This document shows positions 1-34,355 of a stretch of DNA of 34,355 nucleotides, in pieces; position 1 is the first letter of the stretch, and every line of letters starts with the position of its first letter. The DNA lies in the IMG/VR virus record IMGVR_UViG_3300020204_000192, positions 1-34,355 of that record; one strand, written 5' to 3'. Source of the DNA: a virus. The notes under the pieces are model-generated. The model made no database searches. It was not told the origin of the DNA and saw only the letters and a program-made list of their open reading frames with translations. Both the position numbers and the translations under genes were made by a program.

Positions 1-40
1 CATCACTCAGGTGGCTTTGGATTGCTGTTCTAATTGTCAT
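1..40 (-). CDS. 5' end of a gene running off the left edge
   Basis: Only the first 13 codons are in the window (MTIRTAIQSHLSD), so no function can be given. The start is supported by the A/T-rich leader ending AAAAGTTATG that precedes many genes here, and by the promoter at 65-96, whose -7 box ends about 25 nt upstream. Confidence 0.6.
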   Translation of the reverse strand, partial: MTIRTAIQSHLSD

Positions 41-64
41 AACTTTTATTTAATTTCAATGTCG

Positions 65-96
65 TGAATGTACGAACAAACACGTGCCCTGCCAAA
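65..96 (-). promoter_or_regulatory. Promoter, GTCAT class, for the left-edge gene
   Basis: On the minus strand TTTG (93-96) and TACATTCA (65-72) are separated by 20 nt. A GTCAT box lies 8 nt upstream of the TTTGG. The -7 box deviates at two positions from the TATATTTA seen elsewhere, exactly as at 5549-5556. Confidence 0.7.
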
Positions 97-130
97 TCTT
101 ATTGATGACTTAGCTATGACTCTTGCATAT

Positions 131-234
131 TACGTTAGGGCGTTAATTACTAACGCTCTACTACACTTTGTAGTCCGTTGATTATTAACGCTCTACATAA
201 CCCGTTAGGGCGTTGATTATTAACGCTCTACATA
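131..234. repeat. Array 1 of GCGTTAAT-type palindromic repeats
   Basis: Three imperfect copies of a palindrome of the form GCGTTA-N5-TAACGC are spaced by short linkers that include CTACATAACCC. A separate hairpin (ACTACACTTTGTAGT, 160-174) sits between copies one and two. The array lies about 35 nt upstream of the -33 box of the promoter at 65-96 and just after the stop codon at 228. Related arrays occur at 5608-5705 and 9815-9915. Binding of a regulator is inferred from this position. Confidence 0.75.
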
Positions 235-602
235 TTCATATGCTTTATAACGTATTTCTTGCATTTTTTAGCATGACGTTTAGCTATTTTATTTGCTTCA
301 CGTTCGTATGGATGTCTATCGTACCCGTACTTGGTAAACATTTTTGTATATTGTTCCATGCACTGAGTTGAATGAGTGTATTCGTGAATTATAGTGTCTA
401 TAAAATCTAAAAATGATTTATGGTTTGGCTTTACTATAAGTATTAGATCTTTGTCCTCATCGTAGTAGCCCTTACACGGCGGATCTTCTTTGAGGCGTGT
501 ACGGGCTAGTTTGAGGGTTGGTGAATTATTTTTTTTAAATATTTTTTCACAATATTTTATTGCCAAGCAGGCTGTTTTCCTTGATATATTATTGATGTTC
601 AT
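228..602 (-). CDS. Small zinc metallopeptidase-like protein (HExxH)
   Basis: A 124-residue protein with a clear zincin signature: HEYTH at residues 73-77, inside a hydrophobic helix, followed about 23 residues later by YEREA, whose glutamates could supply the third zinc ligand. No signal peptide is visible, so action in the cytoplasm is likely. It is a distant paralogue of the 136-residue protein at 15640-16050, which has HEYQH and then PLEKDA at a similar distance. The substrate is unknown; zincins of this size in phages are generally uncharacterised. Its own promoter lies at 609-640. Confidence 0.7.
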   Translation of the reverse strand: MNINNISRKTACLAIKYCEKIFKKNNSPTLKLARTRLKEDPPCKGYYDEDKDLILIVKPNHKSFLDFIDTIIHEYTHSTQCMEQYTKMFTKYGYDRHPYEREANKIAKRHAKKCKKYVIKHMNM

Positions 603-608
603 AGCGTT

Positions 609-640
609 TGAATATACGAATAAAATGTTGATTTTCCAAA
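609..640 (-). promoter_or_regulatory. Promoter for the zincin gene, no GTCAT box
   Basis: TTTG (637-640), 20-nt spacer, TATATTCA (609-616) on the minus strand. The ATG at 602 lies only 6 nt after the -7 box, so the transcript has little or no leader. Confidence 0.75.
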
Positions 641-843
641 TTTATTGCTAAATTAAATTTAAATTAAATATATACTTTGTCGATAAGAAGGGTTGGGGGA
701 GCGGGGAAAAGGGGTTAGATTCCAAACCTCTCCTCCCCTCTACTCACCTTAGTCCTTTCACCTACTACTACACCTTGTAGCCCCCCATATCCCCTTCACC
801 TTATTTCTTTTCACACATTGACTACATTTCGTAGTCCTTACTA
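641..843. other. Gene-free spacer with G-quadruplex motif and pyrimidine tract
   Basis: No open frame in this 203-base stretch looks coding. On the plus strand four G runs fall in 25 bases: 690-692, 695-699, 703-706 and 711-714, with loops of 2, 3 and 4 bases, which meets the usual G-quadruplex pattern. It is followed by a C/T-rich tract to about 820 and by short hairpins with CTACA/TGTAG arms at 768-780 and GACTAC/GTAGTC arms at 820-836. The G runs lie on the template strand for the leftward genes. A role as origin, pause or regulatory site is only a guess. Confidence 0.6.
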
Positions 844-857
844 CTACACTTTGTAGT
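843..857. repeat. ACTACA-CTT-TGTAGT hairpin repeat
   Basis: A perfect 6-bp inverted repeat with a 3-base loop overlaps the stop codon of the Smr-like gene. The same 15-base sequence occurs at 160-174, and variants at 768-780 and 820-836. It may act as a 3'-end hairpin. Confidence 0.6.
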
Positions 858-1080
858 CCTCACCTATCACTCTTATTCTACCACGATTATTTGATTCCAC
901 CACATACTTGAAATCATATTTATCTAGAAAATCCATTGCTATTTCTCTCATCACAACACTATCTCCTGTCACAATAATTGATTCGCTTGATATGCTTTTA
1001 CCTTTCCACAGATAAAAATCCTCTAGTTTATCTAATACATTGATGTGTTTTGTTCCGTGTAAATCAAGTGTGCGGGGCAT
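844..1080 (-). CDS. Mini Smr-domain protein
   Basis: A 78-residue protein that fits a stand-alone Smr (small MutS-related) domain. LDLHG at residues 5-9 is the first Smr motif. A helix follows, then strand IIVTGDS (35-41) where the family normally has an HGxG loop, then a helix and a final strand. Smr domains bind or cut nucleic acid. The HGxG motif is changed to TGDS here, so catalysis is doubtful and a binding role is possible. It is followed by short genes of unknown function. The match is by motif order only. Confidence 0.65.
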   Translation of the reverse strand: MPRTLDLHGTKHINVLDKLEDFYLWKGKSISSESIIVTGDSVVMREIAMDFLDKYDFKYVVESNNRGRIRVIGEDYKV

Positions 1081-1096
1081 TTTTTAAATTAATTTA

Positions 1097-1246
1097 TTAT
1101 CCTTTAATTTCAGTAGCATTCCAACTTGAAACATGTTTGCCATATTTATCTTTAATACGTTGGCCTGCTTCGTTGGGTGAATTAGCATATACTTCATCTA
1201 CACGTTGTGCTCCTTTGTCATTAAAATTTACTTTGTACTTTTTCAT
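1097..1246 (-). CDS. Small hypothetical protein, 49 aa
   Basis: Start chosen at the ATG at 1246, which begins MKKYKVNF and avoids overlap with the preceding gene; a longer frame opens at 1282 inside that gene. The protein is soluble and charged, with a segment reading VDEVYANSPNEAGQRIKDKY that suggests one strand followed by a helix. I do not recognise it. Confidence 0.6.
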   Translation of the reverse strand: MKKYKVNFNDKGAQRVDEVYANSPNEAGQRIKDKYGKHVSSWNATEIKG

Positions 1247-1259
1247 AATTGTGTTATTT

Positions 1260-1550
1260 TTAGTTTGCTTTATTTTTATCATATATCATTACCCATACGC
1301 AATAAACACTTGTCCAAACCATTATTGTCAATGCTTTGGAATTGTTAGCGTCCGGAACATAATTAAGTATAGTCATTGATCCCAGGGTGAATACTAACAT
1401 TGATAGCCAATTAGATTTGATTGTGGAGATAATTGACTTTGCTATCGTCGTTATAGTGTTACTGGGATTGCTATTATTATTTATTCTCTCTAATTTATTA
1501 TTGCGGTTTGATGTTTTAGCATCGCTAATGTGAATTGGTTTGTTTTTCAT
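1260..1550 (-). CDS. Two-helix membrane protein, 96 aa
   Basis: A polar Asn/Ser/Lys-rich N-terminal half (residues 1-46) precedes two hydrophobic segments at about 48-65 and 73-90, with a short PDANNS turn and a charged KNKAN end. No known family is recognised. It heads a run of small membrane proteins between 1.2 and 4.5 kb that may act on the host inner membrane. Confidence 0.65.
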   Translation of the reverse strand: MKNKPIHISDAKTSNRNNKLERINNNSNPSNTITTIAKSIISTIKSNWLSMLVFTLGSMTILNYVPDANNSKALTIMVWTSVYCVWVMIYDKNKAN

Positions 1551-1583
1551 AGTTTTTGATATTGTTTATTTAAATTGTTTATA

Positions 1584-1676
1584 TTAAAGTGTCATTAGAA
1601 CCATAATGGCTATACCAACGATTCCAACTATTCCCATCAATAAAAGTATATCTTCGAATTTATTTTTCCTGTTCAT
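1584..1676 (-). CDS. Single-helix membrane peptide, 30 aa
   Basis: Begins MNRKNKFEDI and continues as one hydrophobic helix to the stop. Its ATG lies inside the last codons of the gene at 1660-1773, a 17-nt overlap that suggests translational coupling. Function unknown. Confidence 0.55.
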   Translation of the reverse strand: MNRKNKFEDILLLMGIVGIVGIAIMVLMTL

Positions 1677-1773
1677 AAGTTTGATCAAATATTTTCCCGA
1701 TAACTTCGGGATTTCTAACAATGTAACAGATGAATAAAACACTTATAATAGTTGAAACAACAATTATATCCAT
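1660..1773 (-). CDS. Single-helix membrane peptide, 37 aa
   Basis: Residues 2-19 form a hydrophobic helix (MDIIVVSTIISVLFICYIV) followed by a polar, partly charged tail ending EQEK. It overlaps the next small gene by 17 nt. Function unknown; it resembles the other tiny membrane peptides around it in size and layout only. Confidence 0.55.
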   Translation of the reverse strand: MDIIVVSTIISVLFICYIVRNPEVIGKIFDQTYEQEK

Positions 1774-1778
1774 TTTTA

Positions 1779-1949
1779 TTAGTTTTTAGGATTGAAATAG
1801 TTTAAAAGTCCTAAAATAGTTGGGGACCACAACCCAATGAAAATTGCTTTGAGTGGTTCATCCTTTACAATGTAAATCCATTCTGCCCAAAAGATACAAA
1901 AAATGGACGATAGTAAAAGTAGGTTTTTGGTTGTAATAAATTTGTTCAT
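1779..1949 (-). CDS. Two-helix membrane protein, 56 aa
   Basis: Two hydrophobic stretches (about residues 9-28 and 34-50) are separated by VKDEP. The stop is 5 nt upstream of the next start at 1773, so the genes form one transcription unit. Function unknown. Confidence 0.6.
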   Translation of the reverse strand: MNKFITTKNLLLLSSIFCIFWAEWIYIVKDEPLKAIFIGLWSPTILGLLNYFNPKN

Positions 1950-1961
1950 GATTTTTTTTGT

Positions 1962-2066
1962 TTATAGAGTTATTATTAAAATTAATTTTAGAATCATTGC
2001 TAAAGCAAATATGCATAATCCATAGAACATTCCTCGCTCTATAGCTGTGTTTATATTATTTGCCAT
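1962..2066 (-). CDS. Single-helix membrane peptide, 34 aa
   Basis: Starts MANNINTAIERGMF and then runs as one hydrophobic helix to the end. The start overlaps the last 11 nt of the gene at 2056-2271, suggesting coupled translation. Function unknown. Confidence 0.55.
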   Translation of the reverse strand: MANNINTAIERGMFYGLCIFALAMILKLILIITL

Positions 2067-2271
2067 GATATTTTTTAATCCACGAAGCGTTTTCATCAAG
2101 CCATTCTATAGGATATTTCCATACTTTCCCTTTGTATACAGGATTGTTGATGTTGTTATATTCGGAAATCTTAATTTTGTCTGCTTTGGCTGCTTGGTAA
2201 ACAATGTTTCCAAGTTCACTGCCTGCGGGATATCCTAGATATTCCCACAATGATTTAGTGTTTGTTTTCAT
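2056..2271 (-). CDS. Hypothetical protein, 71 aa
   Basis: Soluble, basic protein. The first third reads SLWEYLGYPAGSELGNIVYQ, and several Trp and Tyr residues follow (KVWKYPIEWLDENASWIKKY). The pattern resembles small phage proteins with a helix-turn-helix-like start, but I cannot assign a family. It overlaps the next membrane-peptide gene by 11 nt. Confidence 0.6.
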   Translation of the reverse strand: MKTNTKSLWEYLGYPAGSELGNIVYQAAKADKIKISEYNNINNPVYKGKVWKYPIEWLDENASWIKKYHGK

Positions 2272-2282
2272 TTATGTTTTAT

Positions 2283-2540
2283 TTAAAAAATTTTATCATC
2301 ATAAGATTCTGATTCGTGTATATGTGAAAGATTGATTAAATCTTGTTCATTTTGTTCTAGTTTACTATTATATATGCTCACAACAATTTTATCATCATCC
2401 ATTATTATTGGGATGTTATATTGTTCTTTGAACGGATGTTTCATTATTGGTAAAATTTTTATTTTTAGAAACTTATTTCCATTAATGCCGTTTTGTAATT
2501 TTTCTTGAATAATTTGTGCTAAAAATTCTGAATTGTTCAT
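2283..2540 (-). CDS. Hypothetical protein, 85 aa
   Basis: An N-terminal helix (NSEFLAQIIQEKLQNG) is followed by alternating hydrophobic strands and an acidic, Ser/His-rich tail. It has no membrane segment. It overlaps the preceding gene by 4 nt (2537-2540). I recognise no family. Confidence 0.6.
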   Translation of the reverse strand: MNNSEFLAQIIQEKLQNGINGNKFLKIKILPIMKHPFKEQYNIPIIMDDDKIVVSIYNSKLEQNEQDLINLSHIHESESYDDKIF

Positions 2541-2830
2541 ACTTTTTTATTGGCTATTTGTTTTAAGTAATTAACTACATGGCCCATCCAAAGTAAAGTT
2601 AAAGATGATCCTACAAGAGATGCGATTAGGATATAATCTAGACTATTTGCGAATGCAAAAAAAGAACCCATTACTACAAACACTCCTAATGCTGCTAAAC
2701 ACCAAAACACTATAGCTGTATCTGATGTTTTACTTGGCCAAATTAATCCATAGGATTCATCGGTAGTTGTTTCTTCAATAGGATACTTTGCATCTATTTG
2801 AGGAGTTGGTAATTGTTTATTTTCTTTCAT
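2537..2830 (-). CDS. Two-helix membrane protein, 97 aa
   Basis: A polar N-terminus of about 35 residues leads into hydrophobic segments at about 39-60 and 65-85 and a short basic tail. A GLIWPS motif before the first helix also occurs in the four-helix protein at 11949-12296, which may be chance. No family recognised. Confidence 0.65.
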   Translation of the reverse strand: MKENKQLPTPQIDAKYPIEETTTDESYGLIWPSKTSDTAIVFWCLAALGVFVVMGSFFAFANSLDYILIASLVGSSLTLLWMGHVVNYLKQIANKKV

Positions 2831-2930
2831 GATTTTTATTTTTGTTATTTAATTTGAATGCTATTATTATGAATATAGCTAATGCCATTTGTAGTATAAA
2901 AGTGAATAGCATAAAATCTATCTTAATCAT
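2817..2930 (-). CDS. Single-helix membrane peptide, 37 aa
   Basis: One hydrophobic helix (about residues 6-25, MLFTFILQMALAIFIIIAF) is followed by a very basic tail (KLNNKNKNHERK). It overlaps the next gene by 14 nt in another frame. The basic tail would face the cytoplasm. Function unknown. Confidence 0.55.
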   Translation of the reverse strand: MIKIDFMLFTFILQMALAIFIIIAFKLNNKNKNHERK

Positions 2931-2953
2931 AATTGTATATACGTAGTGTAGGA

Positions 2954-3298
2954 TTAGTTAATGTTACGTTTGCTTTTAGATTTTTCTATTTCGTATTGCT
3001 TATCAAATTCGTCTCCATCATAATCATCATCTTCGTCTGCAAACATGTCCGAATCGTATTCATCAAATCTACCTGTTTCGTCGTTCATAATGTAGTATGA
3101 ATTTACGGAACAAAAATCGTATGAATGTTTGTCTTCATCATCGTTGGGAAATTCATTTACAAATTCGTCTACAAAATTAGAGAAATCGTACATCACCTTT
3201 TTAATGCGTTCTAATTTCGCTTCACTTATATTTGCTTCGTAAATATCTACAAAGTTAATGTAGCTGGTGATTAGTTCTTTGACTTGTTTTTTTAACAT
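2954..3298 (-). CDS. Acidic hypothetical protein, 114 aa
   Basis: The first half is helical (LKKQVKELITSYINFVDIYE). The second half is strongly acidic, with runs such as ADEDDDYDGDEFD near residue 87, and ends in a short basic tail (KSKSKRN). The acidic stretch could mimic nucleic acid or bind a basic partner, as phage inhibitor proteins sometimes do, but nothing in the sequence proves this. Confidence 0.6.
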   Translation of the reverse strand: MLKKQVKELITSYINFVDIYEANISEAKLERIKKVMYDFSNFVDEFVNEFPNDDEDKHSYDFCSVNSYYIMNDETGRFDEYDSDMFADEDDDYDGDEFDKQYEIEKSKSKRNIN

Positions 3299-3309
3299 GT
3301 TTTATTTGT

Positions 3310-3711
3310 TTAGATTATTTTATTATATTCATCTAATCTGCCATCTTCCCAATACTCGTTTCCTCCATAGTAAACACATATTTCTTCTCCAATGTAGATG
3401 TTTTGGGTGGCAATAAAATTGAATGCTTTATGTTCAGGGTGATCTTCCCAACGTGCGTTAGGATTATTTGAGTGATTGTATAAACTTCCATATCCTAAAG
3501 CTATTACTTGTTCTTGAGGATTTAATCCTTGAGGCCAATTAAATCTATAACCAGTAAGAATGTGGCCTGTAGTGTGGTCAATAGGTAATGTAATTAAATG
3601 GCAAGTTTCTATAATTTCACCTTCACATATTAAAGCGGTAGCAAATACACCTAAACCTTTTCCAGGTGATTCCTTTATTTCTATTGTGTAAGGAGGTTTA
3701 ATATGAATCAT
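3310..3711 (-). CDS. SET-domain protein, putative lysine methyltransferase
   Basis: A 133-residue minimal SET domain. GKGLGVFAT (17-25) matches the N-terminal glycine-rich SET motif that helps bind S-adenosylmethionine. YNHSNNPNA (78-86) is the NHSxxPN pseudoknot motif, and GEEICVYYG (108-116) matches the second knot strand, including the expected tyrosine. The protein is essentially the catalytic core, with no pre- or post-SET cysteine clusters. SET proteins methylate lysines; in a phage the target could be a host or phage protein. Its stop is 11 nt from the next start, and its own start overlaps the upstream membrane-protein gene by 4 nt. Fold confidence is high; the substrate is unknown. 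Confidence 0.85.
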   Translation of the reverse strand: MIHIKPPYTIEIKESPGKGLGVFATALICEGEIIETCHLITLPIDHTTGHILTGYRFNWPQGLNPQEQVIALGYGSLYNHSNNPNARWEDHPEHKAFNFIATQNIYIGEEICVYYGGNEYWEDGRLDEYNKII

Positions 3712-3902
3712 TTGTTTTTAGTTGCTTCTTTTATCGCTGTGAATATAATAACAACTATCATTATAGGCCAAAGAATTATGAAAGGAATTCGTTCTTTGTT
3801 TTTAATTTCTTGTTTAGTTGATGTTAAAAAATCATTAGCTATGTCTATTAAAAACATTAGAGCTGTTCCTATTAATAGATATTTGAATATGGATACTATC
3901 AT
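3708..3902 (-). CDS. Two-helix membrane protein, 64 aa
   Basis: Hydrophobic segments at about 2-20 and 42-59 flank a charged loop (STKQEIKNKER). It overlaps the SET gene (4 nt) and the SprT-like gene (4 nt), so the three are probably co-translated. Function unknown. Confidence 0.65.
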   Translation of the reverse strand: MIVSIFKYLLIGTALMFLIDIANDFLTSTKQEIKNKERIPFIILWPIMIVVIIFTAIKEATKNK

Positions 3903-4384
3903 ACTTTTACAAGTTTATTTATTTGAAAGGTTGGATTTGGTTTGAATGTTAAAACATATTTTGGATCAAATCTGTTACTACATTTACCACAAGATGTTAA
4001 CCTACGGCCCATTCTTGAACGCGAATATTGTTTCTTACAACTTGAACATACTGCTATGTATTTTGATATAGGACGAGCTACTTTTTCAGAACTATAACAC
4101 CTATCACCTGTGCATCCAATTGATTGTGCTTTTGCTCGCCAAATGTGATTGTGTTTTTGGCCTGGAGTTAATGCGTGGGCAATTTCGTGTAGAATAGTGT
4201 TTCGTATTTCCTGTTCTGAGTTTAATTCAGTTAAGGGTTTAGATAGTGTGATTCGTTTTCTATAGTATTGACATGAACCGAATCGCCTGTTTGCTCTATC
4301 AAAAGCAAAATGCCAACCTTTATCTAACAATCCGTGCTGTTCCATAAGCTCGATTGCTAATTTGTTTGCTTGTCTTAGTTCCAT
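3899..4384 (-). CDS. SprT-like zinc metalloprotease with zinc ribbon
   Basis: A 161-residue member of the SprT/Spartan-like family. HEIAH (66-70) carries the catalytic glutamate and two zinc ligands; HNHIW (78-82) provides the third histidine. A C-terminal zinc ribbon is formed by CSSC (113-116) and CGKC (132-135). In eukaryotes Spartan cleaves DNA-protein crosslinks; phage and bacterial SprT-like proteins are thought to act on DNA-bound proteins. Length and domain order match the family well. The neighbouring membrane protein and SET gene overlap it in one unit. It probably acts in the cytoplasm on DNA. Confidence 0.85.
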   Translation of the reverse strand: MELRQANKLAIELMEQHGLLDKGWHFAFDRANRRFGSCQYYRKRITLSKPLTELNSEQEIRNTILHEIAHALTPGQKHNHIWRAKAQSIGCTGDRCYSSEKVARPISKYIAVCSSCKKQYSRSRMGRRLTSCGKCSNRFDPKYVLTFKPNPTFQINKLVKV

Positions 4385-4386
4385 TT

Positions 4387-4515
4387 TTATTCACCAAATA
4401 TTTTAAGAAAAATAAATCCAAGGGTGGATGATACGGCTAAAAATATTACCGATTCAATAAATTCTTTTGGATCGGCTCGCCATTGTTCTTTGAGTTCATT
4501 GAAAAATGTTTTCAT
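4387..4515 (-). CDS. Small membrane protein, 42 aa
   Basis: A polar, Trp-containing N-terminus (MKTFFNELKEQWRADPKEF) leads into one hydrophobic helix to the end. It has a strong promoter at 4530-4561 and a typical AAAAGTTATG leader, which supports its being real. It stops 2 nt before the SprT-like gene. Function unknown. Confidence 0.65.
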   Translation of the reverse strand: MKTFFNELKEQWRADPKEFIESVIFLAVSSTLGFIFLKIFGE

Positions 4516-4529
4516 AACTTTTATTTATT

Positions 4530-4561
4530 TAAATATACGAATGAATGTTTGAATAACCAAA
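4530..4561 (-). promoter_or_regulatory. Promoter, GTCAT class, for the unit at 4515
   Basis: TTTG (4558-4561), 20-nt spacer, TATATTTA (4530-4537) on the minus strand, with a GTCAT box 8 nt upstream of TTTGG. It overlaps no gene. It would drive the 42-aa, SprT-like and SET genes. Confidence 0.85.
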
Positions 4562-4581
4562 TTATTTGTATGACGTTTAGA

Positions 4582-5364
4582 TTAAACCCTCGAATAGGTA
4601 ATTCTGCTATTCGAGAGTTCAAAATACGATTTATTGTCAACTACGCCATTTCGGTTTTTGGTAAAAATTATATACGAAGCACCACCATCTCTATCTGTTT
4701 CTTTTCGCATTTCCATCATTGCGTCCATCATATGCTTTAGCTTATTTGAACCTGCGAATAAACCTGTTTTAGTGACTTGTTGAATTAGTAAAAATGAGGT
4801 GTATTTGTTTTCTTTGTTTTCACCTTTGTTATTTTTGACGCAAACGTCTACTAACCAAGATTCAGCCATTTTTCTATCCCAATTATTATCTTCTCTAACG
4901 CCTTCAATAATTTCAGCTGCGCTATCAATTAGAACTAAATCCCAACCAATACTTAACACTTGTTCAATTACATCTTTAGTATTATGTTCAATGTAATCTT
5001 GAGTAAAGAGAGTCTTAACAATACCAAATTGCTTAAATCGTTCAGTGTATTTGAACATTTGCTTTTTACCCATTTCACCTGAGATAAATAAGCATTTTGC
5101 GCCTTTATTTTGTGCGCTTGCAAGCAAATCAAGCAAAACTGTGGTTTTGCCAATTCCAGGATCTCCAATGCACATAATGTTTGTGGCACTTGGTACTCCA
5201 CCTTCGTGCGAAATCAAAGCATCAATTGGTAATCCCGTTTTCATTGTATGCATCATCCTTGGATCGATATTCAAATTGTCTAACTTGACAATACTTGAAA
5301 AGTCGATTAGAGATGGAACATAGGTTGCGTTTTTGCTTGGTCTTCCTCTTTTCTTTGCTTGCAT
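4582..5364 (-). CDS. RadA/DnaB-like RecA-fold ATPase with AT-hook-like start
   Basis: A 260-residue ATPase. Walker A is GDPGIGKT (67-74). Walker B ends in DLVLID (142-147). The strand LFISGE (92-97) and the block QQVTKTGLFAG (195-205), followed by HMMD and KNRNG (236-240), closely follow the order in RadA/Sms (HVTK.G.iAG, EHMVD, KNRFG). It lacks RadA's zinc finger and Lon-like domain, so it is a core-only version, as in several phage recombination or helicase proteins. KKRGRPSK (4-11) resembles an AT-hook for A/T-rich DNA. It may drive strand exchange or helicase loading. It has its own GTCAT-class promoter. Confidence 0.8.
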   Translation of the reverse strand: MQAKKRGRPSKNATYVPSLIDFSSIVKLDNLNIDPRMMHTMKTGLPIDALISHEGGVPSATNIMCIGDPGIGKTTVLLDLLASAQNKGAKCLFISGEMGKKQMFKYTERFKQFGIVKTLFTQDYIEHNTKDVIEQVLSIGWDLVLIDSAAEIIEGVREDNNWDRKMAESWLVDVCVKNNKGENKENKYTSFLLIQQVTKTGLFAGSNKLKHMMDAMMEMRKETDRDGGASYIIFTKNRNGVVDNKSYFELSNSRITYSRV

Positions 5365-5385
5365 AACTTTTATTTTTTATTTATT

Positions 5386-5417
5386 TAAATATACGAATGA
5401 TTGTTTGAATAGCCAAA
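5386..5417 (-). promoter_or_regulatory. Promoter, GTCAT class, for the RadA-like gene
   Basis: TTTG (5414-5417), 20-nt spacer, TATATTTA (5386-5393), with GTCAT 8 nt further upstream. The flanking block CTAAACGTCATA is the same as at the 4530 promoter. Confidence 0.85.
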
Positions 5418-5437
5418 TATTGGATATGACGTTTAGA

Positions 5438-5524
5438 TTACTTATTTTTACCGGGTAATTTGGGTAAATGAAGCTTTTTACCCTTAAGGTAATTTGCTTT
5501 GGCAATTGTTTTCAATTTTATCAT
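5438..5524 (-). CDS. Very basic 28-residue peptide
   Basis: The frame begins MIKLKTIAKANYLKG and contains 9 lysines and no acidic residue. It has its own promoter (5549-5580), an upstream repeat array and a good leader (AAAGGTTATG), which argues for real expression. A peptide this basic could bind RNA, DNA or membranes. It is too short for any family assignment. Confidence 0.5.
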   Translation of the reverse strand: MIKLKTIAKANYLKGKKLHLPKLPGKNK

Positions 5525-5548
5525 AACCTTTATTTAATTTCAATATCG

Positions 5549-5580
5549 TGAATGTACGAACAGACATAGTGATAGCCAAC
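5549..5580 (-). promoter_or_regulatory. Promoter, GTCAT class, downstream of array 2
   Basis: The -33 box is GTTGG rather than TTTGG (5576-5580), followed after 20 nt by TACATTCA (5549-5556). GTCAT lies 8 nt upstream of the -33 box. The -7 box is identical to that of the promoter at 65-96. Confidence 0.7.
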
Positions 5581-5607
5581 GCTTTCGCATGACTAAGTCA
5601 TGACGTT

Positions 5608-5705
5608 TTAGAGCGTTGACTATTAATGTTCTAATGGTTTATGTAGTGCGTTGATAATTAACGCGTTACGTGAATCATTAGAGCGTTAATTATTAATGTG
5701 CTATA
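5608..5705. repeat. Array 2 of GCGTTAAT-type palindromic repeats
   Basis: Three copies of the AGCGTTAAT-ATTAATG-type palindrome are separated by linkers including CTAATGG-TTATGTAG. The array ends 28 nt upstream of the -33 box of the promoter at 5549-5580. An ATGAC-TAA-GTCAT palindrome lies between them. The stretch 5525-5759 holds no other gene. Confidence 0.75.
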
Positions 5706-5759
5706 AATGTTACAAAACTTGCAGTACTCTTGTTGAAATTATGTTTGGTGTTGTTAAAA

Positions 5760-6098
5760 TTATTTATATATTTTTACTTTATGCAACGTTTTAATTAATT
5801 TGAATAAATCAGTAAAAGACATTTCTTTAGTATTTAATCTATCCTTTGCTAATAACATATCAGGCGTTTTATTACCATATCCACCAATTTTATCAATTGC
5901 AGCATAATTACTAAGTTTGGTTCTTTCACCTGTTCTCATTTGCACAAATACAGGATCTATGGGTGTGTTTTTAGGATCATCTTCTCTACTATATTCAGGC
6001 TTAAAATGAACCTTATATAAAACAATATCAGAATTTACTTTCTCAGTTACTTGTTGAATTTCTTCTCTGATAATTTGTCTTAATTGGGATAGTTTCAT
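5760..6098 (-). CDS. Possible internal head protein with CTS-like leader
   Basis: A 112-residue basic protein. The N-terminus MKLSQLRQIIREE is an amphipathic helix that ends in I-R-E, the type of site cut by T4-like prohead proteases ((L/I)-x-E). The same leader begins the proteins at 6173-6553 and, more loosely, 7617-8006, while the remainders are unrelated. In T4, such 10-residue capsid-targeting sequences send internal proteins into the prohead. The body has no recognised domain. Packaging with the DNA is inferred from the leader alone. Confidence 0.6.
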   Translation of the reverse strand: MKLSQLRQIIREEIQQVTEKVNSDIVLYKVHFKPEYSREDDPKNTPIDPVFVQMRTGERTKLSNYAAIDKIGGYGNKTPDMLLAKDRLNTKEMSFTDLFKLIKTLHKVKIYK

Positions 6099-6172
6099 AG
6101 TTTTATCCTTTTATTATAAATATGAATCAATTTGATAAAGGTGCTTTAATTGTTGGGTGGAATTGATTTTGT

Positions 6173-6553
6173 TTAATTACCTACGATATACACATCATAC
6201 CCAGTTGCTTTGCTAGATACAATTGGTTTAAGAGAGTCTTTAACCTCAAATTTAATTTCTTCTAACAAATCTTGAGATATACCTGCGATTTTTTTGGGGT
6301 CAGGTTTAAATTCAAATTCACAAACACTATCTGTTACTACGTAATTGATTAAAACACAATCATTTTCTTTTATGGTTTTAATCACCTCTTCCCATAGAGA
6401 TTGATTGTTATTATCATTCTTATTCCATGAAAAGTAAATAGCAGCTACTAAATTGTTATCTACATGTTCAGATTTGTAAATAGGAGATTGAACCTCATTT
6501 AGCATCTTTCCAATTTCTTCTCTAATAATTTGTTTTAATTGTTGTAGTTTCAT
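6173..6553 (-). CDS. Possible internal head protein with CTS-like leader
   Basis: A 126-residue protein starting MKLQQLKQIIREE and then IGKMLNE, giving two potential (I/L)-x-E cleavage sites at residues 10-12 and 18-20. The rest (YKSEHVDNNLVAAIYFSW onward) is a mixed alpha/beta sequence I cannot assign. The shared leader with the two neighbours suggests a common destination rather than a common function. Confidence 0.6.
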   Translation of the reverse strand: MKLQQLKQIIREEIGKMLNEVQSPIYKSEHVDNNLVAAIYFSWNKNDNNNQSLWEEVIKTIKENDCVLINYVVTDSVCEFEFKPDPKKIAGISQDLLEEIKFEVKDSLKPIVSSKATGYDVYIVGN

Positions 6554-6580
6554 TGTTAAAATTATTTGTGATTATACATA

Positions 6581-6757
6581 TTATGAAACTTTAGATAATG
6601 CAAGTATTGTTAATAAAACATCCTTAAATTGAATGCTAGCTTGCTTTTTATCTTCATCACTTAATTTATTATAAATACTTATAATTCTTGATTTATCATA
6701 GGATGGATGATCCCATTTATGATACTTAATTGCTTTTTCTAAATTTTCAAGTGACAT
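6581..6757 (-). CDS. Hypothetical helical protein, 58 aa
   Basis: All-helical, soluble, with the segment KYHKWDHPSYDKSRIISIYN near the start and LSDEDKKQA in the middle. It begins 6 nt after the stop of the 84-aa gene upstream, so it shares that gene's transcript. No family recognised. Confidence 0.55.
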   Translation of the reverse strand: MSLENLEKAIKYHKWDHPSYDKSRIISIYNKLSDEDKKQASIQFKDVLLTILALSKVS

Positions 6758-6763
6758 ATGTTA

Positions 6764-7018
6764 TTAGTTATTAAATAATCCTTCAGATAAATTAATACTT
6801 AACATATTGTCTATATAATCGTATGGGTGCATTCCTGCTATTTCCCTTAGTTTGCTATCACGAGCTAACCACATAACACTACTATATTGTAATTCTTCAA
6901 TAAAATGATTGGATTTCATTTGTTCCAAAATTGCTGTAACTGAATAAGGATACTTATCAGCTTGTGATTCGATTATTGCTTTAGCTTCCGGCTTTAATCG
7001 TTCAAATAGATTTGACAT
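6764..7018 (-). CDS. Hypothetical helical protein, 84 aa
   Basis: Soluble and mainly helical, starting MSNLFERLKPEAKAIIE and ending in LSINLSEGLFNN. It has a promoter at 7036-7067 and the AAAAGTTATG leader. No family recognised. Confidence 0.6.
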   Translation of the reverse strand: MSNLFERLKPEAKAIIESQADKYPYSVTAILEQMKSNHFIEELQYSSVMWLARDSKLREIAGMHPYDYIDNMLSINLSEGLFNN

Positions 7019-7035
7019 AACTTTTGTTTTTTATT

Positions 7036-7067
7036 TAAATATACGAACAATCTCTTAGGGAGCCAAA
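7036..7067 (-). promoter_or_regulatory. Promoter for the 84-aa gene, partly inside the upstream gene
   Basis: TTTG (7064-7067), 20-nt spacer, TATATTTA (7036-7043). The -33 box lies in the last codons of the GIY-YIG gene. The position that holds GTCAT elsewhere reads CTCAC here, so it is a weak match to that class. Confidence 0.8.
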
Positions 7068-7546
7068 TATTCAAGTGAGTTTCTTTTAGCTTGGCTATTC
7101 CTCTTACTGAGTTCTTTAATAAAGGGGTGTTTGTTGCCTCTCACATTTAATGGTAATACATGAGAATTAATTAGTTTTATCTCAACTTGCTTATACTCAG
7201 GATTCAGTTGATATTCTACTTTCATATGTTTATCCATAAACTCATCTACTCCATCTTTAGAATGCCAGTTACCAAATAATAGTGTTGATAGTTTTTGTCT
7301 TAGTATCGATAATGCACCTGCTTTAATGCTTGATAAACTGTGTTTATCAGTTGTGTGCCATTTTAAACGCATTCTAAGATCTCGAGATAAACCTATGTAA
7401 ATCAAAAAATAGTTATTCTTAATAGAGCACCCATCAGTAGAAATCCCTAACTTAGAGGCACCATTTGCATCTACATACCAAAAATAAACTCCACCCTTAT
7501 TGGGGATTGATTTTAAACTTTCAATTATTTGTAGACGTGAAAACAT
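7055..7546 (-). CDS. GIY-YIG nuclease-family protein
   Basis: A 163-residue protein with GVY at 19-21 and YIG at 50-52 in the order expected for the GIY-YIG fold. RDLRMRLKWH (55-64) follows, supplying the usual arginine and histidine. E122 in KQVEIKLI is a candidate for the metal-binding glutamate, and LPLN (131-134) with HPFIKELSKRN matches the C-terminal part of bacterial GIY-YIG proteins. An insertion between the two GIY-YIG strands lengthens the usual spacing. It probably cuts DNA; whether it is a homing or restriction-type enzyme is unclear. It has its own promoter. Confidence 0.75.
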   Translation of the reverse strand: MFSRLQIIESLKSIPNKGGVYFWYVDANGASKLGISTDGCSIKNNYFLIYIGLSRDLRMRLKWHTTDKHSLSSIKAGALSILRQKLSTLLFGNWHSKDGVDEFMDKHMKVEYQLNPEYKQVEIKLINSHVLPLNVRGNKHPFIKELSKRNSQAKRNSLEYLAP

Positions 7547-7560
7547 AACTTTTATTTATT

Positions 7561-7592
7561 TAAATATACGAACAAAATGTCGTATAACCAAG
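7561..7592 (-). promoter_or_regulatory. Promoter, GTCAT class, for the GIY-YIG gene
   Basis: CTTG (7589-7592), 20-nt spacer, TATATTTA (7561-7568), with GTCAT 8 nt upstream of the -33 box. Confidence 0.8.
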
Positions 7593-7616
7593 TTTTTTAT
7601 ATGACTTAGATATAAC

Positions 7617-8006
7617 TTAGTCTCCTGTATAGCTACCTGGGGGGCCACTATATTCACTTGATAAATCAACAGGTTCTAAATCAAAGTTAACAGGCATAAA
7701 ATTTCTCCTTCCATATTTTGTAAAAAGTTCAAATTCCATATCTCCAAATGCGTCTAACCAAGCTTTTTTAAATCTATTAAAATAAAAATCTCTTTTGCTT
7801 GGATTAATATCAAAACGTATAATTTCCTGTTCATTACTCTTAGGAATCATAGCTTCACCACTCACATTATAGTTAATAGAGGGAACATAAAGTGGCTCAT
7901 TTTCTTTACCTGGGATTATGAACATATCTGCGGTGGCATCGGATAACATCATTTTATCTCCAAGATCTTCTGTAAGTATTTCCTTAAGTATTTGAGTTAA
8001 CTTCAT
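7617..8006 (-). CDS. Possible internal head protein with degenerate CTS-like leader
   Basis: A 129-residue protein starting MKLTQILKEILTED, similar in length and hydrophobic pattern to the leaders of the two proteins at 5760-6553. L-T-E at 11-13 is the candidate protease site. The remainder has strands such as MFIIPG and a Pro/Gly-rich end (SSEYSGPPGSYTGD), with no known domain. Confidence 0.55.
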   Translation of the reverse strand: MKLTQILKEILTEDLGDKMMLSDATADMFIIPGKENEPLYVPSINYNVSGEAMIPKSNEQEIIRFDINPSKRDFYFNRFKKAWLDAFGDMEFELFTKYGRRNFMPVNFDLEPVDLSSEYSGPPGSYTGD

Positions 8007-8017
8007 ATATTAGTTTA

Positions 8018-8599
8018 TCATACATATTGAGGAGAATCAGAACGAACAGCTTTTATGTAATCTCTTATTGCAAGTATTTCTTCATAAAAAGTATAAACAT
8101 CAATCGCCTCTTGATTAAGAAGCTTTTCATGAAAACTAATGTTATCAATCAGTTCATCAAGCAGATCGCTATCATTAAATTGCCGTTCTGCTACGGCCGT
8201 TACTACCTCTTTTTCTTGAAAATTATGTTTAACCAAATCAGCATACATATCACTAAATTCATATACCTTAATAGTAACCCATACGCTAAGAGACTTATCC
8301 CAAATGTAAACATACTCCGCCCAACAACCATTAGCTAATTTATGTAGCTGTTCAGTAAATGTTTTACGATCTATTTTAGTAGCTATAGGAGCTTGGGTAT
8401 TAGCAGCATCCCATTGACCGGTTTCCGGACTTAAGGAACTAATATATCCTACATTAGCAATTTCTTTCGCTTTGCTATCTTCATTGTAGTGTGCTCTTAA
8501 GGCCGCACCCACCCCTCTATCATAACCATCGTAATGATTATAAGTTGACGTTAGAATGTTATCTTCGTCCAAATAACAGATTAATGCTCTTGTTGACAT
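8018..8599 (-). CDS. Conserved phage protein of the MSTRALI / HxDGY type
   Basis: A 193-residue protein whose first 60 residues match a family common in phages and plasmids: MSTRALICYL, then YNHYDGYDRGVGAALRAHY, then a GYISSL segment. The family's function is unknown to me. The C-terminal half (from about residue 120) is helical and acidic. It is followed 12 nt later by the 129-aa gene, so the two probably share a transcript. Confidence 0.7.
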   Translation of the reverse strand: MSTRALICYLDEDNILTSTYNHYDGYDRGVGAALRAHYNEDSKAKEIANVGYISSLSPETGQWDAANTQAPIATKIDRKTFTEQLHKLANGCWAEYVYIWDKSLSVWVTIKVYEFSDMYADLVKHNFQEKEVVTAVAERQFNDSDLLDELIDNISFHEKLLNQEAIDVYTFYEEILAIRDYIKAVRSDSPQYV

Positions 8600-8601
8600 A
8601 A

Positions 8602-9009
8602 TTAGAATGATTGTTTATAAATTTCGTTTAAGTTTTTACCTACTGCTATTGCTTCTTGAAAGTTATTGAGACGTCCCCATACTTCAGCCTGACCTGTATG
8701 TCCACTTTTAGCGGTTACATTCCAAATAACATCTCCTGATTCTAAATCACATATCCTAAAATCGTCGTATAAAGAACCAAATACAGGACAATTATTTTTG
8801 AAAAACACGTACACTTTTTCAGTATCGGTATTACGAAGTTTAGTCCAACGTTTTACTTGCTTGAATAGTTTTGTTGCTCTACCTTTTAAGGCTTCATCCT
8901 TACAAAACCAATCGTAGAAATTGTAGCAATCATTTTCACTACCTTCTGAGTCAAGGATTATACCTTGGTCGAATGCTTCGAGTTGTTGTTTGAGGCTTAT
9001 TTTTGTCAT
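8602..9009 (-). CDS. Hypothetical protein, 135 aa
   Basis: Soluble, mixed alpha/beta. A central part has alternating strands (KVYVFFKNNCPVFGSLYDDF, then VIWNVTAKSGHTG). The gene has the AAAAGTTATG leader and stops 3 nt before the next start. The product has no recognised family. Confidence 0.6.
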   Translation of the reverse strand: MTKISLKQQLEAFDQGIILDSEGSENDCYNFYDWFCKDEALKGRATKLFKQVKRWTKLRNTDTEKVYVFFKNNCPVFGSLYDDFRICDLESGDVIWNVTAKSGHTGQAEVWGRLNNFQEAIAVGKNLNEIYKQSF

Positions 9010-9014
9010 AACTT

Positions 9015-9281
9015 TTATTTATTTAAATCGTATACGTCTTCGTAGTATGACATTGGCTCATCTACTCTTCCATGACTAATTAACAAAGATTCTTTAGCTG
9101 AGAACATTAATCTAGTTTCTCGTGTTCCATATACCCAATGATACATTAAATCATTAACCAATTCAGCATAGAAATCAGGGTCATTTTTGATGTCTTCAAG
9201 CGTTGGTGCATATGCATCTTCGATTTGCTGTGTACGATCGATTCTATTAGCATCAATGTACGGATTGTTTTCTTTTGTCAT
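9015..9281 (-). CDS. Hypothetical protein, 88 aa
   Basis: Start set at the ATG at 9281 (MTKENNPYIDANRIDR), which carries the standard AAAAGTTATG leader; a longer frame begins inside the previous gene. Soluble and acidic, with YGTRETRLMFSAKESLL in the second half. It is not recognised. Confidence 0.65.
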   Translation of the reverse strand: MTKENNPYIDANRIDRTQQIEDAYAPTLEDIKNDPDFYAELVNDLMYHWVYGTRETRLMFSAKESLLISHGRVDEPMSYYEDVYDLNK

Positions 9282-9292
9282 AACTTTTATTT

Positions 9293-9490
9293 TTATTTCG
9301 TTACCATTAAAGTTGCTACTACGCATTCCATATCGCGAAACATTTTCGCAGGCATAATACTTTTCAAATCTTCAGTATTGTAATACCTTACTTGGATTGG
9401 CAGCTTGATATTTGCTTTCTTACCTGTGGTGCATTCTACATAATCTACCACCTCTTTGGCAACCATGTAATTTCCTTTTTTCAATGTCAT
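9293..9490 (-). CDS. Hypothetical protein, 65 aa
   Basis: A short, mostly beta protein (NIKLPIQVRYYNTEDL then MECVVATLMVTK). It is driven by the promoter at 9513-9544. The leader is AAAGGTTATG. Function unknown. Confidence 0.6.
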   Translation of the reverse strand: MTLKKGNYMVAKEVVDYVECTTGKKANIKLPIQVRYYNTEDLKSIMPAKMFRDMECVVATLMVTK

Positions 9491-9512
9491 AACCTTTATT
9501 TTTATTATAGAT

Positions 9513-9544
9513 TAAATATACGAACGAAATTTAATTAAGCCAAA
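9513..9544 (-). promoter_or_regulatory. Promoter, GTCAT class, for the unit at 9490
   Basis: TTTG (9541-9544), 20-nt spacer, TATATTTA (9513-9520), with GTCAT 8 nt upstream of TTTGG. The -33 box lies inside the last codons of the upstream 66-aa gene. Confidence 0.85.
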
Positions 9545-9735
9545 CTTTCAATATGACTTTCAGATGACTTTGTTGAGTGCCATTCGCAAATGGCATCAAT
9601 TTCATCAAACGTTAAGCGGTCACTGAGTTCTTCCAACTCGCTTGCAACCTCTTCAGTACAGAAGCCATAGAAATCAATCATTCTGTTGGCTCGTTCTTGC
9701 AGGTGAATAAACCTGCGCGCATTTTCGTTTAACAT
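9535..9735 (-). CDS. 66-aa helical protein, paralogue of 24469-24669
   Basis: Start chosen at 9735 (MLNENARRFIHLQE): an ATG at 9753 lies 3 nt after the -7 box and is unlikely to be in the transcript. With this start the product is 66 residues, exactly the length of its paralogue at 24469-24669 (MKNENVRRFVHLQE). Shared features are RRFxHLQExANxMI, a Tyr-Gly-x-Cys turn and AxELEEL. It is an all-helical protein of unknown function. Confidence 0.7.
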   Translation of the reverse strand: MLNENARRFIHLQERANRMIDFYGFCTEEVASELEELSDRLTFDEIDAICEWHSTKSSESHIESLA

Positions 9736-9756
9736 ATCTTTAACTTTTAACATACT

Positions 9757-9788
9757 TAAATATACGACAAAAGTTATGCTAAGCCAAA
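9757..9788 (-). promoter_or_regulatory. Promoter, GTCAT class, downstream of array 3
   Basis: TTTG (9785-9788), 20-nt spacer, TATATTTA (9757-9764), with GTCAT 8 nt upstream. It drives the 66-aa gene at 9735. Confidence 0.85.
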
Positions 9789-9814
9789 TGTTTGCTATGA
9801 CGTTTATATGACTT

Positions 9815-9915
9815 TTATAGCGCGTTAATTACTAATGCTCTAATGGGTTATGTAGAGCGTTAATAATTAATGCGCTATAAAAATCGTTAGAGCGTTGATA
9901 CTTAACGCACTACAT
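9815..9915. repeat. Array 3 of GCGTTAAT-type palindromic repeats
   Basis: Three copies of the palindrome with linkers including CTAATGGGTTATGTAG. The array ends 27 nt upstream of the -33 box of the promoter at 9757-9788, almost the same distance as in arrays 1 and 2. It ends 4 nt before the stop codon of the lipoprotein gene. Confidence 0.75.
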
Positions 9916-9918
9916 ATT

Positions 9919-11208
9919 TTAAAATTTAGTCCAACCTAATGCCCAATTTGTTGCTCCAAAAGCACCAATGTAAGGTACAGGAGTGAAGAACGAATTTGTC
10001 AATTTGGGATTTGTAAATGAAGCACTATTTAGAATAGGTGAATTTGCAAGTGGTAAATAAAATAAATCCAATTCTAAAGTATTTGCAATTGCATTCCCTT
10101 TATCAGGTGAATTGAAATAATCAAGAATTCCCGCCCAAGCATTTGCCCCATTTGTTTGTTCAAAGTTATTAGTCATATTTACTAACATTACTCGTTCTAA
10201 TTGCAGTAAATTATTCGTAGCATTTGATTGTGCTGCTGCTCCATCAATATGCAATCCGGTTGGATAACCTGTAAAAATTGAATTATAAATCGAAGTGCAA
10301 GTGTTTCTACGTAAGTGCATTGCTCGTCTATATAAACCAGCAGGCGTTCCTGATTGTTTAGGCCCAATTACTGTTATGTTTGAGAAGATAGGAGCAGTTT
10401 GAGGTAAATTAGATGAACCTGTTCCATCGTTATCACTTTCAAACGCGTTTGATTGTGATTGATCTGCAATAGCAGGATCTCTAATAATTAAACCAAATTG
10501 AACCATTCCTCTATAACCAAAATCAGTATCAAAATCATCGTCCCAACATTTGTATGCAATTAAGTTTTTACAATTAACTGTTCCACCAAACCATTCGAAT
10601 CCATCATCCCCCGCATAACTTACTTGAACATTTTCAACTATTGTTTCTCTACCTACACCACCAAATGTTAAGCCATTAATCTCATTATTTGGTTGATAAG
10701 CGATACCTCCATATTCAATACGAACATATTTTAAAATACCCGAATTATCATTATCGTTTGTTCCACCATATGTTGCATCTTGCCCTAACAAACCACCTTC
10801 AATTAAAGCTGTTCCACCAGGTACATTAATAGTAGCATTTCCTAAAATGACTAATCCCCCCCAATCACCATATGTTTTTAGGTTATCAGGTTGTGCTGAT
10901 GTAAATACAATGGGTTGAGTTGAGGTTCCTTCGGCAATAATTTTACTACCACGAGTGATAATTAAAGTGCCTTTAGACGCTTTATCCCCAAAAATAGTAG
11001 TTCCGGGTTGGATAGTTAATGTTGCTCCATTTTTTACAAATACGAATCCACTCAAAACATAAGTACTATCTTTGTACCAAGTAGTATTTTGAGTAATAGG
11101 ACCTGTTATAAATGTTTTAATATCAGGATTTGGGGTGGGTTGTGGGTTATCTTTTTTACAGGAAGTAAAAGTAAGAACCAACAAAAGCAGTAAACTAATT
11201 TTTTTCAT
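9919..11208 (-). CDS. Secreted beta-helix lipoprotein
   Basis: A 429-residue protein with a lipoprotein signal peptide (MKKISLLLLLVLTFTSC, cysteine at 17) followed by KKDNPQPTPNP. The body has repeating short strands and Gly/Asn turns typical of a right-handed parallel beta-helix (for example GATLTIQPGTTIFGD, then GGLVILGNATINVPGG, then LKYVRIEYGG). Similar lipoproteins are common on Bacteroidetes cell surfaces. In a phage it could mask a receptor or act as a morphogenesis or conversion protein, but no catalytic motif is visible. It stands alone between an LpxH-like gene and a repeat array, and could be a recently gained gene. Confidence 0.75.
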   Translation of the reverse strand: MKKISLLLLLVLTFTSCKKDNPQPTPNPDIKTFITGPITQNTTWYKDSTYVLSGFVFVKNGATLTIQPGTTIFGDKASKGTLIITRGSKIIAEGTSTQPIVFTSAQPDNLKTYGDWGGLVILGNATINVPGGTALIEGGLLGQDATYGGTNDNDNSGILKYVRIEYGGIAYQPNNEINGLTFGGVGRETIVENVQVSYAGDDGFEWFGGTVNCKNLIAYKCWDDDFDTDFGYRGMVQFGLIIRDPAIADQSQSNAFESDNDGTGSSNLPQTAPIFSNITVIGPKQSGTPAGLYRRAMHLRRNTCTSIYNSIFTGYPTGLHIDGAAAQSNATNNLLQLERVMLVNMTNNFEQTNGANAWAGILDYFNSPDKGNAIANTLELDLFYLPLANSPILNSASFTNPKLTNSFFTPVPYIGAFGATNWALGWTKF

Positions 11209-11265
11209 AAATTTTAAATTTTAAAGTTAAACATCAATACATATCAGATCAGTATTACTAATGTA

Positions 11266-11952
11266 TTACGCTAATATGACTTTTTTATATAGGCTAAATT
11301 TATTTTCATTATATATTATATATGAATTACTCTCAATCCAATCCCCACAATTAATATAACCATCTCTAATTTCAGGCGTATGAATATGTCCACAAATAAC
11401 TCCCTTACATTTTCGTTTTTCGGCCTGATATTCTAATTGTTTTTCAAAACGTGTTATAAATTTAACAGCTTCTTTTACTTTTAATTTGAGGTATGCACTT
11501 AATGATTTTTTATATCCTAATTTTTTTAAAGTTCTATCAATCCAAATAGCGAGTTCATACCCCCAACTACCCAAATGCCCTAACCACTTTAATTGAATAA
11601 CGCCATCGTATAAATCTCCGTGGGTGATATAATAATCATTCCAAACCATTTCATCTTTAATTTCAATATTTCCTAAAATTAAAGGAGTATAGTTTCGTAA
11701 ATATTCATCGTGATTGCCTGTTATGTAATGGACTTTTGTTCCATTTTTTGAATATGAAAGTATTTTACGAAGAACATTTGTGTGAGATTGAGGCCAATAA
11801 AATCTTTTTTTAAGTAACCACCCATCAATAAAATCACCTACAATAATTAATTCTTTAGGTTCGTATTGTTTTAGGGTTTCTAACAGTTTCTCTGCGTTAC
11901 ATCCCTTAGAACCTAAATGAACATCGGATATAAGTAAAGCGTCTATTTTCAT
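11266..11952 (-). CDS. LpxH-like metallophosphoesterase
   Basis: A 228-residue calcineurin-type phosphoesterase. The start is set at 11952 (MKIDALLISDVHLG), whose ATG overlaps the previous stop as ATGA. Metal-binding motifs are all present: DVHLG (10-14), GDFID (39-43), GNHD (79-82), HGD (111-113) and a later GHIH. Order and spacing fit UDP-2,3-diacylglucosamine diphosphatase-like enzymes of lipid A synthesis, including the YITGNHDEYLR and GDLYDG segments. In a phage it could alter lipid A, the membrane site of adsorption, but a nucleotide substrate is also possible. Confidence 0.75.
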   Translation of the reverse strand: MKIDALLISDVHLGSKGCNAEKLLETLKQYEPKELIIVGDFIDGWLLKKRFYWPQSHTNVLRKILSYSKNGTKVHYITGNHDEYLRNYTPLILGNIEIKDEMVWNDYYITHGDLYDGVIQLKWLGHLGSWGYELAIWIDRTLKKLGYKKSLSAYLKLKVKEAVKFITRFEKQLEYQAEKRKCKGVICGHIHTPEIRDGYINCGDWIESNSYIIYNENKFSLYKKVILA

Positions 11953-12296
11953 TTCCAAAATAATTGAACCAAAATAACCCCTAACGATAAAATTAAGCAA
12001 GCAATCGTTTTAGATGTTAATGGTTCTCCAAACAATAATTGAGCCATAATTGTAAATACAATCACTCCAATTCCAAATCCAATTATTCGGCTTGGCCAAA
12101 TTAATCCGTTGTAAGCATCTACAAAATGTTTTACCGAAGCCATATAAAGCATTGAGATAGGTATTCCCATTAACACTACAAGCCAATAGTTATTCTTAAA
12201 CCAATCGATTTTAAGTGGACCTTGCAACTGATAAAATGTTAATACTTGTGCTATAAACATTATTGCGATTGCGATTATCAAAGATAAAATATTCAT
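11949..12296 (-). CDS. DMT/EamA-like four-helix membrane protein
   Basis: A 115-residue protein with four hydrophobic segments. The end, LFGEPLTSKTIACLILSLGVILVQLFWK split by a short loop, resembles the last helices of drug/metabolite transporter (DMT) half-proteins. The transported compound is unknown. It overlaps both neighbours by 4 nt (ATGA), so it is translationally coupled to the LpxH-like enzyme, which hints at a joint membrane role. Confidence 0.65.
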   Translation of the reverse strand: MNILSLIIAIAIMFIAQVLTFYQLQGPLKIDWFKNNYWLVVLMGIPISMLYMASVKHFVDAYNGLIWPSRIIGFGIGVIVFTIMAQLLFGEPLTSKTIACLILSLGVILVQLFWK

Positions 12297-12367
12297 TTTT
12301 TTGATTCGTATAGTAAAATTAAATAAAAAAATATAATTATAAAAATAATTAAAATAGTTAAAGCCAT
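12293..12367 (-). CDS. 24-residue membrane peptide
   Basis: MALTILIIFIIIFFYLILLY is one hydrophobic helix, followed by ESKK. It starts right after the previous stop (TAAATG) and overlaps the next gene as ATGA. Such tight coupling supports a real peptide, though the low-complexity A/T sequence leaves doubt. Confidence 0.45.
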   Translation of the reverse strand: MALTILIIFIIIFFYLILLYESKK

Positions 12368-12655
12368 TTACTCGGTTTTTTTAAATTTAGGACTACAACC
12401 CAAATAGATTGAGTTTTTGAATGGTGTTACTCTGTGGGTTTTAATCTTATGTTTTTTAATAACTTCATCTACAATTTCAGAAAATTCGTATTCACAAATT
12501 TCATACCCCATAAAATCAATTACCTTTTGCCCATTTTCATCTATGGGGGCGTTATTCACTAATTCATCAAAATCGGCTGATGGGGTGGATGCTTTATATA
12601 GTTTCCTATAGCATTCCCTTATTGCTTCTATTTCTTTTGTTGTTGCGTTCATCAT
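12368..12655 (-). CDS. Hypothetical protein, 95 aa
   Basis: Soluble, with an N-terminal helix (KEIEAIRECYRKLYKA), an acidic middle and a basic end (KHKIKTHRVTPFKNS, then SPKFKKTE). Two adjacent ATG codons (12655 and 12652) are possible starts and overlap the stop of the phosphatase gene. No family recognised. Confidence 0.6.
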   Translation of the reverse strand: MMNATTKEIEAIRECYRKLYKASTPSADFDELVNNAPIDENGQKVIDFMGYEICEYEFSEIVDEVIKKHKIKTHRVTPFKNSIYLGCSPKFKKTE

Positions 12656-13371
12656 AATTTTCCTACTTTAAGTTCACCATCGTATATTAAATATTCTTTT
12701 GAAGGTAGAGCATCAATCATATAGTATTTACCCCCCATTGATTTATCTGTTGTTTTTATATCAATAGATTTAACTTCGGTGTGTCCTACGATTTGTATAA
12801 ATCTACCTTTGATAGAATCTTTTCCTCTTTTTTTATTTGACCATAACAAAGATCGTGGACGAATCCAAATTGGTGATTGAACTACATCATCACCATAGGG
12901 GTCCCACCCATTAAATTTAAAAATAGATGGGGTGTATGTGAATGTTTCATTTAATTTCTCAACCAAATTATCACAATTCCACATATTTCTAAACCATCTA
13001 TCCATAAATACTGAAGATACACCTGCGTGTGTGCATAGGAACTTATCAAACGAGTATGCCATTTGAAGATGTTCCATATTTTCTTTCAGCACCATTTCTA
13101 TATCAAATTTAAGAGCAGGTTGAAAACCACTATAAGTTTGACCAACATTCATATAATGAAAGTCGTGATTACCTACTAATAGGATAACCTCTTTACCGCT
13201 TGTTTTTTTATATTCAATTATTTCTTTGAAATTATGAATTTGGTCTATGCCAGGTATATCAAAACTATCAAAGTAATCTCCAATAAAGATAACCCTATCA
13301 GCGTTTTCTTTTGCTACAATGTCCTTCCAAATTGGACGGCCATGGATATCTCCAATGAATATTGTTTTCAT
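12652..13371 (-). CDS. Metallophosphoesterase, lambda-PP-like
   Basis: A 239-residue phosphoesterase with GDIHGR (7-12), GDYFDSFD (31-38) and GNHD (67-70), and later histidines (CTHAG, VGHTE) that complete the two-metal site. The GDxHG and GDYFDxxD pattern is that of phage serine/threonine protein phosphatases and related enzymes. The target is unknown. The ATG lies only 3 nt after the -7 box at 13375, implying a nearly leaderless mRNA; the start cannot be later because GDIHG begins at residue 7. Confidence 0.85.
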   Translation of the reverse strand: MKTIFIGDIHGRPIWKDIVAKENADRVIFIGDYFDSFDIPGIDQIHNFKEIIEYKKTSGKEVILLVGNHDFHYMNVGQTYSGFQPALKFDIEMVLKENMEHLQMAYSFDKFLCTHAGVSSVFMDRWFRNMWNCDNLVEKLNETFTYTPSIFKFNGWDPYGDDVVQSPIWIRPRSLLWSNKKRGKDSIKGRFIQIVGHTEVKSIDIKTTDKSMGGKYYMIDALPSKEYLIYDGELKVGKL

Positions 13372-13374
13372 ACT

Positions 13375-13406
13375 TAAATATACAAAATAATTTTTATATT
13401 TTCAAA
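13375..13406 (-). promoter_or_regulatory. Promoter for the phosphatase gene
   Basis: TTTG (13403-13406), 20-nt spacer, TATATTTA (13375-13382). No GTCAT box. It starts the unit 12652-12367 and beyond. Confidence 0.8.
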
Positions 13407-13407
13407 T

Positions 13408-13914
13408 TTAATCCCACCAACTCTTTAGGCCTGTTTTCTTATCTTTTATGATATTACAAAATTCTCCCCATTCCTTTTCTTCTAATTCAGCAGAATATAA
13501 AAATACCTTGCTATTGTGTTCCCTCTCTTCATCGGTTAATTTATCTTCATAAGTAAAAGAATTGGGTCTATCAGGCAATGGAATAAAATCACCATCATTA
13601 TCAATTAACTTACCATACTTTTCTTCAGCCATATCCATATAAACATAATCATTCATTTGGTTTTTTAGAATCTGACTTGCTCTTTCCATTTTAGCAATTT
13701 TAGGGATGCGAGTAGAATCAACTCCAGTACCTTTGGATTTGGTTCTATCCCCCATATGCTCAATGGATATCTGCATAAATTGTAATAGAGTGTAGTAATC
13801 CCACCACCTAAATTGATATAGTGGTTTTCTAAATCTCCAAATATTTTTGAAAAAGTTTATTAGACATTTTGACTGATAGATAAATTCGATGTAATAGTAT
13901 TTAAGGTTTTTCAT
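13408..13914 (-). CDS. Conserved phage protein, 168 aa
   Basis: Rich in Trp and Tyr in its first third, with FRWWDYYTLLQFMQISIEHM as the core motif, then KGTGVDSTRIPKIAKM and a charged, helical end. I know this WDYxxLLxxM pattern from uncharacterised proteins of large phages. No catalytic motif is visible. It overlaps the 132-aa gene by 14 nt. Confidence 0.65.
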   Translation of the reverse strand: MKNLKYYYIEFIYQSKCLINFFKNIWRFRKPLYQFRWWDYYTLLQFMQISIEHMGDRTKSKGTGVDSTRIPKIAKMERASQILKNQMNDYVYMDMAEEKYGKLIDNDGDFIPLPDRPNSFTYEDKLTDEEREHNSKVFLYSAELEEKEWGEFCNIIKDKKTGLKSWWD

Positions 13915-14299
13915 AATCTGATATTAATTTATCTAATAAATCCTTTCGTTCCTCATCTGTCATAATTTGATATTTTGAGAGGTAGTAATCATTTACTTTA
14001 TTTTCTTCCAAATACTGATGTAATTCTTCTATGGTTCTACATAGTTCATTATCATCTTTATCTGTCATTGTCAAATCGGTTCGTTTCCCAAAATTCTTTT
14101 CATAACACCACCAATCAAATGTATCTCTACCCTCCATACCATAAATTGAACCAATCAACATAGCGATAACGCTTTCATATGAGCCTGTAAAGTTTATATG
14201 GTCAATACCTGCTTCATATGCTTTATCTAATCTTTCTTGTTGTTCTTTAAGTTCAATAATAATTCTTTCAAATACTTCCGGTCTTATGCTGTAATCCAT
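13901..14299 (-). CDS. Hypothetical helical protein, 132 aa
   Basis: Soluble and acidic. The N-terminal helix carries IIELKEQQERLDKAYEAGID, followed by a Gly-rich turn and FDWWCYE. Its length and pattern suggest an uncharacterised phage family. It overlaps its neighbours at both ends (14 and 16 nt), in a run of overlapping genes from 13408 to 14831. Confidence 0.6.
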   Translation of the reverse strand: MDYSIRPEVFERIIIELKEQQERLDKAYEAGIDHINFTGSYESVIAMLIGSIYGMEGRDTFDWWCYEKNFGKRTDLTMTDKDDNELCRTIEELHQYLEENKVNDYYLSKYQIMTDEERKDLLDKLISDYEKP

Positions 14300-14589
14300 T
14301 GTATTTTGTTTTTAAATTGAATACTTTCACTTCCATCATACTCATTGATAGTAAATTCTTCACCTTCATCTACCCACTCTATATATAAATCTTCAACTCC
14401 TCCGGTATTGATACCTGGATAAGTATTTTTAACATACTCTTCTGCACCATCAAAATTTTCTAATTCAATCAACACTACTAAATTTGGGTCAAATATTGCT
14501 TCAAGAGGAGCACCCCAAGTATAAAATCCAGCTCCCCATCCATATGAAATAAGAACTGCTACTTTACCATCTCTAATTACTTTGTTCAT
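14284..14589 (-). CDS. Hypothetical protein, 101 aa
   Basis: Starts MNKVIRDGKVAVLISYGWGA and contains strands typical of a small alpha/beta fold, with an acidic middle. It overlaps the flanking genes by 4 and 16 nt. Function unknown; a similar VAVLxSxGxGAGWxTW start occurs in uncharacterised phage proteins. Confidence 0.6.
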   Translation of the reverse strand: MNKVIRDGKVAVLISYGWGAGFYTWGAPLEAIFDPNLVVLIELENFDGAEEYVKNTYPGINTGGVEDLYIEWVDEGEEFTINEYDGSESIQFKNKIQWITA

Positions 14590-14831
14590 ATTTTGGTTAG
14601 TTTATATTTTACACCATCAATTTCTACTACTTTGTTATCGTAAGAATTGGGTTGTTTTTCTTTAACAGAATCATCCAATCCATAGATTATTCTATCTTGA
14701 GAATTCCACCAATATCCCTTTGAGGTTTCCCAATAGATTATATTATTTTTCTTATCTCTGATTTCCAAGCCACCGTTGGCCTTAAAATCCCAGTTGATTT
14801 GTTGTGCTATTGTTTTAGTCTCTTTGTTCAT
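14586..14831 (-). CDS. Hypothetical protein, 81 aa
   Basis: Contains several Trp residues (YWETSKGYWWNSQDR) and a C-terminal VVEIDGVKYKLTKI strand pair. It overlaps both neighbours (4 and 17 nt). No family recognised. Confidence 0.6.
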   Translation of the reverse strand: MNKETKTIAQQINWDFKANGGLEIRDKKNNIIYWETSKGYWWNSQDRIIYGLDDSVKEKQPNSYDNKVVEIDGVKYKLTKI

Positions 14832-15495
14832 TATTTTCTTCTTTAGCGTATAAGGTTTCTAAATAATCATCAAGATCCTTTGTAGTCATATAGGTTTTAT
14901 CAAAATCAGGCTCAAATGTCTTAATTTGTTTAATAGTATGGTCTCTTACACCAATTTTGTAATAATGATCTTCAATAGCATCCGCCAAATCTTGAATGTA
15001 TTCTGGCCCCACAACTGAAATTCTTAAATCATACCACTCCCATTTTGTCTTATAATCGTAGAATGTAATTCCTTTAGTTAATCTATTATGTAAATTATGT
15101 AACTTTCGGTTACGAACCCTTACAATAGAACTATCATTACCAAATACTTGGAGGAATCTAAGAAACCAACGAGGACACCACCAAGGTTTTGCTTCATAGT
15201 CCATAGCCAAAACCAATGGGACCATAACTTTATCATAGTTGTTGTAATCAGGCACAGAACCTAAATAACCATACTTTTCAGAAAATCTTCTTGGAAAGAA
15301 AATATAACGAATATCATCCCACTCCAAATCACGAGTATAAATCGTACCTTTCTTTCTACCTTTCCAAAACAGAAGAGATTGTCCAAAGTCTTTAGCTTTT
15401 ACACTAAATGAGCGAGTGTCCTTAAAAGGCCTAAATTTACTTTTTTTCATATTAAACGGGTCTGAATCGTAATATTCGGGATTGATTTGCGTCAT
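14815..15495 (-). CDS. Conserved phage protein, 226 aa
   Basis: A basic, aromatic-rich protein. Features include KPWWCPRWFLRFLQVFG in the middle, then VRNRKLHNLHNRLTKGI and GPEYIQDLADAIEDHYY near the end. The family looks phage-specific and I cannot name a function. It sits beside genes of the same style, and its start is 2 nt from the stop of the upstream 42-aa gene. Confidence 0.6.
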   Translation of the reverse strand: MTQINPEYYDSDPFNMKKSKFRPFKDTRSFSVKAKDFGQSLLFWKGRKKGTIYTRDLEWDDIRYIFFPRRFSEKYGYLGSVPDYNNYDKVMVPLVLAMDYEAKPWWCPRWFLRFLQVFGNDSSIVRVRNRKLHNLHNRLTKGITFYDYKTKWEWYDLRISVVGPEYIQDLADAIEDHYYKIGVRDHTIKQIKTFEPDFDKTYMTTKDLDDYLETLYAKEENNEQRD

Positions 15496-15497
15496 TT

Positions 15498-15626
15498 TTA
15501 CATCAATGATAGTAGTGGTTTCATTATGATATAAATCAGATAACCGAACAAACCTGCCATAAATACGGAGGATGCAGCAAAAAATAATTCTATAATTAGA
15601 TAGAAAAATGTGTTTAATTTATTCAT
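15498..15626 (-). CDS. Small membrane protein, 42 aa
   Basis: Two short hydrophobic stretches (about residues 6-20 and 22-36) are separated by SSV, and the tail is KPLLSLM. It stops 2 nt before the next start. Function unknown. Confidence 0.6.
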   Translation of the reverse strand: MNKLNTFFYLIIELFFAASSVFMAGLFGYLIYIIMKPLLSLM

Positions 15627-15639
15627 ATAGTATTTTTTA

Positions 15640-16050
15640 TTATTTATTTAGGTAATCAAAAACTTTTTTATAATATTTCTTTTCTGCCCGCCTAGCATCT
15701 TTCTCCAACGGATTTTTCCAATACCCATATACAACCGAATATATACCATAGTAGGTTTTCACAGGCTGAAGAGAGTGTTGATATTCGTGTATGATAGTGG
15801 TTATCAAGCGTTCTAAACTACGAATCCTATTGTGATAAATGATAACCTGATTTTCATCGGGGTCAAATGCTCCATAAGTTTGGGGTTCATATTGATTTCG
15901 AATAACAGATAGGGATATTGGCGTTTTATACCTACCATTAATACCCATATTGTTTTTACACCACCGAAAAATACGCTCGGATAAAACTCTTTTTTGAGCC
16001 CCAGTCCAATTAGATATAGATGTCCGTTTTTTGTATTTTAGTTTTTTCAT
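15640..16050 (-). CDS. Zinc metallopeptidase-like protein (HExxH), paralogue of 228-602
   Basis: A 136-residue zincin with HEYQH (88-92) in TTIIHEYQHSLQP, followed by KNPLEKDARR, whose glutamate (116) could be the third ligand. Alignment with the left-edge zincin covers the helix before HEYxH and the downstream PxExxA block. The N-terminal half (YKKRTSISNW onward) is basic and may bind nucleic acid. No signal peptide. It is driven by the promoter at 16072-16103. Confidence 0.75.
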   Translation of the reverse strand: MKKLKYKKRTSISNWTGAQKRVLSERIFRWCKNNMGINGRYKTPISLSVIRNQYEPQTYGAFDPDENQVIIYHNRIRSLERLITTIIHEYQHSLQPVKTYYGIYSVVYGYWKNPLEKDARRAEKKYYKKVFDYLNK

Positions 16051-16071
16051 ATATCAGCAATAAATATAGTG

Positions 16072-16103
16072 TAAATATAATACAGAAGTATTACATTTCC
16101 AAA
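16072..16103 (-). promoter_or_regulatory. Promoter for the zincin at 16050
   Basis: TTTG (16100-16103), 20-nt spacer, TATATTTA (16072-16079). No GTCAT box. Confidence 0.75.
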
Positions 16104-16144
16104 TTTTGTATATTAAATTATCGTTAAGTTTTTTGACTGAAAAA

Positions 16145-16372
16145 TTAACCATTAAAGTACTCCTTCAAATGAGTAACTTTTTCAAGTCCGGACTCAAATT
16201 TATCCTCAATCCACCAAAAAAATTGAGCCCTCTCCCCCGTCATACCATCATTGGGTAATTGGTTGAAAAGGTTTTTGGCCTGCTTATGCTGTCCATTATG
16301 GATACTCTCCAAAATATACTCATAATACTCTTCTTTGGTTGAAAAACCAAAGTCATTCAATAGTTCTACCAT
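16145..16372 (-). CDS. Hypothetical helical protein, 75 aa
   Basis: Soluble and helical, with paired Tyr (EEYYEYILESIHNGQ) and a FFWWIEDKFESG core. The first half has the rhythm of a single TPR-like helical hairpin, but one unit is too little to assign. It stops 41 nt upstream of the promoter at 16072-16103. Confidence 0.6.
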   Translation of the reverse strand: MVELLNDFGFSTKEEYYEYILESIHNGQHKQAKNLFNQLPNDGMTGERAQFFWWIEDKFESGLEKVTHLKEYFNG

Positions 16373-16379
16373 TTTAAAA

Positions 16380-16541
16380 TTATTTAATAATATAATCGAT
16401 TAATTGGGTAATTAGATAAAAAACCGATATCAACTGATAAGACAACACAGTCAAATAACCCAGCACACCAATTACCACCAATTGAACAAATACCCGAAGG
16501 GGCTTCTCAAAACTCATTAGGTTCGTTTCCATATCAATCAT
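16380..16541 (-). CDS. Small membrane protein, 53 aa
   Basis: Begins MIDMETNLMSFEKPL and continues with hydrophobic segments to the end. The start at 16541 lies 9 nt after the -7 box; a start at METNL, three codons later, is equally possible. It shares its promoter region with 25040 and 24669. Function unknown. Confidence 0.6.
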   Translation of the reverse strand: MIDMETNLMSFEKPLRVFVQLVVIGVLGYLTVLSYQLISVFYLITQLIDYIIK

Positions 16542-16550
16542 CTTACATAG

Positions 16551-16582
16551 TAAATATACTACAGAAAACCCATATTTCCAAG
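16551..16582 (-). promoter_or_regulatory. Promoter in a repeated terminator-promoter cassette
   Basis: CTTG (16579-16582), 20-nt spacer, TATATTTA (16551-16558). The spacer is nearly identical to those at 24704 and 25048. Confidence 0.8.
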
Positions 16583-16605
16583 CCTTTTATATTAAATTTA
16601 GGTTA

Positions 16606-16652
16606 AATTTATCCACATTTTTACCCAAAAGTGTCCAATTTATTGGACAGTT
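16606..16652 (-). terminator. Hairpin repeat after the NUDIX gene
   Basis: An 18-base perfect inverted repeat, TGTCCAATTTATTGGACA (16632-16649), follows the NUDIX stop codon at once. A conserved stretch including TTTTGGG-TAAAAATGTGGATAA follows on the minus strand. The block recurs at 25096-25138. It lacks a clean T-run, so a terminator is likely but not certain. Confidence 0.55.
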
Positions 16653-16653
16653 C

Positions 16654-17061
16654 TTATTTAACCCTCTTTTTCCTAAAGAACCCCCCATAAGAACCCACCA
16701 CAGAGGTTAAAATATCCTTTGTAAGAGGTGTAAAGGTGTACTGCTTTAGGTTGGGTATCTCTACGAATTTAATCTCCGTATGCGCTCCAAGAGAGGCTTT
16801 TCCTGATACAAAATCACATATAAAGGGTATTAACTCTATACCATCCCCCACAGCAGATTTAAATTGGTGGAATGGTTGTATTTCTATCCCAAATTCCTCT
16901 CTGAACTCTCTAATTAAGGCTTCATACTCCGTTTCACCATCATCCTCTACCTTACCACCAGGAAACTCCCAATATCCACCCCAATTTGGGTTGGTATCTA
17001 ATCTTTTTCCTATTAAAACCTTATCTTCGTTTCTAAGTAATCCGCAAACTACTTTAACCAT
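16654..17061 (-). CDS. NUDIX hydrolase, MutT-like
   Basis: A 135-residue NUDIX protein. WEFPGGKVEDDGE (31-43) and REFREEFGIE (51-60) form the Nudix box, with one extra residue between the glycine and the first glutamate compared with MutT. Such enzymes hydrolyse nucleoside diphosphates linked to another group, for example oxidised dGTP, in the cytoplasm. The upstream 46-aa frame stops 3 nt before this start. Confidence 0.85.
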   Translation of the reverse strand: MVKVVCGLLRNEDKVLIGKRLDTNPNWGGYWEFPGGKVEDDGETEYEALIREFREEFGIEIQPFHQFKSAVGDGIELIPFICDFVSGKASLGAHTEIKFVEIPNLKQYTFTPLTKDILTSVVGSYGGFFRKKRVK

Positions 17062-17064
17062 TCC

Positions 17065-17205
17065 TTATTCTTCAAATATACCAAATTGCTTATATATAAA
17101 TGGAGCACCCATTTGTTTCATTGTAAAAGCCACTTTCATCGTTACACCAACGATTGCATCTATTTTAGTATTCCAAAACAATGATTGTATAAAGTAATTA
17201 TTCAC
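17065..17205 (-). CDS. Possible 46-aa protein with GTG start
   Basis: The GTG overlaps the stop of the nuclease gene (GTGAATAA). The frame reads VNNYFIQSLFWNTKIDAIVG and ends AFTMKQMGAPFIYKQFGIFEE, and it fits exactly between two real genes. A shorter start at the ATG of MKVAFTM is possible. It is not recognised. Confidence 0.45.
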   Translation of the reverse strand: MNNYFIQSLFWNTKIDAIVGVTMKVAFTMKQMGAPFIYKQFGIFEE

Positions 17206-17788
17206 ACTTAACTTTAAATTTACTTACATCTGATGTTGCCGGTGCGGTATTGTTGAAATAATAACAATCGCATACACCCAACTTTGTTGAATGAATCTTC
17301 TTATAAAATCCAGATGGAATAGTAGCACCACCTGATACTTTTTTAAGTGGTGGTTCAAAATCTACTCTGATATAGATATTAATATCATCTGCCTTCTGCC
17401 TCATCACCCTTTCAGATTCTTCCAACTCTTTCCACGGACCTCTATTTAAGGATTGATGTTGAAGAGCCGAATTTAAGTAAGTGAATGTTTGTTTGAGTAA
17501 GTTTATATCACACCCAAACGCTGCCGCCGGAGCCATATGCCCTTTATCCCATTCATTCGCCACATAATCCCCATTATCGGATGTATGGTATGATTTTTCT
17601 TTATAGAAATCCAATCCTTTGCGAGATACTGAATTTTCAGCACATTGAACCCTGTACTTAATCCATTTTGGTTGCTCCAAAACTTCCGAATAAACCATTT
17701 CAAAGATTTGGTTTTTGATATACACACTATCTCTCCCTTGTCCAAAAGAGTATAATGGTAGTAATAATAATAATATTAGTTTTTTCAT
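17198..17788 (-). CDS. Secreted NUC1-type DNA/RNA non-specific endonuclease
   Basis: A 196-residue beta-beta-alpha-metal nuclease. The start at 17788 gives a signal peptide, MKKLILLLLLPLYSFGQ; a longer frame opens inside the previous gene. The catalytic motif is DKGH (81-84) in EWDKGHMAPAAAFG; metal-binding asparagine and NRGPWKELE (115-123) follow as in the family. The signal peptide predicts export to the periplasm or outside. It could degrade incoming DNA of rival phages or free DNA. The signal peptide is almost identical to that of the protein at 30009-31724. Confidence 0.85.
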   Translation of the reverse strand: MKKLILLLLLPLYSFGQGRDSVYIKNQIFEMVYSEVLEQPKWIKYRVQCAENSVSRKGLDFYKEKSYHTSDNGDYVANEWDKGHMAPAAAFGCDINLLKQTFTYLNSALQHQSLNRGPWKELEESERVMRQKADDINIYIRVDFEPPLKKVSGGATIPSGFYKKIHSTKLGVCDCYYFNNTAPATSDVSKFKVKCE

Positions 17789-17792
17789 AGTA

Positions 17793-18428
17793 TTAATCCT
17801 CATAATGTTTTCTATTTTCATCGTCATCCTCATCAATCAACCAATCAGGTATATCATCATCATCTGAATTTATTTCATAAACCTCATCGTTCCAATTATC
17901 ATCCCAATTGTAATCACCATCATATCTCATAATGGATTGAGAATCCAATTCTTCAATACATACTTCTAGCAATGTATCTTTAATGGAGAAGATTTTTGAT
18001 TCAATCGTATCAACAGACTCATAATCTTCTTTACTCATCAAAGAACTCAATTGCTTTTCAGTAGAAACTGAACCAATAGATGTTGCGTAGTAAGCACCCG
18101 CGCAAATATATTCCATATGTTCGTATGTTCCTCTTATTTCAAAATCCTCATCAATTTCTTTGAATATTTCACACATCCTATCTACTAAATTATGGGGAAA
18201 TTCGCTGTTGGATGATAGAACCAACATTGATTCATCACCAATGAATACACTATTCAATTCAGCAGAACAACTGCCAACACAATTAGTGTCTACATCTGAA
18301 ATTGATTCGTAAAATTGGCTTAACAACCAATCGGAATCGTTTGATTTAGGATTTGAAAAAAGAGATGATAATGTAGCTTGTAAATCATCATTACCCTTAA
18401 TTTTAATAGTTGATATTATTTTGTCCAT
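17793..18428 (-). CDS. Acidic protein, possibly Api92-related
   Basis: Start set at 18428 (MDKIISTIKIKGNDDLQ); a longer frame opens 14 codons earlier. The 211-residue protein has a segment, EIFKEIDEDFEIRGTYEHMEYICAG, that resembles the FP/YEE-x-x-x-G block of Api92-like ferredoxin-fold proteins such as 22611-23177. The C-terminal 45 residues are very acidic (NSDDDDIPDWLIDEDDDE). Function unknown. Confidence 0.55.
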   Translation of the reverse strand: MDKIISTIKIKGNDDLQATLSSLFSNPKSNDSDWLLSQFYESISDVDTNCVGSCSAELNSVFIGDESMLVLSSNSEFPHNLVDRMCEIFKEIDEDFEIRGTYEHMEYICAGAYYATSIGSVSTEKQLSSLMSKEDYESVDTIESKIFSIKDTLLEVCIEELDSQSIMRYDGDYNWDDNWNDEVYEINSDDDDIPDWLIDEDDDENRKHYED

Positions 18429-18441
18429 ATGAATAAATAGT

Positions 18442-18629
18442 TTAATTTTGTTCTTCGTGAATTTTTCCAACTGCTTTTACTTCATATTTGTAACCCGAAT
18501 CGGAATTAGTTTCAAATACAGCTGCGTAATACTCTGCCGACTCTTCATTTTCAAACTCCCAAACTTCACCATGCCCATCCAATAAAATTACCGGAACATT
18601 CTTCTTAATGTATTTTACAATCACAAAAC

Positions 18630-18633
<4 letters not shown>
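18442..18633 (-). CDS. Conserved small phage protein, 63 aa
   Basis: Contains VILLDGHGEVWEFENEESAE and NSDSGYKYEVKAVG, a pattern I know from uncharacterised small proteins of large phages, with two strands around a helix. It overlaps the J-domain gene by 4 nt. Function unknown. Confidence 0.65.
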
Positions 18634-21472
<2,839 letters not shown>

Positions 21473-21486
21473 ATGAAACAATAATA

Positions 21487-21780
21487 TTAATTATCTGATA
21501 GTTTTACCATCAAAATTTCACTTTCACGATATAGATTGTATTTTACTCCATCAATTTTGATTTGAGTGCCTGTTCCATCTAAAAGAACTTCATCATCTAC
21601 TTTTAGTTTCATACGTATCTTTACCCCCTGTTGAGTAAATAATCCATCGCCAACTGCAACAACCTTTCCACTCATTGTTTCTCTTGCAGTTTCAGGTTTA
21701 TACAATCCACCCTGCGTTTTTTCATCGTGTTTGTTTACTAAGACAAGCACATAATCATTCATTGGTTTATAGTTCATCAT
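21487..21780 (-). CDS. groES: Phage GroES co-chaperonin
   Basis: A 97-residue GroES (two adjacent ATGs at 21780 and 21777). The mobile loop TQGGLYKPETARETMSG (about 23-38) that docks on GroEL is present, and KVVAVGDG and VDDEVLLDGTG are typical. The family is normally about 95 residues. It caps the GroEL ring. It has an AGGAG site and a promoter at 21801-21832. Confidence 0.93.
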   Translation of the reverse strand: MMNYKPMNDYVLVLVNKHDEKTQGGLYKPETARETMSGKVVAVGDGLFTQQGVKIRMKLKVDDEVLLDGTGTQIKIDGVKYNLYRESEILMVKLSDN

Positions 21781-21800
21781 AACTCCTTTTGTTTTTTTGA

Positions 21801-21832
21801 TAAATATACAAAATAATTTTTAAATTACCAAA
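21801..21832 (-). promoter_or_regulatory. Promoter for the chaperone operon
   Basis: TTTG (21829-21832), 20-nt spacer, TATATTTA (21801-21808), upstream of groES. No GTCAT box. The -33 box lies in the last codons of the upstream gene. Confidence 0.8.
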
Positions 21833-22262
21833 ATTTTCCGTTAATAAAATCTTTTTGTTTTTCAATAGCCCTTTTTAGTTCATTCTTATCAACAACAACC
21901 TTTTCTGCTTTTTTCTCAACAATCGGTTTATTATTAGGTAAATTTTTGGATTCACTCCATTCAATTCTTTTTTTTACTAACTCCTTTTCACCACCCGTCA
22001 TTGATTTCGTCAAAACGGATGATATGTAACAATATGGGTCTTCTGGGTCATCCAACTGCATATCGGAATAAATACATCCAGGTTTGCTCGCTGATTTGAT
22101 TTTATAACAGGCCCACCCATCGGATGAGTGATAACACTCCATAATATACCCAACCTCTTTTTCAGCATACCATTTATATGCCACCATATCCTTTGGTTTG
22201 AAATGGTGTTTCTTTAAACGCTTTTTTCCCTTATTTACATTTTTTACATTGGGTAGTTCCAT
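21825..22262 (-). CDS. Hypothetical protein, 145 aa
   Basis: A basic N-terminus (NVNKGKKRLKKHHFKPKD) leads into a compact beta-rich region with several Cys, Trp and Tyr (GYIMECYHSSDGWACYKIK), then a helical basic end. It may bind nucleic acid, but no known domain is visible. It is 6 nt from the HAD gene upstream. Confidence 0.6.
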   Translation of the reverse strand: MELPNVKNVNKGKKRLKKHHFKPKDMVAYKWYAEKEVGYIMECYHSSDGWACYKIKSASKPGCIYSDMQLDDPEDPYCYISSVLTKSMTGGEKELVKKRIEWSESKNLPNNKPIVEKKAEKVVVDKNELKRAIEKQKDFINGKFW

Positions 22263-22267
22263 ATAAA

Positions 22268-22618
22268 TTAAATATCAATATCATTAAACCCACCATTTTT
22301 TTCAACCTCAATAGCAGTTGCCCTTTTTTCGGTTGGGTTTTTTACACTTTTATTATTAATTAATACCCTCTCACTCCTACCAATACCCATTACCAATTGG
22401 TGGTATGGAATATCCAAATTCATCATTTCTTGTTTAGTAATAAGTTCGTATTCTTCGGGTCTAGCGGTTGTCAATACAATATAATAACCGGAATTATACC
22501 ACTCATTCATTTTTTTTACAACTCCCGGCAAAGCCATACTTGTTGTCAGGTTGATTTCTTCAAATGGAACCTGATATACAAGCGTTCCATCAATATCACA
22601 AAAAATTGTCTTACTCAT
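22268..22618 (-). CDS. HAD-superfamily phosphatase, 116 aa
   Basis: A small HAD hydrolase. DIDGTL (8-13) carries the nucleophile, TTARPEEY (50-57) the second motif, and RVLINNK near residue 84 a late motif lacking the usual DD pair. NPTEKRATAIEVEKNGG near the end resembles small HAD proteins linked to capsular polysaccharide genes. A sugar-phosphate or nucleotide substrate is possible. Confidence 0.75.
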   Translation of the reverse strand: MSKTIFCDIDGTLVYQVPFEEINLTTSMALPGVVKKMNEWYNSGYYIVLTTARPEEYELITKQEMMNLDIPYHQLVMGIGRSERVLINNKSVKNPTEKRATAIEVEKNGGFNDIDI

Positions 22619-23177
22619 TTTCTATACTTTTTAAATATTCAAAATATGCATCAACTTCTTCATCCATCATATTTGACAGTTTATCACAATATAAATTATA
22701 TTCTTCACCACCCTCAAAAAATTTATCTACATCCCAATCTTCCATTTCAATATATTCATCTGAAGAATAATCTTTTGCTATTAAATGAACTCCGGCAAAG
22801 TTGTAACCTTCATCTTCAAATTTGTTTTGAATCCAAACATCGGATTTGATATTAGATAATACCTCTGCTAATTTTTCAACCCAACCAAAAATGGGGTCCC
22901 ATGCGGAATCTATATTTATCGTAATAGTTCCATCATCACCATAATCACTCACATACCCATTAAACCACTTTGCTCCACATTTGTTTTCTACCCAACTTCT
23001 ATCATAATCATCATTACCATTAGGCCATATATTATCAAAAAGAGCATTTACCAATTCAACTGTGAATGTTGTTTCAAATGGGTCTTCATTAGTGGATTTG
23101 AAAATTTCTTTAATTTTTTCTACTACATTCCCATCAGCGTTGTTGATAGTGATGTAATTAAATACTGTATTTGCCAT
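22611..23177 (-). CDS. Api92-like ferredoxin-fold protein
   Basis: A 188-residue member of a phage/plasmid family with a ferredoxin-like domain. MANTVFNYITI at the start, CGAKWFNGYVSDYGDDG near the middle, DSAWDPIFGWVEKLAEVL, and FEDEGYNFAGVH match family blocks in order. Function of the family is unknown. It overlaps the HAD gene by 8 nt. Confidence 0.7.
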   Translation of the reverse strand: MANTVFNYITINNADGNVVEKIKEIFKSTNEDPFETTFTVELVNALFDNIWPNGNDDYDRSWVENKCGAKWFNGYVSDYGDDGTITINIDSAWDPIFGWVEKLAEVLSNIKSDVWIQNKFEDEGYNFAGVHLIAKDYSSDEYIEMEDWDVDKFFEGGEEYNLYCDKLSNMMDEEVDAYFEYLKSIENE

Positions 23178-23219
23178 ATAAAAATATCTATTGTGCGGTG
23201 TAGTTGTTGTTAGTTAATT

Positions 23220-23633
23220 TTATCCTTTAAGTAAATCTTTTTTTAATTTTAAATCAAATTTATCCATACGAGAATCAATTCCTCTCTCAATCCTTTCAAT
23301 TTCCGAACTTATCCTAGTGTGAACCTCATCTATATCTTTAGAGGTTTTATCTATACGAAAATCAATTCCTCTCTCAATCCTTTCGGCTTCTGAACCTATT
23401 CTAGTGTGAACCTCATCTATATCTCTATAGATTTGATTTTCTAAATTATCAACCCTAAGATTTAGGAGTTGTAATTCTTCTTTTGAAGAGCGAATAAGTT
23501 CTTCATTTTTTATCTGAATATCGGTTATATTTTTAGAATAACGATTAAACACTTTAATTACGCTAAACCAGGCCAAAACCTCAGCAACCACCAAAGCTAT
23601 AACCAACCCTAACGCGAAATAAATAATTTCCAT
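23220..23633 (-). CDS. Membrane-anchored coiled coil with duplicated repeat
   Basis: A 137-residue protein: one N-terminal membrane helix (about residues 4-27), then a continuous coiled coil. Two tandem copies of a unit reading DIDEVHTRIxSExERIERG are visible at about 71-90 and 100-119, from a duplication of about 87 bases in DNA. Cytoplasmic scaffold or spanin-like roles are possible. A GGAA-containing purine stretch precedes the start. Confidence 0.65.
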   Translation of the reverse strand: MEIIYFALGLVIALVVAEVLAWFSVIKVFNRYSKNITDIQIKNEELIRSSKEELQLLNLRVDNLENQIYRDIDEVHTRIGSEAERIERGIDFRIDKTSKDIDEVHTRISSEIERIERGIDSRMDKFDLKLKKDLLKG

Positions 23634-23674
23634 AATAATTTTCCTTTCTTTTTATTTTTAAACAACAACTAACA

Positions 23675-23866
23675 CTACACAATAGATAATTTTCTTTTTA
23701 AATTTTTAATATGTTTACACTCCGAACCCCTACCAAACTCATACGCAGGACAATTGCAGGTAAATCGTTTGTGATTAAAAGATGTAACATTGTAATATTT
23801 GAGTTTCTTTGTTTTTTTATCACGAGAACCCATTTCAATATAAACTTGTTTCCAATCTAAACTCAT
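23675..23866 (-). CDS. SWIM-type zinc finger protein
   Basis: A 63-residue protein with a SWIM motif CxC-x10-CxH: C37, C39, C50 and H52 within FTCNCPAYEFGRGSECKHI. SWIM fingers bind DNA or proteins. Here the finger forms most of the protein. The strands before it (KYYNVTSFNHKRF) complete a small fold. Confidence 0.8.
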   Translation of the reverse strand: MSLDWKQVYIEMGSRDKKTKKLKYYNVTSFNHKRFTCNCPAYEFGRGSECKHIKNLKRKLSIV

Positions 23867-23881
23867 ATCATTAATCTTTAG

Positions 23882-23995
23882 TAGTCAGGACAGGATTCGA
23901 ACCTGTAATTCTATAACAAGTTGTAGGGTACTGACTTTTCGCAATTATTATGCCTTCCCCATCTTGTGTGCGTCTACCAATTCCGCCACCTGACT
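23882..23995 (-). tRNA. tRNA-like gene, Leu-type D-arm, unusual anticodon region
   Basis: Acceptor AGTCAGG/CCTGACT, discriminator A, and T-arm ACAGG-TTCGAAT-CCTGT are perfect. The D-arm TGGCGGAATTGGTAGACGC is like that of tRNA-Leu. A stem ACAAG/CTTGT could be the anticodon stem, but about 42 nt lie between its arms instead of 7. These can form TGGGG/CCCTA. I cannot assign an anticodon. No CCA is encoded. It may contain an insertion or be a tRNA-like RNA. Confidence 0.6.
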
Positions 23996-24204
23996 AAGTA
24001 ACACCCTAATTTATCCAACTTACAGGTGTTGTGGCTGTCCTCAATTTCTTGAGTTAGGAATAGACTATTTGGGTTACTATTTATTCCCTCTTTCAGTAGA
24101 TAGTCAATCTAAATAGAACCTTGTCCTATCAGCAGTCTCATACGGACATCACTCCGTTTCTCATCGTGTAGAGCACACTATCCGTTGTCTTGTTTCGGAA
24201 CGTG
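23996..24204 (-). ncRNA. Structured spacer between two tRNA-like genes
   Basis: Between the tRNA-like genes, 209 bases hold no gene but several stems on the minus strand: ACGGA/TCCGT, CTATTTA/TAAATAG extended by GGTT/AACC, a CTCAA-GAAA-TTGAG hairpin with a GNRA tetraloop, and AACACC/GGTGTT. GACTAT and ATAGTC could also pair. This suggests a folded RNA, perhaps processed with the tRNAs. It fits no class I can name. Confidence 0.45.
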
Positions 24205-24275
24205 TAGTCAGGACAGGATTCGAACCTGTGCTTTCTCATTTCTGAGCGGGCCATAACCAATACCGCCACCTGACT
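24205..24275 (-). tRNA. Truncated tRNA-like gene, possible pseudo-tRNA
   Basis: It has the same acceptor and T-arm as the tRNA-like gene at 23882-23995, and the same first 13 bases, but is only 71 bases long. The middle can form only a 4-bp CTCA-GAAA-TGAG hairpin instead of a normal anticodon arm, so a working tRNA is doubtful. It starts 7 nt after the lipoprotein stop codon, so it is probably co-transcribed. Confidence 0.45.
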
Positions 24276-24282
24276 TAGTTGA

Positions 24283-24447
24283 TTACTGTGCTACAGCAGT
24301 AGTATCAACACCACCACCCAATTCCACAGTATTTTGGAAAAGAGTTGAATCTACCGGCTCACCTGTAGTTTCGGTTGTGGTGGTTTGGTTGTTTGAGCAA
24401 GCCATAACTGTTACAGCAAGCATCAAAATTGCGATTAGTTTTTTCAT
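24283..24447 (-). CDS. Small lipoprotein, 54 aa
   Basis: MKKLIAILMLAVTVMAC is a lipoprotein signal with the cysteine at 17, leaving a mature peptide of only 38 residues, rich in Thr and without charge clusters. It resembles entry-exclusion or lysis-type small lipoproteins in size alone. It probably sits in the outer or inner membrane of the host. Confidence 0.7.
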   Translation of the reverse strand: MKKLIAILMLAVTVMACSNNQTTTTETTGEPVDSTLFQNTVELGGGVDTTAVAQ

Positions 24448-24468
24448 ATTGTTTTTTTTGTTTTTTAT

Positions 24469-24669
24469 TTAAAAATCATCATCACCATAAGGCAGGGTAT
24501 GCATTTCCTGCCAAATTCGTAAAGTTTCCTTAATTTCTTCGGGGGAGAGTTTATCTCCCAATTCTTCTAATTCGTTAGCAATATCATCAGAACACCTACC
24601 ATAGGTCTCAATCATAAGATTAGCCTTCTCTTGGAGGTGAACAAATCGGCGAACATTTTCGTTTTTCAT
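24469..24669 (-). CDS. 66-aa helical protein, paralogue of 9535-9735
   Basis: Start set at 24669 (MKNENVRRFVHLQE) to match the paralogue in length and sequence; an ATG at 24696 (MIDKYSP) is an alternative. Shared features are RRFxHLQExANxMI, YGRCSDD and ANELEELGDKL. The tail is acidic. Function unknown. Confidence 0.7.
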   Translation of the reverse strand: MKNENVRRFVHLQEKANLMIETYGRCSDDIANELEELGDKLSPEEIKETLRIWQEMHTLPYGDDDF

Positions 24670-24703
24670 AGTAATTGGGGAATACTTATCAATCATTATA
24701 TAG

Positions 24704-24735
24704 TAAATATACAACAGAAAACCTATATTTACAAA
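24704..24735 (-). promoter_or_regulatory. Promoter for the 66-aa gene
   Basis: TTTG (24732-24735), 20-nt spacer, TATATTTA (24704-24711). The spacer is nearly identical to those at 16551 and 25048. Confidence 0.8.
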
Positions 24736-24767
24736 CTTTCAATATTAAATTTAGGTTAAATCTTAAA

Positions 24768-25040
24768 TTACCATTCAGCGGCCATCAGTTGTTTTTGGAT
24801 TTCTTCCTGATAGGTGTGGGAATCCGACATCACAAAAGTATCCGTATAAGCCTCTACAAAGTATTCAGACCACACCTGGCGGGCTTCCTGATAGAGTTTC
24901 TTTAACTCTAAAGGGGTGGAATACTCAATCTCATAGGAGGTTTCAACCTTACTATTGGGATTAGCGAACTCATAGTTCGTGGGGAAAATAACCTTAAAAG
25001 TGGCCTTTTTCACAATTTGGGGGGTTAGTTTATCAATCAT
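24768..25040 (-). CDS. Hypothetical protein, 90 aa
   Basis: Start set at 25040 (MIDKLTPQIVKK); an upstream ATG at 25058 lies inside the -7 box and cannot be used. A beta strand pair (KATFKVIFPTNYEF) precedes a helix (LELKKLYQEARQVWSEYF). The mRNA would be nearly leaderless. Not recognised. Confidence 0.6.
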   Translation of the reverse strand: MIDKLTPQIVKKATFKVIFPTNYEFANPNSKVETSYEIEYSTPLELKKLYQEARQVWSEYFVEAYTDTFVMSDSHTYQEEIQKQLMAAEW

Positions 25041-25047
25041 TACATAG

Positions 25048-25079
25048 TAAATATACAACAGAAAACCTATATTTCCAAG
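25048..25079 (-). promoter_or_regulatory. Promoter in a repeated terminator-promoter cassette
   Basis: CTTG (25076-25079), 20-nt spacer, TATATTTA (25048-25055). It is the second copy of the cassette at 16551-16652. Confidence 0.8.
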
Positions 25080-25095
25080 CCTTTTTTCAAAAAGT

Positions 25096-25138
25096 TATCC
25101 ACATTTTTACCTAAAAGTGTCCAATTTATTGGACAGTT
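25096..25138 (-). terminator. Hairpin repeat after the CGC-motif gene
   Basis: The TGTCCAATTTATTGGACA inverted repeat at 25118-25135 follows the stop at 25142, and about 40 bases around it match 16610-16652 with one change. A terminator is likely, but there is no clean T-run. Confidence 0.55.
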
Positions 25139-25141
25139 GGG

Positions 25142-25315
25142 TTATTTGTATGGAAACAACTTATTTAGGGTTTCTTGTCTTTTAGAACACCCACAATCTT
25201 CGTGTCCTGCAATATGGGCTATTTTTTCAGCCAACTTATCTAATTTGGTTGCTGATGTTACCTTTGCAATGGTATCTCCCAAACCCTTACTTTTTTGCTC
25301 TTTTTCTACGCTCAT
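25142..25315 (-). CDS. Conserved small phage protein with CGC motif, 57 aa
   Basis: KGLGDTIAKVTSATKLDKLAE, split by a helix break, leads to EDCGCSKRQETLNKLFPYK. The GLGDTI start and the CGCxxRxxxLNxLFPY end are familiar from uncharacterised proteins of many large phages. The two cysteines may bind metal with the nearby histidines. It overlaps the ClpS-like gene by 29 nt. Confidence 0.75.
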   Translation of the reverse strand: MSVEKEQKSKGLGDTIAKVTSATKLDKLAEKIAHIAGHEDCGCSKRQETLNKLFPYK

Positions 25316-25532
25316 TTTTTATCTCCGTTTCAAACCTTAAATAGTTTAGTTTATTTTGATAGTTAAACAATTCATCATAATTACCCTCCTTTATACAACA
25401 ATCACCGGTTGTATGAATTATGTGAGCAATACTTGCGCATTGATTTAGTGGGTAATCAAACATATTTGATAGTATTAGAATGACATCATTGAACGAATGG
25501 ATATCATCATTATGAATATATAATTTTGCCAT
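25287..25532 (-). CDS. ClpS-like adaptor protein
   Basis: Start at 25532 gives 81 residues. HNDDIHSFNDVI (7-18) is the ClpS NDD motif that binds N-degrons, and AHIIHTTGD (36-44) holds the matching histidine (H40). ClpS hands proteins with destabilising N-termini to ClpAP. The C-terminal third diverges and is basic. In a phage it could redirect host protease or block it. Its start overlaps the 64-aa gene by 23 nt. Confidence 0.75.
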   Translation of the reverse strand: MAKLYIHNDDIHSFNDVILILSNMFDYPLNQCASIAHIIHTTGDCCIKEGNYDELFNYQNKLNYLRFETEIKNERRKRAKK

Positions 25533-25704
25533 TGGGTATATCAAATTTTTTCTGATATTTGTTTAGGTAAATTGGTATTTCGTTTTCGTTACATAACTCC
25601 GCTAATATTGGACGATTAGACCTGTCCAATACATAAATAATATGGGTTTGGCCAGTTCCGCCGGAATCTACCTCATACTTTAGCTTTTTTACTTTTATTT
25701 TCAT
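25510..25704 (-). CDS. Hypothetical protein, 64 aa
   Basis: A beta-rich, basic protein (MKIKVKKLKYEVDSGGTGQT, then THIIYVLDRSNRPILAEL). It overlaps both neighbours. Not recognised; its overlap with the ClpS-like gene suggests joint translation. Confidence 0.6.
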   Translation of the reverse strand: MKIKVKKLKYEVDSGGTGQTHIIYVLDRSNRPILAELCNENEIPIYLNKYQKKFDIPNGKIIYS

Positions 25705-25888
25705 TTAGTTTCTCCATCCTGTCGGTAAAGTTTTTCAACTGTTGGAGTTTTTCGTATTCTTCGTGCTTTAGATAAAAATCAACTAAATGTGGGATTACAA
25801 GTTTTTTATAATCCGCAATTCCACGCTTCCTACTTAGGACTATCTCCAAAGTATCATCCATTGCCTTTTTTTCGTATTCGTTTACCAT
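25673..25888 (-). CDS. Hypothetical helical protein, 71 aa
   Basis: Charged and all-helical, with a Lys-rich end (ENKSKKAKV). It overlaps the next gene by 32 nt, so a shorter product is possible but has no better start. A promoter-like sequence lies 58 nt upstream at 25946-25976. Confidence 0.55.
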   Translation of the reverse strand: MVNEYEKKAMDDTLEIVLSRKRGIADYKKLVIPHLVDFYLKHEEYEKLQQLKNFTDRMEKLNENKSKKAKV

Positions 25889-25898
25889 ACTATATATA

Positions 25899-26477
25899 TT
25901 AAAAAACTTTTAATAAATCGTTAAATTTTGATTGAACCAATGATTCAAATATACGAACTTTTTTCTCAGGAGCAAAATGGTCTACAACCAATTTTGTTTT
26001 AAGATTTACATTTGGGTATTTTGATTTAAGTTTATTTACCGCCTGAATGTTTGATGGTGAATCATCCATAAAAGCAATATCAGTATATCCTTTTTCTATA
26101 TGCTTTTCAATCCAATCTGCTTTATCTTGTGGATTATTACTACCCAATGTAACAGGATACACATCCAAACCTAATTGTGTTTTAAAAAAGTGCTTAATTG
26201 GAAATCCTAAAGTCCTGGCAGTCAATATAGTTACTTTTTTGGATGGGTCTGAAAGCATCTTTTTCAGTAAATCTACATTCTTTTTAATTAGTTTTGGTTC
26301 TTGTAGGAGTTTGTTGAATTCCCCAAAATCGAACTTATCGCCAGGTTTTTCTTTATAAACAGCATACTCACCTGGTGTAAGCATGGATTCCTTGCCATCT
26401 GAATGGATTACCTTAATTTTTGATGATGTCTTTACGAGGGTATCATCCAAATCAAATACTCTTAAAACTTTTCTCAT
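25899..26477 (-). CDS. HAD-superfamily phosphatase, 192 aa
   Basis: FDLDDTLVKT (8-17) holds the nucleophile, TILTARTLGFP near residue 84 is motif II, and AFMDDSPSNIQA near residue 135 is the acidic motif IV. The layout is like phage nucleotide or polynucleotide phosphatases, but no kinase domain is present. It acts in the cytoplasm. Its ATG follows the -7 box at 26483 by 5 nt. Confidence 0.8.
   Translation of the reverse strand: MRKVLRVFDLDDTLVKTSSKIKVIHSDGKESMLTPGEYAVYKEKPGDKFDFGEFNKLLQEPKLIKKNVDLLKKMLSDPSKKVTILTARTLGFPIKHFFKTQLGLDVYPVTLGSNNPQDKADWIEKHIEKGYTDIAFMDDSPSNIQAVNKLKSKYPNVNLKTKLVVDHFAPEKKVRIFESLVQSKFNDLLKVF
25946..25976 (-). promoter_or_regulatory. Internal promoter-like sequence in the HAD gene
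   Basis: TTTG (25973-25976), 19-nt spacer, TATATTTG (25946-25953) on the minus strand, a perfect match to the Bacteroidetes consensus TAnnTTTG. It would drive the 71-aa, 64-aa and ClpS-like genes. Confidence 0.55.
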
Positions 26478-26482
26478 ACCTA

Positions 26483-26514
26483 TAAATATACGAAAGAAAG
26501 TTTAATTATCCAAA
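26483..26514 (-). promoter_or_regulatory. Promoter for the HAD gene
   Basis: TTTG (26511-26514), 20-nt spacer, TATATTTA (26483-26490). No GTCAT box. Confidence 0.8.
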
Positions 26515-26515
26515 T

Positions 26516-27151
26516 TTATTTTACTGGACTTGATTTGGTATCCTCACCCCTCTGTCTGGCTTTTCTCCCCGCACAATGTGCTTTTTGGGAAAATCCTTTT
26601 GGATTATTACAATCTATGGATTTTTTGTATTTATTCGTCCAATCTTCTTTTATTCTTTTTTTCAAAAGTTCAATTACCATAGTTTCAATCGTTTTCAACT
26701 TATCGTAATACTTCTGGTTCTCAAATACCGATGGTGTTTTTAGTTTAGCCCAACCACCGCCTGGTATATCAAAAATACGAGATGGAATAGGGATTATACC
26801 ATCTTTTGGTAACTTACTCCAATATTGTTTATCAATATGGATTACTCTTACCAAATAACTACGGGTTCTATTATCAACACCAACCATTTCTACCTCAACA
26901 GGTACAGGCACTCCACCAATCTTTAATTTACCTTTGTATATACCACCTTTGGTATGTTTTGCTTCTTCTATACCACCTTCAGGTGCAGGTGGTGGTGGTG
27001 TGGGTTCAGCTGCCGGTGGTGGTTCTTCGGCAGGGGGTTCTTCTTCTTTTTTCTGAAAGATATTTATTGGAAAAGCATAGGTGTATCCACCACATCTTTT
27101 TCTAAATTCTTGCTCAGTTTCACCCTTTAGTTTTGAGGAACACGTCGCCAT
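26516..27151 (-). CDS. Proline-rich phage protein with Cys-His C-terminal motif
   Basis: A 211-residue protein: an N-terminal part with three cysteines (CSSKLKGETEQEFRKRC), a Pro/Glu/Ala-rich linker (about 35-60), a beta-rich central part, and a C-terminal motif CNNPKGFSQKAHCAGRKARQ. I recall the PKGFSQKAHC motif at the ends of unrelated proteins of marine phages. It could bind zinc or mark virion proteins. It overlaps the 126-aa gene by 32 nt. Confidence 0.65.
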   Translation of the reverse strand: MATCSSKLKGETEQEFRKRCGGYTYAFPINIFQKKEEEPPAEEPPPAAEPTPPPPAPEGGIEEAKHTKGGIYKGKLKIGGVPVPVEVEMVGVDNRTRSYLVRVIHIDKQYWSKLPKDGIIPIPSRIFDIPGGGWAKLKTPSVFENQKYYDKLKTIETMVIELLKKRIKEDWTNKYKKSIDCNNPKGFSQKAHCAGRKARQRGEDTKSSPVK

Positions 27152-27500
27152 TTTTTTTAATCCTAATATTTTCTTTTATAAATTTAGATATGGTTGGTTT
27201 ATTATTACCCTCTTTCACTATTGCTTTCAAATGCTTTTTGTATAAATAAGCAAGGAATGGTATTAATTCTTTTACCATCTTATCTTTATCAGTATCAGAT
27301 ACGGGTTTGCCGATTTTTTCTTTTCTATTCAACGCCTTTTGATATGATGCATTACTTCTACCACCTGTATCTTTGTTTTGATATGTAAACGATATCGGTG
27401 TATTGTAGATAGCATTATAGGCTTGGTCTCTTAAATTATCCTTTGTTACTACCAAAGCCTCTTTTAAAGGTTTTTTATTTTGTTCGCACCCACATCCCAT
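27120..27500 (-). CDS. Hypothetical basic protein, 126 aa
   Basis: Begins MGCGCEQNKKPLKEAL and ends in a basic tail (KENIRIKKNGDVFLKTKG). The MGCGC start holds two cysteines close together. The middle is Asn/Lys-rich with a Tyr-rich helix (AYLYKKHLKAIVKEG). Not recognised. It sits directly after the holin gene. Confidence 0.6.
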   Translation of the reverse strand: MGCGCEQNKKPLKEALVVTKDNLRDQAYNAIYNTPISFTYQNKDTGGRSNASYQKALNRKEKIGKPVSDTDKDKMVKELIPFLAYLYKKHLKAIVKEGNNKPTISKFIKENIRIKKNGDVFLKTKG

Positions 27501-27501
27501 A

Positions 27502-27945
27502 TTATACCTTTCTAATTCCTTTGTGATTATCTATTTTATCAAGTATCTCATTTAACAAACTCATCTTTATATACCCTGCCATTGATGCGTTTTTAAGTGC
27601 ACTTACTAACTGAAACACCATAAATGGAACAACAATTACTTCACTCAACCAACCCGTGCCACTAAAACCCTTTTCCACCATTAGTATTGCGGATAGTATC
27701 ATTATCCAAACAAAAGTATTTCTTAGTACACCTAGGGCTTTGCGTGTTTTAAATCCCTCTTTTTTTGAACCGGCTATTATTCCAAATATACCATCTAAAA
27801 ACATTACACCAATTACTGCGGTATATTGGTCTTGATTGTTCATATATAGATTAAGAAAATAACTACATATAAAAGCACATAAGCCGGATATGGATGTTAT
27901 TGTTAATATCAACGGATTAGTAAGTATTTGTAATTTACTTGTCAT
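27502..27945 (-). CDS. Phage holin family protein
   Basis: A 147-residue membrane protein with three or four hydrophobic segments (about 12-34, 39-58, 70-88, 98-117). The signature DGIFGIIAGSKKEGFKTRKALG, split by short spacing, is typical of holins of the toxin-secretion/phage-lysis type found in Bacteroidetes prophages. It would form inner-membrane holes at lysis to let the endolysin through. Together with the genes at 27947-29139 it makes a lysis cassette. Confidence 0.8.
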   Translation of the reverse strand: MTSKLQILTNPLILTITSISGLCAFICSYFLNLYMNNQDQYTAVIGVMFLDGIFGIIAGSKKEGFKTRKALGVLRNTFVWIMILSAILMVEKGFSGTGWLSEVIVVPFMVFQLVSALKNASMAGYIKMSLLNEILDKIDNHKGIRKV

Positions 27946-27946
27946 A

Positions 27947-28333
27947 TTAGTCTTTCTTTAATCTTTGTATTTCCGTTCTTAATAAATGTTCTTCTATACT
28001 GTCATTCCATTTTTTCAAACGTATCATTTCAATCTTTTTTTCAACAACAAATTCTAAAGAATCAACTTTTGTTTTTGCTTTTTGAGCTTTTTTGTATTTT
28101 ATTTTTTTTGTGGGGGTGTGTACTGAATCACTCTGTCTGATAAATTCTTCCTCAATTATTTTTTCTTTTTCTTCATAGATATTTTCAACCTCCCATTCCA
28201 ACGAAGATATTTTATCTAGCAAAGCGGATTCTGTAGCTACAAAATCACTTTCAGCAACTCTATATCCTAAATTATATCCAGCCACCCCGCCAACAAAGGC
28301 AATTAATAATATGTAAATCTTTTCTAATCGCAT
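27947..28333 (-). CDS. Membrane-anchored coiled-coil protein, possible i-spanin
   Basis: An N-terminal membrane helix (5-22) is followed by two coiled-coil stretches (about 35-62 and 85-128) around a basic linker (KKIKYKKAQKAK). The layout and place between endolysin and holin fit an inner-membrane spanin. The partner is not obvious. Confidence 0.55.
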   Translation of the reverse strand: MRLEKIYILLIAFVGGVAGYNLGYRVAESDFVATESALLDKISSLEWEVENIYEEKEKIIEEEFIRQSDSVHTPTKKIKYKKAQKAKTKVDSLEFVVEKKIEMIRLKKWNDSIEEHLLRTEIQRLKKD

Positions 28334-28536
28334 TCTTCTACTAATTTAACCACAGTTTGTTGTAATTTTTCAACATCCTGCTCTAATTTATTAATTCTAA
28401 CTTTCTGAGTTTCTATTTGTTCTTTATAAACCATTCTATTATCAATATAAAGAAAAACGATCCCCACCAAAACCAAAAACATAATGGCTTTGATGGGGTC
28501 TTTTATAAAATCTTCAAATGATATTGGAAATTTCAT
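28324..28536 (-). CDS. Small membrane coiled-coil protein, 70 aa
   Basis: One membrane helix at about 14-31 and a heptad coiled coil at 36-67 (KVRINKLEQDVEKLQQTVV). It overlaps the spanin-like gene by 10 nt. A role in lysis is inferred from position only. Confidence 0.55.
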   Translation of the reverse strand: MKFPISFEDFIKDPIKAIMFLVLVGIVFLYIDNRMVYKEQIETQKVRINKLEQDVEKLQQTVVKLVEECD

Positions 28537-28539
28537 TTT

Positions 28540-29139
28540 TTATTTAAGTAATGCGTAATACTCTTTAAAGTGTTTAATTCTATCAGCAAGACCAATTGTT
28601 CCACCATTCACCCTCTTTGTAGCAGATGTTACACTTGCATCATCCGCACCTTTATCAGCGATAGTGTTTAATCCATTGCTTGACCAAAACCAAGCAGCTG
28701 ATAATAATGGATACTTTGTTGCTACTAAATCTGGGTTAGCAGCTATATCTTCGTTAATTGCTTTACCAAAAGCAGTATAATTACTTTTTCCTGTTAGTTG
28801 GATGTAACCTCTACCTCTAAACTTATATCCGTCACCTGATGCTTCATCACCATTTCCCATTCTACCACCATATACTAAGTTAGCAATTTTTTCAGGCTTT
28901 CTTTCGTATTGTAAAGCTTTAGCTTCGGTTGGGAAATATTTTTTAAAAATACCCAATAAACCTTTAGCTCCATAGTTTAGATTTTCTTGAACGGCTTTGA
29001 AACCAGCACTTTCGTGTCCACATTGGGCTAAAAAGTGTGATAATCTAAGTGGTGTGTCAATTTTGAATGTGGTCATAACAGATGGAATTTGTGCTAGCAC
29101 CCCATCAGGAATATGCCCTTTTAATTTGTTAATGTCCAT
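28540..29139 (-). CDS. Endolysin, glycoside hydrolase family 19
   Basis: A 199-residue GH19 (chitinase/lysozyme) enzyme. HFLAQCGHESAGF (35-47) holds the catalytic glutamate E43, a second glutamate follows in QENLNY (51-56), and RGRGYIQLTGKSNY (108-121) is the family signature. It cuts peptidoglycan. There is no signal peptide, so it depends on the holin for release. It forms a lysis cassette with the genes down to 27502. Confidence 0.92.
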   Translation of the reverse strand: MDINKLKGHIPDGVLAQIPSVMTTFKIDTPLRLSHFLAQCGHESAGFKAVQENLNYGAKGLLGIFKKYFPTEAKALQYERKPEKIANLVYGGRMGNGDEASGDGYKFRGRGYIQLTGKSNYTAFGKAINEDIAANPDLVATKYPLLSAAWFWSSNGLNTIADKGADDASVTSATKRVNGGTIGLADRIKHFKEYYALLK

Positions 29140-29178
29140 AAATACCCTTTCGTTTTGTTACTTATATAAATATCGTTT

Positions 29179-29580
29179 TTATCTTAAAAAAGATTTAAAA
29201 ACAGTTTCTTTTGCTACACCTAATAAAATATGTCCTACAAAAAAACAGGCTGCCGGCCAAAACCCATAAACAGCAAACCCAAAACACACAGAAAGAACTT
29301 TCATCATTTGAAAAAAGTGTTCTGCATCACTAAACCCTACAAATAGGGTTGAACCATAAGGATATCTTTCTGCTTTAGGCATTGGAACTCCAAAATGATA
29401 CCATTTTTTTTCATATGGCATTGGGTTGCCATCTTTATCTAATTTCCACTTGCCCTTCCAAGAGTTTTTTGTATTCCACTTTTCATACTTACCTTTCCAA
29501 TTATTTGAAATACACTCATCTTCAAGTTCATTGAAGAACATAAACAAAAAACCAGCAACTAATATAACTAATAATTCCAT
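29179..29580 (-). CDS. Membrane protein, 133 aa
   Basis: One N-terminal hydrophobic helix (2-16) and two near the C-terminus (about 92-125), with a Trp/Lys-rich middle (NNWKGKYEKWNTKNSWKGKW). It has an AGGAG site. The role is unknown; it lies between the envelope operon and the lysis cassette. Confidence 0.6.
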   Translation of the reverse strand: MELLVILVAGFLFMFFNELEDECISNNWKGKYEKWNTKNSWKGKWKLDKDGNPMPYEKKWYHFGVPMPKAERYPYGSTLFVGFSDAEHFFQMMKVLSVCFGFAVYGFWPAACFFVGHILLGVAKETVFKSFLR

Positions 29581-29594
29581 ATTTACTCCTTTTT

Positions 29595-29996
29595 TTATTT
29601 TTTAAATGATGATTCTAATGATTTTCTTAAAGCAGAACTAAATTCGGTTCTTTCAAATGGTAGATTTTCATCCTGTAATTGTAAAATTGTAGAAGATACT
29701 GATGTTTTGTTTGAACCTTCCCCAAAATACTCCTTACCATCCATTGTTATTTTTGTTTTTACAATAGTTTTCTTTTGTTTGAATTCAAATGGGCCTACTC
29801 TAATACCTTTTGTTGGTGCTTCAATTGATAAGATTTCTACAGTTATTGGCCTACCATCATCGCAAAGTGCGTACTTATCGTTTACCAATTCAGTAACGAT
29901 TTGTTTTGCACCATAAGTTAGTTTTGTATCGGGCACCCCATTCATATGAGCAAGTGTGATAACGCTTGAAATAAAATAACATACTATTGTGTTCAT
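29595..29996 (-). CDS. Exported protein of the CsgG-like locus
   Basis: A 133-residue protein with a signal peptide (MNTIVCYFISSVITLAHM) and then a compact alpha/beta domain, with TVEILSIEAPTKGIRVGPFE and KTKITMDGKEYFGEG as strands. It has an AGGAG site and lies at the end of the secretion operon. It may be a periplasmic partner of the CsgG-like protein, but no family is certain. Confidence 0.55.
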   Translation of the reverse strand: MNTIVCYFISSVITLAHMNGVPDTKLTYGAKQIVTELVNDKYALCDDGRPITVEILSIEAPTKGIRVGPFEFKQKKTIVKTKITMDGKEYFGEGSNKTSVSSTILQLQDENLPFERTEFSSALRKSLESSFKK

Positions 29997-30008
29997 TGTT
30001 TTCTCCTT

Positions 30009-31724
30009 TTAATAAGTTAAAGTTGATTGATTTGTAAATCCTGGTGATAATAAATATAGATTAGTTGTTCCTCCATTCAAAGGAGTAAAAGTATAGGTAG
30101 ATTGAACGCCGGGTATTGAACTTCTTAAATCAGTTGTGCCGGTGGTTAAAGTTGTCCATTGTGAGTTTGTGAATAGTAAGGTTCTTTTAGTATAGGGTGT
30201 TCCGTTTACTCTTTTAATTAATGTGTTTATATCACCAATCGTAATATTATTATCACCATTCAATTCGTATTTGTGGTAGTGATAAGACTTGATTGGTGTT
30301 TTTTGTAATACGATATCATCAACTCCTATAAAATCAGCAGAAGATAAGTTTGAGGTTGTTGTTGGAATTACAACTTCAATATACCACTCATCTCCATTTG
30401 CTATAGGTTGTGAAAAAGAATACTGTCCTTGTGCATTTGTTGTGGATGTGGTTTGTTGTGTCCAAGGAGTAAATGTAGGTGTTAATACCCCCAATTCTGA
30501 TGTTTGTAAAGAGTAGGTGGATTGTCCTGGTCTTTTCCATACAACTGCTAATCCATCGCCCCCACCAAATTCTTGCATCCTTGCTCTGAAGGTATATTGT
30601 GTTCCCGCTACCAAATTTATATTACCATATATCGGCCCACTCATCCCATGTCCACCATAGTAACTAACAACAAAAGTTCCACCAATAAATAAATCACTTC
30701 CATCATCTGAATTTACTCCAAAAGAATAAGTCCCAGTTACTGCGGGTATAAATGTTCCCGTAACTTCAACTGAATAGAAATCACCATTATTGGGTACAGT
30801 AGCACCTGCACCAGTAAGAGTTGTAAATGTTGTAAAATTCAAACAAGCGGTTGTGGGTAATGTTGAATTCCATCTGAGTTGAGTGTTAGAAAATGATGTA
30901 TTAAATAGTTTATCAAAATCAGCAGTAACTGTTGGGTGAGCAATGTATTGAGAAGTATTTCCATTACCACCATGTGTTGAAAATATTTTAACATTCATTG
31001 TGTTTGATAATCCTAATGTAGAACTTCTTTTAAAAATTTTTGTAAGTATATTTGGAACGGACACATCATTTTCAGTTAGTATAATACCTGAATGTGTGAA
31101 GGGTGTGTATTGTGTAAATATAATTGATGAATTTGTTGTCGGACTCCAATTAACCCCATTTCTACCAGTTGTTGTTACTATTAGTGAATTGTTGTTATTT
31201 GAAACTCCTTGAAGCGATGCTCCCGAAGAACAGCCGGGATGCGAACTAATATTTATTTGAATTAAATTTGTGGTTTCAGATAATACGATTTGAAAATCAG
31301 TAAAAAGGGTTGTATTGGAATTACAACTATAATACCCTATATGATAACTTACAACAAATTTTCGGTTTGGTGATGAACCAATAGTTTGGTATCTTACAAA
31401 ATAACCTGTTATTGGAAACAAATCCATAGCATTTGCATGAATACCATTAGCTACTACATTGTTTGGAGAACCCCCCACAATATTACCACCCGTATTGGTA
31501 AATGATATCCATCCATTTGAGCAAATATTGACTGTTGTAAAATCAGTTCCCCAATAATTAAAAGTAAAACCAATAGGTAAATTGGTTATGGTTTGGTCAT
31601 CCCCCAATGTTAGAGCAGTTCCTGTGGTTGACTCATAAGAATAAGTTGTTGAGGATTGGGTATAAGTCATCTGCCCAAATACCGAAAGTGGTAGTAGTAA
31701 TAGTAATATTAACTTTTTCATCAT
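30009..31724 (-). CDS. Secreted protein with PA14-like and dockerin-like segments
   Basis: A 571-residue exported protein. The signal peptide is MKKLILLLLLPLSVFGQ after a first Met. The N-terminal half is beta-rich with Ser/Thr/Asn. A PA14-like domain lies at about 316-408, with VTGTYSFGVNSDDGSDLFIGG as its core (split by a turn) and AVVWKRPGQ at the end. A dockerin-like calcium loop lies at about 486-508 (ELNGDNNITIGDINTLI). PA14 domains bind carbohydrates. It probably acts at the cell surface or as a released adhesin. It overlaps the upstream gene as ATGATG. Confidence 0.7.
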   Translation of the reverse strand: MMKKLILLLLLPLSVFGQMTYTQSSTTYSYESTTGTALTLGDDQTITNLPIGFTFNYWGTDFTTVNICSNGWISFTNTGGNIVGGSPNNVVANGIHANAMDLFPITGYFVRYQTIGSSPNRKFVVSYHIGYYSCNSNTTLFTDFQIVLSETTNLIQINISSHPGCSSGASLQGVSNNNNSLIVTTTGRNGVNWSPTTNSSIIFTQYTPFTHSGIILTENDVSVPNILTKIFKRSSTLGLSNTMNVKIFSTHGGNGNTSQYIAHPTVTADFDKLFNTSFSNTQLRWNSTLPTTACLNFTTFTTLTGAGATVPNNGDFYSVEVTGTFIPAVTGTYSFGVNSDDGSDLFIGGTFVVSYYGGHGMSGPIYGNINLVAGTQYTFRARMQEFGGGDGLAVVWKRPGQSTYSLQTSELGVLTPTFTPWTQQTTSTTNAQGQYSFSQPIANGDEWYIEVVIPTTTSNLSSADFIGVDDIVLQKTPIKSYHYHKYELNGDNNITIGDINTLIKRVNGTPYTKRTLLFTNSQWTTLTTGTTDLRSSIPGVQSTYTFTPLNGGTTNLYLLSPGFTNQSTLTY

Positions 31725-32971
31725 AACATTATTTTAGTTCCTGTCAATAATTGCCAATTCAAAAATGTTTGGTTCAGTTGATAAACACCTGAAAAACTCA
31801 AAGTCCATTTAAACTTATCAGTTACTTTCAAATCGGTGTTTACCATTGGTATAAATAAAAATCCGCTTTTATACCACTGCCCCGCATAGAAATAAATATA
31901 GGGAGAATACACAGCTAATCCAAGAAAATTAACACCAATAGATTTACCACCTTTAAAGTTTGTAAATCCACCACCGATTAAAGACCAATTTTTAAAAGTA
32001 TTTTTACTAATTTCACCCAATGTAAAGGTTGTTCCACCCATAAGTGTTATCTTATCTATTTTTTGTGCATTGAGCAAGGAAGCTGTTAAAAACCAATTAT
32101 CTTTAAAGTTACTCATATACGATGTGGAAAATATACCCATATACCCTTTATACTTCAAAGAACCATAGCCTGATAGGTTTAGTATGTTTTGCCCTGTTTG
32201 GTAATTTATGTTTATACCTTTAATAAAAGTTTGTGAGGTATTGACATGGGTTAAGGATGTATTAAATCTAAAATTATCATTCCCACTCTTTGTAATATTT
32301 GAATCGTTTCTGATTATTACAATATCCCCCGTAGCGATTAAAGCACCAGTTGATGCTTTAGCAGATGATTTACTTTTTCCACCTCCACCTCCACTACCGC
32401 CTCCACCATCATCACCACTACTTTCACTTTCACCACCACTTGCGGTTTGTTGGTTTTGTTCTCCTTGTGTTGTTATTTCACCACCACCTTCTCCCCCACC
32501 TCCTTCGGATGATGAGTTGTTGTTATTACCATTGTTATTACTTCCATTATCATTTCTTGGTGTTGGTGGGGGTGTAGGTATATTTCCAACAGAACTGCCA
32601 ATAGAGCTAGCCATAGAGACTACTGATGAAATATTAGCAACACCATTAGCAGTTACACTACCTATAAAATTTGAAACATTATTTGATGCTTCTGCCCCTT
32701 CTGTTGCACAAGGGTTAGAACCTGGTGGTAAAGCATCTCTGATGGATTGAACCCATTGTTCATATGCTCCTTGTTCTAATTCAGTATAAGTAAATATGCG
32801 GTATTGCCCAGCATAAAACATTGTTACTTGAGATGATTGGGTTTGTAATTGAACCGATTCGGTTCTGCCATTACAAGGATTAATATAGTAATAGGTGAAA
32901 CTCTGAGCGTTTACACTCAAAGCTCCACCTATAATTAAGATAGTTGTAAGTAGTAAGTTTTTACCAACCAT
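31721..32971 (-). CDS. Predicted outer-membrane beta-barrel protein
   Basis: A 416-residue exported protein. Start set at the ATG at 32971; a TTG frame opens three codons earlier. Signal peptide ends ...ALSVNA-Q. An N-terminal domain (to about 125) is followed by a Gly/Ser/Asn/Glu-rich linker (about 130-215) and a C-terminal region of alternating amphipathic strands ending in aromatic residues (about 235-416), like a small outer-membrane barrel. It overlaps the CsgG-like gene by 11 nt, so the two are likely partners. Confidence 0.65.
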   Translation of the reverse strand: MVGKNLLLTTILIIGGALSVNAQSFTYYYINPCNGRTESVQLQTQSSQVTMFYAGQYRIFTYTELEQGAYEQWVQSIRDALPPGSNPCATEGAEASNNVSNFIGSVTANGVANISSVVSMASSIGSSVGNIPTPPPTPRNDNGSNNNGNNNNSSSEGGGGEGGGEITTQGEQNQQTASGGESESSGDDGGGGSGGGGGKSKSSAKASTGALIATGDIVIIRNDSNITKSGNDNFRFNTSLTHVNTSQTFIKGININYQTGQNILNLSGYGSLKYKGYMGIFSTSYMSNFKDNWFLTASLLNAQKIDKITLMGGTTFTLGEISKNTFKNWSLIGGGFTNFKGGKSIGVNFLGLAVYSPYIYFYAGQWYKSGFLFIPMVNTDLKVTDKFKWTLSFSGVYQLNQTFLNWQLLTGTKIML

Positions 32972-33656
32972 TTTGCTCAAGACGCTTTACGAGGTTCATT
33001 GTCGCAACCTCCAAAGCCTTTTGAGTAGCAATACCAACGGTTGATTGGTCGAATCCCATTGTAGGGTTTTTAAAGTAACCCTCACCAAATTGAGTAGATT
33101 GTCCTTGTCCGGAAGCAACTATAAATTGTGAGTTTTCTACATTTACTAAACGAATTTGAATACCCATAATAGTTGTGTTGGTTTTCTTTAATTTACCTTT
33201 ATCGTAGTTTTCTGCGTATGAAACCGAAAAATCATAAATCTCTGCATAAACGATATATTTTGGTAAACGAATACCTTGCATTTTAAGTTTTGTCTTACCA
33301 TCATCTAAACCATCAATCTTCTTTTCCCACGCATCCAACATTTGGTTTACAACAGCATCCTTTTCTTCAGTAAATTCAAAACGATTAGTATATAGTAGGT
33401 TTTCTATAATACGATTAGATACACCTAAGCCAAGTCTTTTCTCTCTCAATTCGGGAAATGTTTCCCAAAGTTCTTTGTTTACATTTAATTTTGAAAGTTG
33501 AAGCGTTTGCTTCTTACCTGTGTAGGTAGAGATAGATTCTAAAGTTCTATCTGTCTTTTCAAAATCTGCCTGATATTGTGTAGTTGAAATAGATGATTTA
33601 CACCCACCCAATAATAATAAGCAGCTTACAATTGGAATTAAAACTATTTCTCTCAT
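32961..33656 (-). CDS. CsgG-like lipoprotein (secretion pore family)
   Basis: A 231-residue lipoprotein. Signal MREIVLIPIVSCLLLLGGC, lipid-bearing cysteine at 19. The body follows CsgG order: IIENLLYTNRFEFTEEKDAV near residue 83, YIVYAEIYDFSVSY near 134, IMGIQIRLVNVENSQFIVASGQG near 163 (split by turns), and a C-terminal helix with ATMNLVKRLEQNGW. CsgG forms the outer-membrane pore that secretes curli subunits. The protein is within the size range of short CsgG relatives. It overlaps both neighbours by ATGA or 11 nt. Confidence 0.75.
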   Translation of the reverse strand: MREIVLIPIVSCLLLLGGCKSSISTTQYQADFEKTDRTLESISTYTGKKQTLQLSKLNVNKELWETFPELREKRLGLGVSNRIIENLLYTNRFEFTEEKDAVVNQMLDAWEKKIDGLDDGKTKLKMQGIRLPKYIVYAEIYDFSVSYAENYDKGKLKKTNTTIMGIQIRLVNVENSQFIVASGQGQSTQFGEGYFKNPTMGFDQSTVGIATQKALEVATMNLVKRLEQNGW

Positions 33657-34051
33657 TCTTCACCCTCTTGTTCTGCTTGTTTTGCTCTCAACCTTTTCAT
33701 TCTTTCAGCAGGTGTTTCTTTCTTTTCTTCAACAGGTGCTGCAGCTGCTGGAGCTGGATTTGATTGAGCTGGTGCTACCTCTCTGATAGTTTCTTTTTCT
33801 CTGATTACAGTAGTTCCACCACCACCTGCGGATGCGTTACTTTGGTTGTTGTTTTCCAAGTTAAGATTGATAACAGGTGCTGCAGCGGGTGCAGTTTGTT
33901 CCGTTTTGGTTTCATCACTATCGTTTCCACCACCACCAAATAAGGTTGTGGAAATCCAAACACCACCACCCGTAACTACAGTGGCGAGTGTTCCAACGAT
34001 GGTCTTTTTTAATCCACCCCAACTACCATCATTTTCTGTCTCTTCTGCCAT
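33653..34051 (-). CDS. Membrane-anchored Ala/Pro-rich protein
   Basis: A 132-residue protein: acidic N-terminus (MAEETENDGSW), one hydrophobic helix (about 15-39), a low-complexity Asn/Ala/Gly region, a Pro/Ala-rich stretch, and a charged helical end (ERMKRLRAKQAEQEGEE). The layout resembles TonB-like or scaffold proteins that span the periplasm, but no TonB domain is seen. It has an AGGAG site and overlaps the CsgG-like gene by 4 nt. Confidence 0.6.
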   Translation of the reverse strand: MAEETENDGSWGGLKKTIVGTLATVVTGGGVWISTTLFGGGGNDSDETKTEQTAPAAAPVINLNLENNNQSNASAGGGGTTVIREKETIREVAPAQSNPAPAAAAPVEEKKETPAERMKRLRAKQAEQEGEE

Positions 34052-34065
34052 TTTTTTCTCCTTTT

Positions 34066-34355
34066 TTAGAATTTAAATATTTTGTAAACTTTTTGCTTTT
34101 CGTTAGTGGTTAATCTTACAAAGTAAAAACCTGTCTTTAAATCACTAACATTGATTGATTTTGTAACTACTTGATTTTGATTTACGAACTCTTTTTCTGA
34201 ATAAAAGTTTTTACCCATATAATCGTAGATTTCGTATGTTAAATATCCCCAATTTGTTTGGAAATAATCTATGTTTAAAACATCTTGAACTGGGTTTGGA
34301 TATACTCTAAATCCGTTTACCAATTCATTTACAAGCTCTCTTGCTCTTCTACCAT
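34066..34355 (-). CDS. C-terminal end of a protein with a T9SS sorting domain
   Basis: The frame stays open to the right edge, so the start is outside the window; only about 96 residues are seen. FRVYPNPVQDVLNI and then GFYFVRLTTNEKQKVYKIFKF, split by turns, are the classic features of the type IX secretion C-terminal sorting domain of Bacteroidetes. It sends proteins out through T9SS. The unseen part before it (GRRARELVNELVNG) is charged and helical. This domain points directly to a Bacteroidetes host. Confidence 0.75.
   Translation of the reverse strand, partial: GRRARELVNELVNGFRVYPNPVQDVLNIDYFQTNWGYLTYEIYDYMGKNFYSEKEFVNQNQVVTKSINVSDLKTGFYFVRLTTNEKQKVYKIFKF

Follow-up and report, generated by a model that had tools for sequence, protein, structure and literature searches.

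Three small genes on a viral contig raise the question of whether unrelated proteins of one phage carry the same removable N-terminal segment and, if so, whether that segment sends them into the phage head. The window analyzed here is a whole viral-contig fragment of 34,355 bases. Its genes lie mostly on the minus strand and include those for GroES, GroEL, and an endolysin; no head genes were recognized in the fragment. All three ORFs are present on the minus strand, with exactly the starts given in the original prediction: ORF1 (5760-6098, 112 aa, starting MKLSQLRQIIREEIQQVTE), ORF2 (6173-6553, 126 aa, starting MKLQQLKQIIREEIGKMLNE), and ORF3 (7617-8006, 129 aa, starting MKLTQILKEILTED). Beyond these starts the bodies of the proteins differ, as was also proposed. 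Three leaderless ORFs of 58, 84, and 163 aa separate ORF2 from ORF3. By eye, the ORF at 7055-7546 (minus strand), between the leader genes, looks like a GIY-YIG nuclease (GGVYFWY...YIG). Elsewhere in the window, the ORF at 9919-11208 (minus strand) encodes a protein of 429 aa whose signal is of the lipoprotein type (MKKISLLLLLVLTFTSC), an unusual product beside small neighbor genes, and the protein encoded at 26516-27151 (minus strand) has the C-terminal end DCNNPKGFSQKAHCAGRKARQRGEDTKSSPVK. The latter was judged by eye to be homologous to a protein of a related phage (L273), based on a common PGGGWAKxKTPSVFE stretch. Proteins of L273 and another related phage (L152) share a domain with immuto26A_191, a leader protein.

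The original prediction held that the leader is common to all three proteins. ORF1 and ORF2 have 11 identities among residues 2-20. The runner-up, taken over all pairs of the 75 ATG ORFs that are 60 aa or longer, has 6. When residues were shuffled within proteins 200 times, at most 10 matches were obtained over residues 2-20 (mean, 6.1). A leader profile searched against the window found ORF1 (E value of 4e-14) and ORF2 (6e-14), and the leader common to these two proteins is well beyond chance. ORF3 was not detected by the long-leader profile in this search, and the sharing therefore holds for two of the three proteins. ORF3 may belong, if anywhere, to a shorter leader class. Its start weakly resembles the short leaders MIKLTHLLKE/S and MKKLLNLLKE/S of relatives (a slash marks the end of a site throughout), and by this resemblance residues 1-13 (MKLTQILKEILTE; 7968-8006, minus strand), with LKE at 9 and LTE at 13, are a candidate short leader. 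No relatives of ORF3 were found among viral contigs.

The extent of the leader was examined in 87 non-redundant proteins for which the choice rested solely on residues 1-13. The constraint extends over residues 14-20 (I/V14, K16, V/L17, L18, N/E/K19, and E20), and nothing is conserved past residue 21, giving the consensus MK-x-x-x-L-x-x-I-I-[RK]-E-E-[IV]-x-K-V-L-x-E. The information per position is ~1.3 bits at residue 20, 0.5 at residue 21, and 0.2-0.4 beyond. In 52 of the 87 proteins (1.6 expected), an (I/L)-x-E tripeptide ends at residue 19 or 20, and it is followed by A, S, or G in 29 of these 52, against a background of 20%. The substrate site of the T4 gp21 protease is L/I-X-E (PMC9026906), and the leader sequences point to a cut by a head protease after residue 19-20. 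The predicted cut follows E19 in ORF1 (V-T-E; leader residues 1-19, 6042-6098, minus strand) and E20 in ORF2 (L-N-E; leader residues 1-20, 6494-6553, minus strand). The site of ORF2 reads LNE/V. That of ORF1, VTE/K, is atypical, with a P1' residue that is not small; V-T-E also occurs in some gp23 propeptides of the clade. An ORF1 ortholog with 68% identity (L228 8001, plus strand) retains the leader, which ends with VLRE/A, and the leader is likewise retained in ORF2 orthologs with 57-62% identity. In immuto, a phage in culture, long leaders stand on immuto26A_176, _177, and _191, and its leader proteins have a less distinct cut site. A cut at residues 10-13 had been proposed originally. The tripeptides are indeed present there (IRE at 10-12 in ORF1 and ORF2, LTE at 11-13 in ORF3). 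However, this position was rejected as the main cut because IRE belongs to the IIREE core, which is conserved, and has E as the next residue, whereas a site that was not selected for lies at 18-20.

The profile matches of at least 15 bits were N-terminal in 214 of 227 cases, and shuffled ORFs gave none. Many of the others are artefacts of an upstream in-frame Met, but two loci contain genuine tandem or internal copies. The protein at L072 6651 (plus strand) has the motif in N-terminal, internal, and C-terminal copies, and that at L013 1293 (minus strand) consists of tandem leader units; these repeats suggest precursors that may be cut several times. Between phages, the third codon positions of the leader vary while the residues stay, and therefore it is the protein and not the DNA that is conserved. 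A DNA-level or regulatory explanation of the leader was discarded on this ground.

A DNA pattern scan covering leader residues 1-13 gave at least 120 matching stretches in viral contigs and 14 in 257 Gb of cellular genomes; the expectation that the leader could be used to find further candidate cargo was borne out. In 25 large leader-bearing records every match lies on one strand, and the reversed pattern gave none. The carriers are of two kinds: paralogous arrays in which the leader precedes unrelated bodies (L021, L036/L099, L067, and L050), and a single-copy family A/B. The arrays can be dense, with 11 leader genes in 16 kb in one record (L232) and eight in another (L231). Most of the large gp23-bearing relatives that were checked have no long leader by the pattern, and the distribution by the profile is patchy. 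Searches by tblastn in annotated phages gave no match to the bare 20-residue leader or to six joined cargo proteins, and Pfam and PHROGs contained no named family for the cargo tested. In the openly licensed literature, neither a description of the leader motif nor a virion proteome of immuto was found, which is weak evidence for the lack of a prior description.

AlphaFold models of ORF1 and ORF2 were built on only two and five sequences, respectively, and have moderate confidence. The ORF1 model has a helix at residues 3-22, low confidence at the predicted cut, and then a folded alpha/beta body. The ORF2 model is similarly arranged, with a helix at residues 3-20, a dip in confidence at the predicted cut, and a folded body. 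The predicted ORF2 body (residues 33-126) is ferredoxin-like, with a Z score of about 10 to ribosomal protein S6; this fold is common and therefore does not indicate the function of ORF2. For ORF1, the best Z score of the fold search was 3.7 and no viral match was obtained at E ≤ 0.001, and no fold is therefore claimed for its body.

Because the fragment itself lacks head genes, the presence of a protease was inferred from relatives. The window has ~88% DNA identity to one record (G028) over about 12 kb, with 95% identity in GroEL, and the leader array of G028 is 96-99% identical to an array at the end of another record (G008). This record, from a close relative of the window's phage, has genes for a T4-type gp21 prohead protease of the S77 family, for a gp22-like scaffold, and for gp23. 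The leader-bearing records collected through GroEL have no head region; among the first 25 leader records, all 11 that bear gp23 also have gp21. The pattern finds six leader genes in G032, a relative at a greater distance (GroEL, 82%), which also has an ORF1 ortholog with LRE/A at the site. Leaders also occur within the head cluster. A long leader opens the gene that overlaps the stop codon of gp21 in three records (L283, L288, and L289), and the start of a leader gene in G067 is 79 bases past the gp21 match. Genes between gp21 and gp23 in the clade begin with short leaders of the MKKLxxLLKE/S type, such as MKKLKDLLKE/S. Most of the 77 gp23 relatives begin with M..xx[IL]L[NK]E/[SG], and all 77 have [LI]-V-x-E in the propeptide, which stands before A in 75.

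Two further genes of these phages were noted. A small gene resembling that of ribosomal protein S21 lies inside the head cluster (L243 11552, minus strand; L247 17185-17412, plus strand); it is annotated as RpsU in Microcystis phage Mel-JY01, and a copy was seen by eye in G008. Proteins resembling HAD-type 5'-nucleotidases (L242 5321, minus strand; L248 2946-3545, plus strand) have an N-terminal extension that ends with LLKE/S or LLEE/S just before the catalytic motif, and the protein is annotated as 5' nucleotidase in immuto.

Cargo domains found behind the leader in one phage recur inside the long core proteins adjoining gp21 in other phages, often right after a site. The cargo SLTE/GKYDADLDKIEAAVKNASSFM of G028 corresponds to segments like GKYD that follow LNE/, VNE/, or ITE/ in the core proteins of L288, L283, L327, L299, and L321. 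Similarly, KLTE/GQVKIWKSPQG in L386 corresponds to GLTE/GQVKIWKSPQG within a two-domain protein of L233 (96% identity). By an automatic count, a site lies no more than four residues away in 22 of 39 internal occurrences of cargo domains (null, 25%; p = 2e-5); some of the 39 are gp22 artefacts that arose because the start of one leader (L247) was wrongly assigned. The sequence sets are not fully independent, and p values are therefore guides.

Here, we propose that the leader serves a T4-type phage as a capsid-targeting propeptide, cut by a gp21-type protease, and that ORF1 and ORF2 are its cargo, with a probability of roughly 0.78. The proposal builds on features computed directly: the common leader with its site and its abrupt end, the head module of close relatives, leader starts in the head cluster, and the exchange of domains with core proteins. 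The targeting and gp21-type removal first suggested for this locus are supported by this genomic evidence, that is, by the built-in cut site, the gp21/gp22/gp23 module of the relative, the leader genes in the head cluster, and the cargo domains behind the cut sites of core proteins. The 19-20-residue amphipathic N-terminal helix would dock proteins that are otherwise unrelated onto the core of the prohead. The S77 head protease would then cut after the terminal (L/I/V)-x-E, and the mature protein would be freed inside the head before it is filled with DNA. ORF1 and ORF2 would be two such proteins, and ORF3 may have the shorter leader form of 9-13 residues that is also found on head-core proteins. 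The leader proteins may then be injected into the host and, as first suggested, may be early host-takeover proteins; a role in the head core is also possible.

The last alternative deserves the most weight. The leader proteins could be scaffold-like components of the prohead core, targeted and cut as proposed above, that give the head its shape and are for the most part fragmented and expelled rather than injected. Leaders on core-cluster genes behind gp21 agree with this, as does the recurrence of cargo domains in long core proteins, where [ILV]xE/[AGS] sites are numerous. We nevertheless regard it as rather unlikely, since the leader sets are variable and stand in arrays away from the head cluster, and since some bodies are predicted to be ordinary folded domains, such as the HAD-like 5'-nucleotidase-type protein of G028 with a short leader and the ferredoxin-like body of ORF2. 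A different origin altogether, in which the shared 5' gene ends are function-free relics of duplication or recombination, would account for the high similarity of the ORF1 and ORF2 leader DNA and for the clustering of leader genes. However, the DNA upstream is unlike, and the codon variation and the retention in diverged orthologs described above (57-68% identity) make this explanation highly improbable.

Families A and B bear on a further reading, that the leader serves as a general docking helix when virions are assembled, in both head and baseplate, that it is not removed, and that its Glu-rich end is only the terminus of the helix. Members of these families (MKLDQLRKIIREEVRAAVKEEL...) have nearly the same helix, are single-copy, and lie directly upstream of the baseplate genes gp25/gp6 at the loci examined, including that of immuto (examples are L027 4981-5412, L016 7287-7769, and L012 8767-9138, all on the plus strand, and MW353175 81525-81944). 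In immuto, immuto26A_184 and _157 represent this baseplate-cluster family. Because of this location, the leader helix may serve more than the head. Yet most members also have E at residue 28 (48 of 63) and A at residue 29 (47 of 63), the (L/I)-x-E/[ASG] end of the leader is position-specific with free residues beyond, and internal copies of cargo domains often begin after the same kind of site. An unremoved helix is therefore an improbable explanation of the leader.

The capsid-targeting reading has practical consequences. The lack of a common sequence makes it difficult to recognize the proteins that environmental phages inject. With its 20 residues and its own cut site, the tag offers a simple search key for candidates of this kind in those T4-type phages that are known mainly through metagenomes, and it makes clear predictions for virion proteomics. 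It also suggests a packaging tag for Bacteroidota phages. We tentatively suggest, at somewhat less than even odds, that this T4-type clade, with Flavobacterium phage immuto as its cultured representative, loads large and fast-changing sets of effectors for injection by means of one modular, removable tag, and that the same domains are alternatively delivered within protease-cut core polyproteins.

The closest known counterpart is the capsid-targeting sequence of the T4 internal proteins. In the T4 record, IPII and IPIII both begin with MKTYQEFIAE/A and continue with unrelated bodies. Like the leader described here, this sequence is N-terminal, stands on unrelated small proteins of one phage, and ends with an (L/I)-x-E/A site for the head protease (PMC9026906), and the leader-bearing phages have the T4-type set of gp21, gp22-like scaffold, and gp23. 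The leader differs in having 19-20 residues instead of 10, another sequence, and far more carriers in each genome (as many as 11 within 16 kb), with tandem and core-protein versions. The T4 genome (NC_000866) has no match to the leader profile, and the leader falls outside the MKTYQEFIAE sequence family. In P1, an N-terminal signal sends DarB into the head of a myovirus, and the first 30 residues of DarB are enough for a reporter; the N-termini of the Dar proteins had no common consensus (PMC9024508), whereas here one consensus is common to dozens of unrelated proteins. The gp23 and core proteins of the clade itself, with short MxxLxxLL[NK]E/[SG] starts, share with the leader the kind of site, the S77 protease, and the gene cluster. 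Their leaders have 9-10 residues, unlike the long leader, and it is this short class that ORF3 resembles. The leader is best described as analogous to the T4 capsid-targeting sequence in its working and unrelated to it in sequence, a longer and more widely used variant.
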